Shown here: positions 1 through 46,296 of the stretch, piece by piece
Layout: every line of letters begins with the position of its first letter
Position numbering within the stretch: position 1 is the stretch's first letter
Assembly (NCBI GenBank): GCA_020853795.1
Contig: JADYYF010000156.1
Location: 1 to 46,296, forward strand
Direction: 5' to 3'
DNA: 46,296 bases
From: Candidatus Zixiibacteriota bacterium
GTDB lineage: Bacteria > Zixibacteria > MSB-5A5 > CAIYYT01
The notes under the pieces: generated by a model
What the model was told of the DNA's origin: nothing
The model's input: the letters and a program-made list of their open reading frames with translations, nothing else
Database searches by the model: none
Made by a program: the position numbers and the translations under genes

Positions 1-954
1 ATTCCAGGTTTCGTTGACCGGGCTTTGGGGATTGGCAAAGCCGTAACGAATTGCACCCTCGACCCCCGGCACGCCGAAATGCACGTGGCCGTCAATCGTG
101 TTCGGAACATCATGGGTCACATCGATGGCAAGCGCCGTGCTCGGGGCATTGAGTTCGCAGACACCGAGACCATTGGCAAAGCTGTTGCTGCCGGCAGCCG
201 CCAGGGCCTGGGCTTCATCAAGCGTGAAGACAAACTGGATCGGCGCCTGGACGATCTGCCCGCGAATTTCGCCGTTCGGGAAAGCGGGTGAGTGGATGTT
301 GACGTAGAGATTGCCGGCCAGCAACTCCGCGACGTTGGTCGGGGTCAGATTCCAGGTGTTGTGAATCGGGCTGGCGGCACTGGTGAAGCCGAAGCGAATG
401 GCACCGCCGTCGACACAGGGGGCGCCGAAATGGATGTGGCCGGCGTTGGCGCCGACGACATTGTGCTCAACATAGATGGAGAGTTGCGTCTGCGCGCTAT
501 TGAGGATCGCCAGTCCCCAGCCGGTGGCCGTGCTGCCGGTGCCGGCGCAACTAAGTTCCTGGTCGTCGTCCAGCAGAAAAGTAAAGAGCTTGGGAGGTGT
601 CGGCGGCGCCGCGATATTGATCGTTCCGCTCATCGAGAGGGGATGCACCGTGCAGATGTAGGTGTAAGCCCCCGGTGTCGTGGTATCGGCGAAAATGAAC
701 TGAAAGGTGGCGCCGATGCTGCTGAGAGTGCCGGAATCCCACGAGGTTCCCTGGCCGGGATCGGACGTTGTGGAGTGGACGCCGCCGGTCCAGGTCCAGC
801 GCACCGTGTCACCGGCGACGGCATTGACCGTGGCCGGGTTAAAGAAGAAATTGCCGACCGATACATTGTGGATCGTGGCGCGGGCGGACGCTGCGCCCAG
901 GAAAACGGCGACCGCAAGCACGGTCGCGATCAGGTTCCCTCGCCGTTTCGTCAT
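1..954 (-). CDS. Secreted cupredoxin-CHRD domain protein (3' end beyond window)
   Basis: The first 318 codons are open to the window edge and the stop lies outside. Residues 1-26 form a signal peptide (MTKRRGN, then a hydrophobic stretch ending in ASARA). Residues 28-113 resemble a plastocyanin/amicyanin-type cupredoxin with candidate type 1 copper ligands H60, C101, H104 and M108 (motif CTVHPLSM). At least two CHRD domains follow, about residues 118-225 and 228 onward, each with the pattern GHIHFG or GHVHFG, then GAIRxGF, and NGEIRGQI in the first. The ATG at 954 has a strong GAGGAGGT ribosome site and a good promoter upstream. Export to the periplasm or cell surface is likely. CHRD domains have no well-defined bacterial function. 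The reading frame was translated by hand because it has no stop inside the window. Confidence 0.88.
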   Translation of the reverse strand, partial: MTKRRGNLIATVLAVAVFLGAASARATIHNVSVGNFFFNPATVNAVAGDTVRWTWTGGVHSTTSDPGQGTSWDSGTLSSIGATFQFIFADTTTPGAYTYICTVHPLSMSGTINIAAPPTPPKLFTFLLDDDQELSCAGTGSTATGWGLAILNSAQTQLSIYVEHNVVGANAGHIHFGAPCVDGGAIRFGFTSAASPIHNTWNLTPTNVAELLAGNLYVNIHSPAFPNGEIRGQIVQAPIQFVFTLDEAQALAAAGSNSFANGLGVCELNAPSTALAIDVTHDVPNTIDGHVHFGVPGVEGAIRYGFANPQSPVNETWN

Positions 955-986
955 TCTGACCTCCTCGGATGTGGTGTTGATGGTTC

Positions 987-1015
987 AATATAGTCCATAT
1001 TTGCAAATTTGGCAA
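987..1015 (-). promoter_or_regulatory. Sigma-70-type promoter of the cupredoxin-CHRD gene
   Basis: On the minus strand TTGCCA (1015-1010) is separated by exactly 17 bp from TATATT (992-987). Each hexamer matches consensus at 5 of 6 positions. Transcription would start near 980, giving a leader of about 25 nt before the GAGGAGGT site. Confidence 0.6.
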
Positions 1016-1229
1016 GCCGCCGCTGACGGGCGGCCGCATCGCTGGCGCGTGGGAACGCGCGTGCTAAACTTGACTCGGATTCAGGTTGTCGCCGTAGTCC
1101 GGTGCGCTAAAACCTCTGAAGCTACAGAGGCCGACGTGTTTCAATTTCGTACAGGTGTCAGTCAAGAAATTCGGGAGGTGGCTTGTAACGAAGCAGCACA
1201 CCCATTCACAGTCGATCACGGGCAACGAA

Positions 1230-1258
1230 ACAGGCGCCCCGGAGTCCGGAGCGCCTGT
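1230..1258 (-). terminator. Rho-independent terminator after the DUF5666 gene
   Basis: Arms ACAGGCGC and GCGCCTGT enclose a second GC-rich pairing (CCGG/CCGG). On the minus strand the hairpin is followed by TTTCGTT. It lies about 42 bp past the stop at 1301. The U-tract is short. Confidence 0.6.
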
Positions 1259-1300
1259 CGATGCCGCATCCAAACTGCGGCTCTTCCCTGCTTTCACCAC

Positions 1301-2506
1301 CTAAATATTGTCTTCCTTGTGCATCCGCACGATCGTCAACTCAGTGCCGGTTCCGGGGAAGCCTTTGACTTCGACCAACTGCCCGATCGGAAAGTCCGCA
1401 AGGCTGAGCGGTTCGTTGTTCAGGCCGGTCAGGACGGCGGTTGCGCTGACCGTGCCCTGCCACGACTGGCCGACGAAGGTCACGGTGCGGCTACCGGCAT
1501 CGATCGCAGCGATCGCCGCCTTGAACTGCACGTCCACCGGCTCGCCGAACAGGAAGTCCTCAACTTCGATCGTTACCGCGCGCAGAGTCGTCGCATTCAC
1601 GATGTCAGCGTGAACTTCCACCGAATCGCCAACCTGGAGCGAGGTGAAGGCAATCGCGGTATCCCGGCCGGCAACGAAACCGTCGTCCTCGCCGTGACCG
1701 CGCTTGCCGAAGGAGTGCTCGCTGTGATCAAGCTTGGCAAAGATCTGCGTGGTGCTGGTCACGACAATTGTCTCGCTGCGGCCGCTGACAGTCAGTGCGC
1801 TGCCGGTGTAGTCGATGGAGGTGATCGCGCCCTTAAATTCGACATCAGCATCCTCGGCGCCGTCGGTAACGCGCAGTCGGACGCGGTTGGCCAGGACGGA
1901 GCCGTTGGGCTGGTTGGTGCCGCGAATTTCGACCGAGTCGCCCGGAACGATATCGTTCAAGTTGATCGCGATTTGCAGATCGTGATTCACGATTTCGGCG
2001 CCGGCCATGACGTTAATCAGGGTCGGGTTGTTGACGAAGGTGATCGTGCGCGCATCGGCATCGATGGTCGCCACGCGGCCGCCAAATTCGACTTCCGCGT
2101 TGTTGCCATCTTCAACCTTGACACGAATCCGGTTGGCCAGTACGCTGTTGTCACCCTGCCGATTGCCGCGCACTTCGACCGAATCGCCGACCTGGATTTC
2201 CGCGAAGGTAATCGGCGTTTCATTGCCGCTCTGGCGGCGAACGATTTCCGCATCGGCGGCGGCGAAGACGATTTCGCTGTTGCCGGTGAAGGTCAACTTG
2301 CGCAGGGCAACATCCGTGCTCGCCACCACGCTCGCAAATTCGACTTGCGCGGCCAGATTATTGTCGGCGCCGGTGCCGCCCTTCAGGTTCGACCGCGCGT
2401 CGCCGGCGGGGGCCAGCGGTGAGTTGCTGGAACAGCCGACCATTAATGCGAGGATTGCGACTGCTGCCGCCGTTTTGCCCGCGAGTTTCTGCCAACCGTG
2501 TCTCAT
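1301..2506 (-). CDS. DUF5666-repeat lipoprotein, 401 aa
   Basis: The start is the ATG at 2506, preceded by AAAGGAGATC; the frame stays open 36 codons further but without a signal. Residues 1-24 are a lipoprotein signal peptide ending LMVG before Cys25. The next residue is Ser, which favours outer-membrane sorting. The mature protein is four consecutive DUF5666-like beta domains of about 80-95 residues. Each carries the landmarks (A/V)xIDxxxRTxTF, then a central VGDSVEVRG-type strand, then LANRIRV-type. The start of the mature region, CSSNSPLAP, is shared with two other lipoproteins in this window (2769-3722 and 9573-10004). Function is unknown; these domains are probable OB-like ligand-binding or structural modules. 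A terminator follows at 1230-1258. Confidence 0.88.
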   Translation of the reverse strand: MRHGWQKLAGKTAAAVAILALMVGCSSNSPLAPAGDARSNLKGGTGADNNLAAQVEFASVVASTDVALRKLTFTGNSEIVFAAADAEIVRRQSGNETPITFAEIQVGDSVEVRGNRQGDNSVLANRIRVKVEDGNNAEVEFGGRVATIDADARTITFVNNPTLINVMAGAEIVNHDLQIAINLNDIVPGDSVEIRGTNQPNGSVLANRVRLRVTDGAEDADVEFKGAITSIDYTGSALTVSGRSETIVVTSTTQIFAKLDHSEHSFGKRGHGEDDGFVAGRDTAIAFTSLQVGDSVEVHADIVNATTLRAVTIEVEDFLFGEPVDVQFKAAIAAIDAGSRTVTFVGQSWQGTVSATAVLTGLNNEPLSLADFPIGQLVEVKGFPGTGTELTIVRMHKEDNI

Positions 2507-2672
2507 TGTCTGATCTCCTTTCACGTGTTTCATTCCGTGAGATTGGTGTTTGCTATTAACTGACCAACAGAGACCGCTTGGCTCGATATCGTACATAAAA
2601 GTATCCCGAATCAAGAGATGTTCGCCAAATCTGTCCGTGTTAGTATTCGCTAACGAAATCGGGGTAAAAGCG

Positions 2673-2707
2673 GAAGCCCCGGGCGAGCATTCTCGCCCGG
2701 GGGCTTC
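2673..2707 (-). terminator. Rho-independent terminator after the second DUF5666 gene
   Basis: A long GC-rich stem (GAAGCCCC plus GGGCGA paired with TCGCCC plus GGGGCTTC, one bulged G) has a 6-nt loop. On the minus strand CCGCTTTTACC follows. It lies about 60 bp downstream of the stop at 2769. Confidence 0.7.
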
Positions 2708-2768
2708 AAGTTGCCGGCGATGCTACCGGACTTGTGACAGTGCCGTCACCGGCAGAACCGACGCAGAG

Positions 2769-3722
2769 CTAAGGTTCAATCTTTGTCATGAGGCAGATCT
2801 GCAGATTCGACTCCGTGGGAAAGCCCTTCACATGGACCAGGTCGCCCACGGCGAAGTCAGCCAAAGTGAGTTCGGCGCCGTCGCTGTCGGTCAGTTCCGC
2901 TCGCGGGCACACGACTCCCTGCCAGTCGAGGTCGACAAAGGTGATCGCGCGCGCCTGGACGTCAAGAGTGGCGATGGCAGCTTCGAAGGTCACACACTGC
3001 TTCACCTGACAATTCGCGAGCTTAATCTTGACGGCCAACAGGGTCGCGCCATCGACCACCCTCGCTCTGACCTCAACCACATCACCAACCTGAAGGTCAG
3101 TGAACTGATAAACCGTGTCGATGGAATTCTTGATTTGCTCCCGTTCGCGGTCCTGATTCTGTACGCCATTGCCAAGCTGTGTGCCTGGGTGCACGATATT
3201 GCCCCAGATGACGGTGTTCTGATCAACCAGAATCGTCTCCGTGCGTCCGGCCACGGTAAACGAGAGCGCCGGATAGTCGATGGTCACGATCGTATCCCGG
3301 AACGCCAGGTCGTAGTCGCACTGCGGATCAGAGGATTCGACGCGAATCCGGTGGGCGTAGATGTAGTTGTTTTGATAGCGCTGACCGATAATGGTGACCG
3401 AATCGTCGGGGCGGAGGTCGCCGAGTTGGATGCGGACTTCCACTCCCGCAGCGAACTTGACGATCTCAGCGTTTTGGAGAGCGACCACGGTATCGGGGTG
3501 TTCGGCAAAGGTCAGCCGGCGCAGGTTCTGGTCGACCGTTGCGATCCGGGCATTCAGACTGACCTGCGGACAGGTGGGACAATCGTCCGGGCCGACGTAG
3601 GTTCGCGAGAACGTGCTCAGCGGCGCTACCGGCGCATCGTTGGAACAGCCGACCAACGCCAGCATCAGGACGGCCACGGCCAGTTGCTGCACAAGCGATC
3701 GCAGTAAGGAATTGGTGAACAT
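2769..3722 (-). CDS. DUF5666-repeat lipoprotein, 317 aa
   Basis: The ATG at 3722 follows GGGAGGTTGTACG. The frame is open 77 codons upstream, but that part runs over the terminator of the neighbouring subtilase gene and is not coding. Residues 1-25 form a lipoprotein leader (LMLALVG) with lipid-attachment Cys26, followed by Ser. After the CSNDAPVAP segment come three DUF5666-like domains, each with a VGD(V/S)VEV- or DDSVTI-type central strand. The second and third align with the last two domains of the 401-aa paralogue, including the closing motif VKGFP. The gene has its own terminator (2673-2707) and is separated from the upstream operon by the terminator at 3865-3885, so it is probably monocistronic. 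Molecular function is unknown. Confidence 0.88.
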   Translation of the reverse strand: MFTNSLLRSLVQQLAVAVLMLALVGCSNDAPVAPLSTFSRTYVGPDDCPTCPQVSLNARIATVDQNLRRLTFAEHPDTVVALQNAEIVKFAAGVEVRIQLGDLRPDDSVTIIGQRYQNNYIYAHRIRVESSDPQCDYDLAFRDTIVTIDYPALSFTVAGRTETILVDQNTVIWGNIVHPGTQLGNGVQNQDREREQIKNSIDTVYQFTDLQVGDVVEVRARVVDGATLLAVKIKLANCQVKQCVTFEAAIATLDVQARAITFVDLDWQGVVCPRAELTDSDGAELTLADFAVGDLVHVKGFPTESNLQICLMTKIEP

Positions 3723-3864
3723 CGTACAACCTCCCTCGGTTGAATTCGTCCTGCCCGGTAGCTGGCGGCAGTTCTTGGTTTCACAAAACAGAGTTTTTGG
3801 TCGCCATTTCCGTACAGCAACATCGAGATATTTTGCCATTTTACGTCGCCGACGGCAAAAGAAA

Positions 3865-3885
3865 GGGAGTCGCTGGGCGACTCCC
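3865..3885 (-). terminator. Rho-independent terminator of the sigma/CHAT/subtilase operon
   Basis: A perfect 8-bp stem GGGAGTCG/CGACTCCC with a 5-nt loop is followed on the minus strand by TTTCTTTTG. It lies 30 bp past the subtilase stop. This is the clearest intrinsic terminator in the first 10 kb. Confidence 0.85.
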
Positions 3886-3915
3886 ATAATCAGGACTCTG
3901 GCACAGAAACAGTGC

Positions 3916-5340
3916 TTACGGGCAACTGCCGCACGGCGGGGTGCCGGAGGCAAAGATGTAGGTGATCAAGTAGACGGCATCGGAAATGCTGATCGAGCCC
4001 GAGCAGTCACAATCACCCGCCATCGAGGGAATCGGCGCCGGGCCGCCACTGAAGATGTAGTTGATGAGATAGACGGCATCCGTAATCGAAACCATCGACG
4101 AGCCGTCCGAGTCACCACAGACATAGGCTGTCAGCATGGCCAGCGCCGCACCGGGATTGACGAGCCCTTTGCCCAGGCTGTCAACGTAGGCAGGGTTGAG
4201 ATCATCGATATTGATGGCGCTCTCTTCCAGCAAGCTGTCGACCGCGTAGGGCGTCAGGGAAGGATCGATCTGACACAGCAGGGCGGCGGCACCGGCAACC
4301 AGCGGCGCCGCGAAACTGGTGCCGTCCCACCATGCGTACGAGCTGTCCAGGTACGGTGAATACACGCGCGTCCCGGGCGCAGACAGGTCAACTTTCCTGC
4401 CGTAGTTGGAGAAGTCGGCCTTGTGGTTAAGCGAGTCGAGGGCCGCGACGGCGATCGTGGAGGATTCCTTCGCGGGATAGGGGAAGAGATTGGGGTCGCC
4501 GGTCGAATCGTTGCCGACCGCCGCCACGACGATCACGTTGTTGTCATAAGCATAATGGATCGCATCATCAAGCGCATCATGCTTGCCGACCAGTCCCAGG
4601 CTCAGATTGATCACTTTGCAGCCGTCGTCGACTGCGCGCGCCACGGCGAGCGCCAGCGTGTAGCCGTCGCCGCGCCCCAAGGTGTCCAAGACACGATACG
4701 CCCACAATTCCGAGCCCGGCGCCACCAACTTCACCGCGCCCGCGACGAAGGTGCCGTGTCCGGAGGCGGCGCCACCGGGTTCGTCGAAGGCATCGGGATC
4801 ATTGTCGACAAAATCGTAGCCGGAGACGAAGCGCGCGGACTTGGCGGCGAATTCGGGGTGATCAAAATTGAGACCGGTGTCGATGATCGCCACTTTCACC
4901 GCGGTACCGTCGCTGATTGCGTGCGCCGTCTCCAAGTTGAGGGTCACGGCGGCCGCCTGCGTGGCAAAGTCGCCGATCAGTTGATCGTCGAGAAACGGCG
5001 AGCTGCGCTGAAACGGCTCGGGTGCGTCGAGGTAATAATTGGCGCCGCAGTAGAACACGGCCGGATCGAGCATGATCGCGGTCGCCAGACTCTCGGCATC
5101 CAGCCCGGGCTGCGTCGCGAGCAAGTAGGCGCCGGTTTGCGGCATGATACTGACGGTGGTCGTCCCGTAGGTCGTGTTGACGTAGTTGATGTCATAGCCG
5201 GCGCGCATTCGGCAGACCAATCGTTCCGCCTGAAATTCGCCGTTGTTGTTGCCCCAGACATTCGCGGAGGCGAGCATCACCAGACCCAGCAGCAACAGCC
5301 GCCAGACTCGCCGTGGGGAATTCATCTGATCTATCATCAT
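3916..5340 (-). CDS. Secreted subtilisin-like serine peptidase (S8) with C-terminal dockerin repeats
   Basis: This 474-aa protein has a signal peptide (residues about 10-30, ending ANVWG), a propeptide-like segment to about 120, then an S8 catalytic domain. The catalytic triad is visible: D154 in AIIDTG, H195 in GHGTF and S342 in GTSFAAP. Residues from about 405 are two dockerin-like units (GDSDGSSMVSITDAVYLINY and GDCDCSGSISISDAVYLITY), each resembling a calcium-binding loop-helix, followed by a Cys-rich end. The start is ATG at 5340 or 5337; AAAGGAG overlaps the stop of the CHAT gene only 9 bp upstream, indicating translational coupling. It is the last gene of the sigma/anti-sigma/CHAT operon. 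It should act outside the cytoplasm, whereas CHAT acts inside, so how they cooperate is unclear. Confidence 0.93.
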   Translation of the reverse strand: MMIDQMNSPRRVWRLLLLGLVMLASANVWGNNNGEFQAERLVCRMRAGYDINYVNTTYGTTTVSIMPQTGAYLLATQPGLDAESLATAIMLDPAVFYCGANYYLDAPEPFQRSSPFLDDQLIGDFATQAAAVTLNLETAHAISDGTAVKVAIIDTGLNFDHPEFAAKSARFVSGYDFVDNDPDAFDEPGGAASGHGTFVAGAVKLVAPGSELWAYRVLDTLGRGDGYTLALAVARAVDDGCKVINLSLGLVGKHDALDDAIHYAYDNNVIVVAAVGNDSTGDPNLFPYPAKESSTIAVAALDSLNHKADFSNYGRKVDLSAPGTRVYSPYLDSSYAWWDGTSFAAPLVAGAAALLCQIDPSLTPYAVDSLLEESAINIDDLNPAYVDSLGKGLVNPGAALAMLTAYVCGDSDGSSMVSITDAVYLINYIFSGGPAPIPSMAGDCDCSGSISISDAVYLITYIFASGTPPCGSCP

Positions 5341-5349
5341 CGGTCTCCT

Positions 5350-8073
5350 TTAATCACCTGCTCCAAACACCGAATAGGCGGCCCAATGGTAGGCTGACGG
5401 GTAATGCCGGCGCACGTTCAATGCCGCTTGTCGCAAGGCATCGAGGAGTGTCGCCCCTCCCAGATAACGCTCGTAGAAGGCAGTCATCCAGAGCGCCGTG
5501 GTCTGGTCCGACACCGGCCAGTGTCCGGCGATAATGTTGCGCGCGCCCATCTCTAATAAAGATCGAACCAAGCCGGTGGATTCTTCACCCGGCAGCGCCA
5601 CCTGCTCGCCGGACCGACAAGCGGCCAAAGTCACCAGCTTGACGCGGCACCGTTTCAGTCGAAAATCTGCGGCGAACATCGCGCCGTCTTCCAACACCAG
5701 ATATGAGTAGAACGGATTATCGGCGCGAAGGTTCGCATGGCCGGCGTAATGCCACAAGAAGGCTGACTCGGCTTCCGGCCAGTCCGCCCGACGGGCCGGA
5801 ACGTGGACTTGCGCCTGCGCTCCAAGTTGGGCCGTGAGCGCCGCCAGTTCGCGGTCAACTTCGGGCAGGTCCTCGGCGACGCCGCGGAAGATATGCGCTG
5901 CCGGCTCCGTCGGATCAACCTGTTGGGCCGCCTCGAAGTGCCGGAAACTGGGCGCGATTACGAAGTGGTGCCGCTCGACCAACTGCTGCCCGTCGACCGT
6001 CAAGGCCCGCCAAGGCAGATTCGCCAATTCGCCTTCCGGCAACAGCAAGACGGTCTCGATCGTAGCCGGCAATTCGAGCGGCCGCCAGAGCCAATCGCCT
6101 AAATCAGCCCAGAGCCGCTGCTCCAGCGTAAGGTCGGTGGCACCGTGCAAATGGCCGGACAGCAACTCACTCTCGAGGATAAACCGCCAGCGCTGCATCG
6201 CCTCGGCCAGGCGTTGACGTCCACCCCGAAGTCGGCGGAACGTGATTGCGCCGTTCTGATGAACGAAGGCGACAATGTCGTCTTCGCGCAGGTGGAACTG
6301 CACGATCGGCAGGCGCGACGAGGTGCGACGCATTGCCGCCAGCAGGCGCTCATTGTTGGTCAGGGTTTGTCGGGGATTGCTTTCGATTTCGATCAATTGC
6401 TCGCGGATCTGATTTTGCAGTTGGGTCAAGCGCCGACTCCCGCTCGCCGTCGCCAGACCACGTTCGCCGCTGCCGGCGATACGGTGCGACAGCGCCGCCA
6501 CTTCGCGGGCGAGGGCTTCCAGGCTGGCCGTTACGCGGCGGCGCGAGCCAGTCGTGGCGGCATCCGGATTCAACGGCGACCAAACGCCGGCGGTTTTGTA
6601 GCGTTCCGACCACACGGCGGCCTGTTCGGGGCGATGTTCAAGTTCGGCGGCAATCAGTCGCAAATGCGGCGAGCTTTGTTTCTTGCCGAAAGCGGACCGC
6701 AATTCCAGCGGCGGCAGTTCGGCGCGCACGGCATCGAGGCGGTCGGCAGCCGCGCGCCAACAGCGGCGGGCCTCCGCCAAGTCGCCCCGCTCAAGTTCGT
6801 GATCGCCGCGAAGGGTTTGCCAGACCGCAAACAACTGCGGGACGCGGCGGATCGCCGCGTTACGCTCGAGCCGCGTCAGGGAGCCACGCAGGTCATGGGC
6901 TGACTGAAGTGCCTGCAGATCGCACATCGCCTCCCAGAGCGGAAGTTGCGCCCGGGCAAATTCGCGCCGCGCCGCGGCCAGTTGGCGTTGGCGGACACTG
7001 CCGTCATCTTCGCCCAGCTGTGCTGCGAGCAGGTAGCAGGCACCGAGAAAACCATGATTCCGTTCAGCACCGAAGCCGCGCCGGGCACGTTCGAGTGCGC
7101 CGCGCGCCTCCTGAGACTTCTGCAGCGCGAGGGCTGCCTGCCCGCGGAACAATGCGGCTTTTGCGGTTTCGTATCTCAGACCCAATTTGCCGAATTCCGC
7201 CTCGGCGGTGCGCGCGGCCGTCAAGCCGTCATGATAGAGACCAAGGCTCAGATAGACCTCAGCGCGGTCGAGGTTGCAGAGCGCCGCACCGCGCGGGTCG
7301 CCGGCCTCGCGATAAATCCGCTCGCAGTCGGCCAGTTCCCGCAGTGCCACATGAAACTTGCCCGCCAGCATGTGGAGCCAGGCCAGACCGTAGCGCGTGT
7401 CGTTCGCATCAAGTTCGAAGCCTTCCGCCTGCCAGATCTCCAACGCTTCACGGTACAACCGCTCGGCCGCGTCTGACTCAAACATTTGCACGAGCGCATT
7501 GGCGCGATTGTAGATCGTGCGCGCCAGCGCGACACGGTTCCCGGATTTTGCAAAGACAGCGGCAGCCTCGCGGTAAAGCTTCTCGGCGTCGCGATGACGA
7601 TCCTGCCGGTGCAGCAGATTTCCGTAATTAACTTGCGTCTGGGCCAGATCGTTGTGCGCCCGCAATCGGGTGAACGTGCTCACCGCTGCTTGCGCATGCC
7701 GCTTCGAACTGTCGAATTTATTCAAGTACATATAGACATCGATCAACGCCCGATCGATCCGTGCCCGCACGAGCGGATCGCGGCGCGAGAGCTCGCGGGC
7801 GCGCAGATAGGCGTCGAGCGCTTCGGCATGCCGGCCGCTCATGTGGCAGGCGCGTGCCAACGCGCGTTGTGCGGTCGTCTCCAGAATATCGCCGCGGCGG
7901 GAGGCTCTCGCCGCGAAACGCTGCGCCAGTCTTAGAGCCGGCACCAATGACGTACGCGCCGCAGACTGGACCTGTGCCTCGCAGGCAGCTGCCAATTCGG
8001 ATTCGGTAATGTCCGCAACGACTCCCCGGCTGAGAAATCTTGCTACGGCTACCTCGAGTGCGGCTTTTTCCAC
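5350..8073 (-). CDS. TPR-CHAT caspase-like protease, about 907 aa
   Basis: The N-terminal two-thirds (about residues 15-450) is a chain of TPR-like helical hairpins, for example YGNLLHRQDRHRDAEKLYRE and LARTIYNRANALVQ. A helical linker follows. The last 190 or so residues are a CHAT domain with candidate catalytic His779 in HYAGHA and Cys819 in LAACRSG, followed by the typical GARNIIAGHWPV segment. There is no signal peptide, so it is cytoplasmic. GTG at 8073 is preferred: it has CGGAGTT upstream and overlaps the anti-sigma gene by 25 bp. An ATG at 8148 would overlap it by 100 bp. It sits between an anti-sigma factor and a secreted subtilase in one operon, suggesting a regulated proteolytic step. 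The substrate is unknown. The overall architecture recalls TPR-CHAT peptidases of type III-E CRISPR systems, but no CRISPR components are present. Confidence 0.9.
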   Translation of the reverse strand: MEKAALEVAVARFLSRGVVADITESELAAACEAQVQSAARTSLVPALRLAQRFAARASRRGDILETTAQRALARACHMSGRHAEALDAYLRARELSRRDPLVRARIDRALIDVYMYLNKFDSSKRHAQAAVSTFTRLRAHNDLAQTQVNYGNLLHRQDRHRDAEKLYREAAAVFAKSGNRVALARTIYNRANALVQMFESDAAERLYREALEIWQAEGFELDANDTRYGLAWLHMLAGKFHVALRELADCERIYREAGDPRGAALCNLDRAEVYLSLGLYHDGLTAARTAEAEFGKLGLRYETAKAALFRGQAALALQKSQEARGALERARRGFGAERNHGFLGACYLLAAQLGEDDGSVRQRQLAAARREFARAQLPLWEAMCDLQALQSAHDLRGSLTRLERNAAIRRVPQLFAVWQTLRGDHELERGDLAEARRCWRAAADRLDAVRAELPPLELRSAFGKKQSSPHLRLIAAELEHRPEQAAVWSERYKTAGVWSPLNPDAATTGSRRRVTASLEALAREVAALSHRIAGSGERGLATASGSRRLTQLQNQIREQLIEIESNPRQTLTNNERLLAAMRRTSSRLPIVQFHLREDDIVAFVHQNGAITFRRLRGGRQRLAEAMQRWRFILESELLSGHLHGATDLTLEQRLWADLGDWLWRPLELPATIETVLLLPEGELANLPWRALTVDGQQLVERHHFVIAPSFRHFEAAQQVDPTEPAAHIFRGVAEDLPEVDRELAALTAQLGAQAQVHVPARRADWPEAESAFLWHYAGHANLRADNPFYSYLVLEDGAMFAADFRLKRCRVKLVTLAACRSGEQVALPGEESTGLVRSLLEMGARNIIAGHWPVSDQTTALWMTAFYERYLGGATLLDALRQAALNVRRHYPSAYHWAAYSVFGAGD

Positions 8074-8612
8074 GACAACTCCGGCAGTTCGACGACCAGG
8101 TCGTCCGAGCGGAGAGTAATTTTGCGCGGGGGGCGGGAGCTTGACCACTGGTAGAGCCCCGCAGGATCAGGAAGTAACTTCTTCGTGTCAGCAACTACGA
8201 CAACCGGTGCGCCGGCTTTGCGAACCTGCGCCACAAATGCCCAGCCCTTCGCTTGCTCTTCCGCGCGCAAATCGAAGAGCAGTTCCGACGTCTCAAAGCG
8301 CAACCGCCGGTCGGATTCGATGCTGGATCCGCGCACGCCTACAGCTTGCGGCATGGCCCACGAGTCAAACGCCAGCCGCGCCACGATTGCCCGGACTTTC
8401 TCGCCAAGGCTCTGTCCTTGGGCGATGGCTGCGGCCTTCTCGGTCCAACCGGCCGGGGCATCCGGCAGATGCAGCTTTCCGGCGACCTGGAAGACACGTA
8501 ACAGCTCGACCAGCTCGCGGCATTCGACGCACTCCGCCACGTGCCCGTCCTTGCTAACCTCTTGCTGTTGAGCGGCTTGGATCAATTCTCGGCGCGTTAA
8601 ATGTCGTTCCAT
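8049..8612 (-). CDS. Anti-sigma factor with zinc-binding (ZAS/zf-HC2-like) N-terminus, soluble
   Basis: This 187-aa protein is encoded 24 bp downstream of the ECF sigma gene. Near the N-terminus H24, C28 and C31 (HVAECVEC) form the Hx3Cx2C motif of zinc-associated anti-sigma domains, which clamp ECF sigma factors. Unlike most ZAS proteins it has no membrane-spanning segment. The C-terminal 100 residues look beta-rich (RRLRFETSELLFDLRAEEQA, then VVVVAD and KITLRSDDLVVELPEL). The ATG at 8612 follows GAGAGGAAGAGAG. Its stop overlaps the CHAT protease gene. I infer that it holds the neighbouring sigma factor inactive, and that CHAT or a ligand bound by the beta domain may release it. Confidence 0.85.
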   Translation of the reverse strand: MERHLTRRELIQAAQQQEVSKDGHVAECVECRELVELLRVFQVAGKLHLPDAPAGWTEKAAAIAQGQSLGEKVRAIVARLAFDSWAMPQAVGVRGSSIESDRRLRFETSELLFDLRAEEQAKGWAFVAQVRKAGAPVVVVADTKKLLPDPAGLYQWSSSRPPRKITLRSDDLVVELPELSWKKPHSR

Positions 8613-8636
8613 CGTAACTCTCTTCCTCTCGTCACA

Positions 8637-9215
8637 TTACAGAGCATCGCCGTCGGCATTTCGTACTTCCAAGTGGCCGTTTTGTTCGAGAATCCGCTTC
8701 AGGCGTTCCAGACATCGACGGCGGATCGGACCCAGGCTGTTCGCGGCAATTCCCAGCGACTGCGCGATCGCCTCATACGATTGCTCTTCATCGGCGAAGA
8801 AGAACGCGTCCACGAGGTCCTGACAGCGGCGATCGAGTTGGGCGATCGCGGACTCCAGTTGCGATTGCCGTTCGAGAGCAATCAACTCATCGTCGGGCAG
8901 GAGAGCACCATCGACAGCTTCATCGGTAGCCTCCTCTCCGGGATCGTTGCCGAGGCGCCGTTTCAGTCGCAACGCCTCGCGCTTGGCGGTCGTCACCAAC
9001 CACGCCGATAGACGACTCGGGTCATTCAGTTTGCGGCGATTGTTGTAGAGCAGCAGCCAGGTTTGCTGGAAACAATCGGCGGCGTCGACCTGGGATAATC
9101 CGGCCCGGGTTGCAACGGCATATACCAGGGACTGATAGCGTTTGACAATGACGCCCCAGGCCTTGGCATCGCCCGAAACCACCGCCGGCCATAACTCTTG
9201 ATCGGTACCAGACAT
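8637..9215 (-). CDS. ECF-type RNA polymerase sigma factor
   Basis: The protein of 192 aa starts at the ATG 9215 (MSGTDQELW); the frame extends 64 codons upstream through non-coding DNA containing the promoter. Sigma region 2 spans about residues 20-85 (YQSLVYAVATRAG, then DAADCFQQTW and LSAWLVTTAKREALRLKRR). Region 4 is at about residues 125-185 (CQDLVDAFFFADEEQSYEAI, then a helix-turn-helix with RRRCLERLKRIL). There is no C-terminal extension. It leads the operon sigma, anti-sigma, CHAT, subtilase. A TATAAT box ends only 9 bp before the ATG, so the transcript may be nearly leaderless and made by the housekeeping sigma. No GGAAC-type autoregulatory ECF promoter was seen upstream. Confidence 0.92.
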   Translation of the reverse strand: MSGTDQELWPAVVSGDAKAWGVIVKRYQSLVYAVATRAGLSQVDAADCFQQTWLLLYNNRRKLNDPSRLSAWLVTTAKREALRLKRRLGNDPGEEATDEAVDGALLPDDELIALERQSQLESAIAQLDRRCQDLVDAFFFADEEQSYEAIAQSLGIAANSLGPIRRRCLERLKRILEQNGHLEVRNADGDAL

Positions 9216-9224
9216 CGTTGCTCT

Positions 9225-9252
9225 ATTATACGCAATTCCGTTAATCGACCAA
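9225..9252 (-). promoter_or_regulatory. Likely housekeeping promoter of the ECF sigma operon
   Basis: A perfect TATAAT (9230-9225, minus strand) is preceded at 16 bp by the weak -35 candidate TTGGTC (9252-9247). The expected start point falls within 2-4 nt of the ATG at 9215, and no ribosome site is visible, so leaderless translation is possible. Confidence 0.5.
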
Positions 9253-9437
9253 GCGATTTGGGAGTTGGAAAGAGAAGCGCCCGAATCCGGCCCCCATTCA
9301 GGCGTAGAAGAGATTCGGGCGCAGGGGAGGGTAAGGTCCCCGAAGGGTTTCGGGTATGTCGAGCAATCTCGCTCGGTCTGCTTTGATTCCAGTGAGCCCA
9401 ATGTCAAACTCTTGTTAAGGATTGGGAATCCTCTTGA

Positions 9438-9467
9438 AGCAACGCCCGATGGAGGTCGGGCGTTGCT
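9438..9467 (-). terminator. Terminator-like hairpin after the 143-aa DUF5666 gene
   Basis: A perfect 12-bp stem (AGCAACGCCCGA/TCGGGCGTTGCT) has a 6-nt loop and lies about 105 bp past the stop at 9573. Neither strand has a U-tract, so it may stabilise a 3' end or work with Rho. Confidence 0.45.
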
Positions 9468-9572
9468 CAGGAAGCGCGATCGAGGGAGTTAGTGCGAATC
9501 GCTGCGATCATATCAACCGGCCCGACTCGGTTCGTGCGAGGAGCCGGCAGAAAACCAATACAAACTGAATCG

Positions 9573-10004
9573 TCACTGCGTGGCCGAGCGCGAGCGTTCG
9601 CTATCATTGAAACTGCGGCTGCTGACCGTCACCGTTTCAATCATGATGGTTTCGCGGTCGAGCCGATTGCCCTCGACCTGCACGTACTGACCCACGCTCA
9701 GATCCTTGATCGTCAGGCGGGAACTGATGGTGCTGAAGCGTTCCGACACGATCCGAGCGCCATCGGCCAGGATCAACTTCTCCGGCCGTTCCGCCAAAGT
9801 CAGCGTCCGCGAATCGACGTCCACACCGGTCAACTGGCCACCAAATTTGACCAGATCGCCGGCCGGACGACTTTCGCGCTGCATTGCCGGCACTGCGCCA
9901 ACGGCCGGCGCCAGCGGCGCTTGATCGGAACATCCGGCGAAAATTGATGCCGCCGCGAGCGCGACGCTCAGCAGTTGCTTGCGAATGAATTGCTTGCTGT
10001 CCAT
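9573..10004 (-). CDS. Small DUF5666-type lipoprotein, 143 aa
   Basis: The ATG at 10004 follows AAAGGAGTCTAAG. Residues 1-24 are a lipoprotein leader with lipidation Cys25 in FAGCS, followed by DQAPLAP, the same post-cysteine pattern as the two larger DUF5666 lipoproteins at 1301-2506 and 2769-3722. A single DUF5666-like domain (about residues 52-128) shows VDVDSRTLTL and then VGQYVQVEGNRLDRETI. It ends with a short polar tail. It lies just upstream of the ECF sigma operon on the same strand but is separated by 357 bp with hairpins, so it is probably transcribed alone. Function is unknown. It could be a target or sensor partner of the neighbouring operon; that is only inferred from position. 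Confidence 0.85.
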   Translation of the reverse strand: MDSKQFIRKQLLSVALAAASIFAGCSDQAPLAPAVGAVPAMQRESRPAGDLVKFGGQLTGVDVDSRTLTLAERPEKLILADGARIVSERFSTISSRLTIKDLSVGQYVQVEGNRLDRETIMIETVTVSSRSFNDSERSRSATQ

Positions 10005-10169
10005 CTTAGACTCCTTTCGTCCTGTTTGTTAGCACATTTCCATAACAACTACTGGACAGAGAGCCACGTAATAGACTTCGTACAGCTATTAACTCGATAA
10101 TGATCATGTCGTCGGCAAGTTCAAGCGGCCACGGCCGGCAGGCTCGGTTGGACGACAAAGGAAAAGCGA

Positions 10170-10520
10170 ATGGACTATTACCAAATCTGGTGCAATCTGA
10201 TTGACTCACACCAGGACCTCGAATTCTGCGAGAACGTGCGCAGGTATCTCGGCCATCTGCAAAGCCAGGGCACGATCAGCGGCTTCACAATCACGCGGCG
10301 CAAGCTGGGATTCGGACCGGCGGAGTTGGGTGAGTTTAACATCACGATCAAGACTGAAAGCCTGGCGAAATTGGAAGAGACGTTCCAGCACGTCGCCGCC
10401 CGAAGTGGCGAGATCGAGCGCCTGCACCGATTAGTTTACTCCGCCGTCACCGATTTTCGTTCCGCCCTCTATCGTGATTTTCCGGATCCGGCACGGCTTG
10501 CTGCCGGCGATGGCAGGTGA
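10170..10520 (+). CDS. DUF6614-like small protein, 116 aa
   Basis: The ATG at 10170 follows AAAGGAAAAGCG. The sequence opens MDYYQIWCNLIDSHQDLEF, and around residues 33-56 has a conserved-looking core ISGFTITRRKLGFGP and GEFNITIK. From memory this matches the DUF6614 family, small cytoplasmic alpha/beta proteins with a ferredoxin-like feel. There is no signal peptide or membrane segment. It is divergent from the lipoprotein gene at 9573-10004, sharing the 165-bp gap, and lies about 140 bp upstream of rpmE, which has its own promoter. No function is known. Confidence 0.72.
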   Translation: MDYYQIWCNLIDSHQDLEFCENVRRYLGHLQSQGTISGFTITRRKLGFGPAELGEFNITIKTESLAKLEETFQHVAARSGEIERLHRLVYSAVTDFRSALYRDFPDPARLAAGDGR

Positions 10521-10592
10521 GGAACGACGGAACTTCTTGCCGGATCAGGGGTTCTGGATAGCGGTGGGCGGCGCGGCAATGCGAAGATTTGC

Positions 10593-10621
10593 TTGCCTGA
10601 TGAAGTGATTTGCCGTATAAT
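10593..10621 (+). promoter_or_regulatory. Sigma-70-type promoter of the rpmE-prfA cluster
   Basis: TTGCCT (10593-10598), a 17-bp spacer and a perfect TATAAT (10616-10621). Transcription would start near 10628, about 32 nt before the GTG of rpmE. Confidence 0.65.
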
Positions 10622-10659
10622 ATTGGTCTTAGAGATTTGTGAACAGGAGATTGAAACAA

Positions 10660-10890
10660 GTGAAAGCTGACATTCATCCCAAATATTTCAAGGTGATGAT
10701 CAAGTGCGCGTGCGGCAACGAATTTGAAACGCGCTCGACGACGAAGGACGCGATCATGGTGGAAATCTGCTCGAATTGCCATCCGTTTTATACCGGCAAG
10801 CAGAAGCTGATCGACACGGCCGGACGCGTCGACCGGTTCCGCCGCAAGTACGCCAAGCTCAACCAAACCGACACCAAGACCGAAAAGTAA
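10660..10890 (+). CDS. rpmE: 50S ribosomal protein L31
   Basis: This is a 76-aa L31 with the family opening KADIHPKYF and the closing [18 protein letters not shown]. It keeps the zinc-binding cysteines: CACG (C16, C18) and CSNC (C37, C40), so it is the zinc-containing type. The GTG at 10660 is chosen because AGGAGA lies about 10 nt upstream and the N-terminus then matches the family. An earlier GTG at 10639 would add seven residues and has no ribosome site. It is followed by a terminator hairpin and then DUF1385 and prfA, a gene order found in many bacteria. Confidence 0.96.
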
Positions 10891-10908
10891 CTTTGTTGCG
10901 CTATCATC

Positions 10909-10938
10909 AGCAGGAGTGGTATACCCGCTCCTGCTTTT
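10909..10938 (+). terminator. Terminator (probably leaky) after rpmE
   Basis: Stem AGCAGGAG/CTCCTGCT followed by TTT. It lies 18 nt past the rpmE stop and ahead of the DUF1385 gene, so it could attenuate read-through into prfA. Confidence 0.7.
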
Positions 10939-10962
10939 CATTAGCTGCGAGATAAGGACACC

Positions 10963-11913
10963 ATGGCGGATTTCCAGGTCGGCGGACAAGCCGTGATCGA
11001 AGGCGTGATGATACGCTCCGAGTCGCGCATTGCCACCGCGGTGCGGCGGGCGGACAACACGATTGTCGTGAAATCATCCGACTACAAGCCGTTGGCGCGC
11101 CGCAACAAGATCATCGCCCTGCCGATCATTCGCGGCTTCATCGGCCTGTTCGAGATGCTCGTGATCGGCATCACCTCGCTGAATTTCTCCGCTGAGATCG
11201 CGGCGCAGGATATCGACAAAGCCGAGGGTCGCGCTGCCGCCGAAACCAAGAAATCGAGCGGACTGATGATCGCCCTCAGCATTATTTTCGCGCTCGGCAT
11301 CGGCATCCTCGTTTTCTTCTTCCTGCCGCTGTGGGTGGCGTCGCTGTTGGGCTTCGGCAAGGACGCGCTGCTGTTCAATTTGATTGCCGGCGCGATCCGG
11401 ATTACGCTCTTCCTGGGATATGTTACGGCCCTCAGCTACTTCAAAGATTTTCGGCGCATCTTCGAGTATCACGGCGCCGAGCACAAGTCAATCTGGGCGT
11501 ACGAGAACCAGGATCCGCTGACGCCGGAGAATGCGCAGAAGTACACGACCCTGCATCCGCGCTGCGGCACCTCGTTCATTCTGATCGTCGCGCTCTTCGC
11601 CATCCTGATTTTCGCGATCGCCGACACGCTGTTCCAGATCCTCACGGGCCATCCGCCGCAAATTCTGGTGCGGTTTGCCATCCACTTTGCGCTGCTGCCG
11701 CTGGTTGCGGGCGGCTCGTATGAGATTCTCAAGGCGTCGGCCCGGAGCTGCAAGAACCCGCTCGTGCGCGCCCTGATCAAGCCCGGCCTGTGGTTGCAGC
11801 TGATCACCACCAAAGAACCTTCGCTCGACCAACTGGAGGTCGCGCTCGTCGCAGTCAAAGCGTCGCTGGGGCTGCCACAGGATATCGAAGTTCGCGAACT
11901 CGCCGATGCTTGA
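10963..11913 (+). CDS. DUF1385 family membrane protein
   Basis: The 316-aa protein opens with the family signature [13 protein letters not shown], followed by [14 protein letters not shown]. Four or so hydrophobic segments lie at about residues 102-127, 135-155, 205-225 and 238-255. A conserved central motif [15 protein letters not shown] and then HPRCGTSFI is present. The His, Glu and Cys residues suggest an unrecognised active or metal site on the membrane. The ATG at 10963 follows AAGGACACC. The gene overlaps prfA by 8 bp. The family (YqhQ in Bacillus) is commonly found beside prfA or rpmE; its biochemical function is not established. Confidence 0.92.
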
Positions 11914-12991
11914 TCTCGTCAAAGCCATTGAAGAGAAACTGGAGAAGCTCAACGAGCAGTTGACCGATCCCAAGGTCATCTCCGATAATCAGCGCTTCAA
12001 GACACTCTCCCGGGAACATAAGGATCTGACCGAAATCGTGACGGTCGGCCGGGAATATCGCAAGTTGCTGCAAACGATCGAGGACAGCGACAAGCTTCTG
12101 GCCAGCGAGTCCGACATCGAGATGCTGGAGCTGGCCACGCAGGAGAAGATCGAAGCGACCGGCAAGCTTGACGAGGTTGCGCGCCGGCTCAAACTGCTGC
12201 TGTCGCCGCGTGATCCCAACGACGCCAAGGACGTCATTTTGGAAATTCGTGCCGGCACCGGCGGCGAGGAAGCGGCGCTGTTTGCCTCGGACCTGTACCG
12301 GATGTACACACGTTATGCCGACAACAAGGGCTTCAAAGTTGAGGTGATGAGTTCGAATCCGACCGGCGTCGGCGGTTTCAAGGAAATCATCCTCTCGATT
12401 TCGGGGCAGGACGTGTATTCGCTGCTGAAATATGAGTCCGGTGTCCACCGCGTGCAGCGCGTGCCGGCGACCGAGGCTTCGGGACGGATTCACACCTCCG
12501 CCGCGTCAGTAGCGGTGCTGGCCGAGGCCGACGACGTGGACATCGAAATCAATCCCAACGAACTGCGGATCGACGTTTTCCGCTCTTCCGGGCCCGGCGG
12601 CCAGTCGGTCAACACGACCGATTCCGCCGTCCGCGTGACGCACCTGCCGACCGGGTTGGTGGTGTCGTGCCAGGATGAGAAATCGCAGATCAAGAACAAG
12701 GCCAAAGCGATCAAAGTGCTGCGCGCACGGCTGCTGGATCGCGCCATTGCCGAGCAGCAGGAGAAGATCGCCTCGACCCGCCGCTCGATGGTGGGCTCGG
12801 GGGACCGATCGGCCAAGATCCGGACGTATAATTTCCCGCAGAGCCGCGTGACCGACCACCGCATCAATCTGACTTTGCATAAACTCAATGATATCCTCGC
12901 CGGAGACCTCGATGATCTGATTTTGCCGCTCCAACAGCAGGAGCAGGAAGAGCGGCTGAAGAAAGCAGGCGAGCTGGCGGGGGTGAGTTGA
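11906..12991 (+). CDS. prfA: Peptide chain release factor 1
   Basis: The full-length 361-aa RF1 recognises UAA and UAG and releases the finished peptide on the ribosome. The catalytic GGQ motif is at residues 231-233 ([17 protein letters not shown]). The stop-codon-reading tripeptide is PAT in [14 protein letters not shown], which marks RF1 rather than RF2 (SPF). The N-terminal coiled helical domain (residues 1-100) is typical. ATG at 11906 overlaps the upstream DUF1385 gene. The gene encoding the methyltransferase that modifies the GGQ glutamine (prmC) lies four genes downstream on the same strand, separated by tldD and tldE. Confidence 0.97.
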
Positions 12992-13851
12992 GCAGTGTTC
13001 GACTCTTCCTTGCGTTCATCCTGACGCTGCTGCTGTTTGCCGCTGCCCCGCGTTTTAGTACCAAGCTCGCTGAATCCCGTTACTACCAGGCTTCCGGTCA
13101 CGGAATCATGATCGACCATACTTCGCCGGGGACGGTTGCCGTCGATCCGCGCATCCGCGTCTGGGTGGCAGTGCCTTCCGATTCAATGCAATTTCAACTT
13201 TGGCTGCACTATCGCCGCAGCGGGCAGGACAATTTCGATTCGCTGATCCTGATGCGCAATCTCGAGACCCTCGACCAGTATGAGACATCGTTGCCGCGAC
13301 TCGATCGCGGCGCGGTTTACAACTACTTCGTGGAACTGCGCGCGCAGCAAGACACGCTGACACTACGGTTGCCACAGAATCCGGCGCAAACCGTACGGGT
13401 GTTATTCGAGGGCCAGCCGTCGCTGCTGCTGTGGGCGATCCACGTCGCGTTGATGTTCGTGGCCGCGATGTTCGCCTTTTCGGCGCTGTTCAATGCCTTC
13501 GGGCTGCGTTCGTATGAGCGGAACCTGAAGCGCCTCTCGCGCAAGGTGCTGATCGCCGGCGCATTGATGCTGATCGGTACGGTTACAGTCGGCGCGCTGA
13601 TCTCGCACGCCCGTTTCGGCTACTTCTGGGGCGGCTGGCCGTTTGGCGGCAATGCGTCCCAGACGCTGATGATGTTGCTGATTCTCTACTTCTTATTCCT
13701 GGCCGTCATCTTCCGCGGTACAATCTTCGGCTTCAATCCCGACAAGAACCTCGTCGGTGTTCCCGGCGCTGTTATCTTGACTCTCGTCGGCGTTTTATTT
13801 ATGATCGGCGTATATCTCATCGGCGGACACTTTATAGGGATACCGTTGTGA
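12988..13851 (+). CDS. Membrane protein of unknown function, 287 aa
   Basis: TTG at 12988 overlaps the prfA stop and follows GGGGGTGAG. The protein has an N-terminal hydrophobic signal or anchor (residues 5-20) and an extracytoplasmic beta-type domain (about 25-140) with [19 protein letters not shown]. Four transmembrane segments follow, at about 148-170, 187-208, 226-243 and 256-281. I do not recognise a family. The stop overlaps tldD by 4 bp (GTGA), so translation is coupled on both sides. A role together with prfA or TldD/TldE cannot be deduced. An alternative is that the hydrophobic C-terminal half is a rhomboid- or transporter-like scaffold, but no such motif was seen. Confidence 0.8.
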
Positions 13852-15293
13852 TCGAGTTGCTGGATCGGATTGACAGCGTCTTCCGGAAGTTCACCAAAGG
13901 CAAGTGCCAATATGCCGACCTGCGCCTGCAGCAAGTCGAAACCGAGCGGCTGGCGACCGCATCGCGCCAAGCCGAACCGATAGAGAAGTCGGTCTCGATG
14001 GGTTTCGCTGTGCGCGTGCTCAAAGACGGCGCCTGGGGATTTACCGCCTCGTCGCTGTTTGACGACAAAGAGTATGAGCGCGTCACCAAGCTGGCACTGG
14101 CGATTGCCGCGGCATCACACAAGGTGATGGGGCGCGAGGTGCAGATCGACCGTTGGCCGGCGCAGACCGGCAGCTACCGCACGCCGGTCCAGCAAGACCC
14201 TTTTGCCATCTCCCTGCCGGAGAAATTGGGGCTGTTGCAGCATTGGGAAGATCTCCTGCACGCCGATGCGGCGATCACAGCGACCTCGACGTTTCTTGAT
14301 TTTCGCCGCGAAACCAAGTTCTTCCGCTCACTGGCCGGCGGTGACATCTCGCAGGTGCTCACGCACGTCGGCGCCGGCGTAACCGGCGGGATCGTTAAGA
14401 GCCGGCGCGAACGGTATGAGCGCTCCTTCCCGACCGCTTCGGGGCAATTCGTTTCGGGCGGATACGAGAAGATAACGATCTTCAAGATCGAAGAGAATAT
14501 CCCAAAAATCATCGAGCAGGTCGTGACGATGCAGACGGCCGCCGATTGTCCGGCGAAGACCTGCGACATAATCCTGTCACCCGATTTAGCTTCACTGCAG
14601 ATCCACGAGTCGATCGGCCATCCGCTCGAACTCGACCGCGTCTTCGGCTCGGAGCGCAACTTCTCCGGCACCAGTTTCGCTACCGTCGATCAACTGAACA
14701 AGCTCAAGTATGCTTCCGACGTCGTGTCGGTCTTCAGCGATCCGACGGTGGCCGGCGGATTGGCGACTTATCAGTTCGATGACGAAGGCGTCCCGGCCAA
14801 GCGCATGCCGTTGATCGAGAAGGGTGTTCTCGTCGGCTATCTCAGTTCGCTCGAGACCGCAGCGCGGATTATGTTGCCCTCCAGCGCGGCCGCCCGCTCT
14901 GACGGCTGGGGCAATATCCCGCTGGTGCGCATGACCAACCTGGTGTTGGAACCGGGCAACAAGAAGTTCGCGGACATGATTGCCGAGATTGAGGACGGCA
15001 TGTATATCGAAGGCGTCGAGTCATGGTCGATTGACGACAACCGCGACAACTTCACTTTGGGCGGCGAGATCGGTTGGGAGATCAAGAACGGCCAACTCGG
15101 CGGTATGATCAAGTCACCGACCTATAGCGGAAACACCGTGCAATTCTGGAATAGTTGCGACGCCACCGGCCACCCCGACGAGTGGACGCTGTGGGGTACA
15201 CCCAATTGCGGCAAGGGCGAACCGGGGCAGAACGCCCGCACGGCGCAAGGCGCGGCCTATGTGCGCTTCCGCCAGATCAAGGTGGGAGCATGA
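13848..15293 (+). CDS. tldD: Metalloprotease TldD
   Basis: The 481-aa TldD subunit of the TldD/TldE heterodimeric zinc protease. The HExxxH motif is visible as H253-E254-x3-H258 in QIHESIGHPLELDRVFGSE. The C-terminal part has the family stretch MYIEGVESWSIDDNRDNF and then GEIGWEIKNG. Known partners remove leader or linear segments from small peptides such as microcin B17 precursor and unfolded CcdA. The start is GTG at 13848, overlapping the upstream gene by 4 bp. The adjacent tldE gene begins inside the tldD stop. It is a complete cytoplasmic protein. Confidence 0.95.
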   Translation: MIELLDRIDSVFRKFTKGKCQYADLRLQQVETERLATASRQAEPIEKSVSMGFAVRVLKDGAWGFTASSLFDDKEYERVTKLALAIAAASHKVMGREVQIDRWPAQTGSYRTPVQQDPFAISLPEKLGLLQHWEDLLHADAAITATSTFLDFRRETKFFRSLAGGDISQVLTHVGAGVTGGIVKSRRERYERSFPTASGQFVSGGYEKITIFKIEENIPKIIEQVVTMQTAADCPAKTCDIILSPDLASLQIHESIGHPLELDRVFGSERNFSGTSFATVDQLNKLKYASDVVSVFSDPTVAGGLATYQFDDEGVPAKRMPLIEKGVLVGYLSSLETAARIMLPSSAAARSDGWGNIPLVRMTNLVLEPGNKKFADMIAEIEDGMYIEGVESWSIDDNRDNFTLGGEIGWEIKNGQLGGMIKSPTYSGNTVQFWNSCDATGHPDEWTLWGTPNCGKGEPGQNARTAQGAAYVRFRQIKVGA

Positions 15294-16636
15294 TCGACAA
15301 GGCGCGCGCGCTGCAAATTCTGGAGACGGGACTGGCAACCTCCGCCGCCGATCAGACCGAGTTGGTGCTGATGGGCGAGGACTTCAGTCTCACCCGTTTT
15401 GCCGAATCGACGATTCATCAGAATATGTATCGCTCCGACTCAACGCTGTTTGTGCGGGCGGTCAGGGGCAAGAAGATCGGCGTGTCTTCCACCGGCGATC
15501 TCAGCCCGGACGCGGTCAGGCAGGCAGTTGCCGCTGCCGGCGCGATTGCCGACCTGATGCCGGAAGATCCCGATTTCGAGTCGCTGCCGCAGCCGATAAG
15601 CTCCGAGACGCCGAGTGACGCCGTCTGTTTTGTTCCGGCGACGGCGGCGAGTTTGCCGGAGCAGCGCGCCGAGGCGGTCAAGTTGATTGTCGGAATTTGT
15701 GCGAAGCAGAAATTGCAGACGGCCGGAGCGTTTCGTGTCACAACGGAGACCGTGGCCGTGCTCAACTCGCTGGGTGTCCGGCAGTACAATGCATCGACCA
15801 AGGCCGAATTGTCGTTGACGGCGGTCGGCGAGCAGCAGAACTCCGGCTGGGCAATCGGTTATAGCCGTGATATCAGCAAAATCGATGCGGCCGGCTTGGC
15901 CGAGACGGCCGCCGACAAGGCTATTCGATCGCGCGATCCGATCGCGCTGGAATCGGGCGCGTATACCGTGATTCTCGAACCCGCGGCAGTTGGCCAGCTC
16001 TTGCTCTTCCTCGCGTTCATGGGTTTTGGCGGCAAGACACTGCAGCAGCAGCGCTCGTTCATGGCAGGCAAGATCGGCGAGAAGATTACCGGCGACAACA
16101 TTGCGATCATCGAGGATCCGTTCGATCCGCAGTTGGCCGGTGTGCCGTTCGATTATGAAGGGGTGCCGCGGCGCAAGGTGGTGCTGATCGAAAGCGGCAT
16201 TGCGCGCGGCGTCGTGACCAACTCGTACTATGCGCGCCTGCTCGACTCTGAATCCACCGGGCACGCGTTGCCGCCAAACAATACATACGGTCCCTACCCC
16301 AAGCACATGGCCATCGCGCCGGGTGATAAGACGCTGGAGGAGATGATCGCCTCGACCGCGCGCGGCGTGTACATCACACATTTCTGGTATGTGAACTTCC
16401 TGAATCCAATGAAGACTCAGGTCACCGGCACGACGCGCGACGGCACATTTCTGATCGAGAACGGCAAGGTGACCCGCGCTGTGAGGAACATGCGCCTAAA
16501 CCAGTCGATCCTGGATGCCTTTGCGAACGCCGAAATGATTTCCGCGAGGCGTGAGCTGTATCCGCAATACTCAGTGGTGATGCTGGTGCCGGCGATGAAA
16601 ATCAACAACTTCACCCTTGAGTCGACGGAGGGTTGA
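15290..16636 (+). CDS. pmbA: TldE/PmbA-type partner of TldD
   Basis: This 448-aa protein starts at the ATG 15290, overlapping the tldD stop (ATGA) with GGTGGGAG upstream. The open frame extends 45 codons further but inside tldD. It aligns in pattern with TldD but lacks HExxxH, as expected for the non-catalytic partner. It has the family features DLSPDAVRQAVAAA, then EPFD-like IIEDPFDPQLAGVPFDYEG and SIARGVVTNSYYARL-type segments. It forms the substrate-channelling half of the protease. The 69-residue Tat-leader gene follows after 3 bp, which makes it a candidate substrate. Confidence 0.93.
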   Translation: MIDKARALQILETGLATSAADQTELVLMGEDFSLTRFAESTIHQNMYRSDSTLFVRAVRGKKIGVSSTGDLSPDAVRQAVAAAGAIADLMPEDPDFESLPQPISSETPSDAVCFVPATAASLPEQRAEAVKLIVGICAKQKLQTAGAFRVTTETVAVLNSLGVRQYNASTKAELSLTAVGEQQNSGWAIGYSRDISKIDAAGLAETAADKAIRSRDPIALESGAYTVILEPAAVGQLLLFLAFMGFGGKTLQQQRSFMAGKIGEKITGDNIAIIEDPFDPQLAGVPFDYEGVPRRKVVLIESGIARGVVTNSYYARLLDSESTGHALPPNNTYGPYPKHMAIAPGDKTLEEMIASTARGVYITHFWYVNFLNPMKTQVTGTTRDGTFLIENGKVTRAVRNMRLNQSILDAFANAEMISARRELYPQYSVVMLVPAMKINNFTLESTEG

Positions 16637-16639
16637 GCG

Positions 16640-16849
16640 ATGCAACGCAGAGAGTTTATCAAGCATTCCGGCCTGCTGCTCGCGGTCGCCGTCATCGGCC
16701 TACCGAGTTTTGACTTCACACCGGAGGCCGAGGCCGTGACTACCGCTTCCCACTCGTCGGAGTTTCGGCTTTACGGCCACAAGCGCGACGGCTGTGCCCA
16801 CGATCCGACCAACATGGATATTCGCCGTATCTCCGACGCCCTGTATTAA
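16640..16849 (+). CDS. Small Tat-signal-like protein, 69 aa
   Basis: The ATG at 16640 follows GGAGGGTTGAGCG and lies 3 bp past tldE. The N-terminus MQRREFIKHSGLLLAVAVIG fits the twin-arginine pattern (S/T)RRxFLK plus a hydrophobic core, although it is a minimal leader. Cleavage may fall around residues 28-33 (EAEA). The remaining stretch of about 36 residues is polar, includes one Cys in KRDGCAHDP, and ends DALY. No family is recognised. Possible roles are a tiny exported protein, a maturation substrate of TldD/TldE, or the Tat leader remnant of a lost enzyme. The close coupling and strong ribosome site support a real gene. prmC starts 9 bp after its stop. Confidence 0.7.
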   Translation: MQRREFIKHSGLLLAVAVIGLPSFDFTPEAEAVTTASHSSEFRLYGHKRDGCAHDPTNMDIRRISDALY

Positions 16850-16858
16850 CCGCCCGCA

Positions 16859-17713
16859 ATGACCAAGACCGTCCGGGAACTGCTCGATTGGGGGCGGGAA
16901 GAATTGCGCACCGCCGGAATCGAGAACCCGCGCTTCGCCGCGGAAGTCATGCTGCGGGCACTGCTGAATCTCCGCCGGATCGACCTCTTTCTTGACATCA
17001 ACCGCACCATCGATGGCGATTTGGCGGCGAAGTTCCGCGATATGATCGGACGCAAGACTTACCATGAGCCGCTGCAGTATATCGTCGGCTCGACCGAGTG
17101 GTATGGCCTGACGATCAAGTGCGACCGCCGCGCCCTGGTGCCACGACCCGAAACCGAGATTGTCGTCGAGAAGGCGCTGGCGATCGTCAAAGACTGCCAG
17201 GCACCGCGGATCGCTGATATCGGCACCGGCACCGGCTGCATCGCCCTCGCGATTGCGGCAACTCGTGAGGATGCCACAGTCATCGCCACCGACCTATCGC
17301 CGACGGCACTGCAATTGGCGCAGGAGAACGTAATTGCACATCAGTTCGGTCATCGCATCTTGTTGCGTCCGGGCGAACTGCTGGAACCGCTCGGCAAAGA
17401 GGAATTCGACTTGATCATTTCCAATCCGCCTTATGTCCGTGAAAGCGAGTATCCCGGGTTAATGCCGGAGGTCCGTGATTTCGAGCCGCGCGGCGCCCTG
17501 GTTGGCGGAGCGGACGGTCTCGAAGCGGTGCGGCCGCTGATCGAATTGGCACCGAAGAATCTTAAGGCGGGAAGTGCGCTCGTGCTGGAGTTCGGTATCG
17601 ACCATGCCGCAGCCGTGACGGAGATCGCGCGGAAGAGCGGCGCCTACGGCGCGCCGGAGATCATTATCGATTACAACCGTCGCCCGCGCGGGGTAATTCT
17701 CACGAAGCCCTGA
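16859..17713 (+). CDS. prmC: Peptide chain release factor N5-glutamine methyltransferase
   Basis: This 284-aa HemK-family enzyme methylates the glutamine of the GGQ motif of release factors using S-adenosylmethionine. The N-terminal helical domain (1-75) includes ENPRFAAEVMLRALL. The SAM-binding loop is DIGTGTGCIALAIA, and the catalytic NPPY motif is in ISNPPYVRESEY. The substrate-recognition PRPETE segment is also present. ATG at 16859 has no clear ribosome site and is 9 bp after the small Tat gene, so it is probably coupled. Its substrate, RF1, is encoded upstream in the same cluster. Confidence 0.95.
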   Translation: MTKTVRELLDWGREELRTAGIENPRFAAEVMLRALLNLRRIDLFLDINRTIDGDLAAKFRDMIGRKTYHEPLQYIVGSTEWYGLTIKCDRRALVPRPETEIVVEKALAIVKDCQAPRIADIGTGTGCIALAIAATREDATVIATDLSPTALQLAQENVIAHQFGHRILLRPGELLEPLGKEEFDLIISNPPYVRESEYPGLMPEVRDFEPRGALVGGADGLEAVRPLIELAPKNLKAGSALVLEFGIDHAAAVTEIARKSGAYGAPEIIIDYNRRPRGVILTKP

Positions 17714-17714
17714 G

Positions 17715-18230
17715 TTAGTTGCCTGGAGGTGTACTCGTGCTGTCGCCGGTTGAATCCGCCGGTGCGGTCAGCGGCCGGCCATAAGGATATTTCTGAACTT
17801 CCTGCGGCGCATCCTTTCGCACTCCGACGCCATAGCGGTACACCAGTTCGCCCCCTTCATGCGCAGCAATGACGGTAAAGACCAGTCCCAACAATCCCGC
17901 GCCGACCGTCGCGGTGACGAATCTCTCGCTCGGACGCCAATGCCCATAGAACTTCAGGCCGGTAAACACCAGAGCGGTCGCCAGTACCAGATAGCCCATG
18001 GTCTCGTGCGATTCCAGGACGAATACGGCCGGTCCAGCGGTGACGAGCGGTTTGGCCATCAGCCCGGTGACGACCGCTGCAAATGCCGCGGCCGCGGCGA
18101 TACCGCCGTTGACCAGCGCGACGAGGTTCCAGAGTTTCGACTTCAGGAAATAGGCCAGGATTTCGGCAACGATCGCCGTGACAAAGAGCCCGATGGCGAA
18201 GTGGACGATGATCGGATGCGGATTCGGCAA
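17715..18230 (-). CDS. DUF2231 family membrane protein
   Basis: The protein begins with the family hallmark LPNPHPIIVHFAIGLF. It has four or five transmembrane helices (about residues 8-28, 38-62, 72-98 and 110-135) and a polar Pro/Thr-rich C-terminal tail. The TTG at 18230, preceded by GAGGAAG, gives an N-terminus matching DUF2231 proteins (171 aa). An ATG at 18281 would add 17 residues and overlap the ATPase gene by 41 bp. It is directly downstream of the copper-type ATPase with a 10-bp gap, so it is probably co-transcribed. DUF2231 proteins (YPFS-like HPMxVHFP histidine motif) are often linked to redox or metal functions; the exact role is unknown. Confidence 0.82.
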   Translation of the reverse strand: MPNPHPIIVHFAIGLFVTAIVAEILAYFLKSKLWNLVALVNGGIAAAAAFAAVVTGLMAKPLVTAGPAVFVLESHETMGYLVLATALVFTGLKFYGHWRPSERFVTATVGAGLLGLVFTVIAAHEGGELVYRYGVGVRKDAPQEVQKYPYGRPLTAPADSTGDSTSTPPGN

Positions 18231-18240
18231 GTTTACTTCC

Positions 18241-20691
18241 TCAACTGAATCGACGCAGCCGCAGCGCGTTGGTGACGACAAAGACGGACGAAATGGCCAT
18301 CGCCGCCGCCGCGATCATCGGCGACAACTGCCAGCCAAACGCTGGATACAACACACCGGCGGCGATCGGGATTGCGGCCACGTTGTAAAAGAATGCCCAG
18401 AAGAGATTTTGCTGGATGTTGCGGCGTGTTGCCCGCGCCAGGCGAATGACCTGCGGCACCTTGGTCAGGTCGTTGTTGCTCAAGGTGACCGCCGCCGTTT
18501 CGATGGCGATATCGCTGCCGGACGAGAGCGCGATGCCGACATCGGCGATCGCCAGCGCCGGCGCGTCGTTGACGCCGTCGCCGACCATGCCCACCGGCAT
18601 CCCTTCCGCCTTCGCCGCGGAAATCGTATTGAGTTTCTGCTGCGGCAGCAATTCTGCGTGGACTTCGCTCACGCCCAGCTCGCGCGCGACCAAGCCCGCT
18701 GCCGCCTGATTGTCGCCGGTCAGGATTGCCGGCGCGATTTGCAGCTCGCGCAAATCATCCAGCGCCGGCCGCGCCTGTGGTTTGACAACGTCCGCAAACG
18801 CAACCAGTGCCACCGCGCGCCCGTCGATAGCGGCCAGCATCACGCTGCGTCCGAGTGCAGTCTCCTGTTCGTAAGCGGGTGCCAATCCCGCGAGGTCGAT
18901 TTTGCGATGGTCGAAGAGATTCTTGGTGCCCAGCAGCACCGGGTTGCCGTCGACAACTCCCGCCGCGCCGGCGCCGGCATAGGCGATGAAGTCCGCCACT
19001 TCCGGCGGAACGATGGATTTGCTGCCGCTGTACTCCATAAGAGCTTTGGCCAACGGATGCTCCGAGCGGTTTTCGACGGCCGCTATCGCCGTCAGGGCCT
19101 GCTGTTCGTCGATGCCGACTACGTGCACGGCGGCAACGCGAAACTTGCCTTCCGTTAGAGTGCCGGTCTTGTCGAAGAAGATCTTGGCAACCTTGCCGAT
19201 TTGTTCGAGGGATTCGCCGCCTCGAAACAGCATGCCGAGTGTGGCGCCGCGACCAACCGCAACCATCAAGGCAACCGGGGTCGCCAAGCCCAGCGCGCAC
19301 GGGCAGGCAATGATCAGGACGGCAATCAACGACTTAAGGGCAAAGGCGAACTCGGCTCCAGCCAGCAGCCAGACAACCAGGGTCACGATGGCGACGCCAA
19401 TCACGATTGGCACAAACACGGCGGCGACTTTGTCGACCTGTCGCTGGATTGCCGGTTTGGTTGTCAGGGCCTGCTGAACCAGCGCCGCGATCCGCGCCAG
19501 ACGCGAATCGCGCTGATAGGTTGTGACGCGGAAATCAAAACTGCCGCTACTGTTGATGGTACCGCCGGTGACGGGATCGCCGATCTGCTTTTCCACCGGC
19601 AAGGCCTCGCCGGTCAGCATCGACTCGTCAGCGGCACCGGTGCCGGCGATGATCACACCGTCCGCCGCGATTTTCTCCCCCGGTCGCACGCGCACGATAT
19701 CGCCCGGCACCAGATCATCCGGCCGCACGGTCGTTTCCTTGCCGTCGCGCACGACTGCCGCCTGCTCCGGTCGGGCGTTCAAGAGCTTGCGAATGGCGCT
19801 GGAACTGCGCGCTTTCGCCTTTGCTTCCAGATAGCGGCCGAGGAGAATCAGCGCGATGATCATCACGGTGGAATCGAAGTACAGTTCCGGGTGATGTTGA
19901 CCGGTGAAGAAGAGCTCGGGCTGCAGGAGCGCGGCGACACTGAACCAGTATGCCGCCGACGTTCCGAGCGAGATCAACGTGTTCATGTCCGCGGTTCGAT
20001 GTTTCAGCGAACTCCAGAGCCCCTGGTGAAATCGGCGCCCGGCCCAGAAGTAGACCGCTGTTGCCAATGCCAACTGTACGTAGCCGGATGTCGCGCGACT
20101 GGCAGGCAGCCGCTCAAGATGCTCCAATAGCATCAGCAGCATCGTAATCGCCGCGGCGATCAAGCTGAAGATCAGTGGGGTTTTGAGTGATGCCAGTTCC
20201 GCGGCGGCCGGGTCTTGCAGCTCGTTGAGCGCGCCTGCTATTCGCGCCTGGTAGCCTGATCCCGCCAGCGCCGCGTCGAGTTGAGCCTGCAGGTCCGGGA
20301 TCGCGGCGTGGCGAATACTCCCGGTCCCGGTCGCGTAATTGACCGAGGCGGCCACGACGCCGGGGATGCTCTTGATGAAGTCCTCGGTGCGCACAACGCA
20401 CGAGGCGCAGTGCATTCCAGTGACTTCAATCTGTGTCTCCTCGAACGCGGCCGGATAGCCACCCGCTTCCAGAGCGGCTGCAAGTACTTCAAGACTCAGA
20501 TGCCGGGGATCGTATTTGATGGCGGCCTGACTGGTGGCCAGATTGACAGCGACCTGATTGACGCCGCTCACACCCTTGATAATGCCCTCGACGCGAGCCA
20601 CACAGCTGGCGCAGTGCATCCCCGTGACGGTCAGGTTGATGCTCGCCTGTCCCGCGGTCGCGGATGCAGTTGCAGTCGTCGAATGGGTCAT
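18241..20691 (-). CDS. copA: Copper-translocating P1B-type ATPase
   Basis: The 816-aa protein has two N-terminal heavy-metal-associated domains, each with GMHCASC (C27/C30 and a second pair near residue 100). Eight transmembrane helices follow. The CPC ion motif is C463-P-C465 in [12 protein letters not shown], the phosphorylation site is D507 in DKTGTLTEG, the HP motif is in SEHPLAKAL and the hinge is [10 protein letters not shown]. The CPC motif with the HMA pattern fits copper(I) export, though silver or related ions cannot be excluded. The ATG at 20691 has GGAGGGATCG immediately upstream, which is better than an ATG six codons earlier. It is coupled to the DUF2231 gene. No copper chaperone or CueR-like regulator is in the window. 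Confidence 0.94.
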
Positions 20692-20840
20692 CGATCCCTC
20701 CAGCTCCAAACTAACCTTAGCCGACCCATGTGGTCAACATCGAGATTAGCCCAATTGTTCCACGGAGGTTATGAGCCTCAGCGCAACGGGGCTGCATCCA
20801 GGTGGCACCGGGAAGCCGCCGCCTTGCGGGTCGGAAACGT

Positions 20841-23081
20841 TTATTCGTCCCAATCGACGTCAAGTTGTTTGCCGACATCCTCAAAGATCGACGTGATTTT
20901 CCGCTCCATGGCGATCCGCTTCTTTAGCAGGTCGCCCTTCGACACCTTCTTTTCGCGCAACTGAATGTGGAAGCGCAGGCTCTGGGATGTGCCCGAGGGG
21001 CGGATCGTCAGATGACTGTAATAGTCGCCGAAGAAGAAGCGAATGCCCTCGTCCGGGAAGCCGAAGGTCGACGGGTCGTCCGGGTTGTAGCCCTTGGTGT
21101 AGCCGTGCTGGATGTCGTATTTGCCGGTCTTGTAGACTTCAAAGTGCGTGGCCTTCAGACCGCCGAATTTCACTGCGCCGCCGCCGGCGAGCCGCTCCAT
21201 CAGGCCTTCCGCCTTGTGAATCACCTTCATCTTGGTGGAACGGCCCTCGATGCCTTCATATTGTCCGTAGACCGGCGCCGGGCGATAGCCGGTGCGAATC
21301 AGGCCGATGGCCGGGTCGAGGTACAACTTCTCGTTGACCAGATCCAGCACCGACTTCTTTTGGGCCTTGGCGTAGGCGAGCACCTCGAGGAACAGCATCG
21401 CGGCAAAGATTCCGTCCTTGTCGCGCACGTGGCCGTCGGTGCCCATCGACATCTCATCTCTCGGCTTCGCGCCGAGGATGGAGAAGCCGTTCGACTGTTC
21501 GAGCGCCGCCAAATTGACCGTTGCCTGCGGCGTCAAACCCTTGAAGTCGTACAACGTCCAGTAGATCTTCTTGGAGATTTCGTCGTTTTTCCAAACGCGT
21601 TCGACCGCCGCTGACAGTTGCGCAAATCCCACCCAGGTCTTGATCCAGGCAATGCCATACTTCTCGCACAGCAACGTAATGACATCGGTGGTGGTGTGCG
21701 ACTGCACGAGGAAATATCTGGAGAAGTCGCCTTTCGCCTGCTTCATCTTCTCCATCCGGTACCAGAGCAGGATCGCCCAGGCGGTATCGGCATCGAGCAG
21801 GGTCGAGTCGGAGCCGTAGATCGCCCGCTGCGATTTCGGCACCGGCACGACGACGCCGACGCGATCGGCATCGGGATCAGTGCCGATCAGCGCGTCGAGC
21901 TTGGCGAATTTCTCCGCACCGAACTCCTTGATGTATTCGGTCACGGCCTTCATGGCGGCGAACTTATCGCCAGGATCGGGTTGCTGATAGACTTTCTTCC
22001 CCTTTGGGCTCTTGAGGTCGTCAAAGGCCGGGAACATGCCGTCGACCGGCTGCATTACCGAGATCAGATCCAGCTTATCGATCTTGAGCGAGTGGATCAG
22101 GCGCGGCACGGCATCCCGTCCGGCGCCGTTATAGGCGCAGAAGCCGAGATTGAGTTTCTTGGCTTGCGCCGCCAGCAGCTTCTTGTCGAGCAGGAACGAC
22201 ATGATTTGTTTTTCATGCTGCTTGTGCACGTTCACCGGCTCACCCTGATAGTTGTAGTAGTTGATCCCCTTGACGCGCTTGGCGCCGCCGAGGAAGGTCA
22301 ACTGCTCATTCGTGGCTCGGGCCAGATCAGCGCGGCGGATCTCGTCGAAGCCGGTCTTGCCGATATACTCGCTCAGGATCATTCTCCGCTCCGCCACCGA
22401 GAACTGCGAACCGTTGCCGCACGACAGCTTATAGCCGTTATAGCGGCGGTCATTGTGCGAAGCCGAAAGCAAAATGCCCATGTCGGCGTGCATTGTCGGA
22501 ATCGCAAAGGTTACTTCGGGATACGGCACGACGTCGTCAAACAAATAGACCTTCAGACCGAAGTCGATGAACAGCTCGGCGATGATCTTGGCGAAGTCGC
22601 GGCCGCGGATACGGCTGTCGAAACCGATCACCAGCGACTTGAAGCCGCGCATATTCGCGAATTTGGCGATCGCCGCCGACTTTTGCAGCAGCACCACGTC
22701 ATTGATCGTGTTGGGCCCGCGCAGGAAGGGCGCGTCAATTCCGACGTCACGCAGCATCTCCAGCTCCCAGTCCGAGATCACCGCGCGGCCGCGAATCCCG
22801 CCGGTGCCGAACTCGACGTCGGTGAAGAAGGCTTCGTTGACGTCCGGCCAGCGTTGGGCGAAGATCGCCGCCAGAATTCCCGGCTTGGTGTTGGGAGAAA
22901 TCCGATCGATGGCGGGCGACTCCATCCATTTGCACAGGTTTGCGAATACGCCGACGTCCGAAACCGCTTTCTCGTAGATTAGCTGATCGACCGAACCGGA
23001 ATCAAATTGGTGCTTGAGAAATGCGCCGATTTCGCGCGACACGTCGTCCTTAATTGTCTGCCACACTTGAACGCTGTTCAT
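20841..23081 (-). CDS. Alpha-D-phosphohexomutase (phosphoglucomutase/phosphomannomutase), long form
   Basis: This is a 746-aa member of the phosphohexomutase superfamily, longer than the usual 450-600. The phosphoserine loop LLSASHNDRRYNG carries the catalytic Ser208. The N-terminal sugar-phosphate segment has FGTGGIRGRAV. The metal-binding loop is GTDPDADRVGV and the C-terminal phosphate-binding motif is TIRPSGTSQSLRF. It interconverts hexose 1- and 6-phosphates; the substrate cannot be set from sequence. Extra length comes from an N-terminal helical region (1-85) and insertions around 240-330. ATG at 23081 is preceded by AGAGGATC. It has no close neighbours on its strand. Confidence 0.9.
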   Translation of the reverse strand: MNSVQVWQTIKDDVSREIGAFLKHQFDSGSVDQLIYEKAVSDVGVFANLCKWMESPAIDRISPNTKPGILAAIFAQRWPDVNEAFFTDVEFGTGGIRGRAVISDWELEMLRDVGIDAPFLRGPNTINDVVLLQKSAAIAKFANMRGFKSLVIGFDSRIRGRDFAKIIAELFIDFGLKVYLFDDVVPYPEVTFAIPTMHADMGILLSASHNDRRYNGYKLSCGNGSQFSVAERRMILSEYIGKTGFDEIRRADLARATNEQLTFLGGAKRVKGINYYNYQGEPVNVHKQHEKQIMSFLLDKKLLAAQAKKLNLGFCAYNGAGRDAVPRLIHSLKIDKLDLISVMQPVDGMFPAFDDLKSPKGKKVYQQPDPGDKFAAMKAVTEYIKEFGAEKFAKLDALIGTDPDADRVGVVVPVPKSQRAIYGSDSTLLDADTAWAILLWYRMEKMKQAKGDFSRYFLVQSHTTTDVITLLCEKYGIAWIKTWVGFAQLSAAVERVWKNDEISKKIYWTLYDFKGLTPQATVNLAALEQSNGFSILGAKPRDEMSMGTDGHVRDKDGIFAAMLFLEVLAYAKAQKKSVLDLVNEKLYLDPAIGLIRTGYRPAPVYGQYEGIEGRSTKMKVIHKAEGLMERLAGGGAVKFGGLKATHFEVYKTGKYDIQHGYTKGYNPDDPSTFGFPDEGIRFFFGDYYSHLTIRPSGTSQSLRFHIQLREKKVSKGDLLKKRIAMERKITSIFEDVGKQLDVDWDE

Positions 23082-23292
23082 GATCCTCTATCCTTAGGGT
23101 TGGGAAATTCTCGACGTTCTGACCGGACTCAACCTCGCTCCGGCACCGGCTTCGATTGTAAAAGAATTTGCATCAGGTTGCCAGAGGAAATTGCGGCGCA
23201 ACTTGAGCGCAGATTTCTCGTAAAATTCTTGACTTTGGGGGATCGATTTCGGAAGTTTCGATCCTTAATCATTCAATCTGGAGGATGTCTTT

Positions 23293-24720
23293 ATGTCGCA
23301 AACGCTCATGCGCGTTCGCTCGCTTGTTCCTGTGACTGCTCTGCTTCTGCTCCTCACCGCCACGGCTTCGGGGGCAGTAAAGCCGGGGAACTTGCTGCGT
23401 AACGCCTGCCAACTGCAGGAGGCGATGCCGCTTCCGGTCGAGATTTCTCCCGCTCAGAGGGTAGTTGTGGCCGCGCACATGGTGTCCGGTCTGGTTTCCG
23501 AGGAAGCGCTGCAGACGGAGGTGCAGACGTTGCTGCGCAACCTGCGACCGAACGCCTGGATGCCAACTTCGGACACGGCCTATCTGTGGAACGTCGATAC
23601 CTGGGATCCGGATGCCCGCAACACCTACACGTACGGCAACGGCAAGCAGACGCTCTGGCTGACCGAAGAATGGGACGTTGACTCGGTCAAGTGGCTTAAT
23701 GTCTTCCAGGTGATCTCGACCTACGACGGCTCGCACCGCCTCCAGACTGTCACCTATCAAATGTGGAATGAGGGCGATTGGGCAAACTTCGGGCGAAGCA
23801 TTTATACTTACGACGGTTCAAACCGGGTTGCCACGATTACCGGCCAGAACTGGAACGGTGTGACATTTGCCGACAATCAGCGCTCGACGATGACCTATGG
23901 CGCCGGCGATCGCCTTGCCACCATCTTGACCGAGCAGTATGCCGGCACCTGGATGAACTTTCACCTGGAGACTTTCTCGTACGACGGCAACAGTAACCAG
24001 ACCGAGTTACTGACTCAGAACTGGGCCGGGTCCTGGGTCAATCTGAACCGGACGACAAGCACCTACAGCGGCAATCTGGAGACCGAAAGCGTCTATCAGA
24101 CTTGGGGCGGCAGCACCTGGACGAATGTCTACAGAAACGAGTACGAGTACAGCGGTGAGCTGCAAACGCTGGATCGTAGTTCAAGCTGGGTTGGCAGCGC
24201 CTGGTCGCCGACCGACGTCGATACGCTTAAGTATACCGGCAATCTGAATACCGAAACTGTTACCTACCATATTGCCAGCGGCATTCTCGACAAATCCAAT
24301 ATGACTTATGATGGCAACGACAACCTGATTCTCGAAATCGGCCAGGTCAAAGCTCCGGCCGAGGACTGGGTCAACGACTCGCGCACCGTTTTCGTGTACG
24401 AAAACATTCTGGCCGTCAAGGTGGATACCGACGAACTTCCGCGCGATTTCCAGTTATTGCAGAATTATCCCAACCCCTTCAATCCATCGACCGAGATTCG
24501 CTTTAGTTTGCCCAAACCGGCGCACGTCGAGTTGGTCGTCTTCAACCTGCTCGGCCAGCGCGTGCGGGTGCTCGAAGATGCGATGTTGGGGCCGGGGCTG
24601 TATGCGGCGACCTGGGACGGCACCGATCAACTTGGCCGTCCGGCTGCCAGCGGCATTTACTTCTATCAAATCCGTGTCGGTGATGTTGTCGAATCGCGGA
24701 AGATGGTGCTGGCGAAATAG
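23293..24720 (+). CDS. Secreted tandem-repeat protein with type-IX-like C-terminal sorting domain
   Basis: The 475-aa protein starts at ATG 23293 after GGAGGATGTCTTT. A signal peptide covers residues 1-27. From about residue 100 to 355 there are about eight tandem units of about 28-31 residues with the pattern WxGxxWxNxxRxxxxYxGNxxxxTxxxQ, resembling RHS/YD-type beta repeats. The last 90 or so residues match the Por-secretion or T9SS type A tail found in FCB bacteria. Its landmarks are LQNYPNPFNPSTEIRFSLP, then VFNLLGQRVRVL and SGIYFYQIRVG. It is probably exported to the cell surface. A 10-bp-stem terminator follows. Ligand and function are unknown. Confidence 0.9.
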   Translation: MSQTLMRVRSLVPVTALLLLLTATASGAVKPGNLLRNACQLQEAMPLPVEISPAQRVVVAAHMVSGLVSEEALQTEVQTLLRNLRPNAWMPTSDTAYLWNVDTWDPDARNTYTYGNGKQTLWLTEEWDVDSVKWLNVFQVISTYDGSHRLQTVTYQMWNEGDWANFGRSIYTYDGSNRVATITGQNWNGVTFADNQRSTMTYGAGDRLATILTEQYAGTWMNFHLETFSYDGNSNQTELLTQNWAGSWVNLNRTTSTYSGNLETESVYQTWGGSTWTNVYRNEYEYSGELQTLDRSSSWVGSAWSPTDVDTLKYTGNLNTETVTYHIASGILDKSNMTYDGNDNLILEIGQVKAPAEDWVNDSRTVFVYENILAVKVDTDELPRDFQLLQNYPNPFNPSTEIRFSLPKPAHVELVVFNLLGQRVRVLEDAMLGPGLYAATWDGTDQLGRPAASGIYFYQIRVGDVVESRKMVLAK

Positions 24721-24746
24721 CCGAATTCTGACTTGCTGATAAGATG

Positions 24747-24770
24747 AAAGGCGCAGGTTCCTGCGCCTTT
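24747..24770 (+). terminator. Terminator hairpin after the repeat protein gene
   Basis: A perfect 10-bp stem AAAGGCGCAG/CTGCGCCTTT with a GTTC tetraloop lies 26 bp past the stop. The weak tail is CGCATTT. It is symmetrical and could also stop transcription from the opposite strand. Confidence 0.72.
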
Positions 24771-24799
24771 CGCATTTGTAGGGTTGCTCTGCAGTGTGT

Positions 24800-25078
24800 C
24801 TATCGGGTGCTTAACTTGATCGCTACCGCGGCAACGAAGGCAATCATCATGATGATCACCGACGTTTGCCAGTGATAGTAGAGCACGCCTACATGCCCGG
24901 TCGCTTCCAGCGTCAGTTTCTTGTAGCGATTAACCCAGGCGATCAGCAACATGCGGATCAGAAGGAAATTCAGCTTCTCGCCGCGCCGCTGCAGGTCAAC
25001 CACGATCAGTATGCTCGACACCACATACCAGACCATGGCGATCGCGCCGACCACCATCAGCGAAGTCACCAAAGACAT
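24800..25078 (-). CDS. Small membrane protein, 92 aa, unknown
   Basis: The ATG at 25078 follows GAGGGAGATCGAT. There are two hydrophobic helices at about residues 5-27 and 72-90, flanking a basic region with NRYKKLTLEATGHVG. No family is recognised. It follows the 59-aa gene with a 40-bp gap and lies downstream of rho. Function is unknown. Confidence 0.7.
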   Translation of the reverse strand: MSLVTSLMVVGAIAMVWYVVSSILIVVDLQRRGEKLNFLLIRMLLIAWVNRYKKLTLEATGHVGVLYYHWQTSVIIMMIAFVAAVAIKLSTR

Positions 25079-25118
25079 ATCGATCTCCCTCTCGATCGAA
25101 TGCGCGCCCGATTAGCTA

Positions 25119-25298
25119 TCAGACGCGCTCGACAATGAGCAAGAAATCCACCTTGGACGTCGCGCCCATGAATTGAAATGACGGACTGACGTAGGGAATC
25201 ACGGCAATGATTTCCCCCCTCTGCCGGTTCAAGAACTCTTCCAGATTGGCCTGGGCGGTGTCTTTCTTGACCTCCAGGCGATGGACGCGATAACTCAT
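25119..25298 (-). CDS. DUF4177-like small protein, 59 aa
   Basis: The ATG at 25298 follows GGGAGGGAGT. The longer open frame extends upstream over non-coding DNA and into rho, without support. The fold pattern YRVHRLEVKK, then LEEFLNRQRGEIIAVIPY and KVDFLLIVERV resembles the small alpha/beta DUF4177 family. There is no signal peptide. It sits between rho and the 92-aa membrane protein gene and may be co-transcribed with the latter. Function is unknown. Confidence 0.66.
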   Translation of the reverse strand: MSYRVHRLEVKKDTAQANLEEFLNRQRGEIIAVIPYVSPSFQFMGATSKVDFLLIVERV

Positions 25299-25474
25299 GT
25301 ACTCCCTCCCAAAATGATGCCTGACGGCAACATCCGAGAGGAATAACGAGTTCCTTGTCCCTATTGTTGCGGAAATCGGACGTGCCTGAATGGTCTGAGA
25401 CTTTGACGACATAGACCGATCAGTCTTGTGTCTCTCAGCGTTCACCCCTTTAAGCAGACACCAATGGCAGGACA

Positions 25475-26722
25475 CTAATCCTTCATCGAGTCCAGGAACT
25501 TCTTGTTCGACTTGGTCTTGCGCAGGCGGTCGAGCAGGAATTCCATCGCTTCGATGGCATTCATATCGGCCAGGAACTTGCGCAGAATCCACATTCGCGC
25601 CAGCGTCGCTTCGTCGAGCAGTAGCTCTTCCTTGCGCGTCGAGGAGCGGTTGATGTCCATCGCCGGAAAGATGCGGCGATCGGCGAGACGGCGGTCGAGC
25701 ACGATTTCCGAGTTACCGGTGCCCTTGAATTCTTCGAAAATGACTTCGTCCATGCGCGAACCGGTTTCGATCAGCGCGGTGCCGATGATCGTCAGCGAGC
25801 CGCCTTCCTCAATATTGCGCGCGGCACCGAAGAAGCGCTTCGGTTTCTGCAGCGCGTTGGAGTCGACACCGCCGGAGAGGATTTTACCGGAGTGCGGCAC
25901 CACGGCGTTATGGGCGCGGGCCAGACGGGTGATCGAGTCAAGCAAGATCACGACATCGTGCTGGTGCTCGGTCAGGCGCTTGGCTTTCTGCAGCACCATT
26001 TCCGCCACCTGCACGTGGCGTTCCGCCGGCTCGTCGAAGGTCGAGGAAATCACTTCGCCCTTGACCGAGCGTTTCATATCGGTGACTTCTTCCGGCCGCT
26101 CGTCGATCAGCAGGACGATCAGCTTGCATTCGGGGTGATTGGTCGTGATCGCGTTGGCGATTTTCTGGAGGATAATCGTCTTGCCGGCTTTCGGCGGCGA
26201 GACGATCAGGGCGCGCTGCCCCTTGCCGAGCGGGCACATCAGATCCATGACGCGCGTCGTCTGCTCTTCGGCCGATGTCTCCAGCGTGAATTTTTGGTTC
26301 GGATAGAGCGGTGTCAGGTTATCGAAGAGAATCTTGTGCTTGGCGACGTCCGGGTTCTCGAAATTGACCGCCTCGATCTTGAGCAGAGCGAAATACCGCT
26401 CCGATTCCTTGGGCGGGCGCACCTGGCCGGAGATGATGTCGCCGGTGCGCAGGTCGAAGCGCTTAATCTGCGACGGCGAGACGTAGATGTCGTCGGGGCC
26501 GGGCAGGTAGTTGTAGTCGGCCGAACGGAGGAAGCCGTAACCCTCTTCGAGGATTTCCAGTACGCCCTCGGCGAAGATCAGCCCGTCCTTCTCGGTCTTG
26601 GCTTCAAGAATCTTGAAGATCAGTTCCGACTTACGCAGCCCCGAGACGCCGGGAATCTCCAATTCTTCCGCGGTTTTGAGCAAATCCGCGATGCTCTTGC
26701 TTTTCAGTTCAACAATGTCCAT
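25475..26722 (-). CDS. rho: Transcription termination factor Rho
   Basis: This is a complete 415-aa Rho, the hexameric RNA-dependent ATPase that ends transcription. The N-terminal Rho-N helical domain (1-45) precedes the RNA-binding cold-shock-like domain with [20 protein letters not shown]. The ATPase domain has Walker [11 protein letters not shown] and Walker [14 protein letters not shown], plus [20 protein letters not shown] and the R-loop [20 protein letters not shown]. It has no large insertion. ATG at 26722 follows AAAGGATGACTCAAC. A leader of about 119 bp separates it from rsfS and could host Rho autoregulation, but no clear structure is seen. Confidence 0.97.
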
Positions 26723-26841
26723 GTTGAGTCATCCTTTCAAATATTCTCATAGATCATCAATTTCGTTGTTATGGTGCCGGCTGGGGTCAGGGCGACTTGT
26801 GCAACTGACGGCGATAAAAACGGCGGCCGGGTCATTCCGGC

Positions 26842-27189
26842 TCAGGCGGCGGCGATCTCTTCGGTCGGGGCGTCGCCCCAGAGCTCTTCGAGGCCGTAGA
26901 ACTCGCGGATATCGCGGTGGAAGATATGCACCACGACGTCGACGTAGTCCAACAGCACCCAGCGCAGGCTGGTGTAGCCTTCCTTGTGCCAGACGCGGAC
27001 ATCGGTCTTCTTCAATTCATCCATGATATGATCCGCGATGGCCTTGACCTGAACGTCGGCATCCGCGGAGCAGATCACGAAGTAGTCGCAAATGGTTGAG
27101 AGTTCCCGCAGATCCAGGATCTTGATGTCGTACGCTTTCTTGTCTAATGCCAAATCCGCGATTCTGTGCGCAAGTTCACTTGGGGTCAT
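26842..27189 (-). CDS. rsfS: Ribosome silencing factor RsfS
   Basis: The 115-aa RsfS/Iojap protein binds L14 on the 50S subunit and blocks joining with 30S under nutrient stress. The hallmark pattern is present: AYDIKILDLRELSTICDYFV, then CSADADVQVKAIADHIMDEL and WVLLDYVDVVVHIFHRDIRE. A C-terminal acidic/Ala tail follows. ATG at 27189. It lies between the LytR_C protein gene and rho on the same strand, with a 42-bp gap upstream. LytR_C-rsfS order is commonly seen in bacteria. Confidence 0.95.
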   Translation of the reverse strand: MTPSELAHRIADLALDKKAYDIKILDLRELSTICDYFVICSADADVQVKAIADHIMDELKKTDVRVWHKEGYTSLRWVLLDYVDVVVHIFHRDIREFYGLEELWGDAPTEEIAAA

Positions 27190-27231
27190 TAACGAGAGTT
27201 TTCGAAACCTCCTCCAGAACGGTCTCAGGTC

Positions 27232-27738
27232 TTACGGTTGTTTATTTCCGGCCATGATGGCCTCAAAGTCAGTTCCCACGACAATCGAATAGTCCAGATC
27301 GAAGAAATCGTTTTCCAGTTGCTTGAAGCTGACGCGATCGGCCGCCAGCCCCAGTTTGGCCGCAAAGCGATTGGCCTCCGTCGGCGGTTGCTGCTTGCGC
27401 GCGATCACCAAGGTTTTCGCCTGCGTATAGGAGTCGAAATTGCGTTCGTCAATGACGTCGATCACAAACTCCGGCCGCGCCGTCTTCTTAAGGAATTGCG
27501 CAAACCGGGAAGCGGCTCCGGAGATGCCGCAGCCGTTCAGCACCTGCACCCGCGCTGCCACCGGCGCGATCGCCTGGGGCGTCTGGTCGGCCGGCGCCGA
27601 TTCGCCCTGCGTGATCCGCACCACGAATGAGCCGACGAAGACGAGTACCGCCAGGGCAACGACAATCAGGAGAATGTCGATGATTCGGCTGCCCGCACGC
27701 GGTTTGGCCGACTTAGATTTCTTGCGATCCTTGCTCAG
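27232..27738 (-). CDS. LytR C-terminal-domain protein with N-terminal membrane anchor; unusual start
   Basis: The LytR_C domain (about residues 62-160) is recognisable from RVQVLNGCGISGAASRF, then FVIDVIDERNFDSYTQAKTL and LENDFFDLDYSIVVGTDF. The nearest standard start is GTG at 27624, but that would remove an obvious membrane anchor read in frame upstream. There, a basic segment (KDRKKSKSAKPRAG) is followed by the hydrophobic IIDILLIVVALAVLVFVGSF. That upstream part is bounded by an in-frame TAA and contains no ATG, GTG or TTG, only CTG at 27738 as a possible start. So either a rare CTG start is used, or there is a substitution in the start codon. With the CTG start it is 168 aa. It precedes rsfS. 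LytR_C proteins act in envelope or polymer attachment contexts. Confidence 0.78.
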   Translation of the reverse strand: MSKDRKKSKSAKPRAGSRIIDILLIVVALAVLVFVGSFVVRITQGESAPADQTPQAIAPVAARVQVLNGCGISGAASRFAQFLKKTARPEFVIDVIDERNFDSYTQAKTLVIARKQQPPTEANRFAAKLGLAADRVSFKQLENDFFDLDYSIVVGTDFEAIMAGNKQP

Positions 27739-27806
27739 AACTTACTTTATCGTGATTGAAAGTTTGGAACATCTGGTGAATTGGGGGGCGCAATGAATCA
27801 CTGAAC

Positions 27807-28301
27807 TCAGTCGAAAAACGATCCATACCTCCCGTACGGCGAATAATATCCGTTATAGTTGTACAGCCCCGGCACATAAGACTCATAGTTGATGCTCATG
27901 TGGAAGTTCTTCGAAGGCTCCCACAGCAAGCGAAAACTCGGCAGGATCCGGTTGTTGAGCGAACTGCTGGCCGACGACCCGAACCAGGATTGCGGCTGAT
28001 GCACGAAAGCCAGCCCCACTGACAAACGCAACGGCTTGGCAAACTGGTAGTCAATCTGATTCAGGTAGGCCGCAATCGTCTGGCTCCGACCGCCGCCGGA
28101 AAATACGCTCACCGTGTAGGCATGCTGCATATGAAGACGCGACGGATCGAACAGCGAAAATCCGGAAGCTCCGGCACCGCTCGTGACATTGCTGCGATTG
28201 GCCGGGCTATTCTCTTTGGTGATAAGCGTTTCCGCGGCCAGAACGGACGCCAACGTCAACCAAAGCACAAGCACCGATAATGATAACTTTCGCAATGCCA
28301 T
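27807..28301 (-). CDS. Small secreted protein, 164 aa, outer-membrane-like
   Basis: The ATG at 28301 follows AGGAGATCTTATCAAC. A signal peptide ends about residue 23 (SVLA-AE). The mature part has alternating hydrophobic strands (LSVGLAFVHQPQSWF, then RILPSFRLLWEPSKNFHMSI) and a Tyr-rich end (YNYNGYYSPYGRYG), suggesting a small beta-barrel or surface protein. No family is recognised. It has its own promoter overlapping the end of the GlmU-type gene and probably continues into the LytR_C-rsfS-rho cluster. Confidence 0.78.
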   Translation of the reverse strand: MALRKLSLSVLVLWLTLASVLAAETLITKENSPANRSNVTSGAGASGFSLFDPSRLHMQHAYTVSVFSGGGRSQTIAAYLNQIDYQFAKPLRLSVGLAFVHQPQSWFGSSASSSLNNRILPSFRLLWEPSKNFHMSINYESYVPGLYNYNGYYSPYGRYGSFFD

Positions 28302-28344
28302 GTTGATAAGATCTCCTGCCAGTGTCTACTGGTAATACGCCCAG

Positions 28345-28373
28345 AATCTACTTTTTGCCCAAAAAATTGTCAA
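28345..28373 (-). promoter_or_regulatory. Sigma-70-type promoter for the secreted-protein/LytR_C genes
   Basis: A perfect TTGACA (28373-28368, minus strand), a 17-bp spacer and TAGATT (28350-28345). The -35 box overlaps the last codons of the GlmU-type gene. Predicted start near 28338, giving a leader of about 37 nt. Confidence 0.6.
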
Positions 28374-29104
28374 CGATTTAATTCCGTGAAGATCGACTCC
28401 AGTTCCTGTAACTCCTTGACCGAGTTGACTCCCAGCGCCTCGCGGTAGTCGGCCAGTTTCAGAGCCGATGTCTTCTTCCCCTCATCAATCATGATCTTCA
28501 TAACGTCGGTCAGATAAAATTCGCCTTGCGCGTTCTTGTCGTCGACTTTGTGGAGAGCGGAACGCAGCGCGTCCGCGTCAAACATGAAGATTCCGGTATT
28601 GATTTCGCGCACGGCGCGCTCTTCATCACTACAATCGGCATGTTCGACAATTTTCTTCACCGAGTCGTCCGACCCGCGAATGATCCGGCCGTAGCCGGTG
28701 GCGTCCGGGGGCACCGAGGTCAGTACCGTCGCCGCTGCGCCGGCCCGGCGATGATGTTCGATCAACGCCGTCAGCGATTTTCGCGTCAACAACGGCACAT
28801 CCCCCGCCAGCACCAGGATCCCGCCCTGGAAATCCTTGAAGTGCGTTTCGGCCGACATGACTGCGTGGGCCGTCCCGCGTTGTTCGTGCTGGATGGCAAA
28901 TTCGATGCCGGGGTCGTGGTCGTAGAGCGCCATCACCTGCTCGCGGCCGTGACCGACAACCAGCACGATCTTTGTCAAACCGAGCTTCTTGAGTAATTCC
29001 GTCAGGCGCCAGACCATCGGCTTGCCGGCGATCGGGTGCAACACTTTCGGCAGGTCGGATTTCATCCGCTTGCCCTTGCCGGCGGCGAGTATGATGGCGA
29101 GCAT
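28370..29104 (-). CDS. GlmU-type N-acetylglucosamine-1-phosphate uridylyltransferase, short form
   Basis: The 244-aa protein has the nucleotidyltransferase signature LAAGKGKRMKSDLPKVLH near its start, and GTAHAV, LAGDVPLL, GYGRII and INTGIF in family order. It resembles the N-terminal half of GlmU, which makes UDP-GlcNAc. The C-terminal left-handed beta-helix acetyltransferase domain is absent, and no such domain is in the window. The enzyme may act alone, or the acetylation step may be encoded elsewhere. ATG at 29104 gives the usual MLAIILAAG start. A TTG at 29122 is also open. The gene follows panD after a 27-bp gap and ends at a promoter. Confidence 0.88.
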   Translation of the reverse strand: MLAIILAAGKGKRMKSDLPKVLHPIAGKPMVWRLTELLKKLGLTKIVLVVGHGREQVMALYDHDPGIEFAIQHEQRGTAHAVMSAETHFKDFQGGILVLAGDVPLLTRKSLTALIEHHRRAGAAATVLTSVPPDATGYGRIIRGSDDSVKKIVEHADCSDEERAVREINTGIFMFDADALRSALHKVDDKNAQGEFYLTDVMKIMIDEGKKTSALKLADYREALGVNSVKELQELESIFTELNR

Positions 29105-29131
29105 GTCGGGGGACTTCTTCAAGGTTTGGGG

Positions 29132-29485
29132 CTACGATTTGATGATGCGGTTCTTCTTGTCGACTTTGACGATGGTGGGCTGGTGTTTGGCAGCCTCTCT
29201 TGGCGACAGCAGAATGTAGGTGATCACGATCACAACGTCGCCGACCTGCCCCAGTCGCGCCGCCGGGCCGTTGAGGCACACTGTGCCGGAACCCTTCTTG
29301 CCCGCGATCGTATAGGTTTCAAACCGTTCGCCATTGGCCACGTTGACCACCTGCACCTTCTCGCCTTCGATGATATTGGCCGCCTTCATCAAGATCGGAT
29401 CCAGTTCGAGCGAGCCCTCGTAGGCGAGGTTGGCGTCGGTCACCGTGGCGCGGTGGATCTTCGATTTGAACATCGTCAGGTACAT
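29132..29485 (-). CDS. panD: Aspartate 1-decarboxylase
   Basis: The 117-aa pyruvoyl enzyme makes beta-alanine from aspartate for pantothenate. The self-cleavage site is Gly24-Ser25 in AYEGSLELD; Ser25 becomes the pyruvoyl group. The family core SKIHRATVTDANL and LNGPAARLGQVGD is present. ATG at 29485 lies 1 bp from the panC stop. Coupled with panB and panC, it completes the branch to pantoate plus beta-alanine. Confidence 0.96.
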   Translation of the reverse strand: MYLTMFKSKIHRATVTDANLAYEGSLELDPILMKAANIIEGEKVQVVNVANGERFETYTIAGKKGSGTVCLNGPAARLGQVGDVVIVITYILLSPREAAKHQPTIVKVDKKNRIIKS

Positions 29486-29486
29486 G

Positions 29487-30335
29487 CTACTTGACCTTCA
29501 TTGTCACATTGTCAATCAGTCGGACGCCGTCGATACGGCACGCCAGGCTGATCGCGACATTTCCGGCGATCCGGTCCAACTCGATCAGCGACTTCTCATC
29601 CGCGACCGACACATAGTCGACCGTCGCCTCCCCGTCTTTAACAAGTCGGGCGGTGATATAGTTCCGGATCACCGCCGCCGAACGCTCGCCGCGCCGGATC
29701 AGTTCCTGCGCCGCAAACAGCGCTTCAGGGATCACGCGCGCGCGCCGGCGACCCAGTTCAGAAAGATACACGTTCCGCGACGACAAAGCAAGACGATCGC
29801 GATCGCGCACCGTGGGAACAATGACAATTTTAACCGGAATATTCAGATCGCGCACCATTTGTTTGATCACGATCGACTGCTGCAGGTCCTTCTTGCCGAA
29901 AACGGCAACGTCCGGCTGCACGACATTGAACAGCTTGAGAACAACCGTCGCGACACCGCGAAAATGTCCCGGCCGGAAGGCGCCCTCGAGCACCGTTGCG
30001 ATCTTTTCCGGCACAACATAGGTATCGAAGTCTTGTGGATAGACGTCGTCAGCCGCCGGATTGAACACGAAGTCGACCCCCGCCTCGCGGCAGAGCCGGC
30101 AATCTTCATTCAGCGTGCGGGGATATTTGGTGAAATCTTCGCGGGGACCGAATTGCGTCGGATTGACGAAGATCGAGACGACAGTGACCTTTCCGAGTTT
30201 CTTCGCGCGCTTGATCAGTTCCATATGGCCGCGATGCAGCGCGCCCATCGTCGGTACCAGGGCGATGGTCTTGCCGTGACGCTTCAACTTCAGCGCCGCC
30301 GTTTGCATCTGACTGGAAGAACGGATGAGTTTCAT
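29487..30335 (-). CDS. panC: Pantothenate synthetase
   Basis: The 282-aa enzyme joins pantoate and beta-alanine using ATP. The start is ATG at 30335 (MKLIRSS); the frame is open 52 codons further but runs into panB. Signatures: VPTMGALHRGHMELI with the HIGH-like HRGH, FVNPTQFGPREDFTKYPRTL, and VFGKKDLQQ. The C-terminal region has RDRLALSSRNVYLS (KMSKS-like loop). Length matches the family. The stop is adjacent to panD. Confidence 0.96.
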   Translation of the reverse strand: MKLIRSSSQMQTAALKLKRHGKTIALVPTMGALHRGHMELIKRAKKLGKVTVVSIFVNPTQFGPREDFTKYPRTLNEDCRLCREAGVDFVFNPAADDVYPQDFDTYVVPEKIATVLEGAFRPGHFRGVATVVLKLFNVVQPDVAVFGKKDLQQSIVIKQMVRDLNIPVKIVIVPTVRDRDRLALSSRNVYLSELGRRRARVIPEALFAAQELIRRGERSAAVIRNYITARLVKDGEATVDYVSVADEKSLIELDRIAGNVAISLACRIDGVRLIDNVTMKVK

Positions 30336-30342
30336 GGCGGCG

Positions 30343-31155
30343 TTAGCCGTAGCTCTCCGCGTCATTGGGATAGCTACCGCTGCGCACGTCGGCGGCGAAC
30401 TTGGCCCCGACTTCGCGCAGCTTGGCCTGGTAGTTGAAGTACTGCCGCACGAATTTCGGCATAAAGTCCTCGCCGACGCCCATAATGTCATTGATCACGA
30501 TGATCTGGCCGTCGGTGTCTTTACCGGCGCCGATGCCGATAGTCGGGATCGTCAGGCTTTCGGTGATCTTGCGCGCGATGTCGTTCTTCATCGCTTCCAG
30601 CACGACGCTGAAACAGCCGGCCTCTTCGAGCGCCTGTGCCGATTCGAGCAAATAGTTCTTCCCGACATCAGTCTTGCCCTGCACCCGGTAGCCGCCGAAT
30701 TTGTTGATCGACTGGGGCGTCAGACCGATATGCCCGAACACCGGGATTCCCGCCTCGGTGATCCGTCGGATTCGCGGCGCCATCTCGATTCCGCCTTCCA
30801 GTTTGATCCCCGCGGCGCCGCCTTCCGCCAAAAACCGCATCGCATTGCGCACGGCGTCGGTATCCGAAGTTTGATACGATCCGAACGGCATGTCGCCCAC
30901 CACCATCGCCGTTTGGGCGGCACGGCTGACCGCTTCGGTGTGGCGCAGCATTGTCTCCATGGTCGCGGATAAGGTGTCCTTGTGGCCGTAGACGACCATA
31001 TTGAGGGTGTCGCCGACCAGCAGGCCGTCGACGCCGGCGGCATCCAGCGCCCGGGCCGTGTAGTAGTCATAGGAGGTGATCCAGACGATTTTCTCGCCCT
31101 TCTTCTTCATCGGCCCAAAGCTGGCGGCGGTGATTTTGTTCTTAGCAGTTGTCAT
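30343..31155 (-). CDS. panB: 3-methyl-2-oxobutanoate hydroxymethyltransferase
   Basis: The 270-aa enzyme forms ketopantoate from 2-ketoisovalerate and methylene-tetrahydrofolate. Family motifs: ITSYDYYTARALDAAGVDGL, LVGDTLNMVVYG, GDMPFGSYQ, and KLEGG, HIGLTPQ and GIGAGKDTDGQI. ATG at 31155 overlaps the deoxynucleoside kinase stop by 1 bp. It is the first of the panB-panC-panD series, so the organism can make pantothenate. Confidence 0.96.
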   Translation of the reverse strand: MTTAKNKITAASFGPMKKKGEKIVWITSYDYYTARALDAAGVDGLLVGDTLNMVVYGHKDTLSATMETMLRHTEAVSRAAQTAMVVGDMPFGSYQTSDTDAVRNAMRFLAEGGAAGIKLEGGIEMAPRIRRITEAGIPVFGHIGLTPQSINKFGGYRVQGKTDVGKNYLLESAQALEEAGCFSVVLEAMKNDIARKITESLTIPTIGIGAGKDTDGQIIVINDIMGVGEDFMPKFVRQYFNYQAKLREVGAKFAADVRSGSYPNDAESYG

Positions 31156-31817
31156 CAGATTCCCAGTTCCTGATCGCCCCGGGTAAAATAGCGCGTCCCC
31201 TGCCGCATCTCGGCGATCTGGTTGAAGATCTCTTCCAGATGCTGCGAGTTTTCGACAAAGTCCAGATTGTCGGTTTTGATCACGAGCAGTGGGGTGCGGT
31301 TGTAGTGGAAGAAATGATAGTTGTAAGCGTCGAGTACCTGCTTGAGATACTCGGCGTCGAAATTACGCTCATAGGTCACATTGCGCTTGGCGATTCGCGC
31401 CAGGAGCACGTCGACCGAGGCGGTCAGGAAGACCGCCAGATCGGGGCGCGGCAGGTTCTTCTTCAAGAGGTCGGCAACCTGCTTATAGAGCGCCAATTCC
31501 TCCTCGGTCAAGTTCGCCGAGGCAAACAGCAGGTCTTTCTCAAAAGTGTAATCCGCGACGATCCGCTTCTTGAACAGGTCAAACGCGACCAGTTCGCGCT
31601 GCTGCTGGTACCGTGAGAGCAGGAAGAAGAACTGCGTTTGCAGGGCATAGCGCCGGCGGTCGCGGTAGAAGTCTTTCAGAAACGGATTTTTCGCCGCCTC
31701 CTCCAGCACCAGATGTCCGCCAATCCGGTCGGCCAGGATTTTGCAGAAAGTCGTTTTGCCGACGCCGATCGGTCCGTCGACGGCGACGTAGTGGAGGTGG
31801 GCGAAACGATCATCCAT
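31155..31817 (-). CDS. Deoxynucleoside kinase (deoxyadenosine/deoxycytidine type)
   Basis: The 220-aa P-loop kinase has Walker A GPIGVGKTT (residues 15-23), the DRH-like substrate element in VADYTFEKDLLFA, and the LID segment RNVTYERNFDAEYLKQ. It salvages deoxynucleosides to monophosphates. In operon with fol and pan genes, with ends overlapping folK by 8 bp and panB by 1 bp. Substrate choice between dA, dG and dC cannot be fixed. It is complementary to nrdJ, which is encoded just upstream on the other strand. Confidence 0.9.
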   Translation of the reverse strand: MDDRFAHLHYVAVDGPIGVGKTTFCKILADRIGGHLVLEEAAKNPFLKDFYRDRRRYALQTQFFFLLSRYQQQRELVAFDLFKKRIVADYTFEKDLLFASANLTEEELALYKQVADLLKKNLPRPDLAVFLTASVDVLLARIAKRNVTYERNFDAEYLKQVLDAYNYHFFHYNRTPLLVIKTDNLDFVENSQHLEEIFNQIAEMRQGTRYFTRGDQELGI

Positions 31818-32325
31818 GATAAACTCGTATTCCCTGTAACGGGTCCGTAATCAGGCGCAAGCAGTCCGCAAACGGCCGGGCATCTTTATGACAATACGCA
31901 TCCGGAGCGATTTCCAGAAGCGGGATCAGCACAAACTTGCGGTAACACATGCGCGGGTGCGGCAATTGCAGTTCCGCCGTGTTGCTGCGGAGTTCGTCGA
32001 AGGCAAGGATGTCGATATCGAGCTGCCGCGGTCCGCGGGCAACGGCTCGAACCCGCGGGAAACTGCGTTCCACGGCGCGCGTCTGCGCCAGCAATTCAGT
32101 TGCGCTCAACGACGTCTTCACCTCGACCACACTGTTCAAAAAGTCCGGCTGGGCCTGGTAATCCACGGGCGTCGTCTCGTACAATTGCGAACTGCACACT
32201 ACCGTTACATCTCCGGATGCCTGCAACCGCTCCAGTGCTTGCCGGATGTTCTCGCTCCGGTCGCCCAGATTTGATCCCAATGACAGATAGATCGAAATAC
32301 TAACTCCGCCCGCGTTTGATCTCAA
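31810..32325 (-). CDS. folK: 2-amino-4-hydroxy-6-hydroxymethyldihydropteridine pyrophosphokinase
   Basis: HPPK of about 160-171 aa transfers pyrophosphate to the pterin in folate synthesis. Motifs: IYLSLGSNLGDRSENI, YETTPVD, FLNSVVEV, and the metal/ATP segment RGPRQLDIDILAF and LPHPRM. The listed start is TTG at 32325, which overlaps folB by 26 bp and has GAGG directly abutting it. A second possibility is ATT at 32298 with GGAG five nucleotides upstream, giving an N-terminus that fits the family better. It is coupled to the kinase gene by an 8-bp overlap. Confidence 0.93.
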   Translation of the reverse strand: MRSNAGGVSISIYLSLGSNLGDRSENIRQALERLQASGDVTVVCSSQLYETTPVDYQAQPDFLNSVVEVKTSLSATELLAQTRAVERSFPRVRAVARGPRQLDIDILAFDELRSNTAELQLPHPRMCYRKFVLIPLLEIAPDAYCHKDARPFADCLRLITDPLQGIRVYHG

Positions 32326-32659
32326 CCTCGATATGATCGAGATTCCCCGGGATCGGCGGAATCATTTTCCGCACCCGGACGACGACCGTGCTGATGCGAT
32401 CATCGCTCAGGATGCGTCCGGCGATATCCTGTGCGATCGCCTCGATCAAGGCGTACTTTTTGCCGTTCATCACGTCTTCGATCGTCGCGTACACCTGCGC
32501 ATAATTGACGGTATCGGTCAGGCGATCGCTGGCACCCGGTTTGGTCAAATCGAGAAACAGCTCGCAGTCCACCTCGTAGCGCCGGCCGGTTTCTTTCTCG
32601 GCCGCGCTGACGCCGTGGTAGCCGTAAAAAATCATGTTCTGCAGGCGGATGACGTCCAT
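32300..32659 (-). CDS. folB: Dihydroneopterin aldolase
   Basis: The 119-aa FolB performs the aldol cleavage of dihydroneopterin. Family motifs: IRLQNMIFYGYHGVSAAEKE near the start, DTVNYAQVYATIEDVM, LIEAIAQDIAGRIL with catalytic-region residues, and VRVRKMIPPIPGNLDHIEVE. ATG at 32659 overlaps the stop of the preceding aminotransferase-like gene (TGATG). The longer frame upstream is not coding. It pairs with folK immediately downstream. Confidence 0.95.
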   Translation of the reverse strand: MDVIRLQNMIFYGYHGVSAAEKETGRRYEVDCELFLDLTKPGASDRLTDTVNYAQVYATIEDVMNGKKYALIEAIAQDIAGRILSDDRISTVVVRVRKMIPPIPGNLDHIEVEIKRGRS

Positions 32660-33837
32660 CACTTTTGCCTCGCGTGCAGGCGGGAGCGAATCGGCTGATA
32701 GTGCCGGACGAATTGATCGAGTGCCGCCGCCAGCTCCTCGCCGCCGACGTTGGCGCTGATGCGGATCCAGCCCTCGCCGTTTTCGCCGAAGGCCGATCCC
32801 GGCGCTACCAGCACGCCCTTGGAGCGCAGGAGTGAACGCGCAAAATTCACAGCCACACGACGATGCCGCAGCTGGACCCACACGAAACCGCAACCAGCCG
32901 TCGGGAAATACTCGATTCCGGCTGAGCGCAACTTGTCGGTGACGATTGTCATCCGTTGTGCGATTTCGTTGCGGCATCCGGCAATTTGGGCGCGCAAGGT
33001 GTCGGCGTCCCGCAGATAGGCGGCCGCGGAGCGAATCACCGGCTGCGGCACTTCGAAGCTCAAGCTGCGTGCCAATGCCGCCAGCGGCTGGATCAGCGTC
33101 TTGCGCCCAATCAGCGCGGTGAGTTTGAGTTCGGGCGCGAGCAGCGAAGTCGAGAAGCTAATCAGTTCCAGCCCCGTGCGCAGGTTGCGCGGCGTCTGGC
33201 ACAACAACGGCGGTTGAAAATTGCCGGCAAACGACAGCGCGTACGACGAGTCGACGATCGTCAACAGGTTGGACTCGACCGCGCACTTGTGTAGGCGGCG
33301 GTAGAACTCCTTGTCGCAGACGGCGCCGGTCGGATTGTGCGGGGAATTGACCAGCAGCACACCGAACGATCTGGCCCCGCGCGCGCGAAATTGCTCCAAG
33401 TTGGGCAGGAAATCATTGCGCTGGTACAGCGGGTACGGCTTGATCTGCGCGCCAAACAGCGTGGCAAAGACGCGATAACTCAGGTAACCGGGATCGGGGA
33501 CGTGATAGACGGCATCGGCGTCCGCCAGGTAGGCGTTGAGCAGCAGCAGGGCAATCTTGGTGCCCGGCATCAACAGCATTTCTCGCTGCGGGTCGAGCTT
33601 GACTTCATACTCCGAAGCGAGGTACTCGGCCAGGACCCGGCGAATCGCAGGTTCGGTGATGGGGTGAGCACTCTGATCCGCCGGCTCGCGGCGCAACGCA
33701 AACCGTCCGAGATCGACAACGGGGCGCCCGCGACGAAGCTGCGCAGCCTGCAGGTCGGCCATCTCGCCCAGGAAGGGCGCCGGCAGCCGCTGCACGCGTT
33801 CGGCCGAAGCCACGACGACACGCCCGGAGATTCTCAA
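32659..33837 (-). CDS. Fold-type I aminotransferase-like protein lacking the PLP lysine
   Basis: The 392-aa protein has the class I/II aminotransferase layout: PDPGYLSYRVF, then LLVNSPHNPTGAV (the Asn/Pro pocket), IVDSSYALSF (Asp and Tyr contacting PLP) and WIRISANVGGEE with the substrate-binding Arg. The Schiff-base motif SxSKxxxPGxRxG is altered: the sequence is ISFSTSLLAPELKLT with Thr230 at the Lys position, and Lys238 replaces the Arg. So normal transamination is unlikely. TTG at 33837 overlaps the aldolase stop and follows GGAGAGAGAA. It may be a catalytically dead or repurposed paralogue acting in the fol/pan operon. Confidence 0.86.
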   Translation of the reverse strand: MRISGRVVVASAERVQRLPAPFLGEMADLQAAQLRRGRPVVDLGRFALRREPADQSAHPITEPAIRRVLAEYLASEYEVKLDPQREMLLMPGTKIALLLLNAYLADADAVYHVPDPGYLSYRVFATLFGAQIKPYPLYQRNDFLPNLEQFRARGARSFGVLLVNSPHNPTGAVCDKEFYRRLHKCAVESNLLTIVDSSYALSFAGNFQPPLLCQTPRNLRTGLELISFSTSLLAPELKLTALIGRKTLIQPLAALARSLSFEVPQPVIRSAAAYLRDADTLRAQIAGCRNEIAQRMTIVTDKLRSAGIEYFPTAGCGFVWVQLRHRRVAVNFARSLLRSKGVLVAPGSAFGENGEGWIRISANVGGEELAAALDQFVRHYQPIRSRLHARQK

Positions 33838-34517
33838 TTCTCTCTCCGGCGCCGATCGCGCGGCATAGTGATCGCCGACAGGGAATGTTCGTCCGCCGTG
33901 ATCTCCTCCTCATCGTAACCGACATCCATGTCCATGGCCATATCGATTTGATAGGCCAGGTAAAGTGCCTTGGCGCAGTGCTCGGCCATCTCGGTCCGGA
34001 AGAATGCCTCCAAAACCGTCGTCCCCAGCGCAACCAAACCGTGGTTTTCGAGCAGGTAGACACAACCGCTGCTAATATGCTTTGCGAGCGCGTCGGACAA
34101 TTCTATGGTTCCCGGCGCGGCGTAAGGGACGAACGGAATTGTGCCGAAGCTAACCTCAAACTCCGGCAATCCGGAAGCGTCAATCGCCGTACCCGCCAGA
34201 GCGAATCCGGTTGCATAACTCGGATGGGAATGCACAACAGCGTTGATCTCCGGCCGCTTTTCGTAGGCCAGCAGATGAATCCGATATTCGCTCGATGGCC
34301 GCTGTGATTTCGACTTCGGTTTGCCGGTGCGATCGAGCACCACGAGATCAGCCGGGCTCATCATGCCTTTGCAGACGCCGGCCGGTGTGATCAGGATCTC
34401 GCCTGCAGGAAGCCGACAAGAGATGTTGCCCTCGGTTCCTGCAATCAACCCTTTATCGTACAATAACTTACCGACTCTGCAGATTTCTTTGCGATACGCT
34501 AACGTTTTGTCTGCCAA
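33834..34517 (-). CDS. Class II aldolase/adducin-type protein
   Basis: The 227-aa zinc-dependent aldolase-fold protein has GLIAGTEGNISCRL, then ITPAGVCKG and SSEYRIHLLAY (catalytic Glu region). The metal histidines are in AVVHSHPSYATG and LLENHGLVALG. The pattern is that of L-fuculose-phosphate-like aldolases or methylthioribulose-phosphate dehydratases; the substrate is not determined. TTG at 34517 follows GAGGATAGCAG. It is the first gene of the operon running to panD and the GlmU-type gene. Confidence 0.9.
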   Translation of the reverse strand: MADKTLAYRKEICRVGKLLYDKGLIAGTEGNISCRLPAGEILITPAGVCKGMMSPADLVVLDRTGKPKSKSQRPSSEYRIHLLAYEKRPEINAVVHSHPSYATGFALAGTAIDASGLPEFEVSFGTIPFVPYAAPGTIELSDALAKHISSGCVYLLENHGLVALGTTVLEAFFRTEMAEHCAKALYLAYQIDMAMDMDVGYDEEEITADEHSLSAITMPRDRRRREN

Positions 34518-34537
34518 CTGCTATCCTCGCATTGCAA

Positions 34538-34567
34538 AAGTTAGCTCCTCGCTTCCGACATTGTCAA
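34538..34567 (-). promoter_or_regulatory. Candidate promoter of the aldolase-fol-pan operon
   Basis: A perfect TTGACA -35 box (34567-34562, minus strand) is separated by 18 bp from a weak -10, TAACTT (34543-34538). The start would be near 34531, leaving a short leader before the TTG at 34517. Confidence 0.45.
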
Positions 34568-34817
34568 GCCAAATTACGATTTTGGCGTGCGGCGCCACCA
34601 TCGCTTCTGTGCCCTGCTGACGCCAATATCGATTTCACCCGCATTCCAAGCGGTGAAAGCGCTTCCCGCTGGTGATACGAGACCGCCTGAACTTGATTCC
34701 ATGGGGTCTCTCACAGGCTTTCTGCGGCACCGGCTACGACGTTTGATCTGTAAGATTCTTGTTGGCAAGCGGTTAGAGAATTCAAAAAATGCAACTGCCA
34801 TCGACATATGCACAATC

Positions 34818-34863
34818 GTATATATTGTGGCTGTTAACTCATTGATACCACAATATATTGTGT
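34818..34863 (+). promoter_or_regulatory. Tandem NrdR-like boxes upstream of nrdJ
   Basis: The NrdR core is CWATATATWG. Box 2 (34851-34860) is CAATATATTG, a perfect match inside the palindrome CACAATATATTGTG (34849-34862). Box 1 (34818-34827) is GTATATATTG, 9 of 10. The two cores are 33 bp apart, about three helical turns, as for known paired NrdR sites. The nearest gene downstream is a ribonucleotide reductase, as expected for NrdR control. Confidence 0.72.
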
Positions 34864-34922
34864 TTTTCTGGAAATTTTATTTTGACCGATCTCTTGCAGC
34901 CTTTACTCTTGCCATCCCGCGC

Positions 34923-34940
34923 GTGATCACCGGTGATCAC
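34923..34940. promoter_or_regulatory. 18-bp perfect palindrome in the nrdJ leader region
   Basis: GTGATCACCGGTGATCAC is fully self-complementary, with arms GTGATC and GATCAC. It could be an operator for an unidentified dimeric regulator. The same arms recur in the hairpin at 35008-35029. Confidence 0.5.
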
Positions 34941-35007
34941 AACTCGGGCACAAGAACACAAAAAGTGATTCCGGACGGGATGTCCGATGAATAACATCGA
35001 AGTGGCG

Positions 35008-35029
35008 CGAGTGATCTTCCGATCACTCG
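35008..35029 (+). promoter_or_regulatory. Hairpin just upstream of the nrdJ ribosome site
   Basis: CGAGTGATC and GATCACTCG pair perfectly around a TTCC loop. It ends 21 bp before the GGGAGAG ribosome site of nrdJ. It shares GTGATC/GATCAC arms with the palindrome at 34923-34940. It may be a leader RNA structure or a second operator. Confidence 0.45.
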
Positions 35030-35062
35030 AGTGGGGATAATCTACTTTTAGGGAGAGCTGTT

Positions 35063-37399
35063 ATGCAGGGATCAGAGAAGAAAGCGTTGACCGAAAACGC
35101 CCTGCGCGTCTTGGAAAGGCGCTATTTGGCCAAGGATGACCACGGGAATGTGATCGAATCACCCGATCAACTCTTCCGACGTGTGGCAACGGCGGTCGCA
35201 CAGTCGGACCGGAACTACGGTGCGACCGACGAGCAAATTCAGGAAACGGCCGAAACCTTCTACCGCATGATTTCGAGTCTCGACTTCATGCCCAACTCGC
35301 CGACGCTGATGAACGCCGGGAGGCCGCTCGGGCAATTGTCGGCCTGCTTCGTTCTGCCGGTCGGCGACTCGATGGAAGAGATTTTCGAAACGATTAAGCA
35401 TGCGGCCCTGATTCACAAGTCGGGCGGCGGCACCGGATTCTCGTTCTCGCGGTTGCGCCCGCGCAACTCGATGGTTGCTTCGACCTCGGGCGTGGCCTCG
35501 GGACCGGTTTCCTTCATGAAGGTGTTCAATGCCGCCACCGAAGCGGTCAAACAGGGCGGCACGCGCCGCGGCGCCAATATGGGGATACTGCGTGTCGATC
35601 ATCCCGATATCGAGGAATTCGTCTCCTGCAAAGACGACCTTGCGCAGGTTACCAACTTCAACATCTCGGTGGCGATCACCGATGAGTTCATGCGGGCCGT
35701 CAAGGAGAACCGGGATTACGCGCTGCTCAACCCGCGCACCGGCGAGCCGTACACGGTCAACGGCAAGACCGTCACCAAGTACGCGCCGAAGATCTTCAAC
35801 GATATCATTCAGCACGCCTGGCAGACCGGCGAGCCGGGGATCGTCTATATCGACCGGATGAACGCCCTCTCGCCGAACCCCGGGTACGAGGTCATCGAGG
35901 CCACTAATCCCTGCGGCGAACAGCCGTTGCCGCCGTACGATTCCTGCAATCTCGGCTCGATCAATCTGGGCGCAATGGTGATGACGGAAGTACCGCGCGA
36001 CTACAATCCCAAGGTTGACCCGGCGCGCGGCATCGACTGGGATCGGTTCCGCAAGCTGATCCAGGACTGCGTGCACTTCCTCGACAACATCATCGACGCC
36101 AACAAATATCCGATTCCCGAAATCGAAGACCAGACCCGCCGCAATCGTCGTATCGGGCTCGGCGTGATGGGCTGGGCGGATATGCTGATCAAGTTGCGTG
36201 TGCCGTACAACAGCGAGAAGGCGTTTGAACTGGGTGAGCGCGTGATGGAATTCATCAACAATGAAGGCCACATGTACTCCTCCGAGTTGGCGCGCCTGCG
36301 CGGCAAGTTCCCGAACTGGGAACATTCGCGCTTTGCCGCCGAGGGCGTGATCATGCGCAACGCCACTGTGACCACGATCGCGCCGACCGGCACGATCTCG
36401 ATCATCGCGGGCTGTTCGTCGGGGATTGAACCGTATTACGCGATTTCCTTCGTCCGCAACGTTATGGACAATACCAAGCTGGTTGATGTCAACCCGCTCT
36501 TCGAAGAGATCGCTCGTAAGCGCGGCTTTTATACCCAGGAACTGATGGAGAAGATCGCCAACGACAATTCCGTTCAGGGCTTCGACGATATCCCCGGCGA
36601 TGTGAAAGAGCTCTTCATGACCGCCGCCGACGTCACGCCGTTCCAGCATATTCGGATGCAGGCGGTCTTCCAGAAGAACTGCGATTCGTCGGTCTCCAAG
36701 ACGATCAACATGGACAACTCCGCGACGCAGCAGGATGTCTACGACGCCTACTGGTACGCCTACGAACTCGGCTGCAAGGGCGTGACGATCTATCGCGACG
36801 GTTCGCGGCCGATGCAGGTGCTTTCTACCGGTAAGACCAAGGACCCGAATGCGGCCAAGGAAGAGCCGAAGGTCGAAGCTGCCGCCCCGACTGCCGCCGC
36901 GGCTCCGGCCACACCGACGACTCCGGCGGTCGAATCGGCCGCGCCGGCACACGCCGAGGTGCAGGATCGTCCCGATGTTTTGACCGGCATCACCGAGCGC
37001 ATCCGCACCGGCTACGGCAATCTCTACATCACGATCAACGAGCACAACGGCAAGCCGTTCGAGGTGTTTGCGCAGATCGGCAAGTCGGGCTGGTCGACGA
37101 TGGCCGACACCGAGGCGATCTGCCGCATGATTTCGCTGGCGCTGCGTTCCGGCGTGCCGGTGAGCGCGATCATCGAGCAATTGGCCGGCATCGGCGGAGA
37201 ATCGCCGCTGTATCAGAACGGCGAATTGATCAAGTCGATTCCCGATGCGATCGGCATTGTGCTGAAGAAGCATTTCGGCAACGGCAAGGACGTGCAGCGC
37301 AAGTCGACCTATCACGAGGTCTGCCCCGACTGCGGGACCAAGCTGGAGCACGATTCCGGGTGCGTCACGTGTCGCGGCTGCGGCTATAACAAGTGTTAG
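35063..37399 (+). CDS. nrdJ: Adenosylcobalamin-dependent (class II) ribonucleotide reductase
   Basis: The 778-aa enzyme reduces ribonucleotides using adenosylcobalamin and works with or without oxygen. Motifs: PNSPTLMNAGRPLGQLSACF (with a redox Cys), SGGGTGFSFSRLRP, TNPCGEQPLPPYDSCNLGS (active-site Asn, Cys and Glu), and TTIAPTGTISIIAGCSSGIE. From about residue 595 an Ala/Pro-rich linker of about 35 residues leads to a TSCPD-type C-terminal domain. The end is a Cys-rich zinc or redox tail (CPDCG, then CVTCRGCGYNKC), expected to re-reduce the active site. ATG at 35063 follows GGGAGAGCTGTT. NrdR-like boxes lie about 200 bp upstream. Confidence 0.96.
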   Translation: MQGSEKKALTENALRVLERRYLAKDDHGNVIESPDQLFRRVATAVAQSDRNYGATDEQIQETAETFYRMISSLDFMPNSPTLMNAGRPLGQLSACFVLPVGDSMEEIFETIKHAALIHKSGGGTGFSFSRLRPRNSMVASTSGVASGPVSFMKVFNAATEAVKQGGTRRGANMGILRVDHPDIEEFVSCKDDLAQVTNFNISVAITDEFMRAVKENRDYALLNPRTGEPYTVNGKTVTKYAPKIFNDIIQHAWQTGEPGIVYIDRMNALSPNPGYEVIEATNPCGEQPLPPYDSCNLGSINLGAMVMTEVPRDYNPKVDPARGIDWDRFRKLIQDCVHFLDNIIDANKYPIPEIEDQTRRNRRIGLGVMGWADMLIKLRVPYNSEKAFELGERVMEFINNEGHMYSSELARLRGKFPNWEHSRFAAEGVIMRNATVTTIAPTGTISIIAGCSSGIEPYYAISFVRNVMDNTKLVDVNPLFEEIARKRGFYTQELMEKIANDNSVQGFDDIPGDVKELFMTAADVTPFQHIRMQAVFQKNCDSSVSKTINMDNSATQQDVYDAYWYAYELGCKGVTIYRDGSRPMQVLSTGKTKDPNAAKEEPKVEAAAPTAAAAPATPTTPAVESAAPAHAEVQDRPDVLTGITERIRTGYGNLYITINEHNGKPFEVFAQIGKSGWSTMADTEAICRMISLALRSGVPVSAIIEQLAGIGGESPLYQNGELIKSIPDAIGIVLKKHFGNGKDVQRKSTYHEVCPDCGTKLEHDSGCVTCRGCGYNKC

Positions 37400-37425
37400 T
37401 AGGTCAGGATCCCCGCGATCCTGAC
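37399..37425 (+). repeat. REP-like palindrome, copy 1
   Basis: A GTAG head is followed by the hairpin GTCAGGATC-CCCGC-GATCCTGAC. An identical 27-bp copy sits at 43967-43993, also directly after a plus-strand gene. The first base overlaps the last base of the nrdJ stop. Confidence 0.72.
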
Positions 37426-37436
37426 ACTTGATCGTT

Positions 37437-37492
37437 GTGCCGGGTCTTGATCCTGGCCCAGCGCCAGCGCGGACACGGTTGTGACCCGGCAC
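37437..37492 (+). terminator. Structured inverted repeat, probable terminator of nrdJ
   Basis: GTGCCGGGTC (37437-37446) pairs perfectly with GACCCGGCAC (37483-37492) around a 36-nt loop that itself can pair (CTGGC/GCCAG). TCTTAAG follows. It is plausibly the nrdJ transcript end. Confidence 0.45.
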
Positions 37493-37709
37493 TCTTAAGC
37501 CGATTCGGAAGACATGCTGCCTGAAGGCGGGGCGGTCGGTCTCAACACCGACTCTGATATTAATCGTATGAGGGCGAGGAGCAATCCTTGCCCTTTGATT
37601 TTCTCGTCAGAGCGATTTCCCCCTGCCGCGTTAGAAGCTCACCGCCGCGCACAAAAATGTGCTCTCTTGCTGCTGCTTCAAAGCGACGTGCAATTTGGCG
37701 TTGTAGTCC

Positions 37710-37789
37710 GTAGGTCCGAACCCCCGTGGTTCGGACGGTATCGAGTTACGCCAGGGGATTCTGTCCGAAGCGCAGGGCTTCGGACCTAC
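37710..37789. repeat. Inverted REP pair (REPIN/BIME-like), 80 bp
   Basis: Two 27-bp palindromes face each other (37710-37736 and 37763-37789) with a 26-bp spacer. The element starts GTAGGTCCGAA and ends TTCGGACCTAC, so the 11-bp ends are inverted repeats. Arms are CGAAC/GTTCG and CGAAG/CTTCG, differing from copy 1 (AGGAT/ATCCT) while pairing is kept. The right edge abuts a truncated dockerin gene. Confidence 0.72.
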
Positions 37790-37964
37790 ATACTATATCT
37801 TCGCCGGTGGGCCCGCGCCGGTGCCGTGTCAGGCCGGTGATGTTGATTGCAGTGGGATCGTCAACATCTCTGACGCTGTTTCCCTTATCAATTTCATCTT
37901 TGTGAGCGGTCCATCGCCGTGTCTTCCGGATCCATCGACACCAGCTCCCATTTGTGGCAAATAG
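37790..37964 (+). pseudogene. Truncated C-terminal dockerin fragment of a lost secreted protein
   Basis: Read in frame from 37791, the sequence gives YYIFAGGPAPVPCQAGDVDC, then SGIVNISDAVSLINFIF, VSGPSPCLPDP and a TAG at 37962. This is the last one and a half dockerin repeats, like those in the S8 and M1 peptidases nearby. Upstream coding sequence is replaced by the REPIN element, and no start codon or ribosome site exists. A remnant of an exported protein gene. Confidence 0.75.
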
Positions 37965-37990
37965 CCACCATAATAGCACCACACCAGTGA

Positions 37991-38023
37991 CAGCGGCCGA
38001 TAGTCAACAACTATCGGCCGCTG
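37991..38023. terminator. 13-bp-stem hairpin between convergent genes
   Basis: CAGCGGCCGATAG pairs perfectly with CTATCGGCCGCTG around a 7-nt loop. It lies between the dockerin remnant (plus) and the end of the M1 peptidase gene (minus). No U-tract is present on either side. Confidence 0.55.
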
Positions 38024-38095
38024 TGATAGGCATTCGTTGTCCCCTCTCCCTCACGTCCGTCTCAAACCCACTTCCAACAATGCTCTCCGAATCGC

Positions 38096-40327
38096 TCACC
38101 GACACGGCCCCGGCCCCAAATCAAACAGATACAAGATCAAGTGCACCGCATCCGAGATGTTTACAAATCCGCTGCAATCCAAATCTCCGGCTGCCGGCGG
38201 ATTCGGCGCCGGGCCGCTGGCGAAGATGTAATTCACCAGATACACGGCATCGGTCAGCGCGATGCGGCCGTCGCAGTCGCAGTCGCCGACGTGCACCGTC
38301 GGATTGATCTTCAACGCGAACCCAAATACGTCGCCAGCTGGCGGCGTGCTCGCGTCGGTCAGTTGGATGGTGAAGTAGAAGGTCGCCGGATAGGTCGGCA
38401 CGCCTTCGATGATGCCCTGCTCGCCGCCGGTGAAGTTCAGGCCGTAGGGAATATCGCCGCCGAGGAAAGTCCAGTTGTACGGCGGGACCCCTCCCAGCGC
38501 CGCCAACTCGCAGTAGTACGGCTTGGTCTCTTCGCCTGCCGGCAGATCACGCGAGACGATTGTCAGCGCAAACGGCTGTTCGCTGAAACCTTTGAGAATC
38601 CAGTTGAGCGGATCGAAGTGCACCTCCGCGACGTTCTGCGCAAACTCGCGCTGGTAGAGCATGAACGCCCGGTCGTTCCAGAGCGTGTCATAGATCTCGC
38701 TGTCGTCGTCGAGCCGATACATCACCTGGATCGGCATGGCGAACACCTCGAACTCCGTCTGCACCTGCTTGATGATTAGATCGAGCCGATACCCGCCTTC
38801 CCCACTCGGCACGCTCTGCCACATGTATTCATATTGCGGATTGCCGTAGCCATAGACCCATTCGCTGAAGAACCAGTCCAGATCCTGCCCCGAAGATTGC
38901 TCCATGTAGTACTGGAAGTCCTCCGTCACGGCGGTGCCGTACTTGAGCGGCGAAGCGCCGTAATTGCGCAAGCCCGTGAAGAAGGCCTCGTCGCCGATCA
39001 CTCCGCGCAACATATGCAGCACCCACCCGCCTTTGTCGTAGACAATAATATCGAGGATATTCCAGGCATAAGTCGTGTCGCGCACGTAGATTGACCCCGG
39101 TCCATAGTATTCGATCGCGTTCATGTAGCTGTGCAGCGCGTCGGTCCCGAGCATCGCCTCCACCATCAGCGCCTCGGAGTAGGTGGCGAATCCCTCGTTC
39201 AGCCAGATGTGATGCCAGTCGCGGCAGGTGATCATATCCCCCCACCACTGGTGCGACAACTCGTGCACGATCGTCATGACGTTTTCCGACATTCCCGGCG
39301 ACATCGAAGTATTGGTCTGGTGCTCCATCGCGCCACCCCAGGTGAAGTTCGACATCGCGTACTTTTCATTGGGGAACGGGTAGCGGCCGAAGATGCGCGA
39401 CAGGGTGTCGATCGCCGGCACGGTAAACGCGTAGGCATCGGCAATCTGCGGCACCAGGCCGGGATACACCCAGTAGTCCACCGGCAGCGAGTCGGTCGGC
39501 GTCCTCTGCGCCCACTCGCGCCAATGGGTGAATTCCGCGATGGCTACGCTCACCAGGTACGTTGCGATCGGATAGCGCACCGACCAGTGCGTCGTGCGGA
39601 AACCGTCGCCGTGGTCGACATCGCTGATCAGATTGCCGTTCGAGGAGCAAAATAGATTCGCAGGATAAGTGATGTAGATATCCAGCGAATCGGCTTTGTC
39701 GTTGGGATAGTCCTTACACGGCCACCACGCGCAAGCGTAAAACGGCTCCGACAGGTTGCCGATGACGGGCTGGCCGTCATACTCGTCGAAAAATAATGCG
39801 GCCCACGCCAGTTGTTCTTCGACCCCGTGGTGAAACACCTGCGTCTGGAACACTTCTCCCGGCGCGTACGTGCGCCCGAGGTCAATATGCAACAGGCGCG
39901 AGTCAGTCCACCAACTGGCCGGCTCGCCGTTGAGCTTAATCGAATCGACGTTGACAATCCAGTAGCAGTCGATCTGACAGACCGCCAGCGGCGCAACGAC
40001 CTCTGCGGTCATGGTCACGTTACCACTGACGATCGCATTGGCCCGGTCAAACTTCATCTCCAGCCGGTAATAGTTGACATCATACTTCTCCTGCAGCGGT
40101 GTCCCGCCGCGCGGTCTGGCCGCGCCCACGTCGAGCGCCGTCACCAGTTGCCTGGCCCTGCCCTGTCGGCAGGCCTCGTGCGCCGCCTTCGAATCGCGAA
40201 TCACCTGATCGATCGGAGGAAAGTCAGCGGCGGCGAGCGTGGGATAGACGAATAAACACAGCAACGAAAAGAGCAGCGCAACTCGCGCAGGCGCGAGTCG
40301 CATCCGGGCGCATGTTCCAGCGCGCAT
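38096..40327 (-). CDS. Secreted M1-family metallopeptidase with dockerin repeats
   Basis: The 743-aa protein begins at ATG 40327 after GGGAGGGGCCT (MRAGTCARM). A signal peptide covers residues about 9-33. The gluzincin aminopeptidase core has GGAMEH and the zinc site HELSH (H355, E356, H359) with E378, the expected HExxHx18E. An Ig-like putative binding domain follows (about residues 580-670: CELAALGGVPPYNWTF, then GLNFTGGEQGIIEGVP). Two dockerin repeats end the protein (GDCDCDGRIALTDAVYLVNY and GDLDCSGFVNISDAVHLILY). It should digest peptides outside the cytoplasm. It is monocistronic, with a hairpin at 37991-38023 downstream. Confidence 0.93.
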   Translation of the reverse strand: MRAGTCARMRLAPARVALLFSLLCLFVYPTLAAADFPPIDQVIRDSKAAHEACRQGRARQLVTALDVGAARPRGGTPLQEKYDVNYYRLEMKFDRANAIVSGNVTMTAEVVAPLAVCQIDCYWIVNVDSIKLNGEPASWWTDSRLLHIDLGRTYAPGEVFQTQVFHHGVEEQLAWAALFFDEYDGQPVIGNLSEPFYACAWWPCKDYPNDKADSLDIYITYPANLFCSSNGNLISDVDHGDGFRTTHWSVRYPIATYLVSVAIAEFTHWREWAQRTPTDSLPVDYWVYPGLVPQIADAYAFTVPAIDTLSRIFGRYPFPNEKYAMSNFTWGGAMEHQTNTSMSPGMSENVMTIVHELSHQWWGDMITCRDWHHIWLNEGFATYSEALMVEAMLGTDALHSYMNAIEYYGPGSIYVRDTTYAWNILDIIVYDKGGWVLHMLRGVIGDEAFFTGLRNYGASPLKYGTAVTEDFQYYMEQSSGQDLDWFFSEWVYGYGNPQYEYMWQSVPSGEGGYRLDLIIKQVQTEFEVFAMPIQVMYRLDDDSEIYDTLWNDRAFMLYQREFAQNVAEVHFDPLNWILKGFSEQPFALTIVSRDLPAGEETKPYYCELAALGGVPPYNWTFLGGDIPYGLNFTGGEQGIIEGVPTYPATFYFTIQLTDASTPPAGDVFGFALKINPTVHVGDCDCDGRIALTDAVYLVNYIFASGPAPNPPAAGDLDCSGFVNISDAVHLILYLFDLGPGPCR

Positions 40328-40632
40328 AGGCCCCTCCCATGGGTCTGAGGTTGGCGTGCCGACGCTGGCGTGCAGCATCGGAGCATCAATTGACGATTAC
40401 GCTTCCGCCGCAGCCGCGCCGGTGCAACCGGCGCGGCGAACACGGATGACGTTGTCTATATCGGATATTTACGATGTTGCGGACGCGAAGTTGTCCCGAT
40501 CTGAAACACTGGTCCCAACTTACAAAACCTGAACTGTGCACATTCCGGGACAATTGCCGATAACTCAAGGTGACTAAGTCCGTTCGCGTGTGACCGGGGG
40601 CGGCAGACGCGGTGGTCTAACTGATTGGAGCT
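40328..40632. other. Divergent intergenic region with a 10-bp-stem hairpin
   Basis: This 305-bp region separates the M1 peptidase and the Roadblock pair. CCGCGCCGGT (40414-40423) pairs with ACCGGCGCGG (40427-40436) around a 3-nt GCA turn. I see no certain promoter, only AT-rich sequence around 40452-40475. Confidence 0.5.
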
Positions 40633-41256
40633 ATGGGAACTTTCATTCCGGCCGGCCGACTTTCCGCCGTCAAGTACGGCGATCAGCGCATCGAGATTCA
40701 AACGGAGTTTTCCAAGTATCCGGAGCCCCGGATTGCCACTTCCGTCAGCCTCGCCGGGCAGGTCATCCATAAGATCCAGAAGCTCTGGGGCAAGCCGATT
40801 GACTCGATCGACGAGATGCGGGTGGTCGAGGAGATCATCAACAAGCAGCATAATGAAGTCACGGCGCTGATCCACGAGCACGCCCATACGCTCGTCGAGC
40901 AGGTGCAGGCGCAGCGCAACCGGCCCGGGGGCGAACAAATTCTTGATCAGGTCGGCAAGGTCGAGCACGTGCAGTCGGCCTTCATCTTGACCTCCGAGGG
41001 CAAGCTGGTGGCACGGCAGAAGATCACGAAGGAGGCCGAGATCGTCGCCGCCATGATCGCCAGCCTGACGGAGATCCTGTTCGACATCGGCCGCACGATG
41101 AATCTCGGCGACTGCGAAGACTGCGTGCTCAATCTCGGCTCGCACGACCTGTTGCTGCTGCCGTTCCAGGGCGGCTACCTGGCGGTGCTGGTTGACACCA
41201 AAGTGCGCAAGCGCGAGGTGCTCGAACAACTCTGGAAGATCGCGAGGGCGGCATGA
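40633..41256 (+). CDS. Roadblock/LC7-like protein with N-terminal extension
   Basis: The 207-aa cytoplasmic protein has a C-terminal Roadblock/LC7-like domain (about residues 103-207): SAFILTSEGKLVARQKI, then LTEILFDIGRTM and LLLLPFQGGYLAVLVD. The N-terminal 100 residues are partly helical (MRVVEEIINKQHNEVTALI). Roadblock proteins commonly regulate MglA-like small GTPases, but no GTPase is encoded nearby. ATG at 40633; GGAG lies only 2 nt before it. The stop overlaps the next gene by 4 bp (ATGA), so the two are coupled. Family assignment rests on pattern only. Confidence 0.72.
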   Translation: MGTFIPAGRLSAVKYGDQRIEIQTEFSKYPEPRIATSVSLAGQVIHKIQKLWGKPIDSIDEMRVVEEIINKQHNEVTALIHEHAHTLVEQVQAQRNRPGGEQILDQVGKVEHVQSAFILTSEGKLVARQKITKEAEIVAAMIASLTEILFDIGRTMNLGDCEDCVLNLGSHDLLLLPFQGGYLAVLVDTKVRKREVLEQLWKIARAA

Positions 41257-41999
41257 GAAAAGTGATCGAGGCGATCCGCGGCGTGATGGGCGTTTCCGGC
41301 GTGGTGTTGTGGGAACGCGAAGCGAACGCATTCCACAAGCTCCTACCGGCGCGGTTAACGGCGGCCGACACGGAGAGTATCTGCGGGCAGTTAGTCAAGT
41401 TCGGCCAACTGGCGGGCAAAGTGCGTGAAGTGAAAGCCCGCTTCAAGTCGGGCTGGTTGTGGATTCATTGCAGCCCCAAATTCGCGCTGGCGGTGATTGC
41501 CAAGCCCGACCTCAACACGACCACGCTCAATCTCGTCATGAAATCGTCGCTGTCAACGCTGGAATCGCAAGTCCGTACGCCGGCGCCGCAGCCAACTGTG
41601 CTGCAATATGTGGAATTCACCCCGGATCATGTCGTGGCGATCTCGCGCGCAATCAATCTTGCCCTCGGCCACTTCCAGGGACAGGTCTCACGCTTTGAAA
41701 TCGCCGAAGTTCTGCGCCAGGCGAAGACGCAGTTGCTGGAAGACTACCCCGTGCTCAAGCACTTCACCGTCGATGCCAACGGCGGCATTATCGTGATCAA
41801 GGGTGCGGAGAAACACATGGATGCAGACGCGGTGCCCGCAGCGGCGCAACTGGTCGCCAATTTTGTGCGGTTGATCGGGGCGAGGACCTCGACCATCGGC
41901 TTTGACATCGAGAAGCTCACCCTCGGACTGCACCAGATGTTGGCCGAGATCGGCTTCTACAACTACTTCGCCTCCGCCCGTCGTTACGTCCCCAAGTAG
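41253..41999 (+). CDS. Partner of the Roadblock-like protein, 248 aa
   Basis: ATG at 41253 overlaps the preceding gene. The N-terminal half (1-105) looks like a second Roadblock-type alpha/beta domain (VSGVVLWEREANAFHKLLP, then SGWLWIHCSPKFALAVIAKP). A separate C-terminal domain (about 118-248) contains FTPDHVVAISRAINLALGHF, then EIAEVLRQAKTQLLEDYPVL and a final Tyr-rich end. No family is recognised for the second domain. There is no signal peptide or membrane helix. It probably forms a complex with the upstream product, acting as a cytoplasmic scaffold. Confidence 0.75.
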   Translation: MRKVIEAIRGVMGVSGVVLWEREANAFHKLLPARLTAADTESICGQLVKFGQLAGKVREVKARFKSGWLWIHCSPKFALAVIAKPDLNTTTLNLVMKSSLSTLESQVRTPAPQPTVLQYVEFTPDHVVAISRAINLALGHFQGQVSRFEIAEVLRQAKTQLLEDYPVLKHFTVDANGGIIVIKGAEKHMDADAVPAAAQLVANFVRLIGARTSTIGFDIEKLTLGLHQMLAEIGFYNYFASARRYVPK

Positions 42000-42334
42000 C
42001 TGCCGGGCAAAAAAAATCGGTGAGAGAGGGGAGGCTCAATCACCTGAATGAAAATAACTCCTCAGACGATTACGCTAAAGGGTTTTTACAGCCACCACGG
42101 CTTTTTGCTCCCGCTACTCATCCTTGAGAATGAGGTCACGGCAGGACGCTCAACCATATACGGGGGCAACCTTCATAATTGAAATGTTAGAGAATTTTCA
42201 AAATCCCCTCTCTAACACCTGCCGAAATATACGTCCTCAACCCGGCTTTTCAAGAGCAAATTGACCGCCGACCGATTATTCCGCCCCCGGCACGCCGTTT
42301 GTTTCGCTTGCACTAAAATCTTGCACAAACACTG
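42000..42334. other. Intergenic region between the Roadblock pair and acpS
   Basis: This 335-bp region has the small hairpin GTTAGAGA/TCTCTAAC (42186-42193 with 42209-42216) and a weak AGCC/GGCT stem with TTTTT at about 42090-42107, possibly the end of the Roadblock transcript. No gene was seen. Confidence 0.45.
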
Positions 42335-42742
42335 GTGTCGCTCTATCTAATTGGCGTGTTGGAGAATCCCGGTCTGAACGGCAAGACGCTCGGCATTGGC
42401 GTCGATCTGATCGAAATCGAACGTATCAAGTATGCCTACCAGCGCTTCGGCGACGCGTTTCTGCAGAAAGTCTACTCCTTCGAAGAGATCGAGTTCTGTT
42501 TCATGAAGCAGAATCCCTTCCCGTCGCTGGCCGCGCGATTTGCCGCCAAGGAGGCCGGTTTCAAGGCCCTCTCGCAGGCGGGCATCCCCCCCGGCCACTG
42601 GCGTGAGTTGACCGTTACCCAGAATTCCGACGGGATTCCGCAGCTTGTCGTCCCGGGGCTGCGCAATATGATCGTGCACTTATCTCTCAGCCATACCAGC
42701 ACGCTGGCGATTGCGACGGTGGTGATTGAGCGCACACACTAA
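42335..42742 (+). CDS. acpS: Holo-[acyl-carrier-protein] synthase
   Basis: The 135-aa AcpS transfers phosphopantetheine from CoA to ACP. Metal and catalytic motifs are present: GIGVDLIEIERIKYAYQRFG with the Asp, and FAAKEAGFKAL with the Glu. The C-terminal LSLSHTSTLAIATVV is typical. The N-terminus up to about residue 18 is longer than usual. GTG at 42335 is listed; a later start (GTG at 42356, or a codon just before NGKTLGIGVD) would match the family better, and GGAG at 42361 might serve it. CoA comes from the panBCD pathway encoded earlier in the window. Confidence 0.92.
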   Translation: MSLYLIGVLENPGLNGKTLGIGVDLIEIERIKYAYQRFGDAFLQKVYSFEEIEFCFMKQNPFPSLAARFAAKEAGFKALSQAGIPPGHWRELTVTQNSDGIPQLVVPGLRNMIVHLSLSHTSTLAIATVVIERTH

Positions 42743-42881
42743 ACAAAGTCGTATCTGGACTCTAAACTGGCGAAGCATTACATTAAAATATCGAGCGGCC
42801 GGCCGCCCAGCGGATGGGCAGCGCGTTGCGGCCGCGCGGCAACTGATTCAAATCTGATCGCAGTCATAGCGGAGGTTGATC

Positions 42882-43961
42882 ATGACCCTCAATATTAGCC
42901 AAATCGAATCTTTGCTCGGGCCGAATGCCAAAACTTTGCTTGGACACCAGTGCAAGACCATCGACAAGTCCAAGCTCCATCTCCCCGGACCTGACTTCGT
43001 CGACCGCGTCGTCGTTCATTCCGATCGTCCGAATACCGTGCTCCAGAACCTCAACTGGATGATCCATCACGGCCGCTTGGCCCACACCGGCTACATGTCG
43101 ATTCTCCCGGTGGATCAGGGTATCGAACACTCCGGCGGCGCTTCCTTCGCGCCCAACCCGGATTACTTCGACCCCGAGAGCATCGTCAAGCTCGCAGTCG
43201 AGGGCGGCTGCAACGCCGTCGCTTCCACTTTCGGCGTGCTCGGCTCGGTGGCGCGCAAGTGGGCGCACAAGATGCCGTTTATCGTCAAGATCAATCACAA
43301 CGAATTTCTGAGCTATCCGAATGCCTTCGATCAGGTGATGTTCGGCACGATCGACCGCGCGTACGACATGGGCGCAATCGCCGTCGGCGCCACCATCTAC
43401 TTCGGCTCGCAGGAATCGCGGCGGCAGATCGTCGAGGTCGCGGAGGCGTTTGCGCACGCGCACGAGCTCGGCATGGTCACCGTGCTGTGGTGCTACCTGC
43501 GCAACAACGCCTTCAAGATTGACGGCGTCGATTATCACGTCGCGGCCGACCTTACCGGCCAGGCCAATCATCTGGGCGTCACCTTGCAGGCTGACATCAT
43601 CAAGCAGAAGATGCCGGAAACCAATCGCGGTTTTGAAGCGGTCGAGAAGGCTGCCGGTAAACCGTATTCGAAGTGGAGCAAGAAGGTTTACGACCAGCTC
43701 ACGACCGACAATCCGATCGACCTGGTGCGCTACCAGGTGGCCAATTGCTTTATGGGTCGCGCTGGTTTGATCAATTCCGGCGGCGCTTCCGGCAAGAACG
43801 ACTTGGCGGATGCCGTGACCACGGCCGTGATCAACAAGCGCGCCGGCGGCATGGGCTTAATCTCCGGTCGCAAGGCGTTCCAACGTCCGATGAAGGAGGG
43901 CGTCGAGTTGCTGAACGCGATTCAGGATGTCTATCTCTGCAAGGAGATTGCCGTAGCGTAG
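42882..43961 (+). CDS. fbaB: Fructose-bisphosphate aldolase, class I (DhnA type)
   Basis: The 359-aa DhnA-type aldolase cleaves fructose 1,6-bisphosphate without metal, through a lysine Schiff base. Family stretches: [32 protein letters not shown] with a candidate lysine, [13 protein letters not shown] and [14 protein letters not shown], and a closing [12 protein letters not shown] motif. ATG at 42882 follows GCGGAGGTTGATC; a TTG six bases earlier is less likely. It ends before a REP-like palindrome and a strong terminator. Confidence 0.93.
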
Positions 43962-43966
43962 AGACC

Positions 43967-43993
43967 GTAGGTCAGGATCCCCGCGATCCTGAC
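43967..43993 (+). repeat. REP-like palindrome, copy 2
   Basis: GTAG head plus hairpin GTCAGGATC-CCCGC-GATCCTGAC, identical over 27 bp to the copy at 37399-37425. It sits 5 bp after the aldolase stop, just before the terminator. Confidence 0.72.
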
Positions 43994-44016
43994 TAGCGTA
44001 TTGGCTTAAATGTGAC

Positions 44017-44054
44017 GTCGCTGTAGACCACCGTCTGCAGCGACGCTTTCTTTT
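44017..44054 (+). terminator. Rho-independent terminator after the class I aldolase
   Basis: GTCGCTGTAGAC pairs with GTCTGCAGCGAC (12 bp, one G-T pair) around a CACC loop and is followed by GCTTTCTTTT. It lies 55 bp past the stop. Confidence 0.82.
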
Positions 44055-44131
44055 GAGAATGAATTCTTTGCCGATGGATGGTGCCCCATCGCCGGAAGCC
44101 CCGAGGAACGGGGGATTGCGGTGGGACGTCG

Positions 44132-44605
44132 CTACCTTGTGTTCTGCAGCGCTTGATTGAACTTCTCGCCGATCACCTCTGCCCGATACGCAAAGATCCC
44201 CCGCAATTGCCGCTTCACGAACAGCGAGTGCGCGATCCGTCCCAGAATTCCCAGCGGTAGAGCATATTTCACTTCATCAGAGATGAGGGTGCCGCCTTCA
44301 ACTTCGCGGAAACTGTGCCGATGATGCCAGAGCCGGTACGGACCATTGATCTGTTCGTCGACGAAGGCATGCGGCGGATCGTAATGCGAGATCAACGTCC
44401 GCCAGCGCAGGCGCAGTCCCATCACTTTGATTGTGTAGTCGATCAACGCGCCGGCGTTCATCGCAATTGGTGTCGGCGTGACAATCACAAATCCCAGCGA
44501 CGGTGGCGTGATCTTAGCGAGATTTTCGGGCCGCTCGAAGAATGCAAACACCTCCGGCAGCGGCCGCGGGACAAATTGCTCGGCGGTCAGAGTGTAGGTT
44601 TTCAC
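44132..44605 (-). CDS. SRPBCC-family protein (START-like fold)
   Basis: The 157-aa protein starts at GTG 44605, after GAGAAGAAATC and overlapping the photolyase stop by 4 bp. The pattern begins with AEQFVPRPLPEVFAFFERPE, then LIDYTIKVMGLRLRWRTLI, YRLWHHRHSF and ISDEVKYALPLGILG. It fits the START/SRPBCC fold (COG4276-like, formerly annotated as cell division inhibitor). The partner photolyase is co-transcribed, a common pairing. It is probably a ligand-binding protein; the ligand is unknown. Confidence 0.85.
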   Translation of the reverse strand: MKTYTLTAEQFVPRPLPEVFAFFERPENLAKITPPSLGFVIVTPTPIAMNAGALIDYTIKVMGLRLRWRTLISHYDPPHAFVDEQINGPYRLWHHRHSFREVEGGTLISDEVKYALPLGILGRIAHSLFVKRQLRGIFAYRAEVIGEKFNQALQNTR

Positions 44606-45972
44606 GATTTCTTCTCTGCCGGCACGAAGCGCGCGATGTATTGTTTGACGTCGAACTTGCGCGCGCAACCGTCGTAGCTCATGTAACGAATCTTGCCGAA
44701 CACCGCTCGCTCGCCCCAAGCCCGGTCATGCACGCCGCCGATGCTCCAGGCAATGCCCGCGTAGCCGTTCGGATCGCGCCCGTCCAGTTCGTAGCGGTCA
44801 TTCAGATCGATCGCGGTCTCCAGAGCTTCCTCCGGCGATCCGGTCCACTCCAGGATTTTCTTCGCCCAGTACATGCGCATGTAACCGTGCATCTTGCCGG
44901 TCGTCACCATTTCGATTTGGGCTGCATTCCACAACTCGTCGTGAGTCTGCGCGTGTTCAAAATCGGCGCGCGAATATAGGATGCTGCGCTCGTCGCCGCG
45001 GTGTTGGTTCAGAGTCGTCTGTGCCCAGGAATGGAATCCCGCAAACGCGTCGTAATGTTCGTTGTAGTGGCAGAAGTTATCGGACAACTCACGCCGCACG
45101 ATCAACTCCTCGAGGAAGCTCTCCTGCGCCGCGATGTTCTGATCGAACCGCTGAGCCTCCAGCGCTACCTGTTGCGCGGCGATCTGCCCGAAGTGCAGAT
45201 AGGGCGACAGATTCGATTGCGCGTCGTGCGTCGGCAGATTACGCTCGTCATGATATCGCTGCAGCCCGCGCCGAAGGAAGGCCTGCAACTGTTTGTGCGC
45301 GGCCGCTTCGCCGGGGGCGAAGTCGGCAACTGCGCCGACACTGCGATCGACCGCAAGCGCCTTGCGCGCCTTCGCCCAATCGATCGGCTTGGACTCACCT
45401 GCCATGAGGTGAGGGTGTTTCTTGATGCGCGGATATTCTGTGAGATAGTGCGGCAGGAGCTTATGGATCTTCGGTCGGAACGTGTAAGCCGCAAACTCCT
45501 GCTTCGGCGATGCCACCCAGCACGGAACGATGTTGTGCGCATCGACTTCATAGAAGGGCGCGGCAATCTTTGGGACGATGGCGTCCTTCCACTTGCGGTT
45601 GATGCGTAGAGCGGTGAAATCGGTCACCAGCGCGCCGATTCTCTCCCGCGCCGCCAGCTTTGGCATTTCGCTATCGGGAGACCCGGTCAGCAACCGAAAT
45701 TCGATGGCAAGTCGGCGGCACTCGCTCTCGACCTGCTCCAGCCCCCTGAGCATGAACTCATATTGCCGCAGCGTCGCGTCGAGATAGTTCGGGAGCACGC
45801 AAAACGCGACGATCAGCGGCTGCCGCAGCTTCAACGCCAAATCCTGGGCATAAAGCAGCGCCCAGTTGTCGTGCACGCGCTGGTCACGGCTCATCCAGTA
45901 GACGACCGGTCCGACAGACGGAGTGCCGGTTCGCAGCGAGCGTGCACGGCTCAGGTCAACGCGATCAGACAT
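44602..45972 (-). CDS. phr: Deoxyribodipyrimidine photolyase, class II type
   Basis: The 456-aa photolyase repairs UV-induced cyclobutane pyrimidine dimers using FAD and blue light. Motifs: VVYWMSRDQRVHDNWAL at the N-terminus (class II opening), LSPYLHFGQIAAQQVALEA, ELIVRRELSDNFCHYN, and KMHGYMRMYWAKKILEW, with WSIGGVHDRAWGERAVFGKI near the C-terminus. The tryptophans are those expected for FAD photoreduction. ATG at 45972. It lies downstream of the SemiSWEET gene (76-bp gap) and coupled with the SRPBCC gene. Confidence 0.95.
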   Translation of the reverse strand: MSDRVDLSRARSLRTGTPSVGPVVYWMSRDQRVHDNWALLYAQDLALKLRQPLIVAFCVLPNYLDATLRQYEFMLRGLEQVESECRRLAIEFRLLTGSPDSEMPKLAARERIGALVTDFTALRINRKWKDAIVPKIAAPFYEVDAHNIVPCWVASPKQEFAAYTFRPKIHKLLPHYLTEYPRIKKHPHLMAGESKPIDWAKARKALAVDRSVGAVADFAPGEAAAHKQLQAFLRRGLQRYHDERNLPTHDAQSNLSPYLHFGQIAAQQVALEAQRFDQNIAAQESFLEELIVRRELSDNFCHYNEHYDAFAGFHSWAQTTLNQHRGDERSILYSRADFEHAQTHDELWNAAQIEMVTTGKMHGYMRMYWAKKILEWTGSPEEALETAIDLNDRYELDGRDPNGYAGIAWSIGGVHDRAWGERAVFGKIRYMSYDGCARKFDVKQYIARFVPAEKKS

Positions 45973-46048
45973 GGTGAACCTGCATCGTCTTCATCTCACC
46001 AACTCCAACCACTGCCGTCACAGTGGGTTCGCCGTGTCGAAGATTGCA

Positions 46049-46296
46049 CTACCGGTATTTGAGCTTGAAGGCCAGAATCCCGACCGTGAAGAACAGCGCC
46101 ACGGCGTTGGCAACGATGATCGGCACGTCGCGCACCAGCAAGCCGTAAACCAGCCACAGGAGCACGCCGGTGCTGATCACGGCGTACATCGCCAGCGAGA
46201 TGTCGTGGGTTGACTTCGATTTCCAGATCTTGAGCAACTGCGGCACGAAGGAAAAAGTCGTGCAAGCGCCGGCAATCAGCCCGAGAGCGGTGAGCG
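46049..46296 (-). CDS. SemiSWEET-type sugar transporter (5' end beyond window)
   Basis: About 82 codons are visible up to the window edge; the true start is outside. Three transmembrane helices are seen (TALGLIAGACTTFSF, then LAMYAVISTGVLLWLVYGLL and PIIVANAVALFFTVGILAF), with the PQ motif in FVPQLLKIWKSKSTHDISL. This is the half-size SWEET pattern, which dimerises to move small sugars across the membrane. The shorter reading beginning at GTG (46246) would lose helix 1. It is upstream of the photolyase gene on the same strand. Confidence 0.85.
   Translation of the reverse strand, partial: LTALGLIAGACTTFSFVPQLLKIWKSKSTHDISLAMYAVISTGVLLWLVYGLLVRDVPIIVANAVALFFTVGILAFKLKYR

Follow-up and report, generated by a model that had tools for sequence, protein, structure and literature searches.

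The window analysed here, a stretch of 46,296 nucleotides from Candidatus Zixiibacteriota bacterium (contig JADYYF010000156.1), carries an aminotransferase-fold protein without the lysine on which PLP chemistry depends. We call this protein ATx; its gene lies among genes for folate and pantothenate synthesis. The locus raises the question of whether the missing lysine is an accident of one genome or an old and maintained trait, and what an aminotransferase fold of this kind would do beside enzymes of vitamin synthesis. To our knowledge, few descriptions exist of bacterial pseudoenzymes with an aminotransferase fold, and the precedents that we met, LCB1/SPT1 and yeast Alt2, are eukaryotic.

The ATx gene, its fold and its operon

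The first-pass annotation had described an aminotransferase-like protein that carries the landmarks of the family, in which the lysine motif reads SFST (Thr230) and Lys238 stands in place of an Arg. Both readings hold in the minus-strand ORF 33837..32659 (Table 1). NSPHNPTG, VDSSY and the C-terminal Arg359 (GEGWIR) are all found in the ATx of the window, with the Asn of NPTG and the Asp and Tyr of VDSSY kept. The roles of these positions we take to be those of Lys258, Arg266, Asn194, Asp222, Tyr225 and Arg386 of aspartate aminotransferase. On this assignment, Thr230 occupies the position of the Schiff-base lysine of an active enzyme and Lys238, eight residues on, that of the Arg that binds the PLP phosphate; the carboxylate-binding C-terminal Arg is present as Arg359.

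Table 1. Features of the ATx locus in the window, with the basis of each assignment
Feature	Coordinates	Strand	Basis
ATx, class I/II aminotransferase-fold protein without lysine, 392 aa, TTG start	32659..33837	-	ORF reading, Pfam, orthologue survey, AlphaFold model
S-F-S-T, residues 227-230; Thr230 at the position of the PLP Schiff-base Lys	33148..33159	-	coordinates computed from ORF start
Lys238, replaces the PLP-phosphate-binding Arg	33124..33126	-	coordinates computed
Class II aldolase family protein (ALD), directly upstream of ATx	33834..34517	-	family search
folB, dihydroneopterin aldolase	32300..32659	-	family search
folK (HPPK)	31810..32325	-	family search
Deoxynucleoside kinase (dNK)	31155..31817	-	family search
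panB, ketopantoate hydroxymethyltransferase	30343..31155	-	family search
panC, pantoate-beta-alanine ligase, start taken at MKLIRSS	29487..30335	-	family search
panD, aspartate decarboxylase	29132..29485	-	family search
GlmU-like nucleotidyltransferase domain alone	28370..29122	-	family search

The sole Pfam match of ATx is Aminotran_1_2 (PF00155), at 149 bits against a cut-off of 19.7, and this score, together with its type I fold, places the protein in that fold family. Among NCBIfam models it comes closest to those of LL-diaminopimelate aminotransferases, at 164-166 bits against cut-offs of 507-593; for the equivalog model TIGR03540, the score is 164.1 bits against 593.25. Automatic annotation, which will tend toward LL-diaminopimelate or aspartate aminotransferase for these proteins, would be misleading. 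AlphaFold models retained the fold both for the ATx of the window (pLDDT 91.9, pTM 0.90) and for an ATx of the Tyr type (pLDDT 90.6, pTM 0.89). The closest solved fold to the ATx model is BacF of B. subtilis, with Z 44.1 over 370 residues and 24% identity.

On the minus strand, the genes follow one another in the order ALD, ATx, folB, folK, dNK, panB, panC, panD and the GlmU-like nucleotidyltransferase domain. The gene overlaps its neighbours at both ends: its start shares TTGA with the stop of ALD, and its stop shares TGATG with the ATG start of folB. Translational coupling is therefore likely on either side, in line with the description of the gene as intact and translationally coupled. The folate-pantothenate operon with ATx between ALD and folB is conserved across the phylum. 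Counting neighbours on the same strand and within 2.5 kb, folB lies within that distance of ATx in 104 of 110 operon-linked homologues, and for six of the 110 ALD is the only linking gene. We also considered whether ATx fills in for a missing folate enzyme and rejected the idea: the genome of the window has folE, a pterin-binding (folP-type) match and three Aminotran_4 genes, and thus no gap was found for ATx to fill.

Two neighbours deserve a remark of their own. The upstream ALD displays, by eye, an HxH...H zinc-ligand pattern, and the models that fit it best, fuculose- and ribulose-1-phosphate aldolases among them, all score below their cut-offs. The FolB reaction releases glycolaldehyde, and ALD might recycle it with DHAP. 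A putative ribonucleotide reductase gene, recognised by eye at 35063-37399 on the plus strand, runs divergently to the operon and lies close to dNK, and its neighbourhood recurs in several related genomes.

The lysine site and the pocket across the phylum

A protein search with ATx found a match in each of 58 related genomes, and a profile at 1e-60 hit 107 of 118 genomes from the phylum. Stretches were fetched from 114 genomes, 110 of which have a homologue adjoining folB, folK, dNK or ALD. These 110 cover 18 of the 19 sampled families, the exception being f12, whose one genome, G019, is without ATx. The four genomes without a linked match comprise one in which no cluster was found (G005), one with ATx at a contig end (G007), one with a C-terminal ATx fragment at a contig end (G053) and one with just a lysine-bearing paralogue (G122). 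Among the best 80 of 573 matches, named records with operon-linked ATx are mostly Candidatus Zixiibacteriota, which NCBI places in the FCB group, and some are plain 'bacterium'. The same 80 hold one record labelled Bacteroidetes and one labelled Calditrichota (L042, L046); both nest inside the class of the window in the tree, and the labels are therefore probably wrong.

The Schiff-base lysine is missing in 109 of the 110 operon-linked homologues; over all 110, the site is occupied by Tyr (56), Phe (23), Thr (12), Leu (5), His (4), Pro (2), a deletion (2) and, once each, Val, Ile, Ser, Ala, Asp and Lys. As a control we used 89 homologue matches outside the operon neighbourhood, 86 of which have Lys; the remaining three consist of two pieces of a single ORF of the genome of the window, neither of them covering the site, and the ATx at the contig end of G007 (L161), with Leu there. 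The difference between the two sets is no chance pattern. At the phosphate-Arg site, Arg is found in 2 of the 110 operon-linked homologues versus 77 of the 89 outside the operon, while Lys at that site, which also occurs in eight of the outside matches, is a weak criterion alone. Misalignment was rejected as a cause of the missing lysine, since the S-x-S before the site and the Gly after it are in register and the outside matches carry the lysine (86/89). Relocation of the lysine within ATx was likewise rejected, as no other Lys is widely conserved except in the N-terminal arm.

The single operon-linked ATx with Lys (SLSKGTG) belongs to G025 (L124, 9352-10566). Its Lys codon is AAA versus ACA (Thr) in the close relative G037, its phosphate site is Asp, and it is nested among Thr/Ser relatives in the tree. 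This Lys looks like a chance return, without a working active site. Two further loci are irregular: one genome bin (G083) holds two differing ATx operon copies (L202 and L251), by duplication or mixed assembly, and in G044 (L167, 9161-10338) ATx lies in two frames, a frameshift that marks either a recent pseudogene or an error of sequencing.

Set beside its lysine-bearing relatives, ATx has mostly lost conservation at the Lys, the preceding Ser, the Arg, Met-x-Gly-Trp and the PLP-stacking Tyr. It retains the PHNPT stretch, the Asp in 105 of 110 homologues and the C-terminal carboxylate Arg in all 103 that cover the site (seven fragments end before it). Among the gains is an N-terminal arm, K/R-K-V-I-I-D/E-K-A-x-R; in this fold family, the N-terminal arm usually spans across the dimer. 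Trp72 (Tyr in the window), Arg122 and LPNL at 144-147 are also gained, and Pro stands at +5 of the former lysine in 77% of ATx versus 0% of lysine-bearing relatives. Families f1 (that of the window), f5, f6 and f11 keep all tested pocket residues except Lys, with Lys238 counted as phosphate ligand, whereas most of these residues are gone from families f2, f3, f4, f14 and f16. Together with the tree and the selection described below, the sequences make the loss of classical PLP-lysine chemistry in ATx a well-supported reading. In the ATx of f4 (L127, L161, L162, L165), the PLP-binding Asp is also gone, with Arg instead; the FolB beside three of these (L127, L162, L165) is divergent, at 31-35% to that of the window.

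Phylogeny, selection and gene loss

Trees were calculated from alignments that excluded the lysine loop, with rows thinned to 113 and 50 and short fragments dropped. In the 113-row tree, the lysine-less operon proteins form one side of a single branch with an SH-aLRT of 100; in the 50-row tree, their clade has support of 100/100 and appears in 100% of 200 bootstrap trees, a bootstrap that had not fully settled. Either tree requires a minimum of two lysine changes, one loss and the Lys of G025. The dN/dS of ATx was 0.07-0.19 in eight of eight close pairs, a range like that of folK and ALD of those pairs; the ratios were derived from stop-to-stop frames, and dS was above 1 (saturated) in three of the eight. 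These results show that the lysine loss in ATx was ancient and single and has been maintained. ATx is in these respects a pseudoenzyme in the general sense of a conserved homologue without catalytic residues under purifying selection. The low dN/dS and the lysine-less 109 of 110 also support the earlier suggestion of a maintained pseudoenzyme in a conserved folate/pantothenate operon. We conclude that ATx is a real, selected, phylum-wide pseudo-aminotransferase of fold type I in a vitamin operon.

ATx has been cleanly lost in four genomes in which folB and folK are present (G019, G020, G048, G079). G020 and G048 still have ALD, dNK, folB, folK and panB, and G079 has ALD adjoining folB; G019 (L292) is also without dNK and ALD. 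G079 (L291) gave no PanB match in one search and no dNK match in another, which the nearby contig end (4.8 kb) may explain. The presence of folB and folK without ATx in these four genomes shows that ATx is accessory and that the pathway has no strict need of it. Six other genomes (G060, G090, G119, G122, G005, G038) gave no ATx match and no FolB, PanB or dNK match either, so the absence of ATx there is nonspecific. G015 (52% complete) was left out of the calls of ATx loss. The FolB proteins of G020 (L294) and G048 (L293) are unusually divergent, at 40-42% to that of the window versus 53-56% in other members of their family.

Rate covariation with the neighbours was calculated on 63 and 76 genomes, and the order of partners changes with the method. 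Raw distances gave 0.47 for ATx-FolB and 0.48 for ATx-FolK, with the others at 0.26-0.28. With patristic distances, the values were 0.55 for FolB and 0.48 for PanB, or 0.56 for PanB with FolB and FolK at 0.38. ATx, the longest and fastest of the proteins, tracks all of them, and no single partner stands out.

Possible roles and known systems

Because the lysine was lost long ago and ATx is nevertheless kept under selection in nearly the whole phylum, ATx probably has a new, non-aminotransferase job in the folate-pantothenate operon. The reading that we favour, at about even chances, is an ancient pseudo-aminotransferase whose role in the folate/pterin cluster is that of an accessory or ligand-sensing subunit. 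On this reading, a single loss of the PLP lysine took place in an LL-diaminopimelate-aminotransferase-like ancestor, ahead of the divergence of the Candidatus Zixiibacteriota families in the sample. ATx has kept the fold and the carboxylate-binding Arg, with the PLP-lysine chemistry gone. The retained Arg359 fits a carboxylate ligand and the new N-terminal arm fits a changed interface, from which we infer that ATx, without catalysis of its own and probably as a dimer, assists the enzymes encoded next to it as an accessory or sensing subunit. The former substrate pocket would sense a small carboxylate or phospho-ligand, and the surface of ATx would act on a partner enzyme, most likely in the pterin branch of folate synthesis (FolB/FolK), a preference drawn from gene order alone. 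Tentatively, one may go further and picture a sensor or scaffold, free of cofactor, through which pterin (FolB/FolK) flux is tied to the synthesis of pantothenate and dNTPs, a regulator of the folate operon made from a dead enzyme.

Other readings would leave ATx some catalysis. A pocket rebuilt for a PLP-independent, cofactor-free reaction on a folate or pantothenate side product would agree with the retained Arg359, PHNPT stretch and Asp (105/110), with the new conserved positions and with the setting in a biosynthetic operon. We consider it unlikely, however, since the pocket varies much by family and shows no obvious common new catalytic set beyond ordinary aminotransferase residues. ColD is a lysine-less PMP/PLP enzyme, and an ATx that binds its cofactor non-covalently in the same style, at least in the family of the window, is improbable to a similar degree. 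The intact remainder of the pocket makes it possible there, as in f5, f6 and f11, where every tested pocket residue but the Lys is likewise kept. Solved Lys-to-Asn/Gln variants of the Arabidopsis LL-diaminopimelate aminotransferase hold external aldimines, according to the records 3ei9 and 3eia. Against such an enzyme, no single substitute has taken the lysine site (Y, F, T, L, H, P, V, I, S, A, D or a gap), and the stacking Tyr, the phosphate Arg and the Ser are lost in other families.

Slightly less probable still is a heterodimer in which ATx, itself non-catalytic, pairs with an active aminotransferase, after the manner of LCB1/SPT1 in serine palmitoyltransferase. There, according to PMC6148460, SPT1 is without the PLP lysine and SPT2 has it, both are required, and the active site lies at the dimer interface. 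The ATx operon, however, holds no lysine-bearing aminotransferase partner, ATx is the only match at 1e-60 in the genome of the window, and the closest lysine-bearing paralogue clade occurs in few genomes; its absence from most of them makes an LCB1-type heterodimer less likely. Finally, a strain mutation, a sequencing error or a decaying pseudogene is barely credible, even though ATx is frameshifted in G044 and gone from four genomes that keep folB and folK. The first-pass annotation had proposed an alignment of orthologues, which would all keep Lys if the Thr were a strain mutation or a sequencing error; just 1 of 110 does, and the orthologue survey refutes both. Decay is opposed by the same absence of Lys in 109 of 110 orthologues, by purifying selection and by the intact frames.

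ATx also points to an accessory step or control, so far unrecorded, in bacterial folate synthesis. With more than 100 orthologues, a fixed neighbourhood, a single lysine loss and few clean gene losses, the purpose of a PLP-free aminotransferase fold becomes testable on one operon. We found no paper on the ATx family in the open-licence literature, in which our broad queries ranked far more than the top results examined, and the accessible part of the review PMC9309667 has nothing on it. The clustering of folB, folK and panB is described, along with a folate-cleaving side reaction of PanB, in PMC4814558, which accounts for the clustering of these three genes as in the ATx operon; the word 'aminotransferase' is absent from its main text.

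Among known proteins, LL-diaminopimelate aminotransferases and their kin (TIGR03540/NF006756; BacF, 6l1l; PA aminotransferase, 2x5d) are similar to ATx over the full length in sequence and fold and provide its best NCBIfam and PDB matches; unlike them, ATx is without the PLP lysine and the phosphate Arg and scores far below the cut-offs. Yeast Alt2, according to PMC5960717, is an aminotransferase paralogue whose former activity is gone and which has no known role. It resembles ATx as such a paralogue and differs in that it still forms a Schiff base with PLP (PMC5960717). LCB1/SPT1 shares with ATx the type I fold, the missing PLP lysine and retention by selection (PMC6148460), whereas LCB1 belongs to another subfamily, the alpha-oxoamine synthases, and pairs with a lysine-bearing homologue of a kind that the ATx operon does not encode.
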